A DNA stretch of 64,000 bases from Asterias amurensis. Its lineage: Eukaryota; Echinodermata; Asteroidea; Forcipulatida; Asteriidae. The position numbers and the translations under genes were made by a program. Below, one piece after another: positions 1-64,000 of the stretch. The stretch's first letter is position 1; every line of letters starts with the position of its first letter. The notes beneath the pieces were generated by a model that did not search any database, was not told the DNA's origin, and worked only from the letters and a program-made list of their open reading frames with translations. The DNA lies in NCBI RefSeq assembly GCF_032118995.1, contig NC_092661.1, positions 10,912,494 through 10,976,493 on the forward strand. Reading direction: 5' to 3'.

Positions 1-659
1 TTTGAACTCACACTCCGATGACATAACCACCAGAACTTGAACTCATTTCCCTAAACTGCTTGGCTATGACACCCTTTCTTTCAGATTAACTTCAGTTGTT
101 GGGCTGTTCTTTAAATGTGTATTCCATGTTACTATAAAGGCACACTATTTTGACCATAACATAATAGGCAATTATTTATCTTACCTCTACTTATTAAGGT
201 GAGGATAGTCTACATGTAATACACATGGGTGTACAGACACGTGTGTGATTAGAGCGAAGTCATTAATAGTGCATGCTATGTTTAAACTAGTGTGTCTCAG
301 AGCATTAAATGCATAATTCTGATTTTATAACAACAACTACTTGTTACTTGTTTCACACAAATGACCTCGCAAATTAAGGATCCACTCATTAAATCAGGGT
401 CTGACCAAATCACTGTGCATACCCCGCCGTCGAGTCAGCAATTTAAGGGTTCTGGACCCAGCCAACCCTGGGTTCGCAGGCAGCATAGTACCACAGCGCA
501 GGGAGGCCATTCCACAACTTGGTGTGCAAGAACTACATTTGGCAAAAGGAATATGAGAATGGTATATTGATAATGTTGATTACACTATCCAATCATCATC
601 CAGTTGCATGTTACCATTAATCCTCTGATCTACACAAGTTGAAAACATCTTAAAGATTG
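1..659. other. No gene seen; unannotated left edge
   Basis: I see no exon, RNA gene or clear repeat end here. A 69-codon open frame at 361-570 has low-complexity composition, no domain and no matching splice signals, so I do not call it. The sequence is AT-rich and could be intergenic or intronic DNA of a gene lying to the left. Confidence 0.5.
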
Positions 660-845
660 CTGGTACTTTTTGTACGGCACAAAACAAACTGTCCACAGAT
701 TTAAACTTACAAGACAATGATGGTAGAAAGTTTCCCGTTAAAATAATACTTGCTGAGGTGCTGTACTTTTTGAGAAATGATTTTTAAAAAATCACAAAAA
801 TAATTTTCATCTCCTGAGACGAAAAATTATTTTAACATATATACA
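660..845. mobile_element. Family F MITE, truncated copy (F4)
   Basis: The stretch holds the family F order of blocks also seen at 44830-45204: a TACTTTTTGTA end, a block ending GGTAGAAAG, the GCTGAGGTGCTGTA block, then the ATTTTCATCTCCTGAGACG centre. The second half is missing, so it is a 5' half copy with no coding capacity. Confidence 0.6.
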
Positions 846-1126
846 TATGTTAAACATATTTTAGTATGCCAGTACATTCCCCTTAATATGAAAACCAATG
901 AAATCAATTTTTAAGTGTTCAAATAACTTTGTCAATGATTTTGTCATAAACTTTATAACAGCTACATGTACTAGTCGCATGTATTAAAACAAATATAAGC
1001 CAATGCATTGACACTACAACTTCATCCCATTCTCCATTATACTTATTTTTCCACAACACTGCACATGCTACAAAGAAACCATGTACAGAAAACTTGAACT
1101 TTTGATTAAAACGTCAAAGTGCATTG

Positions 1127-1198
1127 GAAAATGACTGAGAACAATGTTGGGAAAATGACTGAGAACAATGTTGGGAAAATGACTGAGAACAATGTTGA
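1127..1198. repeat. 24-bp tandem repeat, three units
   Basis: Three almost identical 24-bp units (GAAAATGACTGAGAACAATG plus TTGG) follow each other and end at the first family K unit. The near identity suggests recent slippage or unequal exchange. Confidence 0.9.
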
Positions 1199-1321
1199 TG
1201 CATTTAGCAATCATAAGGAAAGTTTACCATTCTGTTTATCCTAAATATTGAAGCTGACTGCAACCCCAACTTTTAGAATAATTCACTTAGTTGCACTTAT
1301 TTATAATTTCAAATTGTAATA

Positions 1322-1780
1322 CAGGGCGAGTCAAAAAGAAGTTGACCAAGATTGATGATTTAATAGCAAAGCAACAACTGACACTCAAAACCCCAAATAT
1401 TAAAAAAAACATTCTTTCCTGCTTATCTGAAAAAAAGAATGAAACAAATGTATTATTTCTAAGAGAAGTTTTGCCTGTTTTACTGAAAGCACTCATGTTT
1501 GTAGCTGTCCATGGTTGTAGTGCTACACTGAATCTAAACATCATAGAAAAGTCATTCATTTGTTTTGTCAAGTATTCCGTGGACAGCTTGCAAAATGAGT
1601 ATCTTTATTAAAACAGACATAACTCCTCTTAAAAAAATTATAAATTTCTTTTCTTTTCTTCTTCTTCTTCTTATAGGCAGGAGATTGCATGTTAAATATG
1701 TTTTACTAAACTTTTGAGTGTCATTTGTTTGTTTTGAAAAAAAAACACCAATCCCGGTCAACTTCTTTTTGACTCACCCT
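1322..1780. mobile_element. Fold-back element with mariner-like ends
   Basis: The ends CAGGGCGAGTCAAAAAGAAG and its inverse CTTCTTTTTGACTCACCCT form terminal inverted repeats, and the interior is itself an imperfect palindrome: the CTGTCCATGG block at 1507-1516 faces CCGTGGACAG at 1578-1587. A TA precedes the left end. GAGTCAAAAAG-type ends are common in Tc1/mariner MITEs; that placement is from family knowledge. There is no transposase. The palindrome gives mirrored open frames on both strands that are not genes. Confidence 0.75.
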
Positions 1781-2432
1781 TCTGTAGAACACGACCGAGA
1801 TCAAGATTGAAAGTTTAACATTCTGTTTATCCCAAACATTGAAGTTGACTCCAACTCCAACTTTTAGAATAATTCACTTCAAAATCTGATGTGCAATTAA
1901 TGATATTAGCCGGCAATACTATGACTAATTACTAAAATCAAGATTGTTGCATTTTGCAATCACGAGGAAAGTTTGCCTTTCTGTTTATCCTAAACATTGA
2001 AGTTGACTCCAACTCCAACTTTTAGAATAATTCACATGATTGCAATGATCTGAGGTTTGTTTGAACATGTCTATGACCACTAGGTCAATAAAGAAACACA
2101 TACAGTAGCATACTATATCATATCGAGACTTCTACTTATAATATCAAATTTTAATAGAGAGTAATAGAGAGTATTTGGCAATCATGAAATAAGTTTCCCA
2201 ATCTGCTTATTCTAAATATTAAAGTTGACACCAACTTTAACTTTTTAGAACAATTCACTTCAAGATCTGATGTGCAATTCATGATAGCGGGAAATACTAT
2301 GAATAATTATTAATAAGATCAGTATTGATGGATTAAGCAATCATGAATAAAGTTCACCATCTTGTTTATCCTAAACATTGAAGTTGACTCCAACTCCAAC
2401 TTTCAGAATAATTCACCTGATTGTAATGATCT

Positions 2433-2701
2433 GGGCCCAATTTCATGGCTCTGCTTACCGCTGAATTCTGCGCATACAATCACCATTCTGCACTTACTGT
2501 GTGAAAGCACCATGTTTTTTTGCTACATGTAGCTGTGTAAGTGAAGAATGTCTAGAGTATGCACGCGCACAAACAAAAATTTACCTGCTAATAACCCATG
2601 AAACCCCATGCTAAAAACCCATGCTTGTAGTAAGCACTGAAATCCTGCTTATAAGCACTGATTCTTTGCTTAAGGTAAGCAGAGCAATGAAATTGGGCCC
2701 A
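2433..2701. mobile_element. Family C element (C1)
   Basis: This is bounded by GGGCCCAATTTCATGGCTCT on the left and an inverse ending CAATGAAATTGGGCCC on the right, with GCTTACCGCTGAATTCTGCG inside. The same element sits at the same place in the K array at 3875 and 5431, so this insertion predates duplication of the array. Confidence 0.8.
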
Positions 2702-2793
2702 GATGCATTCATTATGACCATTAAGTCAATGAAGAAGCATCTTGGACACTCATTCTCCTTTACACTATACAACGTGTTCAGAAAATTGATGAC

Positions 2794-3158
2794 TTAAAGG
2801 TAGTGGACACTATTGGTAATTGTCAAAGACTAGCCTTCACAGTTGGTGTATCTCAACATAAACATAAAATGACAAACCTGTGAAAATTTGAGCTCAATCG
2901 GTCATCGAACTTGCGAGATAATAATGAAAGAAAAAGCACCCTTGTCACACATAATTGTGTGCTTTCAGATGCTTGATTTCGAGACCTTGAAATCAAGTTC
3001 GTGGAAAATTACGTCTTATTCGAAAGCTTTGTCACTTCAGAGGGATCCGTTTCTCACAATGTTTTATACTATCAACCTCTACCCATTACTCGTTAATAAG
3101 TAAGGTTGTATGCTGATAATTATTTTGAGTAACTACCAATAGTGTCCACTGCCTTTAA
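2794..3158. mobile_element. Family A MITE (A1)
   Basis: A 365-bp non-coding element starts TTAAAGGTAGTGGACACTAT and ends with the inverse CCACTGCCTTTAA. Both ends carry TTAA, the target used by piggyBac and Kolobok transposases. The interior holds the module shared by all A copies (GAGCTCAATCGG, GAGACCTTGAAATC, CACTTCAGAGGGA). Confidence 0.85.
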
Positions 3159-3408
3159 CTTTAACAAAAGTGTAATTTTCATTTAGCTAACATTTAGTGT
3201 CACCACATAATCTTTTTCGACAGGATTGCTGCATTTTACCATCATTGAGAAAAGCCACCATTCTGTTTATCCTAAACGTTGAAATTGATTTCAACTCCAA
3301 CTTTTAGAATAACTCACTTCAAGATCTGATGTGCAATTAGTGACCCTATATAGCCAGCAATACTATAACTACTTAGTAGGATAATTGTTGATGCAGTTTG
3401 TTACCATG

Positions 3409-3698
3409 TACAAAAGTTCAGCATTCTTTTTTTCCTAAACATTGAAGTTTATTCCAACTCCAACTTTTAGAATAATTCACTTCAAAAGTTCAGCATTCTG
3501 TTTATCCTAAACATTGAAGTTTATTCCAACTCCAACTTTTAGAATATTTCACTTCAAAAGTTCAGCATTCTGTTTATCCTAAACATTGAAGTTTATTCCA
3601 ACTCCAACTTTTAGAATAATTCACTTCAAAAGTTCAGCATTCTGTTTATCCTAAACATTGAAGTTTATTCCAACTCCATCTTTTAGAATAATTCACTT
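3409..3698. repeat. 72-bp tandem sub-array in family K
   Basis: Four head-to-tail units of 72 bp share TTCAAAAGTTCAGCATTCTG and GAAGTTTATTCCAACTCC, with CAGCAT recurring at 3419, 3491, 3563 and 3635. Units differ by only a few bases, so this part of the K array expanded more recently than the rest. Confidence 0.9.
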
Positions 3699-3874
3699 CA
3701 AGATCTGATGTGCAATTAATCACCCTATAAAGCCGGCAATACTTTGACTAAGTACTAAGATCAAGATTGATGCATCTAGCAATCATGGAGAATGTTCACC
3801 ATTCTGTTTATCCTAAACATTGAAGTTGACTCCAACTCCAACTTTCAGAATTATTCACTTGATTGCAATGATCT

Positions 3875-4310
3875 GGGCCCAATTTCATGGTGCTGCTTAC
3901 CGCTGAATTCTGCGCCTACAATCACCATTCTCCACTTACTGGGCAAGCACAATTTTTTGCGCTACATGTAGCTGTGTAATTGAAGAATGCCTAGAATATG
4001 CCCGTGCGCAAACAAAATTCACCTGCTAATAAAGCCCGGTTCATACTTCCTGCGAATGCTAATGTGAAACGAATTTGACATAAATGTGACGTCACAACCC
4101 TCCCTTCGCAGCCATATTTGCGAGTGAGTTGAGCAAAGTTAAACTGCTGTGGTTGCGAATTTGTGACGTAAACATTCGTATCGTATTCGCATTCGCAGGA
4201 AGTATGAACCGGGCTTAACCCATGAAACACACATTTGTAGTAAGCACTGAAATCCTGCTTATAAGCACTGATTCTTTGCTTACAGTAAGCAGAGCCATGA
4301 TATTTGGCCC
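3875..4310. mobile_element. Family C element (C2) interrupted by D1
   Basis: The arms match C1 at 2433-2701, from GGGCCCAATTTCATGG to a GAGCCATGATATTTGGCCC end. Between CACCTGCTAAT and CCCATGAAACAC the copy is split by a family D fold-back at about 4033-4216, which C1 lacks. That shows D inserted after C. Confidence 0.8.
4033..4216. mobile_element. Family D fold-back element (D1)
   Basis: An approximately 184-bp palindrome starts AGCCCGGTTCATACTTCCTG and ends with the inverse CAGGAAGTATGAACCGGGCT. The arms hold GCGAAT-rich blocks and TGACGTCA, the sequence bound by CREB/ATF factors. It has no coding capacity and is nested in C2. Confidence 0.85.
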
Positions 4311-4424
4311 TGATGCATTAAGAATTATGACCATTACATAACAAGAACACATTAATTCATCAACATGGACACTCTATCTATTATGTTGTCCTTATACAAT
4401 GTGTTCAGAAAATTGATGACATAG

Positions 4425-4764
4425 GATTAGGGTAAGCCTACTTTTTGTAACACAAAGTGCACAGATACATCGTTTGAAGATAATAACAGTAGAAAGCTAA
4501 CCTTAAAATATTACTTGCCGAGGTGCTGTAGTTTTTTAGAAATGAATTATACAATTTCATGGAAATAGGCTTTACATGCTAAATTAATAATTTTCATCTC
4601 CTGAGACGAAAATTAATTTTGTGATTTGTTGTATTCATTTCTCAAAAACTACAGCACCTCAGCAAGGGAAGCTTTCTACCAACCTTACCTGCAAACTGTG
4701 TGAGTTTGATATAAATTGGTGGACATTGTATTTTGTGTCCTTCAAAAAGTACCCAGACCCTACA
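4425..4764. mobile_element. Family F MITE (F2)
   Basis: This is a nearly complete copy of the element at 44830-45204. It runs from a TAGGGTAAGCCTACTTTTTG end, through GAGGTGCTGTAGTTTTTTAG and its inverse CAAAAACTACAGCACCTCAG, to a CAAAAAGTACCCAGACCCTA end. The arms pair over most of their length. Confidence 0.75.
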
Positions 4765-4987
4765 ACAAGAGGATAATTTTCATTCAGCTAACTTTCAGAA
4801 TGTTACCACATATCTTATTTGTCAAGATTGATGCATTTAGCAATCATGAATAAAGTTCCACCATTCTGTTTATCCTAAACATTGAAGATCATCCAACTCC
4901 AACTTCAGAATAATTCACTTCAAGATCTCATGTGTAATTAATGACCTTTATATAATCAAGCAATAACTATGACTCATATCAAGGTTG

Positions 4988-5160
4988 ATATAATAGATGT
5001 TAAATTTGCATCGGGGATAAAGAATGTTAATTCTGGTTTTTACCCATACACCGACGTGTGTTAGCACTGTATACTCAGTACTTTCCCCGAGTCCTGTGAA
5101 AAAATATCACAGGCTTGTTACTCGGGTGGGATTCAAACCCACCACGACCCTTGCAATTGG
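4988..5160 (-). mobile_element. tRNA-derived SINE S-I, 3' part
   Basis: On the minus strand it reads a B-box (GTGGGTTTGAATCCCACCCG), then GAGTAACAAGCCTGTGATAT, then GTGTATGGGTAAAAACCAG and the ATCCCCGATGCAAATTTAAC tail. The copy at 26843-27056 has the same order. It lies between two K units flanked by TTGAT on both sides, a likely short target duplication. Confidence 0.7.
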
Positions 5161-5430
5161 TTGATGTATTTAGCAATCATGGACAAAGTTCACCATTCTG
5201 TTTATCCTGAACATTGAAGTTGACTCCAACTCCAACTTTTAAAATAATTCACTTCAATATCTGATCTGCAATTAATCACCCCATAAAGCCGGCAATACTT
5301 TGACTAATTATTAAGATCAAGATTGATGCACTTAGCAATCATGGAGAACGTCCACAATTCTGTTTATCCTAAACATTGAAGTTGACTCCAACTCCAACTT
5401 TCAGAATAATTCACATGATTGTAATGATCT

Positions 5431-5634
5431 GGGCCCAATTTCATGGCTCTGCTTACCGCTGAAGTCTATGCTAACAACAATCATTCTCCACTTACTGGGT
5501 AAACACATGTTTTGCATGCACACAAGTAAAAGTTCCCTGCTAACCTGTGATATATACTTGATATAAGCGCAGAACTCCCTGCTGATGAAGCGCAAAATCT
5601 GTGCATCGGGTAAGCAGAGCAAGAAAATTGGGCC
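5431..5634. mobile_element. Family C element (C3)
   Basis: This is the third copy of C in the K array, starting GGGCCCAATTTCATGGCTCT and ending AAGAAAATTGGGCC, at the same flank (TGATTGNAATGATCT) as C1 and C2. The centre is shorter than in C1. Confidence 0.75.
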
Positions 5635-5943
5635 AGATGTGTATATTTGTACATTTCTATGACCATTACATGTAGGTCAATAAAGATCCACTGACATGAG
5701 CATACTGTATCAACCCAGACACTTCTACCTAAGGTGTCCTTTATGAATGTATTTGAGAATGTGAAGACTTAAGTTTGACCTAAAGTGTAGCTTTCATTCA
5801 GCTAATGCTCAGAATGTCATCACATAAACTTATTGGTGCTTTAATTGCACAGTTTAATGAAAGCTTTGATTCCCAGGTGCAGGATCGATGCTTCATTCTT
5901 GAGTTTTGTTTTATTTTTTATTTTTTTTATTGGTATATAATAT
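5635..5943. other. Last K-array tail and AT-rich flank; no gene
   Basis: 5640-5830 is the tail of the long-period unit (ATGACCATTACATGTAGGTC, GCTTTCATTCAGCTAATG). Beyond it lies T-rich sequence that runs up to the inverted-repeat element starting at 5944. I see no coding signal. Confidence 0.6.
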
Positions 5944-8200
5944 CAGGGGTCGAAATTGCCGGTAGCCCGCTAGCCCGGGACTACCAGTTTGACAGCCGGG
6001 CTACCGTTTCCCCCAGTTTTAGTAGCCCGGCGGGCTAGTGGAAAAATAAAGCAAATTCACATCTTAACAAACATAAATATTTCTGTGTTAACAATAAGTT
6101 GTAGAATTTTCTCTTGTTTTTATTTCGTTATCGGGCGATAATAAATATTTTGATATCAGATCACCCTCCCGCTAGCGCTGTCATATAACAAGAAGGGTAA
6201 GTCCTGAGTCTCATCATGTTGCCTGCAGTAAATAACTATACTTACATTACGTACAGTACACTCACGCACACACAAAAACGACGCATCGCCTGGTTAACCG
6301 GTTGATTGTACTAACGTAACGTTCGCGACACGAACGGACAATTTTGTTCTCAATTTCTTCAAATGTCATTCGTTCGACCCCAAGTGCAAAAACAACCAAA
6401 CAAAGACACCCTGCATCTGAGTGATCATTATGCGCTTCGATAAAAAAGAGGTTGTGCTTAGAATTATATTTTAAATTCTAACTCCCGCTGGAAAACGAAT
6501 AAACCAATGCGTAACAGAGGGAGTGGGAATGGCGCAATCCAGTTTTGGTCAATCTGGTACAGTACATAAAATATAGCCGTATGCATGGATGTATGTGCAC
6601 ACAACGCACGTGTTCGGCATCGCCGTATTTTTCTTGAGGAATGTTTTGCTCTGAACAGTGTTGGCCCTAGTCTGGTTCCCTGACCAAAGATTCCTTGACG
6701 TCTCTCGTTAAAAATCTTAGGTCAGGTATCACCCACGGTTAAAAATAGAGCATGACGCAACTTGTCAGGGTCGGGGGTCATCTCCAGGGAAACCATGTCT
6801 GCACCTGATCGGAAGGGTCGCACTAAATACCGACAACTCACGACACAATTAAATATATGTACAAGAGTCATATGAATCTAAATCACCTTCAAACTGTTGA
6901 AAAATTGTATTTTTAACTGTAAAAAAATGTGTTTTTTACCCCGAATTATAAACGAACGGTAGCATCCGCCATGTTGTCTTTCGACGTACCTGGACGATAT
7001 AGATACCATTATACCGCAGGGGTAATACAAAATGCAAGATGATCAGGGTGTGTGCCCTCTCATGGAGTTGAAAATTTTTTTTTTTTTAATCTCCCCTTGT
7101 TACTTCAAAAAATTATTTACAATAACAAAAAACCAGCAGCAGAAAAGAAAACAATACAACTGAGGCTGAGCCCTTAGAACTTACCCCTGCAGTGTAATGG
7201 TATCGTCCTTAGACGTCGAAAGACAACAAGCCGGATACCACCGCTTATTACTATTTCGCGGTAAAAAAACCCTTTTTTTTCAAAAACTCCTGGATCTACG
7301 GCCGACAGAAACAGGACTGACATTATGACTGACATTATGATTCCATGGATTCTGTTTACAATGCAACCATAGACACCCGGAAATGTCCGACCATCAACGA
7401 TACTGTCCGAATGTTGACGACAACACGTTCGGAACATTTCGGATAACTTCGAAAAAGGAGGAATTCCTCCTTTTTGGTCACGTGATTTTGGGTGATACCG
7501 GACCCTAAATTCGACAGAGCCTAGTCGGAGATTTTTGGGTCTGGGAACCAGACTATGTTGGCCCAACATTGGGATAAAGTCTGAGGAATTTCGGGGGCGT
7601 GCCTCACAGGGATTTTTTTTCCCTGCCCACTATACATTTTGTCTGAGGAATATTTTTGCCGGAAAATATTTTTATAGTTTTTTTTTTTTTCAAAGTCCAA
7701 TTTTTTTATATTTGTTTTCCCCTCCGATTTGTTCTTCTTTTTCCCGGTTTTCGGACTGACTGTTAGCATTGTGCCGACAACAGTACAAGTAGTTGGGCTT
7801 CTGGGTTATGCCGCTGTGCACTGGGCTTCTGATTTATGCGGCTGCGCTATGTGGTACTCAAACAATAAAAGACAAGGTTGGCAGGTCTGATGTCGGCATT
7901 ATGTGGCGTTTTTTGGAAGGAGTTAAACCTCCTTCAAAAAAAAAAAATTTTGTGAGTATAGACTGTTTTTTAAAATTATTTTATTCTAATCTTTTCTACA
8001 ATGAAAGGGTATGGTCATTGTTTGTTTTTTGTCAACATAATGTTAGCTCGGCGCCTAGTATATGAAAACAATTAAATCAATGCAATAAAGAAGGAAACAA
8101 AAATCCAGCCAGGGCTACTGAAATTTATTCAGGGCTAGTAAAAATTCAGGGTTACTAGCCCTGTGGGCTACCTTGAAAATGTAGTTAATTTCGACCCCTG
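5944..8200. mobile_element. 2.26-kb terminal-inverted-repeat DNA transposon remnant
   Basis: The ends CAGGGGTCGAAATT and AATTTCGACCCCTG are perfect inverses, and TAATAT lies directly outside both (5938-5943 and 8201-8206), an apparent 6-bp target duplication. CAGGGGTCGAAATT-type ends resemble those of some hAT elements, but hAT normally makes 8-bp duplications, so the superfamily is open. Subterminal arms share runs about GGCTAC/GTAGCC and GGGCTAG. No transposase reading frame survives; the only longer frames lie in a nested element. Confidence 0.75.
6668..7555. mobile_element. Nested 888-bp inverted-repeat element with 9-bp duplication
   Basis: The ends TAGTCTGGTTCCCTGACC and GGTCTGGGAACCAGACTA are inverses with one mismatch. 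TGTTGGCCC occurs immediately outside both ends (6659-6667 and 7556-7564), a clean 9-bp target duplication that proves insertion into the larger element. Duplications of 9 bp fit MuDR/MULE-like or Merlin-like transposases; the family is otherwise open. A 131-codon minus frame at 7174-7569 overruns the right end into the host element, so I do not call it a gene. Confidence 0.8.
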
Positions 8201-8411
8201 TAATATACACCAAAATGACCAGCAGCATAAGCTGAAAAGGTCAAAGTACATCTTAAAAATAGCAACAATCACATAATTGTGTCAAAAGTACAAAATTTAC
8301 AAAACGCTACTTCTGATGTCAAGATGTTATATTTTAGTCTAGTACCACAGTAGCTGATTCGCTTATGTGTTGACATTCAGCAAAGTACATTACATGTAGG
8401 CCTACGTATCA

Positions 8412-8640
8412 TCTGGGGTTGAACAAAGCAAAATTTACTAGAGCAATAGTTGAACGAACGAGCTACAGATTATTGTGTCTGTGCTCTACCAACTGAGCTG
8501 TCTAGCCCTTTGTTTGCGGTCTCCCCATTTTGTCAATATCTTTGTTTTGGAGTGCAAGTCAAAAGCCATACATACAGCTGTGTTGCCGGTACGTATATAT
8601 CCGGAGGTCTTTGGTTCAAATCCCGTTCTTCGTTCACACT
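8412..8640 (-). mobile_element. tRNA-derived SINE S-II, disrupted copy
   Basis: On the minus strand it holds an A-box-like AGCTCAGTTGGTAGAGCACA and ends GCTTTGTTCAACCCC, as the copies near 25647 and 49190 do. The CTTTGTTTGCGGTC block beside it also recurs at 49309. The middle is rearranged, with a B-box-like GGTTCAAATCC displaced on the plus strand. Confidence 0.55.
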
Positions 8641-8699
8641 GAAAGCCCTTCATGACATTAAGAAGCAAGCACCAGCAATGCCAGATTTATGAATTTAAA

Positions 8700-8743
8700 A
8701 TTAAAGACACTGGACACTATTGGTAATTGTCAAAGACCAGTCT
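8700..8743. mobile_element. Family A MITE, 5' end only (A13)
   Basis: TTAAAGACACTGGACACTAT and GGTAATTGTCAAAGACCAGT match the left end of A3 at 19634. The rest of the element is absent. Confidence 0.7.
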
Positions 8744-9589
8744 ACATTACAGCCGTACTTAGACGGGCCGTTCAAAAGTAACGTGACAACAAACTTTACC
8801 CAAATGAAGCAAATTTAAAGTTTTAGCAGGGGTTCTTTTTTGTATTTAATCAGTCAAAAATAAAGGGGGCAAAATTTTCACGACTTCTCGGCTCGAAAGC
8901 TGACGATGTGCTGGGATTTTCAACTCTTTGTCAACACCATTACATCACACAGGCATGTTCCAGAGGTTTTTTTTTCTCATTTGAGATGACCAAGCTTGCC
9001 GCCAGTCAAGTGTTACAACATACCAAAAGAGGGTGCGATTCAGCAATTTAAAACTGAGTGTAGTACACTATCCAATATCCAGCACTAACATATTGAGCCT
9101 AGACTAGTATGTGTGTGCAAGTGGAATGTTGGTAGACTCACCTGTTCACTGTGGGTTTCTGCCTTAAGTTAACCTGTGCAGCACATCTTCAGTAGATCAT
9201 CCTTTCAGCTAACCATCTCATAATCTGGTGTTTCTACTCACTCATATTGCGTCATCCACTAGAGCTGCCGTCCTTGGTGTGTCTGATGCATGATGGCAGG
9301 CAGGCCAAACCCTTTCTCTCAGGGTAGTACGAGTTTCTTAAAACACTGTGCATGGGAAGTAAAAATCAGATTTTAGGATCCACAATTGAAATTGATGAAT
9401 GTAAAAAAATACTGAACCACACAAAGCTTGAAAAGTAAGCTTTGCATCATTTTCTCAAGGGGTGAGATTTTAAGTGAATTGGGAAGTGAACAAATAAGAG
9501 GGATAAAAAGACTGTTTCAAAAATTGAGATAGTGATTTACAAAATGAATCAGTTAACCATATCAAAGCGCTTCTGACATTATAACCCCT
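8744..9589. other. Mostly unique DNA; possible minus-strand exon debris
   Basis: No repeat family is recognised. On the minus strand 9276-9236 reads an open 13-codon stretch (DTPRTAALVDDAI) ending in TGA, preceded by a CAG acceptor-like site. At 9170-9140 there is a second small block with good AG and GTGAGT borders. Either could be a terminal or untranslated exon, but neither has recognisable protein similarity. Confidence 0.3.
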
Positions 9590-9745
9590 GGTCCCCTGGT
9601 CACTTGGCCATATTATTTCATTCCTTAAACCATCTCAGCTCCTTGGGGAGTATACAGCTGGTGCTGCGAGTTACCGAGCTCCAACCTAATCATTCACATA
9701 AACCATCTCTGCCCTCTCAGGTACCCATTTTACCGTCTCTACACT
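9590..9745 (-). mobile_element. SINE S-III fragment
   Basis: The block CTCTCAGGTACCCATTTTAC at 9714-9733 and the preceding CCTGGTCACTTGGCC recur at 16435-16690, where a fuller copy with a tRNA B-box is present. Only the distal part is kept here. Confidence 0.5.
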
Positions 9746-9955
9746 GCTTTGGATTACTTTTTAGCGACCCATAAAAAAGAAAACATTTACAGCGAACATT
9801 TTTGGGTTTCAGCTTAAATTCTTCGTAAGATATAGGAGACATCCATTTTCTTAACGAATATCCTTCAAAGTCACAATTCCCTCCAAGACCCATGACTTGT
9901 ACAATACACATACTATCAACTTTTGTATTGGAATTAAACCATAAAACCTCAGAAT
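9746..9955 (-). CDS. Candidate internal exon, unrecognised protein (minus strand)
   Basis: From a CATCTCAG acceptor-like site the minus strand is open for about 80 codons, starting (D)SEVLWFNSNTKVD and continuing QVMGLGGNCDFEGYSLRKWM and SPISYEEFKLKPK. The frame stays open into a SINE fragment and stops at 9717-9719, so the true 3' border is unknown; a weak donor (AAAAAGTAATC) lies at about 9755. The frame joins in phase with the candidate exon at 10664-10734 (G plus AT). I do not recognise the family. It could be the 3' part of the WDCP gene, a separate small gene, or chance. Confidence 0.3.
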
Positions 9956-10199
9956 CTGAGATGAAATGTTTCTTTTAAGAGATTGGCCTTCTTCCAACTT
10001 GGTTTGGTGCTTAAACTCCAACCATCAATCAAAGGAACATCAAAGGAAATCTTTAGGGGAGACATAAGATATCTCTGAGAGCAAAATAAACCAAAATTAA
10101 AATATTATTTATCACCGATGCATCGACATCTATTATAGACATCTTTATTGACTGCATATATTTCGAAACTGACTCAGTTAATTCATCCAAAGCGCGTAT

Positions 10200-10350
10200 T
10201 CGCAAGCAATCCAAATAATATAAATGAGTAACGAATTAGATAATTATTTAATTAATTGAATTAATTGAGTTAAATAAAACTCTAAGTAATTAATTGAAAT
10301 CAATTTATTAGTTAATGAGTTAAGTAATTGTTATGAGTTTAAATTAATTA
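10200..10350. other. AT-rich block with TAATTA/TTAATT cluster
   Basis: About ten TTAATT, AATTAA or TAATTA hexamers occur in 150 bp. It may be simple AT-rich drift or a homeodomain-type binding cluster; sequence alone does not decide. Confidence 0.5.
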
Positions 10351-10663
10351 ATCAATTGGACAATACTGTTTACCGAAACTGATGTAGAGGTCGGTAGCTA
10401 AACAAATGACTAACCTAAAAAAGAAGACGTGCCTGTGAGACTCTAATTTATTCCTCCATGGTGAGACCATAGAGTAAGGACAGTAGGTGAGACTGTCCAC
10501 TTACGGCTGCACGTGCCGATGATCTACCAACTGTCAACACGACTGTCAGTCTGACCATGGAGTCAGACGGTACGAACCGCAGCGTCATTGTGCTGCATTA
10601 ACGTGCATGGTATGGTAATGGAAGTAAACGTTTTAAAAAGGTCCCACTTTACCACTAACTTAC

Positions 10664-10734
10664 CAAATACTGAGAGTTGTACTTCATCAATGTGATCATT
10701 ACCGTCTACCTCATCCCTCATCCATTGCATTAGT
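10664..10734 (-). CDS. Candidate exon, possibly WDCP exon 12 (minus strand)
   Basis: A 71-nt open block has an ACATTTTAG acceptor and a GTAAGT donor and reads (R)LMQWMRDEVDGNDHIDEVQL then SVF. Its first base completes the split codon left by WDCP exon 11 (CG plus A gives Arg) in the only open frame, so it can join that gene. If so, the intron would be about 10.2 kb and would contain both lectin genes on the opposite strand. Chance agreement in phase is one in three, and I see no clear match to known WDCP C-termini. A methionine codon near its start means it could also begin a separate gene. Confidence 0.35.
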
Positions 10735-10922
10735 CTAAAATGTCACACTGACACACATAGAGTGGTACGCGCGCGAGTGGTACAGTACTACTTCTCCTCA
10801 AGGAGTACAGGGACCACACACACAAAATAAGATGCAAATATTAGCGCCCTCTTTTGAAATTCGTAATACTTTACACAAGAATTAACACTCTGACGTCACA
10901 CTTAGTGAATGACGCCAAATCT

Positions 10923-11044
10923 TAGGCCGTGTCCGAATTGGCGACTTCGGCTACAGCTACGGCGCGCGTGTCTGCTGACCTTCAACACTGACAGACGCGC
11001 TGATCTAGCCGTAGCCGCAGCCGAAACATTCGGACACGGCCCTA
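10923..11044. mobile_element. Fold-back element P1
   Basis: TAGGCCGTGTCCGAATT and the inverse ATTCGGACACGGCCCTA bound a 122-bp near palindrome with a GACTTCGGCTAC/GTAGCCGCAGCCG arm. It explains the Arg/Ala-rich minus-strand frame here, which is not a gene. Confidence 0.85.
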
Positions 11045-11150
11045 CATAATATGATGTAATATAATTGTTCAATTGTTCAACACCCCTCCGGCTATGAAAT
11101 GGTAGAGCCCTCCGCCGCCCTAGGGTAAACAACGCTTTATAAGGGAATGC

Positions 11151-11372
11151 TGTGCGCGTCGTATCGCGTGATGTGGCACAACTGTTTCAGCCGTTGCTCT
11201 CGACCAGTAGGAATGAAGAAACTGTTTTGTAAGAACAGGTGCAAGATCGCGGGTCACGCCCATGTTTCAACACGTTTTACTGGTTATAAACAAAGGTTTA
11301 TACACGCCCACGTGTCGCGCTCTCCACCAATAGGAACAGCGAAACTGTCTGAAGTATTTATGAATACAGCAT
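11151..11372 (+). repeat. Dispersed repeat R with CCAAT motifs (R1)
   Basis: The block from CGTATCGCGTGATGTGGCAC through CCGTTGCTCTCGACCAGTAG to GAAGTATTTATGAAT matches the inverted copy at 48841-49112. It carries a CTCGACCAGTAGGAA site here and CTCCACCAATAGGAA at about 11318, both close to a CCAAT box. There is no open frame of note. Confidence 0.75.
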
Positions 11373-11430
11373 TATGGACACTGCATGCGTCTGCGCAGAA
11401 CACCGAAATAAAGGTGTGTTACGAAATTAA

Positions 11431-11485
11431 GGTGTGTGTTTTGATTGGTCCGAGGTGATGTTTGTCAGCTGCATCACCCGGACCA
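11431..11485. repeat. CCAAT-bearing palindrome Q1
   Basis: TTTTGATTGGTCCGAGGTGA faces TCACCCGGACCAATCAAAA across a short centre. A related single arm (ACCTCGGACCAGTCAAAAC) lies at 15271. The arms hold ATTGG and CCAAT, so each copy brings NF-Y-type sites in both orientations. Confidence 0.75.
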
Positions 11486-11910
11486 ATCAAAATACAGATT
11501 GTAAAGGAACGTCCACCGCATGTTCATCCATGACATTGCATCCAATGAGTACAACAAATTATGAATTTTCAAAATTTGTTATTTTACGCATTATCTTTGG
11601 TCTTTGACAACTACCGAAGTAGTTGTCCAGTGCATACAAAAATCCCAGTTCTTTACCTCGAATGGGAAAGTAACATGTGCCTCTCATTGATCGAGGGTAT
11701 GTGTGTGGGAATGCGTAAACACAGACATTTCCACAGTCCCCCGATAAAAAAAAACCCATCAAAAAATTCAAATAGTTCAATAAATTGTGTTTGTTTGGGG
11801 TTACACGCCGCGCGTATGTATCCGAGTCTCGATCTCTCGCAATTTAGACCATTATCATGGTGCGGCCATCTTGACTTTCTCCCATAAACCAATGTTAAGT
11901 TTGAAAGCAA

Positions 11911-11999
11911 GTGCATTCTGCCGGCCAGCCAGGCTCCTTTAGTGGATGACCCATGCCTTACGATCTATGTTGGAGATAACCCTGTTTCAGCCCCAAAGA
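11911..11999 (+). mobile_element. Family Y repeat, short copy (Y1)
   Basis: GTGCATTCTG, CCAGGCTCCTTTAGTGGATG, CCCATGCCTTA and AACCCTGTTTCAGCC occur in the same order as at 23574-23681. A tRNA-derived origin is possible but no B-box is left. Confidence 0.6.
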
Positions 12000-12047
12000 T
12001 CCTAAAACTTATTGAGCTTTACGCTTAATATTTTGCCTGACCAATGA

Positions 12048-12437
12048 TTAAAGGAACACGTTGCCTTGGATCGGTCGAGTTGGTCTTTGAAAAGCGTTTG
12101 TAACCGTTTATTATAAAATGCATATGGGTAGAAAGATGTTGTAAAAGTAGAATACAATGATCCACACAAACATACCTCGAAATTGCGTGGTTTTCCTTTT
12201 ACCTCGTCGACTAACACGTCGGCCATTTATGGGGGTCAAAATTTTGACTCCCATAAATGACCGACCATGTTAGTTCGCACAGTAGAAGGAAAACCACGCA
12301 ATTTCGAGGCAAACTTGTGTGGATCATTGTATTCTACTTTTAAAACATCTTTCTAACCATATGCATTTTATAAAAAACGGTTACAAACGCTTTTGTTTTG
12401 ACCAACTCGTCCGATCCAAGGCAACGTGTTCCTTTAA
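12048..12437. mobile_element. Family E fold-back MITE (E1)
   Basis: A 390-bp long palindrome starts TTAAAGGAACACGTTGCCTT and ends with the inverse AAGGCAACGTGTTCCTTTAA, with TTAA at both ends. The arms pair over about 180 bp each around ATTTATGGGGGTC. The copy at 16694-17064 matches it throughout. It is non-coding. Confidence 0.9.
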
Positions 12438-12483
12438 TGATACCACATGTTGCACTTAATTAAATTGTGCATGTCATTAAGGT

Positions 12484-12712
12484 AGTGCATTCAGTTCGAC
12501 CACCAATCGGGCTCTTAACTAGTGAATGATACCCATTCCTACATCCTTACGGACTATAAAGTGGATAACATATGTTCTTGCCCCAGTGTTAAGTGGCAAC
12601 ATGCCCCTGGTGACAGTTGATTTGGGTCGATGGCCCTATTTTGGGTCGATAGCCCAAATCAGTAAAGAGTAGCCCTCACCTTGGAATGGCCGTGGCCTAT
12701 TATGTTTTTTAA
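12484..12712 (+). mobile_element. Family Y repeat (Y2)
   Basis: This is a fuller Y copy: GTGCATTCAGTTCGACCACC, TGAATGATACCCATTCCTAC, GTGACAGTTGATTTGGGTCG, and TAGCCCTCACCTTGGAATGG. It shows the uninterrupted arrangement at the place where Y3 is split by C5. Confidence 0.6.
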
Positions 12713-12863
12713 TAGGAAATCTACCCTAAAAAATATATATACAACAAAAATAATAAGCCAAGGCTGGAGGGAGAAATAGTCTGGTTCCTATTTATACAAT
12801 GAATGTCTAGCATTCATTTCTGTTGTTTGTTACAAGGAATAAGACCAAGATGGTGGCAGCATC

Positions 12864-13232
12864 TTAAAGGCAGTGGACACTATTGGTAACTACTCAAAAT
12901 AATTTTTAGCATAAAACCTTTCTTGGTTACGAGTATAATGGGGAGAGGTTGATGGTATAAAACATTGTGACAAACGGCTCCCTCTGAAGTGCCATAGTTT
13001 TCGAGAAAGAAGTAATTTTCCACGAATTTGATTTCGAGACCTCAGATTTAGAACTTGAGGTCTCGAAATAAACCATCTAAATGCACACAACTTAGTGTGA
13101 CATGGGTGTATTTTTTTTTTATCTCGCAAGTTCGAAGACCGATTGAGCTCAAATTTTCACAGGTTTGTTATTTTATGCATATGTTGAGATACACCAACTG
13201 TGAAGGCTAGTCTTTGACAATTACCAACAGTG
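12864..13232. mobile_element. Family A MITE (A2), right end damaged
   Basis: It starts TTAAAGGCAGTGGACACTAT and holds the full A interior, including the GAGACCTCAGATTTAG hairpin and CACAGGTTTGTTATTTTATG. It ends at AATTACCAACAGTG without the terminal CCACTGCCTTTAA. Confidence 0.8.
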
Positions 13233-13493
13233 AGCCAAGGGCCAGATACATGTTGTGTATTAGGCCAACTGATTTACACAAGACCGACTCTTAATGGTTT
13301 TGCACTTTTAAAGCCTTTGCTCGTATCGACCAAGAAAGTCGATGGTTTTCCTCAAAGATCCAAATGTTGATTTTTAATTGGTATATTTTTGCGGAAATCG
13401 AGCACGGTCCAGCGATAGGTTTCAGTTAATATATTTATTAATGTTTAACTTACTGTAGGCCAATTCAGGTTATCAATCACTCGTTTCCTTCGA

Positions 13494-13500
13494 TATAAAG
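13494..13500 (+). promoter_or_regulatory. TATA box, lectin gene 1
   Basis: TATAAAG lies 147 bp upstream of the likely start codon at 13647. The second lectin gene has its TATA box at a similar distance (125 bp from the end of the box to ATG). That spacing implies an unspliced 5' leader of about 115 nt. Confidence 0.5.
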
Positions 13501-13646
13501 AAGAAGAAAACAGGGTAATGCTCTAGCACTAAAACCTAATACTCGTCGTCGGCTGTGGTGGTCCCTATAACTTTAAAAAGGTTACTTTGAGAGCCATTTA
13601 TAACAATCATTTGACAAAAAATTGTTTTCTGCACTTCATCACCACC

Positions 13647-14141
13647 ATGAAGTTCTACATGATTTTGATGATGTTGATGTTGCCGTCTTCAGGGCATGCA
13701 AAGTGTGTTTGTCCCAAAGGCTGGTCCGCCTACGGCAGGCACTGCTATCTTTACGTGTCCCAACGGGAATTATTCTACAATGCCGAAGCAATCTGTCTTA
13801 GCAAGAGCCTCAACGGTCGCGAATCCCACCTCGTTTCGGTACTAGATGATGGGGAATCGGATTTCATCGCGGAGTTAGCCGAGGGGACAGCGACCCATTT
13901 CTGGATAGGTCTTAAAGGCTACTATGCCTACCACTCGTGGCAATGGATCGACGGAGAACCATACTTGTTCACCAATTGGGGTGCAACCTTCCCATCCAGT
14001 TCATACTCATCTGATGAGAACTGTATTCTGATGTACCCAACTTTTCCTAATCGAAAGTGGTCTAATTATTTGTGTTCAAACACTCCGTATCCCTACGTGT
14101 GCAAGATGGTACAGCGATACCAATATCGACCAAGTGACTAA
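13647..14141 (+). CDS. Secreted C-type lectin, divergent calcium site (lectin 1)
   Basis: This encodes a 164-residue secreted protein with one C-type lectin domain. Residues 1-18 are a signal peptide ending SSGHA; I chose this ATG (ACCACCATGA context) over the one at 13587 because only it puts the hydrophobic stretch at the N-terminus. The domain has the long-form Cys pair (C22, C33), the WIGL core (86-89), C50 and C152, and C126 and C143, plus an extra Cys at 20. The usual sugar-binding calcium site is missing: there is no EPN or QPD, and WSN (138-140) replaces WND. Sugar binding, if any, is probably not of the classic Ca-dependent type. The gene is a single exon. The tail RYQYRPSD is shared with lectin 2, so the two are tandem paralogues 3.7 kb apart. 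In echinoderms such proteins act in coelomic fluid immunity or adhesion; the exact role is inference. Confidence 0.9.
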   Translation: MKFYMILMMLMLPSSGHAKCVCPKGWSAYGRHCYLYVSQRELFYNAEAICLSKSLNGRESHLVSVLDDGESDFIAELAEGTATHFWIGLKGYYAYHSWQWIDGEPYLFTNWGATFPSSSYSSDENCILMYPTFPNRKWSNYLCSNTPYPYVCKMVQRYQYRPSD

Positions 14142-14222
14142 CAATGTTCGGGGATGGATACTCCTAAAACGCCAATGAAAACGCCAGCCAGCAACGTGTG
14201 GGACTTGTTCTTGAAACATAGT
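14141..14222 (+). repeat. Lectin 3' flank repeat, first copy
   Basis: AACAATGTTCGGGGATGGAT through ACTTGTTCTTGAAACATAG recurs, somewhat changed, at 14899-14979 (AACAATGTTCGGGGAAAGAT, AGTTGTTCTTGAAGCATTG). The second copy also follows a short remnant like the lectin terminus, so the duplication involved lectin tail plus flank at least twice. Confidence 0.75.
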
Positions 14223-14236
14223 ACCCCTGCCCAACG

Positions 14237-14381
14237 TTCATATTCATCTGATGAGAACTGTATTCTAATGTGCCTAACTGTTTCTACTCGAAAGTGGTCT
14301 AATTATTTGTGTTCAAACACTGTGTATCCCTAAATATTGTGCAAAATGCTTCAAAATACCAACACCGACCAGTGACTAACA
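14237..14381 (+). pseudogene. Duplicated 3' end of lectin 1, broken
   Basis: About 145 bp repeats the end of the lectin 1 coding region (14000-14146), including CATCTGATGAGAACTGTATT and GTGGTCTAATTATTTGTGTT. It reads DENCILMC, then KWSNYLCSNTVYP and a TAA before the final conserved segment, so it cannot encode the lectin C-terminus. No signal peptide or first half is present. It is a partial tandem duplication of a host gene. Confidence 0.85.
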
Positions 14382-14469
14382 ATAGAAACCTTTGAAGGAA
14401 CCATGGAGTAGAAATAGGAGGAGGACCGTGTAGCAATCTCTAGGTTAACACTCCTGTGTGAATCTGCTC

Positions 14470-14750
14470 ATCATAACACTGCTTTCGACACTACCAACTA
14501 TAACCACAGGGAAGTCATACTCTCACTAGGAAGTCAGCATCAATCTCGTTCACCCACCCTTCAACCTTCGACCAATAAGGACTATTACAAATGTTCCTTG
14601 GCGCCAAGAACACCCCCGTTGAATGGAACCGACTACCAGTATCTATAAGAGAAGCACCATCAATATTCGTTGTATTTGCAGTTGCTGGACACCTCTAAAA
14701 CGGTGTTACACTGAGTGAGAGGTTTCCCCAGGGTAAATAAGAAATAAATA
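14470..14750 (+). mobile_element. LINE 3' end (reverse transcriptase tail remnant)
   Basis: In one frame 14610-14700 reads TPVEWNRLPVSIREAPSIF, the well-known C-terminal signature of CR1/L2/Jockey-type LINE reverse transcriptases (W-N-x-L-P ... A-P-S). Upstream the frame is shifted. It is followed by GGTTTCCCCAGGGTAAATAA and short AAATA repeats typical of a LINE 3' end. Only the last few hundred bases remain. Confidence 0.65.
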
Positions 14751-14898
14751 AATACTCATTCAAGACTAGGCTAGATACAATCCAAATGACCACTTTCATT
14801 AGGGGAGCTTCACCACTCAATTGTGTATACTTGCCACACCACACCACACAACTTACATGTCCCTTGGGGAGTTTGTTGCAGTAATCGACAGATACAGA

Positions 14899-14976
14899 TA
14901 ACAATGTTCGGGGAAAGATACTCATAACCGCAAACAAAAAACGCCAGCAAAATGTGACAGTTGTTCTTGAAGCATT
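14899..14976 (+). repeat. Lectin 3' flank repeat, second copy
   Basis: This is the counterpart of 14141-14222, with AACGCCAGC and GTTGTTCTTGAA in common. It ends exactly at the start of fold-back B1. Confidence 0.7.
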
Positions 14977-15129
14977 GGGTGCGTTCATTTAGCTTCCCTG
15001 GGTCGACCCCGGTGTGTGGCGTTGTTTTTTTCACCAGGACGAACGTGGGTAATTATCTGCACACTTTCGTCCTGGAAAAAGAAAACGCCACAAACCGAGG
15101 TCGACCCGGGAAGCTAAACGAACGCACCC
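14977..15129. mobile_element. Family B fold-back element (B1)
   Basis: A 153-bp near-perfect hairpin starts GGGTGCGTTCATTTAGCTTC and ends GAAGCTAAACGAACGCACCC; the GGTCGACC and AGGACGAACGTG blocks also pair. Copies lie at 34151-34393 and 51031-51180. It has no coding content. Confidence 0.9.
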
Positions 15130-15658
15130 AGCCCAGTCCCGCCACACCTAGCCTGAACATTCTGACGTCACACTTCGAGGCTCGTGAATAACGCCCGAGA
15201 GTGACCTTTAGCGTAGGTCATGACCTACGCTAGTCCCCGACCATAATCACCTTCAGTGCAGCTGCAAACGTCACCTCGGACCAGTCAAAACGCAGATAGA
15301 AAGTTTACGTCACTGCACTTTTATCCAATGAATTCACTGGCTTTGAAAAGCAAGCACGTGTCTTGAAAGAAACTTTGAATCAACACTTTTTGTACAACAA
15401 AGTTATTCAACCACTTTTACATTTAACATCTTCCGAATTTTAACCACGGTCCAGTTCGCCAGTGTTTTCACTTTCCAGAGGTTTGCAAAGTAAACCACTG
15501 TTTTTTAACCGTTCAATTGTTTTAATCCAATGAGGTGTATACCGTCAGACGAACCTTATTAACTGTGGTCTCATTTATGACAGTCAACGCAGGAAGAATA
15601 ATTACTGACAACGCTTCTCAGATTCAAATTATGGGGCATGTATTTTTACATAACGGAC
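15130..15658. other. No gene; promoter-like repeat debris
   Basis: ATTCTGACGTCACACTTCG at 15159 resembles CTCTGACGTCACACTTAG at 10888, and CCTCGGACCAGTCAAAAC matches one arm of Q1. GCGTAGGTCATGACCTACGC at 15211 is a perfect 20-bp palindrome. No exon is recognised. Confidence 0.5.
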
Positions 15659-15659
15659 T

Positions 15660-15840
15660 TAAGCCCGGTTCATACTTCTTCAATGCGAATGCGAAGCGAA
15701 TCTTGACGTCACAAATTCGCAACGAACAATTCGCAGCAGTTGCCCTCACACCCTCCTTTCACAGCGATTTTTCGCAAGGGGGTAGAGCAGAGGGCAAGTT
15801 CACGTCAAATTCGCTTCGCATGAAGTATGAACCGGGCTTT
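15660..15840. mobile_element. Family D fold-back element (D2)
   Basis: It begins TAAGCCCGGTTCATACTTCT and ends with the inverse CATGAAGTATGAACCGGGCT. Internal arms have GCGAATGCGAAGCGAAT, TGACGTCA and TTCGCTTCGCA. An open frame across it is an artefact of the palindrome. Confidence 0.85.
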
Positions 15841-16434
15841 GCTTCGAAGTATTATTCGCAAAATGTTCCAAACTATCGAAAGCTGCTGTAAAGGCTTCTA
15901 ACCAAATGGCTTTATTGCCATTATTTTTAAGAGTGATTATAATATCAAACGTAATACCTTCATTTTGACCATTAAAGGACAATCTAATATTCTGTCCAGC
16001 TGATCAGTTTATGGAGCTCCACTGCTGTACATGTAAATCACTGATTGCTATTGCTTCGTATTGTTAGTATTAAAAGTCCCAACGAGTCGAGAACACAAGT
16101 GAAGAAACAGCCGAGTGACTACTGTCGTTATTATTGTTGTTTATAGCATTGAATAAAATACCACAGACAAAACTGACTGAGTAAATTTTAAATGATTTGT
16201 GGTTGAACCATGGAGGTAGAAATAGAGAGAAATATTTACCAGAGCGGGATTTCAACCTACGCCTTTACACGCAAGTGACATTGTAATGTTGTGGTTTGTT
16301 GTTGTTGTTTTGTTTTGTTTTGTGTGTTTTTTGGTGGGTTTGTGGGTTTTTTTGGTGGGGAGTTTGGGTATGTTCAGACCCATTTCTTGCTAATTTTTTT
16401 TATTAACAAAGGAACTTGCTTGGCAGAATTTTCA
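15841..16434. other. No gene; simple GTTT-rich stretch
   Basis: Unique-looking AT-rich DNA is followed by a GTTT/GGGTTT low-complexity run at about 16290-16365. A B-box-like GATTTCAACC (16249) with ACGCCTTTACACGCAAGTG hints at a decayed tRNA-derived remnant. Confidence 0.4.
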
Positions 16435-16690
16435 GCTAAACGGCTTTATGAAATTGGCCCCTGGTCACACCATCTCAGCAATGGGAAGTCTACAGCCTGT
16501 GCAACAAATAATGTGCTACTAAGCTAAATCAATCGCGAGACTTATCTCTGTCCTCACAGGTACCCATTTTACCCCTGGGTGTGGAGAAGCAATTCTGTTG
16601 AAATGTCTCGCTCAGGGACACAACTTTCACGACAGGGATTTGAACCCACACTATACTGAACAGAAACACCAGGGTACAATGTCATAGGGC
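16435..16690 (-). mobile_element. SINE S-III copy
   Basis: On the minus strand it reads TGGGTTCAAATCCCTGTCGT (B-box), then TTGTGTCCCTGAGCGAGACA, GCTTCTCCACACCCAGGGGT and AAAATGGGTACCTGTGAGGA. That is the same order as the element at 42060-42421. The distal end is fused to a family C end (AAATTGGCCCCTGG). Confidence 0.65.
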
Positions 16691-16693
16691 TGC

Positions 16694-17064
16694 TTAAAGG
16701 AACACGATGCCTTGGGTCGGACGAGTTGGTCTTTGAAAAGCGTTTGTAACCGTTTGTTTTAAAATGCCTATGATTAGAAAGATATTTTAAAAGTAGAATA
16801 TAATGATCCGCACAAGTATCACTCGAAATTGCGTGGTTTTCCTTTTACCTCGTCGACTAACAAAGTCGGCCATTTATGGGAGTCCATGGCTGACCGTGTT
16901 AGTTCGTAAAGTAAAAGGAAAACCACGCAATTTCGAGGCAAACTTGTGTTGATCATTGTATTCTACTTTTAAAACATCTTTCTACCAGTATGCATTTTAT
17001 AACAAACGGTTATAACGCTTTTCATCGACCAACTCGTCCGATCCAAGGCAACATGTTCCTTTAA
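16694..17064. mobile_element. Family E fold-back MITE (E2)
   Basis: It starts TTAAAGGAACACGATGCCTT and ends GGCAACATGTTCCTTTAA, with the same arms as E1 and TTAA at both ends. The centre is shorter than in E1. Confidence 0.9.
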
Positions 17065-17740
17065 ACAAAACATATCAGGCACATTTTGTACATGTGACGT
17101 ATAGTAGTTTGGCTGGTAACCTTAATCTGGTAAGCATGTTTTTGCTGTGCTTAGCTGCTTTTTGTGCTAAAGCAGATCTATGAATCTGGGCCTAGAGCTG
17201 TGGGTGATCTTATCCGCTCGGCGCACGACACCCCATAAAACCCGCCAAGTATCACTTCGGATGTCGTTGTTTAAAGCATGGCTAGGACCCAATGCAGTCA
17301 ATGTTGGCATACTATGGATTACACGCCTATTTGCACAGTCACTCACTTCCCAACCAGTTCAATATTATGAATTATGAATGATTTCCAAGGCAATTTATTT
17401 CACACATAATTACTCTAGGGTTGTCACTGTTGACATTTCAGTCAATTAGGAACCATCAAATGAAGGGCGGGATTAATTATTCAAGATATTGCGGCAGTTT
17501 CAACTAAACAAAGATAACTAAAAACTGTCCCACAAAGCTGCCAATCAATTTTTTGTATTTTATATATACACAATACACAATTATATATATTAAACACGCA
17601 CAATAATGATCCCTAAATATTTATAAACTTTTTGAACTGTCATCGTCTCCCTCTCTTGACTTTGTTCTTTTATCAATTTTGTATGATTGCTTGCACAACA
17701 AATTCAACATTATAAATTAATGTTTGCAGTTTCTCATCTC
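17065..17740. other. Upstream region of lectin 2; no gene
   Basis: 17110-17191 keeps one end of a family C element (AGCAGATCTATGAATCTGGGCC). The rest is AT-rich with a TATATATAC run at about 17560. It holds the TATA box of lectin 2 at its right edge and no other recognisable feature. Confidence 0.5.
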
Positions 17741-17745
17741 TTCTC

Positions 17746-17752
17746 TATATAA
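17746..17752 (+). promoter_or_regulatory. TATA box, lectin gene 2
   Basis: TATATAA, in a CTCTATATAAGGCGAG context, is a strong match to the animal TATA consensus. It sits 125 bp before the start codon at 17877, with no intervening intron signals. Confidence 0.65.
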
Positions 17753-17876
17753 GGCGAGTATGATGCAATTCTAACGTCTGTCGTGTCATGGAACTAAACT
17801 GATTTTTTGCAAAAAAAACACCACAACGAAACAAAAATTCTGATTACAGAAACCAAAGACTACTAGAGATAGAAGA

Positions 17877-18362
17877 ATGCATTTCCTCTTCGACTTCAAG
17901 TTGTTACTTCTACTAGCAGCTATCGTGCACTACGGGCACGCAGGCTGTCTCTGCCCGCTGGGATGGGATGCTCATAGACGGCATTGCTATCTGTACGTGG
18001 AACAACCAGAGACTTTCAACACCGCCGAGAGCAACTGCAACGCCCAGGCGCAAGGCGGCAGAGAGTCCCATGTCACCTCGGTACTGGACACGGACGAAGC
18101 TGCGTTCCTCGCTGGGTACATTCAGCACGGTAGTGCCTGGATCGGGTTAACTGACATCGCTATAGAAGGGAACTGGGTGTGGCAGGACGGGCAACCCACC
18201 GGATCCCAGGACTGGTGGTATCCCAACCAACCTGATAATGCAGCTGGTATCGAGGATTGTGTCCAAATGGGGGCTAATAGGGGTTGGAATGATTACCCTT
18301 GTCATTATAAGTTACCTTATATCTGCAAGATGCTTCAACGATACCAGTACCGACCTCACTGA
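17877..18362 (+). CDS. Secreted C-type lectin, predicted galactose type (lectin 2)
   Basis: This encodes a 161-residue secreted protein with a single C-type lectin domain. Residues 1-22 are a signal peptide (hydrophobic LLLLLAAIV, ending HYGHA). Cysteines C26 and C37 form the N-terminal pair of long-form domains; C54 and C150, and C128 and C142, are the two conserved disulphides; C24 is extra. WIGL is at 88-91. QPD at 118-120 and WND at 137-139 form the calcium site that in this family prefers galactose/GalNAc over mannose. The start is the only ATG giving a signal peptide. It is a single exon, with AATAAA at 18609-18614 as a likely polyadenylation signal. It is about 50 percent like lectin 1 by eye and shares the C-terminal RYQYRP, but keeps the binding site that lectin 1 lost. 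Confidence 0.92.
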   Translation: MHFLFDFKLLLLLAAIVHYGHAGCLCPLGWDAHRRHCYLYVEQPETFNTAESNCNAQAQGGRESHVTSVLDTDEAAFLAGYIQHGSAWIGLTDIAIEGNWVWQDGQPTGSQDWWYPNQPDNAAGIEDCVQMGANRGWNDYPCHYKLPYICKMLQRYQYRPH

Positions 18363-18608
18363 TAATAATACTGCAACTACCCACTTCAGCTTAGTTGAAC
18401 ACTCCCTGAAATTATGTTGATACATGTTCAACTTAAAGGTAAAGTCATAGATTGGCGAGTAGGCCTACTCCATAACATGAGTGACTATAAAAAAAATATA
18501 ACAAAATTACTTGGAAAAGCACTGCAGCTGTTGAAAGTATAATCTTTTTTGAGACAGAATTCTCTTCAAAATAATACGGTCGCTGGATATATTTTTTACT
18601 CCAGAAAC

Positions 18609-18614
18609 AATAAA
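18609..18614 (+). promoter_or_regulatory. Polyadenylation signal, lectin 2
   Basis: AATAAA is the first canonical signal on the plus strand after the lectin 2 stop codon, 247 nt downstream. A second AATAAA lies at 19021. Confidence 0.45.
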
Positions 18615-19633
18615 TCTGAAGAAGAAAGAAACCCGGTTCATACATGAATCGTTCCTACCCTTTCCGAGAGTTGGTGTCCATTCAGCAATGCTGCGGCCAG
18701 AGATGCAGTTGGTATCTCCTGCCACCTCGCTAAACGTGGATGGATTGGTTCGTGTGAAAATACCGGGACAGTGATTTTGATATTTTCTCAGCAGGTAGAC
18801 GCTATGTTCAGCTGAAACTTACACACGCAACTTTTATTGGATTTTTCTTGATAAATTTCATCATAAATCAGGATTACGTAGAGACAAAAACAAGGACCAC
18901 ACCTTTTGAAGCTAACCGTTTCTGAGCTACGGATAAAGCAGACAGCTAAAGCATTGAAATTTGTAGGCGCCCACACCGTCTTTGGTGTTACCAAGAGAAA
19001 CAACTATCTCTAAAATTATCGAATAAAAACTGTGTTGAGTATTACACACTTTTAAACTTGTGTGTATTATTTTCCCCAACAAGAGAGCTCATCACTTTTA
19101 GTAAAATGCATCTCATTTAATAATTCATTTATTTACATATATTATTGTTGAGTTTGATGCTAGTACTTTCTAGAATGGCTTACTTTCAACATGGAGCTAT
19201 AAAAAGTAGCTCCATGCTTTCAAAGACAAAAACTTTGCAACAGACTTGACTCATTTGTAATTTATTTTAAAAACATATCTAATTTATTTCACAAGTACAT
19301 TGTGATATATACATGTACGTCTTGTTTACAAACAAACCTTTCTTGGGCTGTACATTTCTTTACGAAATATTTGTTTAAATAAAAGAAAGCACTAAATAAC
19401 CATTTGTATACCATGGGTCGTTTAAACAAAGATATAGGTTAGGACTAGTTTTAGGATATATTACAAACTTAAGGCTAGTCCTAAGTAGGTCGAGTAACTC
19501 GTCCTAACTCGAGATGAGACTAGTCTCCATGGTTTGTGAAATCCACCCCAGTTCATACAACTGTACAGTACGAATACAACTGGACAGTACAAATGCTTCA
19601 CTCAATTGCTTCCGAGAACATTTCAATTCACAG
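18615..19633. other. No gene; small hairpin and repeat N2
   Basis: A 71-codon minus frame at 18788-19003 has no domain and looks accidental. CATGGAGCTA and TAGCTCCATG at 19190-19216 form a 10-bp stem. 19440-19552 holds a decayed family N repeat (CGAGTAACTCGTCCTAACTC, GTGAAATCCACCCC). The rest is AT-rich. Confidence 0.45.
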
Positions 19634-20012
19634 TTAAAGACACTGGACACTATTGGTAATTGTCAAAGACCAGTGTTCTCACTTGGTGTATCTCAACATA
19701 TGTATAAAATAACAAACCTGTGAAAATTTGAGCTCAATTGGTAATCGACGTTGCGAGATTATAATGAAAGAAAAAACACACTTGTCACACGAAGTTGTGT
19801 GCGTTTAGATGCTTGATTTCGAGACCTCAAATTCAAAGTTTGCGGTCTCGAAATCAAATTCGTGGAAAATGACTTCTTTCTCGAAAAATATGTCAATTCA
19901 GAGGGAGCCGTTTCTCACAATGTTTTATACCATCAACCTCTCCCCATTACTCGTTACCAAGTAAGGTTTTATGCTAATAAATATTTTGAGCAATAGTGTC
20001 CATTGCCTTTAA
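19634..20012. mobile_element. Family A MITE (A3)
   Basis: It starts TTAAAGACACTGGACACTAT, carries the GAGACCTCAAATTC/TTTGCGGTCTCGAAATC hairpin, and ends CCATTGCCTTTAA. Its terminal TTAA is also the first TTAA of A4. Confidence 0.85.
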
Positions 20013-20205
20013 AGGGCACCGGACACTATTGCTAGTTACTCAAAATAATTGCTAGCATTAAAAAATTACTTGGTAACGAGCAATGGAGAGCTGTTGATAG
20101 TATTAACTTTGTGAGAAACGGCTCCCTCTGAAGTAACTTAGTTCTTGTGAAAGAAGAAATTTCTCACTAAATTAATTGAATTTATTTCGAGACCTCAGCT
20201 GTGAT
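20009..20205. mobile_element. Family A MITE, left half (A4)
   Basis: TTAAAGGGCACCGGACACTA and the following interior match A5 and A10 up to the GAGACCTCAG block, where the copy stops. Its AATAAA on the minus strand (20186-20181) could serve as a polyadenylation signal for a WDCP terminal exon at 20270-20345. Confidence 0.75.
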
Positions 20206-20269
20206 CCTGAAAAGTCAGTCGCCGACTGTTTTTTGTTGACGCAAGGTCGATCTGAGGCCGGCTTTAAGT

Positions 20270-20345
20270 TCAAATGGCAGAAGATGCTGCAATGGATGTT
20301 CTGTGTTCGGGTTTGTCTTTGACTTCTTCGACTTTCCATGCTGAG
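20270..20345 (-). CDS. Candidate terminal exon of WDCP (alternative to 10.7 kb exon)
   Basis: The acceptor has a good pyrimidine tract (CTTTTCATTTTTGTAG on the minus strand). The first base completes the split Arg codon of exon 11, and the frame then reads SAWKVEEVKDKPEHRTSIAA followed by SSAI and TGA. AATAAA lies 84 nt beyond the stop. This gives a compact gene with a 608-residue product, shorter than the roughly 720 residues I recall for the vertebrate protein. The other two frames are also open for some distance, so coding status is unproven. Confidence 0.4.
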
Positions 20346-20399
20346 CTACAAAAATGAAAAGCAGAAGTGGGGATGTTTTGATCATTTTGTTTTGGGCAC

Positions 20400-20650
20400 T
20401 TTGTTTCCACCTATGACCTATCCCATTTCAATCCAAGTCTTTCAAATAGGTGTCTAAGGCTACTTTCGGGAGACAAAATTAAAGGAACCATAAATGGCAT
20501 ATGTACGGGTTGTTGTTGTTGTTGTTTAGATGATCTTCCTGTCAAGGGAACTTGGCAAACTCCCTCAAGGGGACAGAAACACCAAGTTGGGAACAGCCAA
20601 TCTCTCTCATACAAATATTGGTTTAATGTCATGAATTGCAAAAATAAAGA
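20400..20650. other. Unassigned segment with CAA-repeat
   Basis: A minus frame of 76 codons includes KQQQQQ from a GTT/CAA triplet run at 20511-20526. There is no domain, and splice borders do not fit the neighbouring WDCP phases. I leave it uncalled. Confidence 0.4.
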
Positions 20651-20960
20651 AACTGTGATTCAGTAAATAAACAACACTCATTCTAGTCATTGTGAAATTG
20701 GGGATTTTTTTTTCTTTCTTTTTTTGTGGTGGGGGGGGGGGGGGAGGAGGGGGGAATTCCCATCTTTGCCCACCTCCACCCCGAAATCAGTATTGGATGT
20801 TTCAATGAAATCTATACATGCAGAGCAATAAATTTTATTGTGATATTATTACAGCCTCCTTAAAGACTGAACCATACTTTTGTTGTCTTTTTTTTGGGGG
20901 GTAGCCATTTTTCGTTGTGCAAATTGAGGAACATTGAATTGGACTGAACTGATCACTCAC

Positions 20961-23900
20961 CGTAGCGTTGAGTCTATCCTTGACAGCAGCCCCCCATTTG
21001 GCAGGGTCAAAGTTGAAAGGTCATTTAGTCCAGAGTTATTCTCCTCTGGTGTTGAAGTCTTACACTGGTCAAGTTCTGTAGCCGCTGCAGCTGTAACCAC
21101 ACAAGGAAATAATGGCTTTAGGATACAAAAATCCCACCTACAATCCTGGCCAAAATGCTCAGGTCATGTAACAATAAACATACATTTCTTTTCAACGCAT
21201 CCAATCGGGGCCCAAATTCATAGAGATGCTTACAGGCACTGGACACAAGTGGTAATTACTCAAAATAACTGTAGCATAAAAACTTACCTTGTAACAAGCA
21301 ATGGGGAGCTGTTGATAGTAGGTGTATAAAACATTGTGAGAAAAAGCTCCCTCTGAAGTAATTTGGTTTTTGAGAAAGAAGTAATTTCCACTAAAATATT
21401 TGAATTTGGTTTTGAGACCTCAGAATTAGATTTTGAGGTCCCGAAATCAAGCATCTGAAAGCACACAACTTTGTGTGACAAGGGTGTTTTTTCTTCCATA
21501 AGTATCTCGCAACTTGGACAACCAATTCAGTTCAAATTTTCACAGGTTTTTTATTATGTGCATACATGTATGTTGAGATACAACAAGAGAAGACTGGTCT
21601 TAGACAATAACCAAAGGTGTCCAGTGTCTTTGAGCAGAAAATATTGCTGAACAATCGTCTGCTAAGCAGAAACAAGTAGGATACTAGGAAGAAACTATAA
21701 ATAAATAGTAAACTTGCGGGTACAACCATGTGTAATTCTCTTTTGTGAATGTGTGAGTGTTGGCTCTGAGAAGAGCCGGTTTGGTCTCGACCTTTCAAAC
21801 AGTATACTGAAGAGCCGGTTTGGTCTCGACCTTTCAAACAGTATACTGAAGAGCCGGTTTGGTCTCGACCTTTCAAACAGTATACTGAAGAGCCGGTTTG
21901 GTCTCGACCTTTCAAACAGTATACTGAAGAGCCGGTTTGGTCTTGACGTTTCAAACAGTATACTGAAGAGCCGGTTTGGTCTTGACGTTTCAAACAGTAT
22001 ACTGAAGAGCCGGTTTGGTCTTGACGTTTCAAACAGTATACTGAAGAGCCGGTTTGGTCTTGACGTTTTGAACAGTATACTCTGCTCGTCTTCAGGAGAA
22101 GGAAAATTACTACTGAAGGGCTGTAGTTTTTTAAGAAATGGGTAAAACAAGTCACAAAAATTATTTTAGCAAGTAAATTTCTTTTCGTGACATTGTTTTA
22201 CTCATTTCTCAAAAACTGCACCACCTTAGCAACTAATAATTTAAGGTACGCTTTCTACTATCATTATCTTCAAACGGTGTAAGTTTAATGTATATCTGCA
22301 GGCATTGTGTTTTGTGTTACAAAAAGTACCCCATTATCTTTTAATAGCTTTATGAAATTGGGCCATGGACTCACCATAATTCAACTTGACCTTCCGCAGC
22401 TTCAGCTGGTACTCGGACGACCTAGACAATGGAAGAAATGTGATGTCCGCAGCTCTGGATTGTTCACCGGTTAACAGAAGAAGATCCTTGGAGTTTGATA
22501 ATGTGCATAGACCAAGGGGTCTCTCGTGGTTCGATAAATTGAAATCCTGAAGAGAAAATAATAATAAAAGAATCACACATCTTTATCTGAGGAAAGTAAT
22601 GTTTTTGTCTTTAGGGATTGTATACGTTTGATAAATGGAACCCACTGTTTGTTTTGATCCTATGTAGTCTCAGATACCATAAAACTAACCTATAAAAATT
22701 TCATTTTAAAAGATGGTTGCGTTTTTTAGTTTTCGCCGAACATCCAGAGCGGTTATATCCATGAAGGAAGAATAATCCTGAATTGGAATACACAAGCTGA
22801 GAAGCGTTACTGTCCGTAAAGCTTCTCGGATTAAAATTTTATGAAATAAAAAGGGATCTCTTTTTCCATAACTACATATCTTCGAAGTGAAAAAGTAATT
22901 ACGATACATTGTCTGCCCGTGGTCAGCCATTTTGGGAATCAAAATGCATTTAAAGATGGTTTGCGTCTCACTACACATGCATCGCTTAAACTGCGCACTG
23001 CACAGCAACACTAAGGGAAACTATCACAACCAATATTTGAATTGTGTCAACAGATAATACTTACAAGTATTTGTCTTCCTCTTAGTTGTTTCCCCTGATC
23101 CACTGATGCCTGATATGATTTCGTCTGAGTGTTACTGCCGACAACAAGAACACCACTCATTCTCTATCAGATAAAAAAGAGAACACACTAGCTATCACAT
23201 CAATGCAAAAAGGGAGGTGTGTCGTGGCCGAGTTCACCAGACCCAAGCTCTGGGCCCAATTTCATAGAGCTGCTTAAGCACAAAATTTTGCTTAAGCGAA
23301 AAAATCCTTGCTTTGTAAAATCAGATTACCAGCCGAGACTCCACTCAATTGTTAAGCTAAGTAAACGACAGCTAAATACCAGACACAAGCATGTATATGG
23401 CATGACATTTTGACCAGTAACATGTGTAAAATAAGTGAGCTATTTTCGCTTAAGCAGCAAATTTTTTGCTTAAGCAGCTCTATGAAATTGGCCCCTGGTG
23501 TTGTCAGCAGCAGAGTGTGGTTTTAATACCCGGTCATGACCCTTGTGCCCGTAAGTAATAAGTTGGAAAGGTAGGGCATTCTGCTCTACCAACCAGGCTC
23601 CTAGTGGATGATACCCATGCCTACATATGTATCATCATTACAGACTGTGAAAAGGGTAACCCTGTTTCAGCCTCATGAGCAGGGCCCAATTTCATAGAGC
23701 TGCTAAGCACAACAATTTGCTCAGCATGAAATTTCCTCCTGGATAAAAACAGGATTACCAACAAAATTTCCATTTGTTGCATATTTCTTGTTACTGGTAT
23801 TCAGCTGTTGTTTGCTTATCCTGAAAATCACGTGGTAATTTGGTTGGTAATCCTGTTTTTATCAAGGAAGAAATTTCATGCTAAGCAAATTTTTGTGCTT

Positions 23901-26900
23901 AGCAGCTCTATGAAATTGGGCCCAGGTGGCAATGTGGTGACAGTTGATTTGACAGCCAATAAGTGTAGCCCTCACCTGACCGTAGGGCCTTGTGATGTTA
24001 GATATTCTCTCACAAAAAAAAACATTTTTCACAGTGCAAAAAGGTAATTTCTTAAAATAAAACTCATTCTTATTATCTGAAAAATAATCGTTGCAATTTC
24101 TTTGCTCTACCAATCCTTTCTAACACACTTAAACCAAGTTAATTTCTTACCTGATAAACTAGAAGGTCAGGATTAAGAATACAAGGCAGACTCAAGGAAG
24201 AGATGATGCTTTCTTCGGCGTCTTCAGAGATTAAATTTCTGTTTCTTCCGAGATGGACTAATACAAGTTGAGAGGATTCTGATATGGGCTCCTGGAATGG
24301 ACAAAAACAAACATTAATTTATTATGTTAACAGGTGTTTAAAGGCAGTGGACACTATTGGTAATTACTCAAAATAATTATTATCATAAAACCTTTCTTGA
24401 TTACGAGTAATGGGGAGAGGTTGATAGTGAGAAACGGCTCCCTCTGAAGTAACGTAGTTTTCGAGAAAGAAGTAATTTTTCACGAATTTGATTTCGAGCC
24501 CTCAGATTTAGAATTTGAGGTCTCAAAATCAAGCATCCGAAGCATTTTTCGTGCGACAGAGGCATTTGTTTCTTTCATTATTATCTCGCAACTTCGACGA
24601 TCGATTGAGCTCAAATTTTCACAGGTTTATTATTTTATGCGTATGTTGAGATACACCAACTGTGAAGACACAAGTAGTCTTTGACAATTACCAATAGTGT
24701 CCAGTGTCTTTAAACTATCTCAGGGCTGGAACAAAAAATAAACCACAAGGGAAACTTCTATTGTAGTTACCTGTTGCTTTTGTCTTAATTTCAACTCCGG
24801 CCTGGCTCCAAGTGCCATTGGATTCACTCTTAGGTTTGTTAGATCTATAGTCTCTGCTGCTTCAGGCTGATTGGCGAGGTCCACCTCACCGGACCTCCCA
24901 TCAGCCAATCTCAAATCACCATTCCTACTTGTCGCTTTGTCTCCAGCAGATCTCAAGTCTGATTCTTGCTCCTTGTAAGAATCTCCGCCTGACTTGGATG
25001 ACTCTTCTTGAGTCCGCAGGCAGTCTGAGTCTGACTTCTTATCAGATGTCTGGTTTCCGCCTCCTCTTCTGCGGAACAAAGCAGTGACATCAATGGGGCC
25101 AGATCGTTTCAGAATCTCTTTCGTGAGTGCACTATCTACACCACTGATAGTATCCACGCACTTCAGCTCACTTTGACCTTTCAACTCTGACCTGTTTTCC
25201 TCTGACCTGTTCGCCTCTGACCTGCTTTCAAGCAAGACATTTGATTGATGTTGACAATCCTCTGTTGTGCTTTGAATCATGAATTCTGCAAACGGCGTTG
25301 CTTCGAACATGTCCTCTTTGGATTGGTTCAACAAACGCGCCAATGGCAGGTCAAGGGTCACTGCTACAATGTCAGGTGTCACCGACACTATTTTCCTGAT
25401 TGGTCCGGAGAAACTGTGAAGAAAGACAGTTTGAAATATATGTTTTAAGAGGAGTTCTATTCAAAATCAACTGTAAGTCATACATTTAATTGTAGTATCT
25501 TTCAGAATAGCCCTAAATGTTAGTCCTAGATGGAATTTTGTTCTCAGATTACAAAATGAAATGAGGAATCTATAATTCCACACTCTTTGTATGAGAGCAC
25601 ATTGTTTTCATTGCCAGAAAGATGGAAACCAAAAACTTACAACAGTTTTGGGTTGAACAAAAACAAATTGACGAGAGTGGGACTTGAACCCAAGATCTCC
25701 GGATTAAAGTGCCGGCGCTCTACCAGCTAAGCTATCTAGCCCTAATATAGCTGGTCTCTCTATGTTGTCAATACTTTTGTTTGGGGGTGCCAGTCAGTAG
25801 TCATTTTGAGGAACAAATCGATTTATTACTCACTTCTGTATTGTTTTATCTACCACCAACTGATTGTTTCCATCTAACTCACACACCTATAGTTTGAGAA
25901 AAACAGAAAAACATTAATTAAAATACATATTGTGCAATTGCAGTTATTGATCCTAAACACTTCATCCTTACAATAAATTTGGGGTGTTTTTTGGCAACCA
26001 TGACCGGAAACAAGTTTTCGACGTAAAGTTCACTGGCTGAAACAATTTCCGAGAGCTACGCAAAAACGGGTCGGTAGCGCTAAACAGTTTATGATGTAGG
26101 TACATCTCTTGAAAATTTATGTTTCTTAAAATATACACCCTTCATTTTATTTTCAAGTGATGGAACTTAATTTACATTATTTAATTGTTATGCTCTGCTT
26201 ATCCTGTTAAAACACAGAAATATACCCCTAGGGATGAGAACTGAGTATTATAATTAGAATACAATGAATAAAATTGTCTAATTGAATCTGTGACCGTTTA
26301 AAGCTGACTTCATATGATCATGATAATAATTCACTCACAATAAGTTTTGATCCAAGAGCAACAATGACCTTTGACCCATCCAGGGACCATGTTCCTGCTG
26401 TGATTCTTTGATGTGTGTTTAAAGGTAGAGTCTTGACTGAATCTTTCTCTGGGTCGACTAATAGAAGCTGGTCCCTGCCTAGGATAACAAGAAGTGGTAT
26501 GGTGGGATGCCACATACAACCTGGATGTGAAATTAGAAGAATTTTTTTGGGGAGTTAATGAATTGCATCTTTGAGAGGGCAAGGCTATTTTTATTTTGCA
26601 AAGAGTACTTCCAATGAAAGTTTTGAAGTCTATGGAAAACTTTGGGAGGCCAAGTCGAGAATCAGAACAATCTGAAAATCTACAGGCTCGTAGCTAAAAA
26701 AGTTTACTGCACCAAAAATTGTTGTAGAACAGAATCGGGAAAGTACCAAGTATACAGTGCTAACACACATCGGTGTATGGGTAAAAACCAAAATTAATAT
26801 TCTTTATCCCCGATGCAAATTTAACATCTATTATATCGTTGCGGTACCCGCTGCCAAAACATAGGATTCGAACTGCCTCTAGCTGCTGGGCAACCTCGGT

Positions 26901-29835
26901 AGTCTAGTTGGTAAGACACTGCTCTAGAACTGCAAGGGTCGCGGGTTCGAATCCCACCCGAGTAACATGCCTGTGATATTTTTTTCACAGGACTCGGGAA
27001 AGTACTGAGTATACAGTGCTAACACACATTGGTGTATGGGTAAAAACCAAAATTAACAGAATCAAAACTCAAAATCAAGATATGTACACAATTTGTTTAT
27101 TGTTCAGATATTAAATGTTGAGGTATTGTTATTAAATTGAAAAAAAAAAACAAGAACGCCAGACTTGTCCGTTCATAAGTTTACTGGCCCGACACTACAA
27201 CCACTGGCCTTAGGCCTCCGGTCCAGTGTAAAGTTCAAACCCTGTAAATGACCCTGAATGTATTCAACCCCGTCAAGTGAAAGAGTGAAACAACATGATT
27301 GCATTTACATTACTTGTTGAATTTACTGATTACATTGAATAGATATGATATTTTGGCTCTAGGAAAAAAAGTAGTAATATTGTATTGAGTACAGGGGCTG
27401 ACTTAGATACACATGGTGTACGCATAAACATTTAATAAAAATTTCAACACAATGTTTTTAAGTTTTCACAGAAACTAGACTTTAGTAGGAAGGATATCAT
27501 GACTAATTGGAGCAGTGTTTTTCAGGCCCTCCAAAAAAATGGTTGAAGCTCTTATTTGCACATACCTTGGGGAATTGCTTCTTCATGAATTTCTTTCACT
27601 CTGCTGAGTTTCAGTTTCTGGGATTTGCTGGAAAGTAAAATGAGTATCTCTTTTTAGAAATTTGTTAAACATGTTTTTAATCAAACTGGTCATACAAGCT
27701 GCCATGGATGTCAACAATTGTCCAAAAAATAAGAAATGGATTTTCAGACAAATACTTGGACAATATAAAGTTGCATTCACTCAAATTCCAAATGTATAAA
27801 TATTCACAAATAATTCCAAATTAATTACCCAGTCGGGTCATCCCTTTGTTCTCGGGAACATTACTAGATTGTATCTCCACCATGCAAAGTTTCCACTCCT
27901 AGTTATACTTACTCAAGTTGCACTTTCCATAAAGTGATAGACCTTGTGTGTTGCACACTCAAAAAGCATTGAGTTGAGTCTCCACTCCATGCCACCTGCT
28001 CCACTGAGCTACGGAAACAGAAGAAGAAATTGTTGAGATGCATAGATTTGACAGGGGTATAATAATTACAACTTGTTCTTTATTATAAGAACTTATAACT
28101 AGTTCCTCTTGTGTATTGCAATTTGCATACATGTATGCAAGACAATTTTCCTCTACGGTGTAGGACCAATAAACTTAATTGCATTGAATTGAATATAAAG
28201 CGCATTTTACAATAACCATATCCATGCGCTTTACATTAGTGCCATGCCGTCAATTTCACCAAACTCTTCCTGACTTACTGGGCCAATAACATTCATTCTT
28301 TCTCAGCTCGGGTAGGAGTGCTGTTGTGTATGAGATCTGAGATGTACATGGGAGCAGCGTCGTGAAGTGCCTTTAAGGTGAGCAGAAGTATTTTGAACTG
28401 AATGCGTCTATCAATGGATAACCAGTGGAGTGAGGATAAGATGGGTGATATGTCTTCATTTCGACGGCGTGCTCTCTTGGTTATTCTTGCTTTTATGTTT
28501 TGTGTTCTTTGAAATAACAGCAACCAAGTGATCATAATGTCCACAAAACCTCTCAGATAATACCAAAGATTATATAGCGCCGCAAGGCCCAAGATGCGGA
28601 ACTCGGGCTGGAATGTGAAATCCCACTGGACGCCATTTCGGCAAGTAACTCTCTTGATACAACAATAGATCAGTGCAGATCAGTGCAGACAATGACCATT
28701 CCTATCAATGGGAAACAAAACATTCACTTGCTGAAATGGCGCCCATGCATATTTCACGTTCCAACAATAGATAAAGCTTCAGTTCCACATCTTGTGCCTT
28801 GCGGCGCTCTATAATCTTTGATAATACTCACTTGAATTGCCCCAGGGTAGTAGGTGGGCATGCTGTGATTCCATCTTGATTCACGGAGATACTAGACAGG
28901 TTTACATGTTCACCATCGGACCAGACTAAACCGTGAACTGGATGAACGGCTGCAGTGAGAAACAAAACAATATTGTTGTAAAGTTTAAACAAGATTAAGA
29001 TAACTTGGTTGTGGTTGTCTATTGTGTATTAAGTCAACTGCTGCAGCAATCTCTCTTTGAAAACACGAATCGAACACCAGTCAAAACTTTTTCCAAACGC
29101 CCAGCTGGCAAATTCATTGTTGCTTTAATTCATTTTTTATTTATAATCCCACTTGACACTGGGCTGGCAAAACAACTACAACACAAGTCAGTTAGATTTT
29201 TAGAAATACAATCCACAAAATATGTTTTTATGTACATTGTATGATTATGAATGAGAAAATAAAACTGTGACACAAATTGTCAAAATTTTACAAATTTCCA
29301 AGCCAGTGAGTGGCAAGGAGGAACAGGTGGCCAACAACCCCTTTTAGGGGAAAGTTTCCGTATGGCACCACCACTTTTTTATTCGAAATAAAATAATATA
29401 GTATCTAATTTACCTGATTGATATATCCCTTTTTGTAAAAATGAGTGAATATACGGAAATACGGAAATACGGAAAGCTACACCCCTTATGCTTATCATGC
29501 TTATCAATTACGAGTAGCCCCACTTGTGTGGCCAAGGATCAACAAGTGGGGCTAACTATGATGTCGATTTATTCACCTACATAATACAGGTTCTAGGATG
29601 TTTTCATTATCTGGCTTCACGTTGAACAATACTAATAAATAGTACATTGGAAACAACAGTACAGTGGCTCGACTAACTTATCATTACAACTACACTACAC
29701 GAGTTTGTTTAAATTATTAAAATTAGATGATCACACATCAACAATTAAATAACAACACAAAACACAGAAAGCATGCTTACCATTTTGTAAATGGTTGACA
29801 TTCGCTCGTCGCGACTTCCCTCTGCCTAGAAACAT
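20961..29835 (-). CDS. WDCP: WD repeat and coiled-coil-containing protein (11 exons; 3' end open)
   Basis: Eleven exons with AG/GT borders join in one frame (1751 nt, 583 codons): 29835-29781, 28949-28832, 28008-27913, 27627-27566, 26520-26339, 25886-25834, 25413-24771, 24291-24151, 23163-23065, 22546-22375, 21090-20961. The start MFLGRGKSRRANVNHL, then AVHPVHGLVWSDG, GCMWHP, VAVTLDLPLARLL, SGPIDVTALF, ERPLGLC and FLPLSRSSEYQL follow, in order, the vertebrate WDCP (C2orf44) sequence as I recall it. WD-type strands fill both halves, with an acidic, Ser/Glu-rich linker in exon 7 (short RSEENRSELK-like repeats). The vertebrate protein is cytoplasmic and binds the kinase HCK; that role here is inference. 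The C-terminal coiled-coil part is not secured: candidate continuations lie at 20270-20345 and at 10664-10734. Introns hold many repeats. Confidence 0.88.
21230..21633. mobile_element. Family A MITE (A5)
   Basis: It runs from TTACAGGCACTGGACACAAG to CAAAGGTGTCCAGTGTCTTT, about 400 bp, with the A interior. The TTAA ends are mutated. It abuts a family C end (GGGGCCCAAATTCATAGAGA) at 21207. It lies in WDCP intron 10. Confidence 0.75.
21770..22081. repeat. 39-bp tandem array, eight units
   Basis: Eight units of GAAGAGCCGGTTTGGTCTCG plus a 19-bp half ending CAGTATACT are almost identical. Units 1-4 have CTCGACCTTTC and units 5-8 have CTTGACGTTTC, so two blocks of four arose by duplication. Because 39 is a multiple of three, all three frames stay open on several strands, giving repeat-protein-like frames that are not genes. 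It sits inside WDCP intron 10. Confidence 0.95.
22106..22345. mobile_element. Family F MITE, right part (F3)
   Basis: It contains CTGTAGTTTTTTAAGAAATG, the inverse TTTCTCAAAAACTGCACCAC, GCTTTCTACTATCATTATCT, and TACAAAAAGTACCCCATTAT, as in F1. It lacks the first 80 bp and lies 30 bp from the WDCP exon 10 donor. Confidence 0.7.
22716..22900. repeat. Dispersed repeat V (V1)
   Basis: CCAGAGCGGTTATATCCATG, TAATCCTGAATTGGAATACA and CTTCGAAGTGAAA recur in the same order at 54771-54975. No ends are defined. It lies in WDCP intron 9. Confidence 0.65.
23252..23495. mobile_element. Family C element (C4)
   Basis: It starts GGGCCCAATTTCATAGAGCT and ends with the inverse AGCTCTATGAAATTGGCCCC. GCTTAAGCAC/GCTTAAGCAG arms pair. 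It lies in WDCP intron 8. Confidence 0.8.
23496..23573 (+). mobile_element. SINE S-III fragment beside C4
   Basis: CAGAGTGTGGTTTTAATACC and GGTCATGACCCTTGTGCCCG resemble the start of the S-III copy at 42060 (GTGGGTTCGAATCCCC, TGACACTTGTGTCC). The remainder is lost. Confidence 0.45.
23574..24008 (+). mobile_element. Family Y repeat (Y3), split by C5
   Basis: The left part (GGGCATTCTGCTCTACCAAC to CCTGTTTCAGCC) and the right part (GTGACAGTTGATTTGACAGC, GTAGCCCTCACCTGACCG) are contiguous in Y2. Here the 243-bp C5 separates them. Confidence 0.65.
23682..23924. mobile_element. Family C element (C5) nested in Y3
   Basis: This is a near-palindromic copy from GGGCCCAATTTCATAGAGCT to CTCTATGAAATTGGGCCC. 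CAGGATTACCAACAAAATTT faces GGTTGGTAATCCTG, and TCAGCATGAAATTT faces AAATTTCATGCTAAG. C6 at 46194 matches it in most parts. Confidence 0.85.
24338..24713. mobile_element. Family A MITE (A6)
   Basis: A complete 376-bp copy from TTTAAAGGCAGTGGACACTA to GTGTCCAGTGTCTTTAA, with TTAA at both ends. It sits in WDCP intron 7, 58 bp beyond the exon 7 donor. Confidence 0.85.
25647..25802 (-). mobile_element. tRNA-derived SINE S-II
   Basis: On the minus strand a tRNA-like head reads TAGCTTAGCTGGTAGAGCGC (A-box) and TTGGGTTCAAGTCCCACTCT (B-box), followed by CAATTTGTTTTTGTTCAACC. A full cloverleaf can be drawn for the head, but copies at 8412 and 49190 with the same flanks show it is a SINE rather than a tRNA gene. 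It lies in WDCP intron 6. Confidence 0.7.
26733..26840 (+). mobile_element. SINE S-I tail, truncated copy
   Basis: GGGAAAGTACCAAGTATACA, GTGTATGGGTAAAAACCAAA and CCCCGATGCAAATTTAAC repeat the distal part of the fuller copy that follows at once. The two are head-to-tail in WDCP intron 4. Confidence 0.7.
26843..27056 (+). mobile_element. tRNA-derived SINE S-I, fullest copy
   Basis: The head reads TAGTCTAGTTGGTAAGACAC (A-box) and GGGTCGCGGGTTCGAATCCC (B-box), with CTCGG/CCGAG as acceptor-like stem. Then follow CATGCCTGTGATATTTTTTT, the hairpin partner CACAGGACTCGGG, and ACCAAAATTAA. Related copies at 4988 and 34680 show it is a repeat. Confidence 0.8.
28061..28292 (-). other. Possible LINE 3' untranslated end
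   Basis: On the minus strand, after the reverse-transcriptase tail, the sequence runs through TTGTATACAC-free AT-rich DNA to ATTCAATGCAATTAAGTTTA-like text near 28150-28190, as at invertebrate LINE 3' ends. At 28250-28279 a fragment of family N (TTTCACCAAACTCTTCCT) is present. WDCP exon 3 follows at 28008. Confidence 0.4.
28293..28520 (-). mobile_element. LINE reverse transcriptase C-terminus fragment
   Basis: The minus frame reads ITKRARRRNEDISPILSSLH then WLSIDRRIQFKILLLTLKAL and HDAAPMYISDLIH. This is the typical end of CR1/L2/Jockey reverse transcriptases (LHWLPxxxRIxFKILLLTYKAL). The fragment lies in WDCP intron 2 in the same orientation as the gene. The N-terminal end of the frame enters a fold-back element and is not LINE. 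Confidence 0.85.
28557..28827. mobile_element. Fold-back element O1 at WDCP exon 2 splice donor
   Basis: AGATTATATAGCGCCGCAAG with CCAAGATGCGGAACT, and their inverse CACATCTTGTGCCTTGCGGC with GCTCTATAATCTTTG, form arms around ATTTCGGCAAGT/ACTTGCTGAAAT. The right arm ends within a few bases of the GTGAGT donor of exon 2 (28831-28826). Confidence 0.85.
29281..29760. other. WDCP intron 1, unassigned
   Basis: Unique-looking AT-rich intron sequence with a short CGGAAATA direct repeat at 29455-29475. No exon or recognisable repeat. Confidence 0.5.
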
Positions 29836-30200
29836 TTTTCTTCGTCTAGCTGGTTCGTTTGCTGATATGATTGTTCAATGAACAGGCGATCGCGAGCGAA
29901 TGCAGGCGCTCGATCGTCATCAGATTCAGATCAATGCAGCAGTGGCTAGTTTTTCAGCATGTTCAGTTGCGCAACAGCAGACAGAAGCTCAACAAAAGAC
30001 CCAAACACTGCTTCAGTCGAAAGGTCTCTAACGAGCTCACTTGTCCTTTGATTTCTTCTTAAACTACAATCAAACTTTCTAAGTGTAAAGGTTTTAACTT
30101 CTGTTCTTGACACTACACACTAGAATTTCAGACAGACGACAGGGCAGCGCCATCTTGCATTGAACAATTCCAAACAAGTGAGGGCGGTACGTATGACCCA
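29836..30200 (-). promoter_or_regulatory. WDCP 5' leader and promoter region
   Basis: Directly upstream of the ATG at 29835 there is no TATA box. GCAAGATGGCGC on the minus strand (30148-30158) matches the YY1 site often found just downstream of TATA-less housekeeping start sites, about 320 bp before the ATG. The exact start site is not visible. Confidence 0.45.
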
Positions 30201-31679
30201 TTGTCCGCGGTGGAATCTGGTGCAGCTATCAAAAAAGGAAAGGCTCGAAACTTAGCGTGATGTTTCTTTCGTTTTGCCTTTTGCAAATAAAGTTGTTTTC
30301 ATTAGATCTCTGCCCGCTGCTGACTGGCCTGTCCTATGTTTCAAGGGATCAACACTATACATAGAAAAGGGAAGATAGTGGCTGGCGTAAAAATGTGTCA
30401 AGTAATGATTGGACTTGGATCAGATTGGTTTAACCTAACCCAAAAGCACTTGTTATCTAGTGTTTCGCACCAGGTTAAACTCACAGACATAAAGGTTCTT
30501 TATGTCTGCATAAAGGTTCTTTATGTCTGTAGTTAAACTCCAATAGTAACCATTGCTAAATGCTAAATATAAAAAAAATACTGTGGAAAAAAATACCTGG
30601 TAAGTCTGCTGGTTGCAAAAGTGACCGCATAGACAAAACTTTTGCAACCCACCCCCCCCCTCCCCCCCCTCCCCCCCCCCACACACCTCATAGTTTCGGC
30701 CACTGTGCTTGCCGCCTTGCTGGAAATCAGTGAGGTACCGTTAGTTCCAATAATTACTATTCACTTTTTGTAATGTGCATGCATGCAGTGAAACCTTTTG
30801 ATGTCAAGTTAACTTCGCCTTGTTTACAACAATACATCGGAGTTTCCAAAGGTTATCCGACCTTACTCGAACTCAAAAGACTAACTTGTTCGGCATGACA
30901 AAACAAACTCCCGTGAGAAATGAAACTCCGAGAAATTGAAATCAACGAGGCCAAGGCTATGTTCAAACTCCAGTATCATTTTCTGCCCAGTTTCCAATGT
31001 TTCATAATTGGGTCGGGCTGAATGTATAGAGTCCATTACCACTCTCCCGTCAATAATTGAGGTTACAAAGACTACGAAACCATTTTTAACTAGCATTGAA
31101 TGCCAGGTTAGAATCGATTTAGTGAGGGATTATCCTGCCACAAAGGGGATTTGAAATGGGTTTCGGTTTTTTACCCCCAAAATGTCAGATCAAATCACGC
31201 TGGATACAATCGCAGAAAATCTCATTTACCAACTTTCCGGTTGATGAGGTGATGGTGCTGAAAATATCGCTTTTGATATCGTTTTAGTGCGTATAGAAAG
31301 TCTCACTTCAGTCTTGAAGGGGTAAGGGAGTCTTCCCTCTATACTTCAACTCTAGTGTAAGTTTCTACTGTAGCTTTTGTTTACATTCTGAGGTAACAAG
31401 TGTTGTTTTTTCCTCTAATTTTATGGATGAGTGGGAGCCGAAAAATGGTGGTCTATTTACGTTTGGTAAGTCTAAGAATCGTGTGTTTCCTATGGCATTA
31501 CTCTTCATCGTGGACATTTTCCACTCCGGATTTTCGGTCATTTTCTCAATAACGCGACCACCTTTGAAATGAAGTTATAATGAGTTGGTTTTAATGTATA
31601 TAATTATCTACATTTTCATTTAGGATTGTAACATTCAATTTCCACAACTAAACGACCCTTCCACAAACTAAACGACCCT
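30201..31679. other. No gene; direct repeats and poly-C
   Basis: 30484-30532 holds two 22-bp copies of CATAAAGGTTCTTTATGTCT, each with dyad symmetry. A C-rich run lies at 30647-30678. 31641-31680 repeats CACAACTAAACGACCCTT. The remainder is unique DNA with no exon that I can support. Confidence 0.5.
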
Positions 31680-32075
31680 TTAAAGGCAGTGGATACTACT
31701 TTTGGTAATTACTCAAAATAATTATCAGCATAAAACCTCACTTGGTAACGAGTAATGGCGAGAGGTTGATGGTATAACACATTGTGAGAAACGGCTCCCT
31801 CTGAAGTGACGTAGTTTTCGAGAAAGAAGTAATTTTCCACGAATTTGTTTTCGAGACCTCAAGCTTAGAATTTGAGGTCTCGAAATCAAGCATCTAAAAG
31901 CACACAACTTCGTGTGACAAGTTTTTTTTTTGTATTTCATTCATATCTCGCAACTTCGACGACCAATTGAGCTCAAATTTTCACAGGTTTGTTATTTTAT
32001 GCATATTATGTTTAGATACACCAAGTGAGTGAGAAGACTGATCTTTGACAATTACCAATAGTGTACACTCTTTAA
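31680..32075. mobile_element. Family A MITE (A7)
   Basis: It runs from TTAAAGGCAGTGGATACTAC to GTGTACACTCTTTAA with TTAA at both ends and the full A interior. Confidence 0.85.
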
Positions 32076-33228
32076 AAATCGCCATAATGTAATTATTTCA
32101 ATGATACTCAGCTCAAGACTCAAGCTGGGCTCGTGGTTAGGTTCTTTTGAATGCGAGTCATCGATCAGTGCAGGAATGATGAGAGAGGGGTTTTCGACTG
32201 ACGGAAAATCCCGCTAGTGGTTCTATAGGTTTCCGTATGTGATTATGTATTGCTTCATAATGGGTCGTGCCCTAAAACAACTTTGACTTACAGTACTGTA
32301 CACTCATTATCAATAACAAGGGGGCGCTACAAAACAGCTTGGAGGCGTGTATTTAGGTCTATATTATTCAAGAATATAAGCATACTCTTTGTTGTTAATA
32401 AATATTATGCCATAAAAGCTACTATTGAAAATTGAAACACTCCTTAAAGGTGAGTCATAGATTTTTTTGTATCAACGTAATGCTGATTTATAGGCCAAGT
32501 CATCAATAAACATACAATAAAAGTCACATGTGGAAAGTTCAGCAATACAGTGTCTTCTTGTTGAGAAAACAGCGAAAAACTCTTACGGTGTTTTCATCGA
32601 ACGTCGATCAGCGATGTGACAGCGGGTGCCAGCCGCATGTCTGACCGCCCGTAGCATTCACTGAGATAGACACCAAAAGTTGCCTGAAACTTAGCAATAT
32701 TTTTATTTTAAAATATCATAATTTTCTGTTGCAAACTGTTTAGGCCCTACCAAACAACCCAAAATGTAAACTTTTAATTGACTTCTACTAATCAACGGGG
32801 ACACTTCAGACGAAATCATTTTGCAAGAACGGGACTTTTGGATAAATAACTATTTATTTTCCTATCCTTTTGAAATCTAACTTTGTGAGAAAGTTTTCCG
32901 GTGTCTTATGATGTGCAAGCTGAGGGTAGTCTACGTGTTTATACCAGTAACAAACCAGAACTGTAAAAGAGATGGTACCACACTATCCTTTAACGACCAA
33001 GCCACAATACTATTGTTTTAACGACATATCTTTGAGCCAACTCTCTGCAGTGTTTTCTGAACACCCTGAATCAAAACCGTCAAGGATTACAGGATTGTAG
33101 AACTGAAATGTCAGTCATTTACACTCCAGTGTTCATGTTGTGATCAACCATGAAATGATCCTGTGAACATTTTGGCTTCATCGGTAAACTACTCAACGAT
33201 AAAATATTTGCAAACTCCACGTAGGCCC
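32076..33228. other. No gene seen
   Basis: AT-rich unique sequence. I find no exon with borders, no repeat family and no RNA gene. Confidence 0.5.
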
Positions 33229-33862
33229 TACCACGAAAATCTCAAATAATATTCCTCTAGTTTTGTAATATATTTTGTTATGAAGTTATATCGGTATATT
33301 ATACCATGGCTAAAGGATAAAATAGTTGAGTCCACGTAATATTTCATAATGAAGTTAGCTATATCAGATATACCATGGCTCAAGGATGAAATATATAAGT
33401 CCACGTCTTCGTTACATTACAAAATCTCAAATAATATTCCTCTAGTTTCGTAATATTTCATATGAATTTGGTTATTTCGGTATACCACTCAACATTACGA
33501 AATTTCAAATTATACTTTTCTAGTTTCAAAATACTTCATCGTTATACCACTCATCATAATATCTGCAAAGTCCACGTCTTTGTTCCCTTACGAAATTTCA
33601 AATAATATTCCTCTAGTTTCGTAATATTTCATATGAATTTGGTTATTTCGGTATACCACTCAACATTACGAAATTTCAAATTATACTTTTCTAGTTTCAA
33701 AATACTTCATCGTTATACCACTCATCATAATATCTGCAAAGTCCACGTCTTTGTTCCCTTACGAAATTTCAAATAATATTCCTCTAGTTTCGTAATATTT
33801 CATCGGTATACACCACTCATTGATAACATGTTTGCAAAGTCCACGTCTATGTAACATAACAA
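33229..33862. repeat. AT-rich tandem array (171-bp period, smaller sub-units)
   Basis: AATAATATTCCTCTAGTTTC, GTAATATTTCAT, CGGTATACCACTCA and GCAAAGTCCACGTCT recur five or more times. The copies at 33459 and 33630 (CATATGAATTTGGTTATTTC) are 171 bp apart and nearly identical over their whole length. Outer units are more diverged. TTACGAAATTT and CTAGTTTCGTAA give short dyads in each unit. Confidence 0.85.
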
Positions 33863-34150
33863 AATCTCAAGTATTACAAAATGATTTATGTCCGGATTTC
33901 TGACTCAGCGAACACAGTCATAAAGCACAGCCAGTTTATAACAACGGTATTATTTTGACAGTGCTGTAAACCACACTAATCCTTATGTCATAAGAACCAC
34001 ATTTTTTTGAGGCAATAAAAATAATGCAGCTCTTTTCGTTGGGTTGTCGTGAATTTGAATGGAACGTCGTAAATATTCAATTGATGGCTGGGGTTGCCCC
34101 AAATGGCACTGCAAGATATAGTGATGCGAACCCCATGAAAATAAGTCAAT
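33863..34150. other. No gene seen
   Basis: A 61-codon plus frame at 34024 ends inside fold-back B2 and has no domain. Nothing else is recognised. Confidence 0.5.
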
Positions 34151-34393
34151 GGGTGCGTTCGTTTAGCTTCCCTGGGTCGACCCCGGTCTGCCCCGGTACG
34201 TTCGAATAGCTTTGACGTGGCTCACCCGCGTCATCCACCAGTGCCCTGCTTGTGGAGTGGGTCACTTGGGGGTGACATGAGGTGCGTGCCGTCACCACGA
34301 GAGGGCGAGTGTGGTCGTTCGATTAGCTCTTGTCAGGGGCTCACCCGAGTGTGCACCACGGGGTCGACCCAGGGAAGCTAATCGAACGCACCC
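34151..34393. mobile_element. Family B fold-back element, long form (B2)
   Basis: The outer arms GGGTGCGTTCGTTTAGCTTC and GAAGCTAATCGAACGCACCC match B1 and B3. The centre differs and is longer, with a second pair of arms (CGTTCGAATAGCT / CGTTCGATTAGCTC) and GTGGCTCACCC/GGGGCTCACCC blocks. Confidence 0.85.
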
Positions 34394-34679
34394 AAAGTTA
34401 TTGGCTTTTGGGGTTATTCTTTGATAATTTTGTGCAGTATTTCTATCTTCTGTTCTATTTTGAGTTATCTAATTTCATTGTATTTTCTCCTGTTGTTGTG
34501 TAGGCCTATGTATTTTGTGGCATGCGTGTTCTTGCTGTAAATTCAATCAATCAATCATAGTCTTGTTTGGGGTCCGCAATATATATATCCTATAAAACAG
34601 AAGTTTAAACTGGGTTCATGAGTTTGCACTTTTGGACCTTCGTCATATTATTGTAACTTCATTCCCCATTACCATACCA
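34394..34679 (+). other. Possible LINE 3' tail, no gene
   Basis: TTGTTGTGTAGGCCTATGTA to AATCAATCAATCAATCATAG at about 34490-34560 looks like the short tandem end of a LINE. There is no reverse transcriptase piece to prove it. Confidence 0.35.
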
Positions 34680-34855
34680 TACTCAGTACTTTCCAAAGTT
34701 CTGTGGAAAAAAATAACAGGCATATTACTCGGTTGGGATTCGAACCCACGACCTTTGCAATTCTAGAGCAGTGTCATGGCAACTATATATCACCAAGATT
34801 GCCCGCTGTAGCTAGAGGCAGTTCGATTCCTACGTTTTCACAGTGGGTACTGCAA
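34680..34855 (-). mobile_element. tRNA-derived SINE S-I copy
   Basis: On the minus strand it has GTGGGTTCGAATCCCAACCG (B-box), AGTAATATGCCTGTTATTTT and AGTACTGAGTATGG. The 5' block GCCTCTAGCTACAGCGGGCA matches the head flank of the copy at 26843. Confidence 0.75.
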
Positions 34856-35726
34856 AAGAGATATTCACACGATGTCTATCTTCCATATATTGCAAATTTT
34901 AAAATCCTACCTATTTCTGGTTCATTTAGACACAGATTCCGGGCCGTTCTGATCAATGTGGGTCAGGCTCCACGGGACCCCGGGTCAGTTCTGACCCAGA
35001 AGTACGGTGAGGAATCTCATCCATTCTGACAAAATTCTGTTTTTGTCTTGCAGGTTCTGGAAAACAAAGTTTTTCATAATCAAGATTTTGGGAATGATTA
35101 ACGAGAATTCGTATGCTGACATCATGAAAATAATAAAAATGCATTGCGTGGAAATTTTAAAATATAAAAGTATAGGCCTATGAGGAGACACTAAGGCCCA
35201 ACTTAAACTTTGAGTTAAAGAAGCTGGGATTGTTATGTGACCTTTATACCTCCTTGCGCTATTCTCTATACGATGATACCTCCATGTTGTAAACAAGACC
35301 CACCATAAGAATCTCCATTTGAAATCCAAACACCCATTCTGTTTCTTTATGACCCTCTTGATGAGGATGAACACCTATTTACAGTGACCTTTGACCCGGG
35401 CTTTGGACGGCCATGAAAGATAATGGCAGCCATTAATATCCCCTGCCTGTGAAGTTTTATTGGTCGTTAACGCTTGCTGCAGCGGTGTAAAGACGGACTG
35501 TTTTCTGTTTTCCAAGTAATTATTCACCAGGCCATTCATGGTTTGGTGTTTTTATGACTCCTCGGTTTGTTGTACGCGGTTTATATACCCACACACCCCA
35601 GAAAGCAGCATTCTTTCTTCCTCCATGATTGAGGAGAGGAACCCATTAATAACACCAGTGATCATTGATCGGGCAACCGCAGTGCAGATTTAACACACAG
35701 GCACATTATAAAATAGACGTATAATT
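34856..35726. other. No gene seen
   Basis: 34955-35010 contains an isolated GGGTCAGTTCTGACCC palindrome related to element L. The rest is unique-looking. A 129-codon minus frame (34985-35374) has no domain and no splice support. Confidence 0.45.
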
Positions 35727-35952
35727 AGTATTATAAATGTAAACGAGCAAAAAAAAACACCAACTCTTTGCATTTCGAGTTGTCCCTCAAATGGCTCTTT
35801 AAAAAGAGGGTTTCACTCCAGGACAGAGTGAAAAATTACTCAAAAAGATGCAAACTTCAATCTAAAAGAGTTGAAGACCACTCGAAAAAGAGTTGTCCTT
35901 CATATGGCTCTTCAAATAGTGCATTTTCACTCTTTACATTTTAAGAGTAATG
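35727..35952. mobile_element. Family M inverted-repeat element (M1)
   Basis: It holds CTCTTTGCATTTCGAGTTGT, CACTCCAGGACAGAGTG, GATGCAAACTTCAATCTAAA and a right end with CACTCTTTACATTTTAAGAG. Copies lie at 47275-47502 (inverted) and 50511-50664. Confidence 0.75.
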
Positions 35953-36305
35953 GTTTACATTAATCATTGGTTTATGAAGGAGAGTAAAGATCATCCATAC
36001 ATTCAACAGTCAGTTCTTTCTTATATTTTTCAAAACCTGTCAGACTTCCGTGAAACGGGTGCAGACATTTCAAGGAAACTGCTAAACCTCCAATATTGAT
36101 CCAAACAAAACTTACTCAACAATGGCAGAAGTTCAAAGAAAGAATTATTTGTTAGAATGATTGAATACACGTTTCGAACATTAAACTTCTCTGATGGGGT
36201 CCGTCGACATATCGGGAGTATAGGGCCTATGGCTCTCCATTTCACTTTCAAATAATTGTCAACTATAGGCTATAAACCAAAGCCGGTGTACACGGAACCA
36301 GATGT
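35953..36305. other. No gene seen
   Basis: Unique AT-rich DNA between M1 and A8. Confidence 0.5.
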
Positions 36306-36695
36306 TTAAAGGCAGTGGACATTATTGGTTATTACTCAAAATAAATATCATCATAAAACCTCTCTTGATTACAAGTAATGGGGAGAGATGATAGTATAAA
36401 ACATTGTGAGAAACAGCTCCCTCTGAAGTGACGTAGTTTTCGAGAAAGAAGTCATTTTCCATGAATTTGATTTCAAGACCTCAAGTTTAGAATTTGAGGT
36501 CTCGAAATCAAGCATCAGAAAGCACACAACTTCGTGTGACAGGGGTGTTTTTCTTTCTTTCATTATTATCTCGCAACTTCGACGACCGATTGAGCTCAAA
36601 TTTTCACAGGTTTGTTATTTTATGCATATGTTGAGATACACCAACTGTGTGAGGACTAATCTTTGACAATTACCAATAGTTTCCACTGTCTTTAA
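36306..36695. mobile_element. Family A MITE (A8)
   Basis: It runs from TTTAAAGGCAGTGGACATTA to CCACTGTCTTTAA with TTAA at each end. All internal A modules are present. Confidence 0.85.
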
Positions 36696-37078
36696 GAGAG
36701 CTTTGACTAGTCCAATATTTTGGCTGTCCATCGCTTTTTCATTTATTGATGTTTGTCATATCCTTATTATTTCAGATCATGAGTTTTGTACAATTTGATG
36801 TTCACTGTGATAAATAATTTTTGATTCCAAATTAAGGATCTGTATTTCGTTTGATAATTTATTTTCTTGTTTGTCCCTTTTACTCAGTAAAACACTTTTT
36901 TTCCAAAGATGCCCAGCAAAAACCAATATTCATTACATAAAAATAGACACTGTACCAGACAATGTTCAAATATTTTCACAGAGAATAAAAAACATGACAG
37001 TACATTCTACTTTTCGTTAATGTGTGAACGAAACAAAATGGCGCGCATATAACCCTCGAGACCAGAACACCCTTCCTT
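36696..37078. other. No gene seen
   Basis: AT-rich unique DNA; no feature supported. Confidence 0.5.
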
Positions 37079-37196
37079 CATGGGTGCGTTTTGGCGGTGG
37101 TAACCAATACCAGTGTTCATTCATTATTAGCCAACGGTAAATTCAACCGAAACGTTTGGTTACGACCGCCAAAAACGCATCCCATGTACAAAGTGC
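37079..37196. mobile_element. Fold-back element T1
   Basis: CATGGGTGCGTTTTGGCGGT with GGTAACCAA and the inverse TTGGTTACGACCGCC with AAAAACGCATCCCATG make 30-bp arms around a 55-bp loop. No second copy is seen in the window. Confidence 0.85.
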
Positions 37197-37378
37197 AGGT
37201 GTGAATTATACGACCCACGGAATCTTGCCCGTTGACCATGACCGACCGACAATATTGCTTCCACTTTGAGTGTAGTACACAATGGGGGTATTAAAAGTAT
37301 TCTAGAAGATTAAGGATACAAAACATCATTGTCCAAGTTTAGTCATAAAGCTTACTGATATACTATAAATAAGCAAAC

Positions 37379-37512
37379 AATAGTTAATGGCCTGACGTTT
37401 CGACCCTATAGCAGAGTCTTTCTCGAAGTTACCTGTTCATGTTTGTTGTGTTGTTATTTAGCCTTTGAGAAAGACTCTGCTAGGGTCGAAACGTCAGGCC
37501 ATTAACTATTTT
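37379..37512. repeat. Fold-back with GACGTTTCGACC motif (W1)
   Basis: AATAGTTAATGGCCTGACGT, TTTCGACCCTATAGCAGAGT and CTTTCTCGAAG face CTTTGAGAAAGACTCTGC and the inverse of the rest. Related text occurs at 48710-48745, and GACGTTTC is in the 39-bp array. Such motifs recur in many animal genomes, sometimes beside Penelope-like retroelements; that link is from memory. Confidence 0.75.
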
Positions 37513-38103
37513 TTTGCATTTATACCCTCGGTCCATTTGGTTGGTAAGTTGTTTGCAACAGCTAATTCTATTTTCTATACTAGAACATATTTTGACTGTG
37601 AAATGCCTCCCCATGAAGCCATCTTCGAGAAATTTGTATATGGAAAAAAACCTAGAAGCACAACACTGATTTCGGTCGTTCCTACAAAAATTAAAACAAA
37701 CATGCAGAAAATTGGCTTTGGTTTTCACTAGTTTCTCCCGTTTCACATCACAACGAATACAGCCCAAATTGCATGTAGGCCTTTAGCTCTACCAATCCCG
37801 TATAATACCTATAATTTTCGCAATAATCATTATAAATTTTTGTTATTTTTTTCCAAAGACGGGGAGGTACCCCCCCCCCCCCCCCCGTTTACGACCGGTA
37901 GTACGGGTAAAAGCACATACAAAATTCGCGATATGGATGAACTGAGACCTATTGATAGATCTATTGATATAAACAAACAGGTTTTTATTTAATGACTACT
38001 AAACCAAGGGTATACAACTTCCCCTGCAATCGAATGCAGCCACGGAACCGGAAATAATATCACTTAAAAGGTTTAATTTTTCAGGCGATTGTGGTCATGG
38101 AAC
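37513..38103. other. No gene; poly-C run
   Basis: Overlapping 88- and 95-codon frames on opposite strands have no domain. A run of about 18 C lies at 37870-37887. Confidence 0.45.
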
Positions 38104-38250
38104 TTCGTAGCCTTTTCACAAGGCTCTAAGCACCCCTCTTTGTTTGAACTCACAAGGTAGCATGAATAACACTGTGACGTTAGACGACGAACTGCACGGT
38201 ACTGCATTGGCAGTGCTTGCCATATACCGTGCGGGGTCGAAGCAATGTTT

Positions 38251-38420
38251 TTCAACCTCGTTCAGCGGTTCACACGAATTTTGACGTCACAGCCCTGTTT
38301 TCGCAGCGAGTGTTTCGCAGGAGGAGAGCACATTTCAACCGATGTGAATTATTCGTTGCGAATTTTGTGACGTTGAAATTCGTATCGCATTCACATTCGC
38401 AGGTAGTATGAACCGAGCTC
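38251..38420. mobile_element. Family D fold-back (D3)
   Basis: GCGGTTCACACGAATTTTGA to CACATTCGCAGGTAGTATGA and ACCGAGCT, with TGACGTCA in the left arm. The left end is diverged from D1. Confidence 0.75.
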
Positions 38421-38580
38421 CTGCGAATGCAAATGCGAAGCGAATTTGACGTAAATATGACGTCACAACCCTCCTTTCGCAACGATATTCGCAAGTGAGT
38501 TGCAGAAAGTTGAAATGCGAATTTGTGACGTCAACATTCGTATCGCATTCGCATTCGCAGGAAGTATGAACCGTGCTTTA
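38421..38580. mobile_element. Family D fold-back (D4)
   Basis: CCTGCGAATGCAAATGCGAA to CGCATTCGCAGGAAGTATGA, then ACCGTGCTT. TGACGTCA is present in both arms. It follows D3 directly in the same orientation. Confidence 0.8.
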
Positions 38581-38667
38581 CTCGTACAACAAGTGATACA
38601 TGCTACCTTATGAATTCAAAACGGGGTGCATGCGTGAAAGAACCTTGGGACAAGGCTACGAATTACC

Positions 38668-39640
38668 CCGTACGGTTCGCTGCTGACCATTTGTATTGAA
38701 AAGAAAAAGCTCGCCAATGAATGCAGCGGTTGCCCGTCAACACATATTCATTTCGTATGGTGCGTATGCATTTAATTATCACGCTATGCATGCTGATGGT
38801 TCATTGCCCCGGAACCAGATTAAAATCTTTTAATATTATTTTTCGCTCGGTGACGGCCGCCGTTTGCACTTGTAGAACCAAGAACTTTAAAGGGAGGGTA
38901 TGATTGTGTTTGATAATCTCTCTTTTGTTTAATTTTATGGCAATACAAACTTTGTGTTAACAGCCTCCAGCCTCCACCACCAGCAGCCTAAGAATTTTGA
39001 AAGCCATTTCACTTCGAATTAATGTGGGTTAAATATTTTGAATTGAATATGAGAAGCGTTACTGAAGTAACGCTTTTGAAATAATTCAGTTATATCTTTT
39101 TAACCATATTAATTTCATAATAACGAACGCTTTTATGGCACTAAGTGCCCAAATCGCGTGCCGCTTTCTTACAAGCAAACTTCAAAGAAGAAGACAAAAT
39201 CTCGCATGACGTCTTGCTTCCAAATATGGACGCTTTTAAAAAAACTAAATTATTAAAAAGTGCAAATTCGGTTGAATCCACGTCCACGGCTTGCATGATG
39301 AATCTATTTGAGCTCCTATCTTGTCGTCGCATCCTTTTACTCTAATCCCCAAAATAACTATCACTGCCCTTGTATTTCCCATCGCATCTCATCCCCCACC
39401 ATACATAATCACTTCGTGACATTCCCCCAGCTTAGCGGAAGAGACTTTCTTCTCTCTCGGTGCCACCGTGGGCTCCATTAAAATTTATGGAGCGGGATAA
39501 TTTCTTAAAATGCGGAGTCCGGACTCGCACTAACACAGCTGCAAATTAATGAAATATTTGGAGTTACGTATTTGATGAGTTACGATATCGTAAATCTGGA
39601 AATGCTGAGGACTAATTTGTGTACACGCAGACGGAGGGTA
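38668..39640. other. No gene; compact unique block and hairpin
   Basis: AAGCGTTACTGAAGTAACGC at 39054-39073 is a strong short hairpin. 39355-39560 is non-repetitive and of even composition (AGCTTAGCGGAAGAGACTTT, GTGCCACCGTGGGCTCC), the kind of block that may be conserved non-coding DNA. Confidence 0.4.
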
Positions 39641-39644
39641 TTTA

Positions 39645-40115
39645 CAACTTCCGTGTCAAGGCAAGTCCATCGAATTCGAACAACGAGACAGACAGTATAG
39701 TGGATTCTTTGTTCACACGAAGTTTATAGGGGCTGTTTGTAATCGCTGATAATATACGAATGGTATAACAAAGTATAACTAATTTTATAACTAATTTTAT
39801 AACTAAATGGATAACCAATTTTATATTTAATTTTATAACTAATTTTATAACTTCCATGTCAAGGCAAGTCCATTGAATTCGAACAACGAGACAGACACAG
39901 TGTATTCTTTATTCACACGAAGTTTATAGGAGCCTAGATTGTAATTCCTGATACGAACGGTATAACAAAGTATAACTAATTGTATAACTTAGTTATGATA
40001 ATTAACTAGTTTTGTAACTAATTGGATAACTAATTTTGTAACCTCCAAGTCAAGGCAAGTCCATCGAATAATCATTGAGACAGTACAGTGAATTCTTTAT
40101 TCACACGAATAATAG
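39645..40115. repeat. About 200-bp tandem repeat, two and a half units
   Basis: CTTCCGTGTCAAGGCAAGTC, CATCGAATTCGAACAACGAG, TTCACACGAAGTTTATAGG and ATAACAAAGTATAACTAATT recur from about 39647, 39850 and 40041. Each unit ends in a shorter internal repeat of TATAACTAATTT. Confidence 0.85.
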
Positions 40116-40137
40116 TTCGTTCATGCCTGTTGCTTCT

Positions 40138-40236
40138 CACAATGATTTATATATACTATCAACAGCTCATCATTGCTCGTTACCAAGTAAGTTTTTATGC
40201 TAACAATTACTTTGAGTAATTATTTTCTGTGCCTTT
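40138..40236. mobile_element. Family A MITE, right end (A14)
   Basis: TCACAATGATTTATATATAC, CGTTACCAAGTAAGTTTTTA and ACTTTGAGTAATTA match the right third of A3. The last 20 bases are altered (TTCTGTGCCTTTAA). Confidence 0.7.
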
Positions 40237-40498
40237 AATTAAGACAGTTGCCTAAACCCACCAGGACGACTCAATCGTCTTAATTCATATGGGGCGCCCC
40301 TTCGTCTCATCAATTTCCTTGTGCTTTAATTTCAACTACTCTTCAACTAACGCTCCTGGTTTTCCAGAGTGATGGAACTCGTACCAGGTTGAACTATAAA
40401 TTGGCTGAATAATTGAGTCTCTTGCATGCTCTGATTAATTGATGCTCTTATAGGCAAGTTTCAGGGTCGCCAATTCATCCGAACAGCACGGAATCACA

Positions 40499-40535
40499 TT
40501 TAAAGGTATCATACATGATTGGTCAAGATTAAATT
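40499..40535. mobile_element. Family I MITE, left end
   Basis: TTTAAAGGTATCATACATGA and TTGGTCAAG match the left end of I1 at 57346. The rest is missing. Confidence 0.6.
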
Positions 40536-40587
40536 CCCCCGAATTCCAAAAATCTACTCCGCGGTTGTAGAATTATAACAAGACAAT

Positions 40588-40730
40588 TGGAGACTTTGAA
40601 ACGCTAGGTGGCAGCAGACGTACCAGGTAAATTTCCGTTGTTTACGTAGTTCTGAGCGTGCGCACATTACCGAGAACAATGGATTTTACCTGTTAAGTCT
40701 GCTGCCACCAAGCGTCCCGAAAGTCTCCCA
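40588..40730. mobile_element. Fold-back element J1
   Basis: GGAGACTTTGAAACGCTAGG, TGGCAGCAGACGTACCAGGT and the inverse ACCTGTTAAGTCTGCTGCCA, CCAAGCGTCCCGAAAGTCTC form 45-bp arms. A single copy is seen. Confidence 0.85.
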
Positions 40731-41424
40731 TTTTTCAAAAGAACACAATCTACCCAGCAAGTAGATTATTAGGCCCAAACATGGTGTAACCGCCAACTAA
40801 AATAAACATAAAGCACCACCTTTCTGCGTAACAACATTTCACTCTGAAATGAATTCATATTCCAAAAAACAATCGACACTTAAAACATTTTAAAACAACC
40901 ATGGGTTTACATGGTGGAAATTTGGCATCACAAAAAGTTATCATATCCATGTTTTGCTGGTACCCTTTTCAAGATAAATTTGACAACCCTTCAAATTTAC
41001 TTTAAAAGTCAACTGCCGGTATAAACATCAAGTCTCGTTCAAGAAGTTCATTAAAACTATAATCTCAGCACCACTAGGATTTGTTTTGAGACAGTCCCTG
41101 ACTTATGCCACAGAAGGAAATAATATTGTTACTGTCTTCAGGTCACGCTGTGAATTCCTTGAGGGGCGGGTTTAAGCACGACCCACGAGACAGGAGATTT
41201 CCAAATGGAGTCTGCCGATTTCACCCTCTCGCTGTCGGTTTATTAGTTGGGAACATAAAAATCGTCAATCGCGAGACTCCTTGGAGGCGTTTTGTTCACT
41301 GGAACAGCTGTTACAGTAGGTTTTATGATATCTGAATTACAGCATAGAAGACCCTACTTATATTTAACAATTTTTAGTTTTTGTCCCGGGTATTTTCTAC
41401 AAAAAGGAGCCCATTCACTTTAAT
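40731..41424. other. No gene; compact unique block 41100-41340
   Basis: 41100-41340 is non-repetitive with mixed composition (CAGGTCACGCTGTGAATTCC, TCAATCGCGAGACTCCTTGG, a CAGCTG E-box). It may be conserved regulatory DNA; that is inference. Confidence 0.4.
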
Positions 41425-41623
41425 TTAAAGGCACTCGACACGTTTGGTAAGTGTCAAAGACCGGTATTCTCACTAAAGTATATCCAAACATACTGCATAC
41501 AAATCAGTGAAACTTCGATGACCAATTAGTCCCAAATTTCACAGAGTTGTAAATTTATGCAACGGATACACCAAGTGAGAATACTGGTCTTTGACACTTA
41601 CCAAAGGTGTCCAGTGCCTTTAA
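41425..41623. mobile_element. Family H MITE (H1)
   Basis: A 199-bp element from TTTAAAGGCACTCGACACGT to TGTCCAGTGCCTTTAA, with arms GGTAAGTGTCAAAGACCGGT and ACTGGTCTTTGACACTTACC and TTAA at both ends. It is a short relative of family A. Confidence 0.9.
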
Positions 41624-41956
41624 TCATTGAATTCATTTTAAAGTTACTTTGCCTCTTCGGTAGAAAGAGGCGAGATCCAATTTTACTTTGAGACATGCAA
41701 ATTTATATAATATTATACTCAGGGACGCATGGTAAACTTATATTAATGCGAAGAAATTGGCAATTAGCCTTGGCACAACTATGGCTGAGAAAAGCTGCTG
41801 CGCTTTGAATGCTAGGTGCGGGAACTGTTTAAATTGAAATTTATATCTTTCTTAATCATTAATTTTAATTTCAACTGTTTTGAGGAGCTTTTAATTTGTT
41901 GACAACTATTCAGTGATTTAAATGTGTGCAGTGTACAGTGTTATAGGAGCCATACA

Positions 41957-42592
41957 CACTCTAAAAACTCCAGGGTCAGAATTGACCCGGATTTGGGTCC
42001 CAGGGTACCAGACCCATTTATGGGTCTGTTTGACCCGGAATCCGTGTCAATGTTTCTGATCAGCAGAGTGTGGGTTCGAATCCCCAGCTGTGACACTTGT
42101 GTCCTTAAGCAAGACACTTAACCATTGCTTCGCCCGTTCGGATGGGACAGAAAGCCGTTGGTCCCATGTGTTGTGTAACGCATGTAAAAGAACCCAGTGC
42201 GCTTATCGAAAAGAGAAGGGGTTCGCCCCGGTGTTCCTGGCTGTGGCTGCTAAATGCGCCGTAGCACCTTGTAAACCCTTATAAGGTGCTAAATAATTGG
42301 GTCTCATAATTCATCACTTCAATAACATATCTTTCTGAAAGTTTGTATATACTCAGCGCCTTGAGTACCTTGTTTGGTAGATACGTGCGGCACTGCGCTA
42401 TATAAGACTTCGATATTAATGTGACCGGCCGGAATCCGTGTCATTGTGACCAGAAATTTGGTTAAAAGCGGGGATTTTGACTCGGATTCCGGGTCACATT
42501 GACACGGATTCCGGGTCAAACTGACCCCGAAATGGGTCTGCCCCCCTGTGACCCAAATCCGGGTCAATTCTGACCCGGGAGTTTTTAGAGTG
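41957..42592. mobile_element. Family L inverted-repeat element, split by a SINE (L1)
   Basis: CACTCTAAAAACTCCAGGGT and the inverse CCCGGGAGTTTTTAGAGTG bound the element. Several GGGTCA/TGACCC blocks spell alternating GACCCGGAATCCG-type motifs on both arms. A SINE sits between at about 42060-42421. Confidence 0.8.
42060..42421 (+). mobile_element. SINE S-III, fullest copy
   Basis: It starts AGAGTGTGGGTTCGAATCCC (B-box) and continues GTGACACTTGTGTCCTTAAG, CAAGACACTTAACCATTGCT, GGATGGGACAGAAAGCCGTT, AACGCATGTAAAAGAACCCA and ends CTGCGCTATATAAGACTTCG. This order is that of a tRNA-derived SINE type I know from deuterostomes. It is inserted in L1. Confidence 0.8.
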
Positions 42593-42746
42593 CACCACTG
42601 ATGTAACCGACACCCAACAGTATATGTCTCGTTCCGTGGCAGATTGAAACTGGTTCAAGGTGAACCAGACATCAATACAGGCAGCGTGGTAAATGACTGG
42701 TCAATATACATTATTCAAAAAACATATGCAAAGATATAATATCACA

Positions 42747-43150
42747 TTAAACGCAATGGACACATTGGTAATTACTCAACATTTTTTTTTAGCATAAATT
42801 GGTAACAAGCAATGGATATAGTATAATACATTATGCTGGATATAGTATAACAATTATGAGAGACGGCTCCCTCTGATGAAACAACGTAGTTTTTTTTTCG
42901 AAAAACACTACTTCTCACTCAATGTTAACAGACTTCAGGCCTGACGTCATTTATTAATAGTTGGCATCTGAAAGCCTACTATTAATATTTGACATCTTAA
43001 AGCACATATATTAATATTTTGTGCGCAAGGGTATTTTTTCTCTCATATTTTCTCGCAACTTCGATGACCAATATTGAGTTTTTACAGATTTGATATTTAA
43101 TGCAAATGTTAAGGTACCACCCCTACTGCCAACGTGTCCCGTGCCTCAAG
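42747..43150. mobile_element. Family A MITE, diverged copy (A9)
   Basis: CATTAAACGCAATGGACACA, TGAGAGACGGCTCCCTCTGA and CGCAACTTCGATGACCAAT are A modules. Both ends are altered and a short internal duplication (ATGGATATAGTATAA) is present, so this is an older copy. Confidence 0.7.
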
Positions 43151-44270
43151 TCTGAACTGTTTTTCGTGAAAAATTATACCAATGTTTAAAAAAAGCACCG
43201 TTTATTATCAATAACACAACAATGTAAAGGAAGTTTGGTCTATTAATAAAAACAAAACATTGTTAAAAGAACCTGCACTTGACCGAGAATGTAGCGACAC
43301 CGCCGACAGGATTACGGTGGTTAGAGGGAACCGGGCAAACAACGTGCCGTGCCCCGGGGCATACTTTACGACCTCGCTGCCTGGTTTATTAGTAGCGGCA
43401 TCGGGCGAACCAGACCGACTCGGCGGCGGCTGAGTCATGATCCAATGCCAATGCACTGAGGGGTTTTTTATTTTTTGGGGTGGACCCCCAATTGTGATGT
43501 ATGCGACGGATGTTTTATGTGTTTGTCGAAAAGGGTCGGTGGGATTTGGAAAGTGACGTGTTTTCTTCGGCTGGAATCGACTGGTGATGTTGTCAATTCC
43601 AAGTGAAGTGGATAGTAGTCGAAAACAAAACTATCCGAAATCGTTCATATGTTAACAAATCATTGAACATAGCACATCAAAAGAAAGCTTCTAGTGTCTT
43701 TAAGCAGGGATAACTATCCTGTGCAAGTGCGTCTACATTGCTCAAAATCACTGATTGAAGATGCCATTACAAACATTTGGATGGATTACATAAAGCATTG
43801 TAATTAAATTATAGGTCAAAGTGCTTCAAAACAGCTAACCAAGAAATCTAAAATAGGCTAAAGAGAATTAGAAAAGACCAGGAAGGTTATAAGAAGAAAA
43901 AACTGTAAATATCTTAGTTGTCCGAAGAATGACATACAAGTTTTTCAGAACGGTGACCTGTCGCCGGACGCGCTCGCCGGACCCCAAAACTGGGATCTTG
44001 AATTCCGCCGAGATTACAACTTGAAAAAGCCGTTGAGAAAATGTTAATCTCCATCGCCAAAGCTTCTGGGGTCCTCGACCGGGCCCAGAGATTCTTACAG
44101 TTATGACTTTGCTTTCAGCAGTACTCATAATCCATCCAAAAATATTCATTGTATACTTAACAAAACAAAATTGTAATCATAAAGTCATCCGTAGCTTCTG
44201 GGGTTCATAGCCATGAGCATCAGCGTTTCGTGCCGGTAGCAGTATCAGAAACCCCATGGTACCGGCTGTA
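43151..44270. other. No gene; GC-richer unique blocks
   Basis: 43265-43480 and 43940-44110 are non-repetitive, GC-richer than the surroundings, and lack exon borders that I trust. A 93-codon minus frame at 43868-44149 has no domain. They are candidates for conserved non-coding DNA. Confidence 0.4.
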
Positions 44271-44652
44271 TTAAAGGCAATGGACACTATTGGTAATTAC
44301 TCAAAATAATTGTTAGCATACATAAAAACTTACATGGTAACGAGCAATGGAGAGCTATTGGTAGTATAAAACATTGTGAGAAACGGCTCTCTCTCTGCAG
44401 TATAACATAGATTTTGAGAAAGAGGTAATTTCTCACACAAATAGCAAAAGACTTCAGCTGAAGCCTATTATGCATATGAACGCACACACATTAGTTGTGG
44501 AACAAGGGTGTTTTTTCGTTCGATATTCTCTCACAACTTCGATGACCAATCGAGCCCAATTTTTCACAGGTTTGTTATTTTATACATTGTACACTATGTT
44601 GGGATACACCAAGTGAGAATACTGGTATTTGACACTTACCAAACGTGTCCAA
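44271..44652. mobile_element. Family A MITE (A10), right end altered
   Basis: TTAAAGGCAATGGACACTAT to GACACTTACCAAACGTGTCC. It abuts repeat N1 without its last bases. Confidence 0.8.
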
Positions 44653-44821
44653 CCGTCGATTTCACCAAACTCTTCCTAACTTAGAATTTATCTTATAGGA
44701 TAGGACGAGTTAAGTTCAGTAACCATAGACGTTATTATGACGCATTGAACCTATCCTAAGTTAGGACGAGTTACTCGTCCCAACTCGAAATAGGATTAAT
44801 CCTATTTCGTGAAATCGGCTA
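44653..44821. mobile_element. Family N inverted-repeat element (N1)
   Basis: CCGTCGATTTCACCAAACTC at the left faces TTTCGTGAAATCGGC at the right. Inner arms share TAGGACGAGTTA and CCTATCCTAAG. Decayed relatives lie at 19440 and 28250. Confidence 0.65.
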
Positions 44822-44829
44822 CAGTACCT

Positions 44830-45204
44830 TTAAAGGGTTTGGGTACGTTTTGTAACACAAAACACAACGTCCACAAATTCACATTAAAGTTTGAAGATAT
44901 TGATAGCAGAAAGCGTACCTTAAAATATCAGTTGCTGAGGTGCTTTAGTTTTTTAGAAATAAGTAAAACGCTTTTACATGCTAAAATAATTTTCGTCTCA
45001 TGATCACTGAGACGAATATGATTTTCATGACATTATTTTACTCATTTCTAAAAAAAACTACAGCACCTCAGCAATATTAAGTTATCAAGTAATATTTTCA
45101 GGGAAGCTTTCTACTATCATTATCTTCAAACTGTTTAAGTTTAATGTAAATCTGTGGACATGGTGTTTTTTTTTTGTCCTACAAAAAGTACCCATACCCT
45201 TTAA
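44830..45204. mobile_element. Family F MITE, complete copy (F1)
   Basis: A 375-bp fold-back from TTTAAAGGGTTTGGGTACGT to AGTACCCATACCCTTTAA with TTAA at both ends. GCTGAGGTGCTTTAGTTTTT faces CTACAGCACCTCAGC across a TCGTCTCATGATCACTGAGA centre. Confidence 0.85.
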
Positions 45205-45618
45205 AGGCAAACTCCAATGGCCACAATACACTGGTTGTGGCCTTTTGCACAAAACAAGATCAGCTGGTTTCTCTCTCTATCTGATTGTAAGAGAGCTCGT
45301 GCTCGGAACGAACAAAATAATTAAGTTGCAAAATTGCCTCTGCCGTGTCCATTACTAATAAGCTTCACAGGACTAATATTTCCAGGTGACAAGTTCAACA
45401 ACAGACAGCGATCGCCGCGGCTCTCATGTCGTTGTTGCCAGGCGAATCGTGAGGGCCGCCTTGGCCGTATAATCTCGCCGACAAAGGCCCCATCGACGAG
45501 GTTGCTTGCCTGGTAATGACGGCCAGAAATTGGCTCATGGGGGTTTGTTGCCGACTCCCCATATCACATAAATCAATGGCCCAAGGAGCTTGTTGTACAA
45601 TTTAGAGAGGGCATGTTT
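45205..45618. other. No gene; unique block 45330-45600
   Basis: 45390-45560 (CGATCGCCGCGGCTCTCATG, AGGGCCGCCTTGGCCG, TTGCTTGCCTGGTAATGACG) is GC-rich and non-repetitive. No exon borders fit. It is a candidate regulatory block. Confidence 0.4.
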
Positions 45619-45994
45619 TTAAAGCCATTGGACCCCTTCGGTACAGAAAAGAAGAACAAAAAGTTCACAGATTTACAAATAACTTACAGGGTTTACAGAA
45701 GGTAGTAGTGAAAGACTTCTCTTGAAATATTATTCCATGAAATGCTTTACTTTTTGAGAAAACTCTAAAACAATATCAATTCTCGATAGCGAGAATTACG
45801 GATTTATTTTAAACACGTGTCATGACACGGCGAAACGCACGGATACAAGGGTGGGTTTTCCCGTTATTTTCTCCCGACTCCGATGACCGATTGAGCTTAA
45901 ATTTTCACAGGTTTGTTATTTGATATAGAAGTTGTGATACACGAAGTGTGGGCCTTGGACAATACTGTTTACCGAAAGGGTCCAATGGCTTTAA
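45619..45994. mobile_element. Family G MITE (G1)
   Basis: TTAAAGCCATTGGACCCCTT and the inverse AAGGGTCCAATGGCTTTAA bound a 376-bp element with TTAA at both ends. The interior TTGAGCTTAAATTTTCACAG, GTTTGTTATTTGATA is shared with family A. A small end fragment (GGACAATACTGTTTACCGAA) lies at 10357. Confidence 0.85.
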
Positions 45995-46067
45995 CCTGGA
46001 TTATTATTGGTAAAGGAGCGGTACAGCCTTTCTTATCGTGCAAAAGAGGCAATGAGCACATTGCCAG

Positions 46068-46462
46068 GCATGTATGCTTCGGTTTTGAGAGGGCAAAGGG
46101 CACCAAGGTACTTTGTCCTTAATTAAAGGGCCCCCTATAGGAGGAAATGCAAATGTTTACTGGAGCGTTTCAAGGGCACCACGGCAATGACCAGGGGCCA
46201 ATTTCTTAGAGCTGCTAAGCACAAAAATCTGCTTAGCATGACATTTTTTGCCTTGATAAAAAAAGAATTACCAACCAAATTTTCACGTGATTTTCAGGAT
46301 AAGCAAACAACAGCTTGTAACAAGCAATATGCAACAAATGACAATTTGGTTGGTTATCCTGTTTTTATCAAGGAAGAAATTTTTGTGCTAAGCAGCGCCA
46401 TGAAATTGGGCCCAGGGGCATGGAGGCGCCTTTGTTGCCTCCGTCAAATATCAGGCATGCAT
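46068..46462. mobile_element. Family U repeat (U1), split by C6
   Basis: GCATGTATGCTTCGGTTTTG, AGAGGGCAAAGGGCACCAAG and CGTTTCAAGGGCACCACGGC lie left of C6. GGCATGGAGGCGCCTTTGTT and GCCTCCGTCAAATATCAGGC lie right of it. Uninterrupted relatives are at 52222-52396 (inverted) and 61214-61395. Confidence 0.7.
46194..46414. mobile_element. Family C element (C6)
   Basis: It runs from GGGGCCAATTTCTTAGAGCT to AGCGCCATGAAATTGGGCCC, with TTACCAACCAAATTTTCACG and GACAATTTGGTTGGTTATCC as inner arms. It is nested in U1. Confidence 0.85.
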
Positions 46463-46982
46463 TGTCAAGTTTTTCCAGAGGTTATTGCAATTTCACCTCT
46501 ATTCTAAAATAAGGAAACGCCCAAACATTGGTTTGAAATTATCAAAAATAAAAGAAAGGACCTATAATATTAATTAAAGAATATGGTTATAGATTAATTT
46601 CTATGGCAGAATCCAACAGATTTTCAGAAAACAAACCGCTTAGATTACACCTCAGGCGCTACCGGTGTCTTTTGTATCGTTCTTCTAATGTTGTAAGGGC
46701 ACCCTGGTAGTTGAATGACCTTAATATTTCTCTACCTCCACGATATTTACGTCTGATCCACCCATCCACCTTATTAATTTAGTCAGTCAAAAATGCTGAC
46801 CAATCGAAACGGTATGAATAGGCTACCCATTGCAGTTTGATTTACCTCTTACACGCGACTATGACATGAAACGGATAAATAAAAAACATATATAACAAAA
46901 TCCACCGTAGGGTAATCAAGGCGCACGAGAGGGAATCCTCAGTTCCTCACACAGTAAAGAAAGAGGGAAATCAGACAAATAT
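46463..46982. other. No gene seen
   Basis: AT-rich unique DNA with no supported exon or repeat. Confidence 0.5.
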
Positions 46983-47181
46983 GGCTTATCTATTAGACCT
47001 TATGCACCTTATGACGTCATCCAGCTGCCATCTTAGAGGAAAACCGGTGACGAAATAATCGAGACGCGCAGATTTGTACGCGCGGCGCACAGTATTGGCC
47101 AATGAACAACCTCCTCTTGACCTCTAGGTGAGGGCGCCCTACTGAAATGACGTCATGTGCATAAGGTCTAATAGATAAGCC
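46983..47181. mobile_element. Fold-back element S1
   Basis: GGCTTATCTATTAGACCTTA with TGCACCTTATGACGTCAT and the inverse ATGACGTCATGTGCATAAGG with TCTAATAGATAAGCC give 38-bp arms. Both arms carry TGACGTCA. A single copy is seen. Confidence 0.9.
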
Positions 47182-47274
47182 ACAGTTTGGTTTTCAAACT
47201 AATCTTTAAAGTACCTGCACACAGAAACATTACGAATTTGAAGTTGTAAGTCATTCCAGAGTGGGTCCCGCCCC

Positions 47275-47502
47275 ACTCACTAAATGCAAAAGGGTGAAAA
47301 ACAGTCTTTGAAGATAATGAGGGACAACTCTTTTTCGAGTAGTCTTCCACTCTTTTAGATTGAAGTTTGCATCTTTTTGCGTCCTGTGGTGAAACCCCTC
47401 CAGAAGAGTGAAATAACCACCAATCTTTTTAAAGAGCCATATGAGGGACAACTCGAAATGTAAAGAGTGGTGTTTTTCACTCTTTTACATTTAGAGAGAT
47501 GG
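47275..47502. mobile_element. Family M inverted-repeat element (M2), inverted
   Basis: CACTAAATGCAAAAGGGTGA at the left and CTCTTTTACATTTAGAGAG at the right are the ends. The interior is the inverse of M1 (TTGAAGTTTGCATCTTTTTG, GAGGGACAACTCGAAATG). Confidence 0.75.
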
Positions 47503-47655
47503 TAACAAGCAAGTATAAGATCGAAGAGACCTAAAAAGTGGGGCGTTCCCGCTGCCGTTGCCAAGTTTCCAACGTACCAAATCTGTGCACAGAACACCAT
47601 TTCTCCATCAACATAAAAGGAAGCGTTATTGCCGTCACATGATTTAAAAAGGTAT

Positions 47656-48095
47656 CTTATCGTGTACGTACAGTATGATTCCAAACTTCCAAACATATCA
47701 TGTACGTACACAATAAGTTGGACAATCAGTTATCGTGTGTGAGACGATAAGTGACCGTGTACGTAAATGATAAGCTATCGTGTACGCATACGATAACTTT
47801 GACTTATCGTGTACGTACATGATCAGTAAACGAAAACTAACTTTAACTTATAGTGTACGTACACGTATCTGATGTTTGAATTCAAGTTCTCTTGTACGTA
47901 AACAGTTTGGACTTATCGTGTACGTACACAATCAGTTATTTTGACTCATTGTGTACGCACATGATAAGTTTAAATTTAAGCTTCGAACGATCATTTATCT
48001 TGTACGTAAAACGATACCTTCGAATAAAATGTTGACTTGTCGTGGTGTACGTACACGATAAATTTTTACTTAACTTGTACGTACACGATAAGTTT
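47656..48095. repeat. Cluster of 13 near-palindromes around GTACGTAC
   Basis: Thirteen copies of a dyad with the ideal form TTATCGTGTACGTACACGAT plus AA occur in 440 bp. Centres lie near 47668, 47706, 47740, 47763, 47786, 47813, 47858, 47896, 47923, 47956, 48005, 48051 and 48083. Most keep TGTACGTA; the flanks ACTTATC and GATAAGT are kept more loosely. Spacing varies from 23 to 49 bp and the linkers are largely unrelated, unlike a plain satellite. No gene or ends are visible. Function is unknown. Confidence 0.9.
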
Positions 48096-48099
48096 GCTG

Positions 48100-48700
48100 G
48101 CATGCTAGTGTTTTTTAATGAGACCAAAATTAGGGACAATTCTGGTCCTACTGAACCTCAGATTTATAACAGGCTCCGCTTGTTTTGATCATAGTGGGAA
48201 CATTTGAAATTGTACTGATATTTTCCCATGCATCCATGAAAAGCTGTCCAAATAGTCACGTGACAACCTTCCTATGGATAATTCAAGCATTAAACAGTCG
48301 TCAACGTCGCCTAGGAAATCCGCGGATAGTATAAAAATCGCGCGGCTTTTTCCGCGATTCTTTGAGGAATATAAAGGTAATGTTCCATGGCTCGGTTCGA
48401 ATCAACAATGAATTTTTCATATTAACCTCGCGGCATCAACGCACGTGAACTGAGCCGATGTACACTTCCCCTATCATAAACGAAAGACAAGGCAAGACAA
48501 AACACGAATACGGACACTGATGAAAAACGCATGTCTTATTTCATTAGAGACGGAACCGTGTCTCAAAGGGGGAATATTTCAATCAGTTTTCAATATTATC
48601 TTAATTCAGTTTGAGCTTAATTTTTGTTGAGAAAATAGAATCAGCCTTTGCAAACTGCTTTACTAACCACAAAAGAACCTATGGCACAAATCAAAAAAAT
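48100..48700. other. No gene seen
   Basis: 48300-48350 is GC-rich (CGCCTAGGAAATCCGCGGAT). No exon or repeat is supported. Confidence 0.45.
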
Positions 48701-48704
48701 AGCT

Positions 48705-48840
48705 ACTGGTTTGACGTTTCGACAATAGCAGAGTCTTACACGAAGGCTAAAATAACGAGACAACAAATGCTAAGATGTCAGGGCCTCCTCGACAGAAGGT
48801 TTTTCAAAGTGGGCAATCCGTCAATCTGTAGGTTGTTCAA
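48705..48840. repeat. GACGTTTCGAC motif repeat (W2)
   Basis: TAGCTACTGGTTTGACGTTT, CGACAATAGCAGAGTCTTAC and ACGAAGGCTAAAAT parallel W1 at 37385-37435. It has one arm only and adjoins R2. Confidence 0.55.
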
Positions 48841-49112
48841 CTCTCATTCATAAATACCTAAGACAGTTTATCCATTCTGATTGGTCGAGAGGGCATCAAC
48901 GTGGGGAAGTTTGAACGGATTATATTACAACAGTAAAAAGTGTTGAAACATGGGCGTGACACGTGAGCTTGCACCTGTGCTTATATTATAAGACAGTTTC
49001 TTCATTCCTATTGGTCGAGAGCAACGGCTGGGACAGTTTCTTCATTCCTATTGGTCGAGAGCAACGGCCGGGACAGTTGTGCCACATCACGCAATACGCG
49101 CGACGCGTACAA
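48841..49112 (-). repeat. Dispersed repeat R with CCAAT motifs (R2)
   Basis: This is the inverse of R1, with a 44-bp duplication (GACAGTTTCTTCATTCCTAT, TGGTCGAGAGCAACGGC) at about 48990-49076. On the minus strand it gives three CTCTCGACCAAT boxes, two in the duplication and one near 48885. Confidence 0.8.
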
Positions 49113-49189
49113 ACGCGTTGAAAACCTCTTCACCACACATTGATTCCCTTATTAAAAGAGGTGTCAATGTCACGGTTGTACTTTTTTTT

Positions 49190-49330
49190 TTATTTGGGGT
49201 TGAACAAAGCACAAATTACTAGAGTGGGACTCGAACCAAATACCTCTGCATTAACGTCCTTCAGATTAACGCTCCATATTAATGCTCTACCAACTGAGCT
49301 ATCTGAGCCCTGTGTTTGCGGCCTCCCAGA
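49190..49330 (-). mobile_element. tRNA-derived SINE S-II copy
   Basis: On the minus strand it reads AGATAGCTCAGTTGGTAGAG (A-box) and TTGGTTCGAGTCCCACTCTA (B-box), then GTAATTTGTGCTTTGTTCAA. Extra bases separate the boxes more widely than in a tRNA, so it is not a tRNA gene. Confidence 0.75.
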
Positions 49331-50510
49331 GCAATGAAATATATTAATATATCAGAAATATTAGGCGTTTACTTTTCACAATCAAAAGTGTGTATTCCCG
49401 TTCATTTTAGCCCTATTTTATTTCCCAAGTAATAAATCTGACATCAAATCAAAATCCCCATCAACTAGCCTGCGGAGTCATACGACACAGAGCATTCGTC
49501 TTTTCGCCAATCTAATACCCAGATTTTTAATATACGTTTTTTTTCTTCTCTCACTTCAATCTTTTACAGGTCAGTTGTTTCATTACAGCCTAAAGGAACT
49601 TCTCGTTAAAAAGACCTGAGAAAGAAAATACTAACACGCCCCTTACCCGTGAGTGTTCTCTTTAAAGACCGTATCGCGTTATCAAACTTGCTTCTGGAAA
49701 TATTCACGCGTTTCAGAGCGTGAGGGAGGAAATCGTCATCTTCACCGGTTTTAAAGGGAAGGCCTACATATCCTCCTCTTTTATGACAGCTGGGTCGAAA
49801 GGCTGCATGGGGGTGGGTGTAATTTGTGATTTGAACCACAAAGTGCCGGGGTACTTCTTGCATTAAAAAAAACATACTTCCTGTACTGGAAGTCTTTTTT
49901 ATGTTAAAATATATAAGTCAATGTTGAGAGAGACATCGTCATGCACGATAGCAAAACAAACGAAAACACAGAAATAATATTTTGAGTTTGCATCAGAAAC
50001 TAAAGTACATGTATTTCCAAAAGGCCTGCATGTCTCATGGCTTTAATAAGCCGATTTCCTTCCTGTTTAATATCTTATAACCTTTGTATATAATGAATAG
50101 GGTAGATGGCCTTAGCTTTCGATCCAATCCGGACCTTCTTTAGAGTAGTGGGACTTAAGTTTTTGAAAAAAATAATACCCCTTGATTCTGTACATTGGAG
50201 CCAGTGTGATCATCTATTAAACTTTATAAAACAGGACGCAGAGGTCAAATTGAAGTCGCAGAAAATGATAAAACCACAGCTTGTTAAATCATCAAAAGTA
50301 CATAGGTTTAAATGTATTATCTGAAGGATGCTTTGGGTCAGGCTGTCTGAAAACCTTTGGAAGTATAACATTTAGAAATACATTAACTGCTGCTATTATA
50401 TTTTCAAGTTGGGAAACAAACCAACCAACCAAACAAACATGACTGATTTTTTTAGTTATGGTAATTTGAATCCCACCTGGTATATAATTTTCTATAAAAA
50501 TACATCCTAC
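49331..50510. other. No gene; motif-W-like block at 50105
   Basis: GGCCTTAGCTTTCGATCCAA and TCCGGACCTTCTTTAGAG at 50109-50146 belong to the same style of motif as W1. A 72-codon plus frame that starts there has no domain. 49560-49880 is unique and compact. Confidence 0.4.
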
Positions 50511-50664
50511 TCTCTAAATGTAACAGAGTGAAAACACCACTCTTTACATTTCGAGTTGTCCCTCAAATTAATGGCTCATTATTTCACTCTTTTTTTTGGG
50601 GGGGGGGGTTCATCACTCCAGGACAGAGTGGAAAATCACTCAAAAGATGCAAACTTCAATCTAA
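50511..50664. mobile_element. Family M element (M3), truncated
   Basis: CTCTCTAAATGTAACAGAGT, CTCTTTACATTTCGAGTTGT and CACTCCAGGACAGAGTGG, then GATGCAAACTTCAATCTAA, where it stops at the border with A12. Confidence 0.75.
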
Positions 50665-50938
50665 CTGTCAAAGACCAGTCTCCTCACTTAGTGTATCTCA
50701 ACATATGCATAAAATAACAAACCTGTGAAAAACTTGAGCTCAATTGATCGACGAAGTTGCGAGATAACTATGAAAGAAAAAAAAACATTCTTGTTACACG
50801 AAGTTGTGTGATTTCAGATGCTTGATTTCGAGACCTCAAATTCTAAATTTGAGGTCTCGAAATCAAAATCGTGGAAAATTACTTCTTTCTCGAAAACTAC
50901 AACACTTCAGAGGGAGCCGTTTCTCACACTGTTTTATA

Positions 50939-51348
50939 TTATAACACCCCTTACAAATATTCTGCCTTTTCGTTGGGTAAGAGCGCGTCACATGATATGC
51001 AGTTTTACTAGACGGCGGCCGTGTGATATAGGGTGCGTTCGTTTAGCTTCCCCGGGCCGACCCCGGTGTGTGGCGTTTTCTTTTTCCAGGACGAACGTGT
51101 GCAGATATTACCCACGTTCGTCCTGGAAAAAAAACCGCCACACACCGGGGTCGACCCAGGGGAGCTAAACGAACGCACCCACTATGTGCATCGTTTGCCG
51201 TGTGATAGTCCGACGACTATCACACGGCGTGCAGTACCCAGACGTCTTGTACCAACCTCGAACCCATCAGTTGTGCATCTGTGTATCTGAAACGCGCGTA
51301 CGAACGTTACGTGTCCGAAGATGATAAATAGTCTGTTGGGGTGTTATA
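50939..51348. mobile_element. Inverted-repeat element with TATAACACCCC ends
   Basis: TATAACACCCC at the left and GGGGTGTTATA at the right bound about 410 bp. It holds B3 and a short perfect hairpin at 51199-51228 (CCGTGTGATAGTC/GACTATCACACGG). Confidence 0.7.
51031..51180. mobile_element. Family B fold-back element (B3)
   Basis: GGGTGCGTTCGTTTAGCTTC to GGAGCTAAACGAACGCACCC, 150 bp, very close to B1, including the AGGACGAACGTG arms. Confidence 0.9.
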
Positions 51349-51350
51349 AA

Positions 51351-51515
51351 ACAAATACTGACTGCTTTAACTCGTGCTATGGTTAAAACTCCGACTCCCT
51401 CGGTGATCCCCGGACCATTCCATTTCCCCTCGGCTGTGCCTCGGGAAAATAGAACGCTCCGGGGATCACCTCGGGAGTCGTAGTTTTAACCATAGCACTC
51501 GAAGCAGTCAATATT
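51351..51515. mobile_element. Fold-back with TGACTGCTTTAACTCG ends
   Basis: AATACTGACTGCTTTAACTC and CTATGGTTAAAACTCCGACT with TGATCCCCGG face the inverse CCGGGGATCACCTCGGGAGT and CATAGCACTCGAAGCAGTCA. The arms are about 65 bp. Confidence 0.8.
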
Positions 51516-51603
51516 TGTACACTATCAACCTCTCCCCAAAATACTTAAGGTTTTATGCTAATAATTATTTAGAGTATTTACCAATAGTGCCCACTGCCTT
51601 TAA

Positions 51604-52221
51604 ATTTCAAAATAAAACTCAGTTCCCAATTTGGACCATTTTGATATCCAAAACAGATAAAAACTCCAGTCAACCAAAATGAAATGGTCACGTGATCTAT
51701 CTCGGAATTTCCGATGCCAATTAGCACGTTAATTAAAACCAAGTTTGAATATTAAAATTACAACTTCGTGTTTTGGGCAAATTATTAATAGGCCTATGGT
51801 ATGAGAATCGAGTTTGTGCAGGAAAAATTCGGGTTTATGTTTTATCCAGAATATTGCCAAGCACGCACAACACCTTTAACAAGTGCCTAGTGTACATGAA
51901 AAGTGTACACAAACAAACTTGTTATTTTGGAGTGTGAGCGCCAACTGTATGACCATTACACGTCTTTCTGGTATATTATTTATGGAGAGCCCGTTGTTAA
52001 CGGCTGGGTCAGGGTTCAAGTGCTAACAAAGGATAGGCAATAGAGCTGATGTTTACAAAGAGATGTATCCAGCTACGAACATGTTTGCAAAAGTGATCAA
52101 GATCGTTTTGGGTCGAGGGTCGGTGATAGTAGGAGCTGAAATCGCGAAACCAAGCAGACGGTTTGTTGAGTTGTACTTGGGACTTGGGTTTAGTTTGGTG
52201 ATACAAGCGAATGCACAAGCC
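51604..52221. other. No gene seen
   Basis: Frames of 68-87 codons on both strands at 52009-52272 lack a domain and overlap a U repeat; I do not call them. Confidence 0.45.
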
Positions 52222-52396
52222 TGGTACTTCACTGAGGTAGTGAAGGCGATTGCCTCCATGCCCCCTGGTCATTGCATTGATGCCCTTGAAATGCTACAGT
52301 AGATATTTACAATTTCCTCATAGGGTGCCCATTTACCAGAGAATGCCTTGGTGCCCTTGCTCTTTCAAAACACAGCATACAGACCTGCATGCAATG
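52222..52396 (-). mobile_element. Family U repeat (U2)
   Basis: On the minus strand: GCATGCAGGTCTGTATGCTG, GCAAGGGCACCAAGGCATTC, GGCACCCTATGAGGAAATTG and GGCATGGAGGCAATCGCCTT. It is uninterrupted at the point where U1 holds C6. Confidence 0.7.
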
Positions 52397-52795
52397 TTGA
52401 TCGATTTGAACATAGAGTAAGGACTTGAACTTGTGGCGTGGTGATACTGCTGTTCTAATTATCACTTCTGTTATCATTTAATGAGAAGGGTTGCGGTGGC
52501 ACCGTAACGATGAGATATTTTTTGGGTTAAATATTCGAGTTGTGGAATGTATGGTTGTGAATACAACCAGTCCTTATCAGGGAAAAGTAAATTGTACAGT
52601 ATACGTAGACGTAATTACATGGTTTCAAAAAAGTGCAGTCGAGTCATCGTTAGGGTTTAATCGCATGATTAGTTACACAGATGCGGACAGTCGATAACCG
52701 ATGGAGTATCTATCAATGTTGTTGTTAACACACACAAAATAATGCATACTTATAGAAAATTTAATAACGCCGACGCCATCTTGGCATGTCTCTGA

Positions 52796-52977
52796 AACCT
52801 CCCGAATCAGAATTGACCTGAATTGCGGGTCACATGGGTTCAATATTGACCCGAAAATGTGTAAAATCACCCCTCCCCGCGCGCCCCTCTCGGTTTTTTC
52901 GTCAGTCTACTGTCTATTCCGTGTCCTGAGACCCAACGTCCTAAGAACGGCTGACCCGATGTTTGAATTTTAGAGTG
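52796..52977. mobile_element. Family L element, decayed (L2)
   Basis: CCCGAATCAGAATTGACCTG and GGTTCAATATTGACCCG at the left, TGACCCGATGTTTGAATTTT and AGAGTG at the right. The left terminal CACTCTAAAA is lost. Confidence 0.55.
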
Positions 52978-53430
52978 ATAAATGTACAAAAAGATATTGC
53001 AATTCGACGAAACGTTACTGCGGAAGTACTCACTCAATATCTTGTAAGGGGCAATTTAGATCCAATAATCGTTGTTTTCTCTCGAATTTCTTGTCGACTC
53101 GCCCCCACCCTCCCCCCGAATTTCGATGTTAAAACAATAACTGAAAGATTGATATACATGTATGATATAATGTATAGGATACATTGTAGCCTACACATTG
53201 AAGAACAAAGTTAATGCCCCAAATTAAGCAGATGTTTTTTTGTTAAACGCTCTACAAGATCGATGATTTTGCAGTGGCTTTTCCTGGCTTGCAGGATGCA
53301 ACTTTGTACTTAGTCCGACGAGGAAATTCACTCCAACTCGTCATCGGGCAAAAAGGTTTACTAATGGTAACGAGGTTGACCGATAACGATAGAAAAGAAC
53401 TGACACAACATACTACGTGCGATTCGAGCA
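52978..53430. other. No gene seen
   Basis: Unique AT-rich DNA. Confidence 0.45.
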
Positions 53431-53605
53431 GGGCCAAATTTCATAAATCCGGTAAGCACAAAACAAGCTTACCATATAATAGTATTGCTTTTAGCAGAGA
53501 CAGGTTACCAGCCCAAATTGCCAAGTTTGAATTTGTTGGTTAGCGAAGAAATGTGTTAAGCAGTATTTTTTGCTTAACTAATAACAGCTTTATGAAATTA
53601 GGCCT
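53431..53605. mobile_element. Family C element, diverged (C7)
   Basis: GGGCCAAATTTCATAAATCC to AGCTTTATGAAATTAGGCCT, with TAAGCACAAAACAAGCTTAC and GCTTAACTAAT arms. Confidence 0.7.
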
Positions 53606-54770
53606 TGGTGGAATCTGATGTTGGGTTTTTTCACTTGTGTTTTTTTTTCTCCTTAACTGTTATTGAGACTGGATTGAATTTCTACCTCAGGCTATCTGTA
53701 AACTGGTGGACAAAGAATACGCATCATGCATTGCATCATAGTCTGGAGGCAGGAAACTTTCCAACCTTTTGCGTAATTTTGACATTGCATATCAATCACC
53801 CTGGTTACAGTACTTTGATAATGCCGCTTACTTTATTGCATATTATCCACAAAATCACGACAAGGGGTTTTGGGGTACAACCATTGAATTATTTAAATTG
53901 AAAACTGAATCTTGATTTTCAGCTGACTCACGCACCAACCCACAATTTCGAGGGGGAAATATCACAATTTGTTCAAGTTTAAAAAGGCCTTTTCCATTAA
54001 CCTTTTTTCCTGAACGGCCCCGAAATTGAAAAATGAAAGCCAAGTATTGTCAACGTTGAATTGAACTGAGGAAGCAGTAAAAATAAGGCAATTGTTCAAA
54101 ATTTACACATCCTCTGAGGTTGCTTGCACTTTTCTCTATTAAAAAAAATATCCCACTCGTAAAAGTTGTTACCGCAAAATATTCATCTAAATAATTTAGC
54201 GGCACTTTCAACTCCAAAAATTACAAGTTGCTACTTTTGTAAGTAAACCAAACAATAATCAACAGTCGAGCTCCACTGGGCCGTAGCGGGTGCAAACCGC
54301 ACAGATGTTGGGCGCAATGGGGCGTTTCAACACCGAATGCGATAGGGACTCCCCAGTGGTTGGTAGTCAAGGTCGCCAACCACCACCGCCAGGCTGTTGG
54401 CCTTTTCTTTTTTCGGTTACTCTTTTTATCCTTCAAAATATCGACACGAAACAGCTACATTTTCTTCTTTGTTTGGCTACACAAACAACTCGGCGAGAGG
54501 GTTGTTTTAAAAGTTACCGGTCAAACATGGCGATTCACACGTGCTCTTATATTCGTTATAATTATGTTTGTGTAACTTCACACTGCTGTGCGAGGTGGTT
54601 GATATTGTCTATTGATGACACATGTACTCGGTTTTCTAATTGATGGTTTATTTTCTGGCATTTTCATTGTAAAGGCAAAATATATACCTTTTGTTTTTGG
54701 AACCGTTTGAATGTTTTAACCCTTTACAAATGTTAAACTAACATGAGACAATTTCAAATAATAATGTCGT
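53606..54770. other. No gene; unusual GC-rich segment 54255-54410
   Basis: 54262-54410 (GAGCTCCACTGGGCCGTAGC, GGGTGCAAACCGCACAGATG, CCAGTGGTTGGTAGTCAAGG) is GC-rich and non-repetitive in AT-rich surroundings. Frames are open on both strands but no domain is seen. It could be a non-coding RNA exon or regulatory DNA. Confidence 0.35.
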
Positions 54771-54975
54771 AGCGTTTTAGAGATTTCGTCGAAAATCTGG
54801 AGCGGTTAATAGATCCACACGCACAACATGAAGACTAATCCGTAATTGGAATACACAATCCGAAAACGTATCCATAGTACCGTTTCCCTTTTTTGGCGGG
54901 GGGAGGGGGGGGGGGGGGGTACAAGTGATATCTTTCTCCACAACCACATTGATTCGAAGTGTACTGACTCAAAAT
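54771..54975. repeat. Dispersed repeat V (V2)
   Basis: CTGGAGCGGTTAATAGATCC, TAATCCGTAATTGGAATACA and GATTCGAAGTG follow the order of V1. A run of about 19 G interrupts it at 54902-54920. Confidence 0.6.
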
Positions 54976-57017
54976 TCTTTACACTAATCGATAGCTGATG
55001 CACTTTAGCTGATAGCTGATGTACATAGTTAACTATGTGTCATTTCTCTATGTTCTAACCAAGTCAGTTTCTATTGGCACTAATTTTAAGAACGATATAC
55101 CTTCCATTTCAGATAATATCCAGCCCATCATTTGGATATTAATTTAAAGTCAATGACACGATATCGTTTACCATTCGTTCTACAAACCCTGTCCATATGC
55201 TACGAAAAGCTTCATTTCACTAGGGCAGATCAAGTGTACTTAAGCGTAAATATACAAAAATAATTTCAAAATCTGAATAATTCAGTGCCCGTTTGTTTCT
55301 CACAAAAAAAGAACGCAGCTGTATACGTCTTTCCACTGCCAGCCAGAGAACATTCACCCCGTCGTCTGCCACACGGAGAGAGTGTTCCTTTTCAACAAAA
55401 TGTACCTGAGATATTATAATGTGTACAAGAAGCAAACAATTTAAGCGCCTCTATAAACTGCCAAACAATCACTTCCAATTCTTCTGCATGTTTTCATAAC
55501 CCAGGACGTGTTGTGCCTGGGATTTCTATTCTTTTTTCCTTCACCCCTTTTTGGTTGTCTTCTTCTTCCCCCGTATATAACCCGCTAATCCCGGCCGTTC
55601 AAACATTCCGACCGGTCGCTGATGAATCCCTAATCGGGTCTTGTGCTTCGGTGCGTCTCAATTCCCTGGGTGGTGTTGGTCTAGAGCTATTGATACGGGG
55701 CGAGTTATTGGATAGGCCATCTGTGAAAACACCCAAGTCTACATTTTTATGCGAGGGTTTCTATCATGATTATACATGAAGGAGTAAACCGGTAACTTGT
55801 TGCAATAGAATGTCGGGTTTATTACTTGCACCGGCAAATTGAAAACACATGGACCTATATTTCTGGTCCATGCTTAATTTCAAAATAAAAAAGGCCTACT
55901 TTTTTTTACTTTTCTTTTAAAGTTAAACCGGTAGCGTTGAACTGTAATCCGCTGTTGAGAGAGGTTTTCAGTACTCGCTCAATGTACTGGATTTCTTATT
56001 ATCTTTCTTAAGGCAGGTGTCAAATGGTTAAGTTCAACCGTTAACTGAGCAGAACAGTCTGTAATGAAACTGAAACCTACATTGAACGACTTGAAACAAG
56101 ACTAAAACTGATTGTTTTGTGATTACAAGATCACATCTACTTCCTCGCCACTTCGGAAAAAACAGTGAACATTTAAGCCTGACTCTGAGAGTAAAGTGAA
56201 TATCCAAGAAATATTGGAAAATCTTTTTAGTTTGAGTTATGGTGTCCTATCATTGTGTACATTCTGCTAATGTGGTTGCTGAAATGTTTTCTTCAACCAT
56301 CTCCTGTTTACACGATACATGAATAATCAGTAACGGCTTATTAATTAGACAAAGCGACCGGAAACGGCTTGTACCAAAATGCCCGTAGCGGCCGCAAAAC
56401 GTGCCCCAAGTGACATGTTTTCACTCAACAAAGGTCAAAGTTAAAGTCATTTGCTGAATTGACATTTTCAAGTGTTTTCCATGTTAACACTCACTATCTA
56501 AATGTTTCTGAAACCAAATACAACTTCTGTTTCTCATATTTTTCAGACACCTTTACAATACAAGAGCAAATGTTTCCAAAACTCAACAAAATATCAACGA
56601 CTGGGCGTGTTTTAACGACTGATCTAAGGGTTAAGCGAGGTTGTATAATCAGCTCCCTTAGTAAAACAAATTAAACACAAACGAGGAGAAGTTAATTAAT
56701 TGTTATGGTGTAATACCGACTGCATGAACTGACAAGTTACAGTCACAATATTTATTCGTAATTGCCATACAAGTCAACTCTCTTGAAATCATAATAAACA
56801 GTCATTTTGAAGTACACTGTATACACAATATTACCGATTCTTATTAGACTGATAAACTACAGAGTATCAAAATCAAGCCATGCATTTTATAATCGAATCC
56901 CAACTATTTGTTATTTTACACACCTTGAATACTTCCTCAGTCCAAACACATATTGGATAACACTAATGTACCTGCAAATGGTTTCACTTTTAATGTTCAA
57001 ATCTTCAGTAAACCCAC
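54976..57017. other. No gene; candidate regulatory block 55500-55780
   Basis: 55555-55740 (CCGGCCGTTCAAACATTCCG, ACCGGTCGCTGATGAATCCC, GTGGTGTTGGTCTAGAGC) is non-repetitive. CATGGACC/GGTCCATG at 55848-55874 is a small hairpin. No supported exon. Confidence 0.4.
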
Positions 57018-57211
57018 GGCCCAATTTCAGGAAGCTGTTAAGCAGAAGAAAAACAAACTGCTTGACATATTTCGTTGCGAAGCACATTGACTCGAGACCA
57101 GTCACAACAGTGTAAACTTACGGTTACTTTGGCTGGTGACATGGCTTTGTTAAGCACTACTTTTTCTGGGCTTAGCAAGTTTGTGCTTACAGGCTTCATG
57201 AAATCGGGCCC
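57018..57211. mobile_element. Family C element, diverged (C8)
   Basis: GGCCCAATTTCAGGAAGCTG to AGGCTTCATGAAATCGGGCC, with GTTAAGCAG/CTTAGCAAG arms. Confidence 0.7.
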
Positions 57212-57345
57212 ACTACATTATCTGATGTGCCGCCATCTTACTTCATAGCACTATAGGCATGCTGTCATAATACACGTGTCTCCATGATATCGAAGTGATA
57301 TACCAATGCCACCATCCATATAGAAACACTCATTGTTGGTTATTG

Positions 57346-57733
57346 TTAAAGGTATTATACATGATTGGTAGAGCTGACAAAATAGTCGCTGCTAGTATTC
57401 ATGTTTTGTGTACACATGAAATAACAAACCTGTGAAAGTTTGGGCTTAATCTGTTGTGACACTGTGTGTGAGTCACTGGAGAAAGTATAGTGAAAAACCA
57501 AGCATAATTTTCAGCACAAGCCCCATGACCCCAACACACTTTCCTTAAAAACCAAAGTTACCCAATGCGTTTTGGGGTTGTGTTTTCTCAAATATGAATT
57601 CATTTCAGAGGGATTTTTTTATCAGGATAAATGATTTTAGCATGAACATCTGTTATAATTGTTCAGACTAAAATAGTCATTGATGTTTCCCATCCTTACC
57701 AATCATGTATATGCATGTAATACCTTTTTTTAA
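57346..57733. mobile_element. Family I MITE (I1)
   Basis: TTAAAGGTATTATACATGAT and TGG with the inverse CCAATCATGTATATGCATGT and AATACCTTTTTTTAA; TTAA at both ends. AATAACAAACCTGTGAAAGT inside is shared with family A. Confidence 0.85.
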
Positions 57734-59164
57734 AGTACAAGAATGGGGAAACGTCAAACAAAGGATGTAATATTGAAATAAAACTTATTTCAATGAATAT
57801 TCGACCGTAGATTTGCCACGTTACTCAATGCCCATCGATATGAAACTGGCCAAAAGGGGGGTAATCTTATCAAATTGTAACAAGTGTGATCACATCTATA
57901 CACCAACTTGTTCGAACAGAGAAGAAAAGAAAAAAACTATAAAGTCATGACTCTAGCATGCATCCCGCTGTTCTTTTAGCGTTGCTGGAGTGCCGATCCA
58001 GCTATCGGTGTCCCCAACCTCCACCACGCCGTAAAATAAGCGGTGTATATTTCATGCCCCTGGGCGCATTTTCTGGTCAAGCTTATCAATGCGAATTCCG
58101 GAGCACTTGGGTAGTCCGGTTTGCTTTAAATTGGCTAAGGGACTATCGCAAAAGTTTTCATTGGACAACTTTTGATTTTTTTTGAGTGCAGGTCTGAGTT
58201 TATTGCTCCATGGTCTGATACATTGTTTAAGCTTTAATCACTGCCCACCGCACTGAAAATGGGGCGAGATAGTCCCTCATTCTGTACATCATGGATGAGA
58301 TTAAACAAAAGCACTATAAGTCTATCTCAGATAAAGTTTTTAAACAGAAATTTAATGGGTGCCTGCGACATGATCTGTTTAGTTTACACTTCGAGGTTAC
58401 ACCCAGCATGGCAATGCACCCAGCCACACAACCAGTCTCTTGTTTAGATTTAATAAAGTCAAGCACGCATGCATACCAAAAAACATCGCTCCAGCAAATA
58501 TAATTCGTGATTTTTGTTTTTCATATAACGTGCTGAGCTTTAAAGTTTGACGAACAAAGAATATACGCTACCATATAGTACCAAACGTTCAAATTATGAG
58601 TAATGCTTTTTGTCAGAATACTGCATATTTGTAAAATACTGAACTAATTGTTTGTGTTGGCAAAAAGGTTCAAATAGCGTTCTCGTAATGCATATCATGA
58701 CGGCAATAATTACACCATTACTACTGTTTCGGAATCGGTCTACACAATTTATACTCATTCCAATTCGATTAAGTAGTTTGGATTTGAATCATTTCCTCAA
58801 AGCTGCAACCTTTCCCATCTGAAGTGTATTAATACTTTATTACAATAATCTATAGTTTATCAATATCAAGTTGATAATGTACAAGTATATTGATTACAAT
58901 GTTATTATTATGCCTCTATAGCTGTATGACTGCGGTTTAAATTTAATTACAAACAATATTTGACAGAAGTTGCATTTTATTCGGCGGTTTATAGGACTCA
59001 ATTCCAAAATACTATTCTTCCAGACATTTCCAGTGGTTTAAGAGTTTGAACATGATTTTTTGGTAAGGTTTGACATGGCGTCTCCAGTAACAATTGCGTA
59101 TGGATACCCCAGAAGTATAGCAGGGCTGTCAAAATGTGCATCTTGCAATCAGGGGGAATGACAT
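57734..59164. other. No gene seen
   Basis: Unique DNA, moderately AT-rich. Short frames at 57958-58503 have no domain. Confidence 0.45.
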
Positions 59165-59482
59165 TTAAAGGCAGTGGATACTATTAGTAATTGTCAAAGA
59201 CTAGTCTTCACAGTTGCGAGATATTAATGAAAGAAAAAATACTCTTGTCACACGAAGTTGTGTGCTTTCAGATGCTTGATTTCGAGACCTCAAGTTCTAA
59301 ATCTGAGGTCTCGAAATCAAATTCGTGGAAAATTACTTCTTTCTCGAAAACTACGTCACTTCAGAGGGAGCCGTTTCTCACAATGTTTTATACTACCAAC
59401 CTCTCCCCATTACTCGTTACCAAGTGAGGTTTAATGCTAATAATTATTTTGAGTTATTACCAATAGTGTCCACTGCCTTTAA
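59165..59482. mobile_element. Family A MITE (A11)
   Basis: TTTAAAGGCAGTGGATACTA to GTGTCCACTGCCTTTAA with TTAA at both ends. About 50 bases are missing after CTTCACAGTT compared with A1. Confidence 0.85.
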
Positions 59483-61213
59483 CACAACAGAGAAAAGTGT
59501 TCAACAACCAGGGAGAGTTTCCATCATAATCAGGGGGTGTTCAAATCTACTCATCAGAACATGGACAGAGACTGGTTTGTTTTCAGGGAACATTCTGCAG
59601 AAGCAGAGGAGTTGGCAGCTCTTGGAACACACTTTACAACGGGTTCCTTTCAGGACAAGATAACTAGGGGAATGATGCAACCATCATGGAAACGTTAAAA
59701 GGCATTGGCCATGTTTTACGTTTAAACACCCTGTGTTATCTGTCAATTACATGTACATTACATGTAAATGTATACAATTTGCACACCAAGTTTTCAAAAT
59801 TTCCAGCAAACTTGGACACCCTTTTTCACACACTCGTGGCTAAAAGTTAAGAGAAAAAAAACTTGTTAGATGGATGTATGTCAAGGCCTCGTAGACTAAT
59901 CAGGTTCACAATCGCCACTCGGCAGTTAATTATTGAACACTGACTTATCTCAAATCGTAAGCTTTATACATTTACCAAAGTCGATACCCACCCCACCAAA
60001 ATGGACCAGAGCTTTTTTTTCTAATTAAAGGGAGACATTATCCAGCCGAGTTATTAGGACCATAATCAGCGCCGTAACGGAACTGGACAAAGCGCCCCCT
60101 TCACCTAAAAATGACAAATGACTGCCGGGGATCACCCCTGCGATCAATTTATCAGGACCGTGCAATAACACCCTCTTAACATGGGTCCATCTTCTCCTTT
60201 TGTCCTCCCCAAAGTGATTGTCCTGCCCAAGAGGAGGATGCGGTAATTATGAGATCAAAAGAGCCCCCACCAAATTGAAATGGATACTGGGGGTAGTGGA
60301 AGTCGATAATGACGTGAACTATTTTTTGAAGCTCTGTCCTCCCCCTTTTTCATCTCATTGAGGATGGTAACAACTGGACGTGAGAAAAACAAAATCGTTG
60401 GTCAAAATTTACAATAACCACCCCAGCCTTTGGTGATCCTTGCCTATGTGTTGGTGCAGAATAGAACTTGTGAAGTTAACTGGGCATTTACATAGTTAAG
60501 GACCCCTCATAATTAATAGTGCAATTTTCAGTCACCCATCTTTGTCTTGATGATAAAAACAACAGTGACTCCAGAAGGTACCGATTCACACCATTTGTAC
60601 ATTACATTACAAGGTTTGCACTTAACTTTTTCAGTGACTATATACATGTGTGTAGTCTGCTATGCCAGGAGGCCAACTAAATAGTGATGGGTACAACCAT
60701 GCTACAAATTATCAAGGATCCCTTGCTAAGTTGCTCTAGTGTGAAAGGGGCCTAGACTGGCATAAGCCAGGGGAACCACTGCATTACAGACAGGCGTGTC
60801 CTTTTGAACCCAGCAGTTTTCAAGCTGATACACGTTATACATCTTGTTTTTCGTTAAATTAAACAAACAAGAATGTTTCAAAGCGAACACTTTTGAGTTT
60901 TGTTTGATACTTGTATACAACTTGTAGGACTTCACACCTTTCGAGCTTTACAGAATATAATCTGGTAATGTTGCAATCGGATTAGCTGACCAATGTAGTA
61001 CCTTTATTTAACTTAAGGCTAAGATATTAGCTTTGCATATTATGCATTCATGACAACTACGCCCCAAAAGATCTTTCGCAAACAATTTGTTGGGTGATAT
61101 CACAGTGTGAGCCAACACTGAAATAACGCATTATCACAAGCAGTTTCAATTCAACACATTAAACTTATTAACTTTATTTTGGGGGATATTTTGCCAAAAC
61201 TGAGCGTGATAAT
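59483..61213. other. Downstream of frizzled; candidate regulatory block 60030-60370
   Basis: 60030-60370 is non-repetitive with clean, mixed composition (GCCGTAACGGAACTGGACAA, CGATCAATTTATCAGGACCG, GGTAATTATGAGATCAAAAG, ATTGAAATGGATACTGGGGG). It looks like the kind of block conserved near developmental genes, and contains a TAATTA-like GTAATTATG and AGATCAAAAG close to a TCF/LEF site. Conservation cannot be tested here. Confidence 0.4.
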
Positions 61214-61395
61214 ATCAGGCCTGAATGCTTCGTTTTTGAAAGGGCAATGGCACCAAGGCATTTTCTCCTTGGTAAAGGGCACCCTGTGATGAAATTGTAC
61301 ATTTCTACTGTGGTATTTCAAGGGCATCAAGGCATTGATCCGGGGAAGTCAACGCAATCGCCTTCGTTGCCTCCATGAAGTTTCATGCCTGCAAT
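61214..61395 (+). mobile_element. Family U repeat (U3)
   Basis: GCCTGAATGCTTCGTTTTTG, GGGCAATGGCACCAAGGCAT, CTGTGGTATTTCAAGGGCAT and CAATCGCCTTCGTTGCCTCC, then TTTCATGCCTGC. Same order as U2. Confidence 0.7.
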
Positions 61396-62362
61396 ATTTT
61401 TTTATTTTTTTTAATAGCCAGAGCTCACCAGTAAAATGATCGCCCATGCCAATGAACCTGTAAGTGTAATCATGTTTTGATGAAAAACACTTTTTTCCAT
61501 ATATCTCTGAATTATCTTCAGAATTGAACTTTGGAATGGCTAATATAATTAATCTTTCTGAAATTGGGACAGACCTTTTCAACATTGATCAGAGGCAAAC
61601 AAAGAAGTGTATAGAATCATATGATACAGCAAAGCATAAGTTATGTCCTGGGAGTATTTCTGTAGTTTACAACTGTTTACATCTAAAATGGAACAGATGT
61701 ACATGATGTTTACATTCAATTAAAAATAATCGGGGTTGTATATAGGGTGGATATCAGACAGATAGTTTACACAAAAATGGCAACATGATAGGGTTGCGAT
61801 ATCAAATTCTTCCATTAATAAACACAAACATGAGTGGCCAGATTTCGGCACACAAGTGTGCACGTCAGATAATACACAACATTGCATTGGAGATGTCGGT
61901 GCACTGAAAATACTGCCACACTGAAATACAACTGGTACAACAAAGAATGATGTTTGGATACAGCCACAGTACAAAAATAAGTTCAATTGGTGTGGCATAA
62001 TATAAAAAATTTCAATGCCCAACAAACACATGCCACATAAAGCATCTGTTTTCGTTTTACACATCAACACAAAAAGAAAGAAATTGTTTCTTCCTTTCTT
62101 TTGTTTTGCGACGAATACATTTGTTTTTAAAGCTTCCACTGCATTGATTTTTTTTTATTTTTGGGCTACACATCCCCGAAAGTTGTGTTTATTTCGCCGA
62201 ATAACCTTATAAAATGCAAAAATTAGTACAATTGTCTGACAAATGAAGTGAACAGCCTCGCCAAACATACATACAACATATTAAAATAATTAAATACAAA
62301 ATCTGCGTAGTTTCCTTTGTGTGCAAGTGAGTTATTGGTTTGTACAAAGTTTTCTCAACAAA
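61396..62362 (-). other. Probable 3' untranslated region of frizzled 9/10
   Basis: After the stop at 62363 the minus strand is AT-rich and non-repetitive. AATAAA occurs at 62193-62188 and 62159-62154, 170-205 nt beyond the stop. A 139-codon minus frame at 61720-62139 has no domain and is probably chance. The true end of the transcript is unknown. Confidence 0.45.
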
Positions 62363-64000
62363 CTAAACGATGGCTTGTCCACCACCTTCCAGGTTTGTGT
62401 ACGCAATACTATGTGCTTTATTAGCTGGATTAGGAGTTCTGCCATACTTCACCCCTATCCCTGGGGTAGGGTTGACTTGTCCGGCAATGGCAGGCGGGTA
62501 GGTCGGTACAGTACTGGATTGTTTTTTGTGGCTATTTGTACCGAAAATCCGCCCGAGGAAGGCCTCCCAAGACTGGACAGTTTTAGTGCTCCATATCCAC
62601 ATACCGCTGGTGATTCCGACTACGAGAAGCATGAACGTTTTCACCAGGAGGACGGGTACTGACGGTATGGAGAACCCCATGGCACAATCACCGTTTGGCT
62701 GGCAGGGGTTGGCGTGAGTGGCTGCTAGTTCCCACAGTTCCAAGTTGGCTCTCTGATAGAAGTAACAAGCTATCACTGACGTTGCTGGAACGGTGTATAG
62801 GACGGAGAAGACCCCAATCCGCACCATTAGTTTCTCTAACTTGTCAATGTTGGTACCACCGCTCTTCATCACCTTCCGGATCCGGAACATGTAGAAGAAT
62901 CCGGCCAGGATGAAGAGGGTCCCAACTGCAAAGTAGACGAACAGAGGAGCTATGACGAAGCCGGCTAGGGCCTTTGAGTCTTGGTTGCCCACGAAGCACA
63001 TCCCAGTTAGTTCGTCACCGTCCATGCGGCGTAGCGTCAACACAATGATAGTCTTGAGGGCTGGGATGGCCCAAGCAGCAAGGTGATAGTAGCTGCTGTA
63101 AGCTGCAATTGCCTCGTAGCCCCACTTCATCCCAGCAGCAAGGAACCACGTCAGGGTGAGGATCACCCACCAAATGGAGCTGGCCATGTAGAAATAGTAC
63201 TGGATGAGGAAGACCACTGTACATCCAGTGCTCTCTAAACCCTCTTGGATAAGATAGTATTCATCCCCTGCAGTATGGCCACATGCTATAGCTCGTGGTC
63301 CTGCTATCAACCGAATGATGTACGAGATGGAATACATATTATAGCACATGGATAAGAATATAATGGGTCTCTCGGGATACCTGAATCTCCCCCTATCAAT
63401 TAGAAATGTGAGGACTGTCACAGCCGTTCCGACGAAGCAAAGGATGGACCATATTCCCATCCACAACTCGGCGAATGTCTTGTCGGACTGCTGGAAGTAT
63501 ACATCCCGATCGCAGCGAGGCACGCAAGACTTGGTTTGGGGCAGGTAGACGAATCTCTCGTGATTCTGGCACCGCCGATTGTGGGTGTTATTTGGCGGCT
63601 TGGCCGGGGGTGTAGGCTGAGGGTATCGTCCTCCTCCGGGTGGATTGTATTCCCCTTCTGGGTATGCGGTGCCCTCCCCTCCTTCGGTGCCGGACATGTT
63701 GGGCGCCACCATGCACAAGTCGTCCCTCTCCTTTCCACGTGGTAAGGAGGCACAATCCAAAGCTTTCGGCCACGATATTCCAAAACTCTCCATGACAGGG
63801 GCACACTTGTCCCTCACCTCCTCGCACATAGGACGGCAGGCAGGGATGGGAATGTCAACCTGTGGAGAGCACATGGGGGCGTAGAGAGAACACAAGAAGA
63901 ACCTGAGATGCTCGGCACATCCGTAGGTGACAAGAGGTGAGAATTCATGAATGCGGGGAGCAGCCTCCTTCTGTGTATCGTGCCCGAAGTAGTTGGGCAT
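62363..64000 (-). CDS. FZD9/10: Frizzled 9/10-type Wnt receptor, 3' part (partial)
   Basis: 545 residues are visible without an intron; the N-terminus (signal peptide and start of the cysteine-rich domain) lies outside the window. The first residue shown is an internal Met of MPNYFGHDTQKEA. Residues 1-97 are the rest of the Wnt-binding cysteine-rich domain (YGCAEHLRFFLCSLYAPMC, IPACRPMCEEVRDKC). A Gly/Pro-rich linker follows, then seven membrane segments from about 178 to 470. KTVQSW at 473-478 is the Dishevelled-binding KTxxxW motif. The sequences MDGDELTGMCFVGNQD and KLEKLMVRIGVFSVLYTVPA fit the FZD9/10 subgroup rather than FZD5/8, 4 or 1/2/7. It acts at the plasma membrane in Wnt signalling. 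The tail ends GGGQAIV, a weak PDZ-ligand candidate. A single coding exon is usual for FZD9 and FZD10. Confidence 0.93.
   Translation of the reverse strand: MPNYFGHDTQKEAAPRIHEFSPLVTYGCAEHLRFFLCSLYAPMCSPQVDIPIPACRPMCEEVRDKCAPVMESFGISWPKALDCASLPRGKERDDLCMVAPNMSGTEGGEGTAYPEGEYNPPGGGRYPQPTPPAKPPNNTHNRRCQNHERFVYLPQTKSCVPRCDRDVYFQQSDKTFAELWMGIWSILCFVGTAVTVLTFLIDRGRFRYPERPIIFLSMCYNMYSISYIIRLIAGPRAIACGHTAGDEYYLIQEGLESTGCTVVFLIQYYFYMASSIWWVILTLTWFLAAGMKWGYEAIAAYSSYYHLAAWAIPALKTIIVLTLRRMDGDELTGMCFVGNQDSKALAGFVIAPLFVYFAVGTLFILAGFFYMFRIRKVMKSGGTNIDKLEKLMVRIGVFSVLYTVPATSVIACYFYQRANLELWELAATHANPCQPNGDCAMGFSIPSVPVLLVKTFMLLVVGITSGMWIWSTKTVQSWEAFLGRIFGTNSHKKQSSTVPTYPPAIAGQVNPTPGIGVKYGRTPNPANKAHSIAYTNLEGGGQAIV

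Follow-up and report, generated by a model that had tools for sequence, protein, structure and literature searches.

A 440-bp array of worn dyads with well-kept TGTACG centres in the starfish Asterias amurensis: a possible homotypic cluster of binding sites

A compact array of 13 related units lies at positions 47655-48093 of the Asterias amurensis DNA analysed here, a 64,000-nucleotide stretch of contig NC_092661.1 (hereafter the window). Twelve of the units are centred on TGTACG and one has lost its centre (Table 1), and together they span 440 bases of seemingly non-coding DNA. Their centres are cleaner than neutral decay predicts. This signal is consistent in direction and rests on one array in one genome; its centre-blind version is fragile. 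The reading that we put forward from the sequence, at somewhat less than an even chance, is that an old tandem repeat of ~29 bp may have been maintained as a homotypic cluster of putative sites for a CpG-contacting factor.

Table 1. The array and its units, with positions in the window and the scans that recovered each unit
Feature	Position	Strand	Centre and peculiarities	Recovered by
Whole array, 13 units	47655..48093	.	Highest CpG observed/expected among 440-bp stretches sampled each 20 bp	
Unit 1	47655..47680	+	TGTACGTACA	Centre-blind scan and whole-unit detector
Unit 2	47693..47718	+	TGTACGTACA	Centre-blind scan and whole-unit detector
Unit 3	47728..47752	+	Centre replaced by TGTGTGAGA; arms best kept (15/16)	Centre-blind scan; missed by ungapped whole-unit detector
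Unit 4	47750..47775	+	TGTACGTAAA	Centre-blind scan and whole-unit detector
Unit 5	47773..47798	+	TGTACGCATA	Centre-blind scan and whole-unit detector
Unit 6	47802..47827	+	TGTACGTACA; 29 bp from unit 5	Centre-blind scan and whole-unit detector
Unit 7	47846..47872	+	TGTACGTACA; poor right arm	Whole-unit detector; centre-blind score at background
Unit 8	47885..47910	+	TGTACGTAAA; both arms poor	Whole-unit detector; centre-blind score at background
Unit 9	47911..47936	+	TGTACGTACA	Centre-blind scan and whole-unit detector
Unit 10	47944..47969	+	TGTACGCACA	Centre-blind scan and whole-unit detector
Unit 11	47993..48019	+	TGTACGTAAA; insertion of 1 bp	Centre-blind scan and whole-unit detector
Unit 12	48035..48063	+	TGTACGTACA; 3-bp insertion separating left arm and centre	Centre-blind scan and whole-unit detector
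Unit 13	48068..48093	+	TGTACGTACA	Centre-blind scan and whole-unit detector

The units were recovered by two scans. The whole-unit detector, in which the centre is not singled out, found 12 of them and missed the gapped lost-centre unit; its false matches number 27 in the 63.5 kb outside, or ~0.2 per array length. With the centre-blind scan, 11 array units score at least 11, the lost-centre unit being one of them, against a mean of 0.22 (maximum 1) in 114 same-sized pieces elsewhere, and most units are thus no artefact of a search for the core. Units 7 and 8 obtain centre-blind scores of 9 and 8, which lie within background, and are recognised via their centres. Matches to TGTACGTACA with at most one mismatch number 12 in the window, 11 of them within 47663-48085 and one outside the array; 1.85 are expected from shuffles, and 12 was reached in 0 of 100. 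A 22-bp dyad, allowing up to seven mismatches, likewise gives 12 sites inside the array versus one outside, and no second cluster of the motif comparable to this one is present in the rest of the 64-kb window. All TGTACG copies share a single orientation and start at 47663, 47701, 47758, 47781, 47810, 47854, 47893, 47919, 47952, 48001, 48046 and 48076. The first-pass annotation, made from the letters alone, had described the centre as largely intact. This is true of TGTACG, kept in 12 of the 13 units, and of the left half of the centre, intact in the same 12, but the right half differs in five of them (TAAA three times, CATA and CACA once each). Taken alone, the side bias of these five changes has p ~0.06; a protein reading the sites might favour TGTACGTA(C/A)A in a single direction.

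The majority consensus of the units, ACTTATCGTGTACGTACACGATAAGT, is a perfect dyad of 26 bp, as had been claimed for the ideal unit. No single copy attains it: pairing across the 13 units ranges from 1 to 8 of 10 half-positions, five units stand at 8, and no array position or unit pairs at 9 or more, so that perfect symmetry is a property of the consensus only. The 13 near-palindromes counted earlier in 440 bp are indeed there, as 12 TGTACG units and one without its centre, but as worn copies. Near-palindromes are all the same enriched, with six array positions pairing at 8 or more of 10 half-positions (five of the six are unit centres) versus 0.50 expected from the outside rate. This enrichment agrees with the suggestion of a hairpin-prone locus, in which the dyads would extrude as DNA or fold as RNA, as do the strand fold (-86.6 versus -51.6 kcal/mol for shuffles, better than 100 of 100 shuffles, z -9.5) and unit 3, where both arms are kept and the centre is lost. 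Such a fold is, however, expected of any array of one palindrome, because any two copies can pair. The check proposed for co-variation of the arms gave a negative answer: in 12 units, pairing is at or below the independent-column expectation at 14 of 15 axis distances, and compensated cells number only four, two of which fall at the outermost, non-conserved position. Since arm changes are uncompensated, a hairpin function is unsupported, and we regard a hairpin or cruciform locus as very improbable.

The spacing of 23-49 bp reported in the first-pass annotation holds among TGTACG units except for one 57-bp step, which contains the thirteenth unit; with all 13 units the range is 22-49 bp. Gaps between successive units are 12, 9, -3, -3, 3, 18, 12, 0, 7, 23, 15 and 4. 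The linkers, -3 to 23 bp long, had been called mostly unrelated, which holds only in part: some keep TTG/TTTG-like remnants, and the short ones include TTG, TTTT and TATTTTG. From these remnants and the 29-bp spacing of units 5 and 6 we infer an ancestral tandem unit of 26 + 3 bp, and the array probably originated as a ~29-bp tandem repeat, now eroded. No fixed period is left in spacings of 22-49 bp, and TRF reports only two small pieces at the array, with periods 23 and 30. As a description of the array today, the judgement that it is no ordinary satellite is correct, but it misses the probable tandem origin. Adjacent units have an identity of 0.66 versus 0.68 for other pairs (12 units); since neighbours are no more alike than other pairs, the likeness of the centres cannot be put down to recent local or block duplication. 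Other tandem repeats occur in the window: a clean 39-bp array of eight copies (98%) at 21770-22081, open in several frames, and at 48862-49071 a 40-bp repeat beginning GACAGTTTCTTCATTCCTATTGGTCGAGAG, of which two tandem copies are nearly identical and a third has diverged.

Conservation differs markedly between centre and arms. In the 12 units of the whole-unit detector, mismatches affect 6/120 centre positions versus 55/192 arm positions, and the four centre columns outside TGTACG also differ less than the arms (6/48 versus 55/192, p=0.014). Neutral decay was simulated on a star phylogeny under 16 settings (four substitution rates, with or without faster CpG decay and with or without indels), 1206-1500 of 1500 runs being kept per setting after runs with fewer than six units were dropped. 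The centre-arm contrast has P 0 to 0.0020 under these settings, and TGTACG in all units P 0. When units were related by trees (4000 runs each, kept where total divergence matched), the observed centre was reached in 0/722, 0/991, 0/1192 and 0/1230 kept runs, and none of these runs had any 10-bp block as clean. With all 13 units the counts are 11/130 for centres versus 47/208 for arms (p=0.0004, rising to 0.002 if the centre is charged with the two insertions). The 11 centre-blind units, among them the one with the lost centre, give 10/110 versus 32/176, with p=0.024 when the bases inserted in units 11 and 12 are omitted, and 9 of the 11 units lie in the expected direction. Charging those inserted bases to the centre gives p=0.066 if they count as two events and 0.145 if each base counts, charging them to the arms gives p=0.013, and a sign-flip test at the unit level gives p=0.077. 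The centre-blind set is conservative, because a choice based on arms works against worn arms.

The CpG content of the array points to the same part of the unit. Its observed/expected ratio of 2.07 tops the scan of the window, with a runner-up of 1.93 near 33381; over 47656-48095 the ratio is 2.15 versus 0.75 in the rest. In absolute number the array holds 29 CpGs, where other stretches have up to 39. The consensus unit bears three CpGs at 6-bp steps. Among the 11 centre-blind units the central CpG is kept in 10/11, versus 12/22 for the arm CpGs (p=0.040), and 7 of the 10 missing arm CpGs are now TG or CA, the products that deamination would give. That the central CpG is retained more often than the others is consistent with binding at the centre.

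Two further explanations have to be weighed against a retained cluster of sites. The array could be a plain decayed minisatellite, in which an old ~29-bp tandem array eroded neutrally and the apparent conservation of centres combines chance, mutation-rate differences and the picking of units by eye. The tandem origin suggested by the 29-bp spacing and the TTG/TTTG-like linkers speaks for it, as do the further tandem arrays in the window, the near-perfect arms of a unit devoid of its centre, and the centre-blind tests that lose significance at the unit level or with centre-charged insertions. Against it, neutral simulations rarely or never match the contrast (P at most 0.0020 on the star, no kept tree run), and the central CpG outlasts arm CpGs lying only 6 bp off within the same units. 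Decay is moreover not uniform along the unit, a result that is weaker in the centre-blind tests. If the old linker is taken as 3 bp, length has changed in 11/12 linkers versus 4/13 units, a contrast that is partly circular because a unit with a large internal insertion would escape notice. The copies share with degenerate minisatellites their common orientation, one 29-bp spacing and linker remnants, and differ from them in the absence of a fixed period now and in a centre cleaner than neutral decay predicts. On balance we hold a plain decayed minisatellite to be unlikely, if the most serious of the rivals.

Subterminal motif arrays are known from several transposon families, and the array might consist of repeats from the interior or the subterminal regions of a non-autonomous DNA transposon, the centres being transposase-binding sites under selection in the element family. 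Three consecutive MITE-like inverted-repeat elements of ~210-226 bp lie within 1.5 kb upstream of the array (46191-46416, 46977-47187 and 47276-47498) and lend this view some support. No terminal inverted repeat brackets the array itself, however: the best arms in the 463 bp preceding and the 600 bp following it are no better than those of any of 83 dummy loci, and no transposase domain is found in six frames of 32-62 kb. The array may still belong to a larger element. A transposon origin is in our estimation less probable still than neutral decay of a minisatellite. The same six-frame search yields no Pfam domain of any kind at E 0.01, with the qualification that intron-split domains could be missed; outside 32-62 kb single ORFs only were covered. 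Ten of the 28 listed whole-window ORFs were scanned for domains, with two C-type lectins found in small ORFs of the + strand (13533-14141 and 17844-18362), and the nearest domain found is the C-type lectin at 17.8 kb. At Rfam gathering thresholds the window contains two tRNA genes alone, at 25669-25741 (-) and 26893-26965 (+), more than 20 kb away from the array.

Homotypic clusters of transcription factor sites in animal enhancers contain many variable copies of a short motif within a few hundred bp, with flexible spacing and a core better kept than its flanks. The starfish array resembles them in its variable copies of a short motif, its flexible spacing and its better-kept core, and differs in its apparent descent from a tandem repeat whose consensus is a 26-bp dyad. 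The motif recurs within the array more often than chance allows, and the core is conserved above the flanks, the latter more weakly and in a fragile manner in the centre-blind tests. Of the readings offered in the first-pass annotation, a cluster of dimer binding sites is the one best supported, since the centres are kept beyond neutral expectation; the centre-blind tests back it less strongly. Two observations fit it less well: the unit with the best arms, unit 3, has lost its centre, and the five variant centres change in the right half only, a pattern less in keeping with a symmetric dimer. Helical phasing is weak: of the 11 periods tried, 10.6 bp gives the best R, 0.52, uncorrected.

As for the protein that might read these sites, the array motif presumably resembles the JASPAR Gmeb1 matrix, and a GMEB-like SAND protein can be named as no more than a candidate, on motif likeness. 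For GMEB1/2 (SAND/KDWK), a half-site spacing range of 4-11 nt is given in passages of PMC4274154. The ACGT core is present in 10/13 array units and the CpGs of the consensus unit are 4 nt apart, inside the range in those passages (PMC4274154). The array contains 11 ACGT, one at the centre of each of 10 of the 13 units and one at 47863, and the pair formed by 47857 and 47863 in unit 7, 4 nt apart, is the only case of two half-sites at the spacing in these passages (PMC4274154). In the other 12 units the flanking CpGs are TCGT/ACGA or worn. Because unit 7 alone holds two ACGT half-sites, the array as a whole does not qualify as a set of GMEB sites. A GMEB motif like TGTACGTA is absent from the main text of PMC13145115, which mentions GMEB1 and TACGTA, and from the passages of PMC4274154. 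The listed literature on GTACGTAC palindromes, TGTACGTA motifs, GTGTACGTACA, GMEB/SAND, sea star satellites and homotypic clusters, taken as titles and abstract beginnings with passages of PMC13145115, PMC4274154 and PMC8557881, contains no description of such an element.

Similar dyads occur in prokaryotic viruses. Exact matches to the 16-mer TCGTGTACGTACACGA are found at four loci in viral contigs, to a 19-letter pattern at two, and to an 18-mer at two in prokaryote genomes. As fetched, these eight loci hold at most two exact TGTACGTA dyads close together, so that none looks related to the 13-unit array. Three CGTGTACGTACACG-like dyads are present in each of two viral contigs (L002, 9336-9409; L003, 544-617). 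They lie 25 and 34 bp apart and just upstream of a small gene, in the manner of phage repressor operator arrays, and probably form a cluster of repressor operators. The small gene of L002 is a 64-aa ORF (9425-9619) that weakly matches a family of Arc-like repressors (E 0.026); a separate Pfam match falls below its cut-off and is regarded as chance. These arrays differ from that of the starfish in belonging to prokaryotic viruses and in having few copies and near-perfect dyads, and the likeness is presumably convergent.

On the retained-cluster reading, the linkers and arms of an old ~29-bp tandem repeat, made up of a 26-bp dyad and a ~3-bp linker, would have drifted, and the repeat would have been maintained as binding sites in a homotypic cluster. 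A protein would contact the TGTACGTA(C/A)A centre, probably assembling around ACGT and its CpG as a dimer or oligomer, and selection would act against loss of the centre. The spaced copies may act jointly as an enhancer, a silencer or a local unmethylated platform, and the number of sites would count for more than their exact spacing. The leading candidate for the reader would be a SAND-domain factor like GMEB, sensitive to methylation and with ACGT half-sites. A bolder version, which we rate as a long shot, is that tandem repetition multiplied an ACGT dyad bearing a CpG, which formed a dense platform for a methylation-sensitive oligomeric reader, with free spacing and selected centres, and that such platforms (enhancer, boundary or replication origin) would make up an undescribed class of animal regulatory element.

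Should the retained-cluster reading be true, a minisatellite would here be seen turning into a cluster of regulatory sites. The three CpGs of each unit, 6 bp apart and with the central one best kept, would then provide an internal control helping to separate selection from mutation, and a defined sequence would be in hand for finding the protein that reads it.
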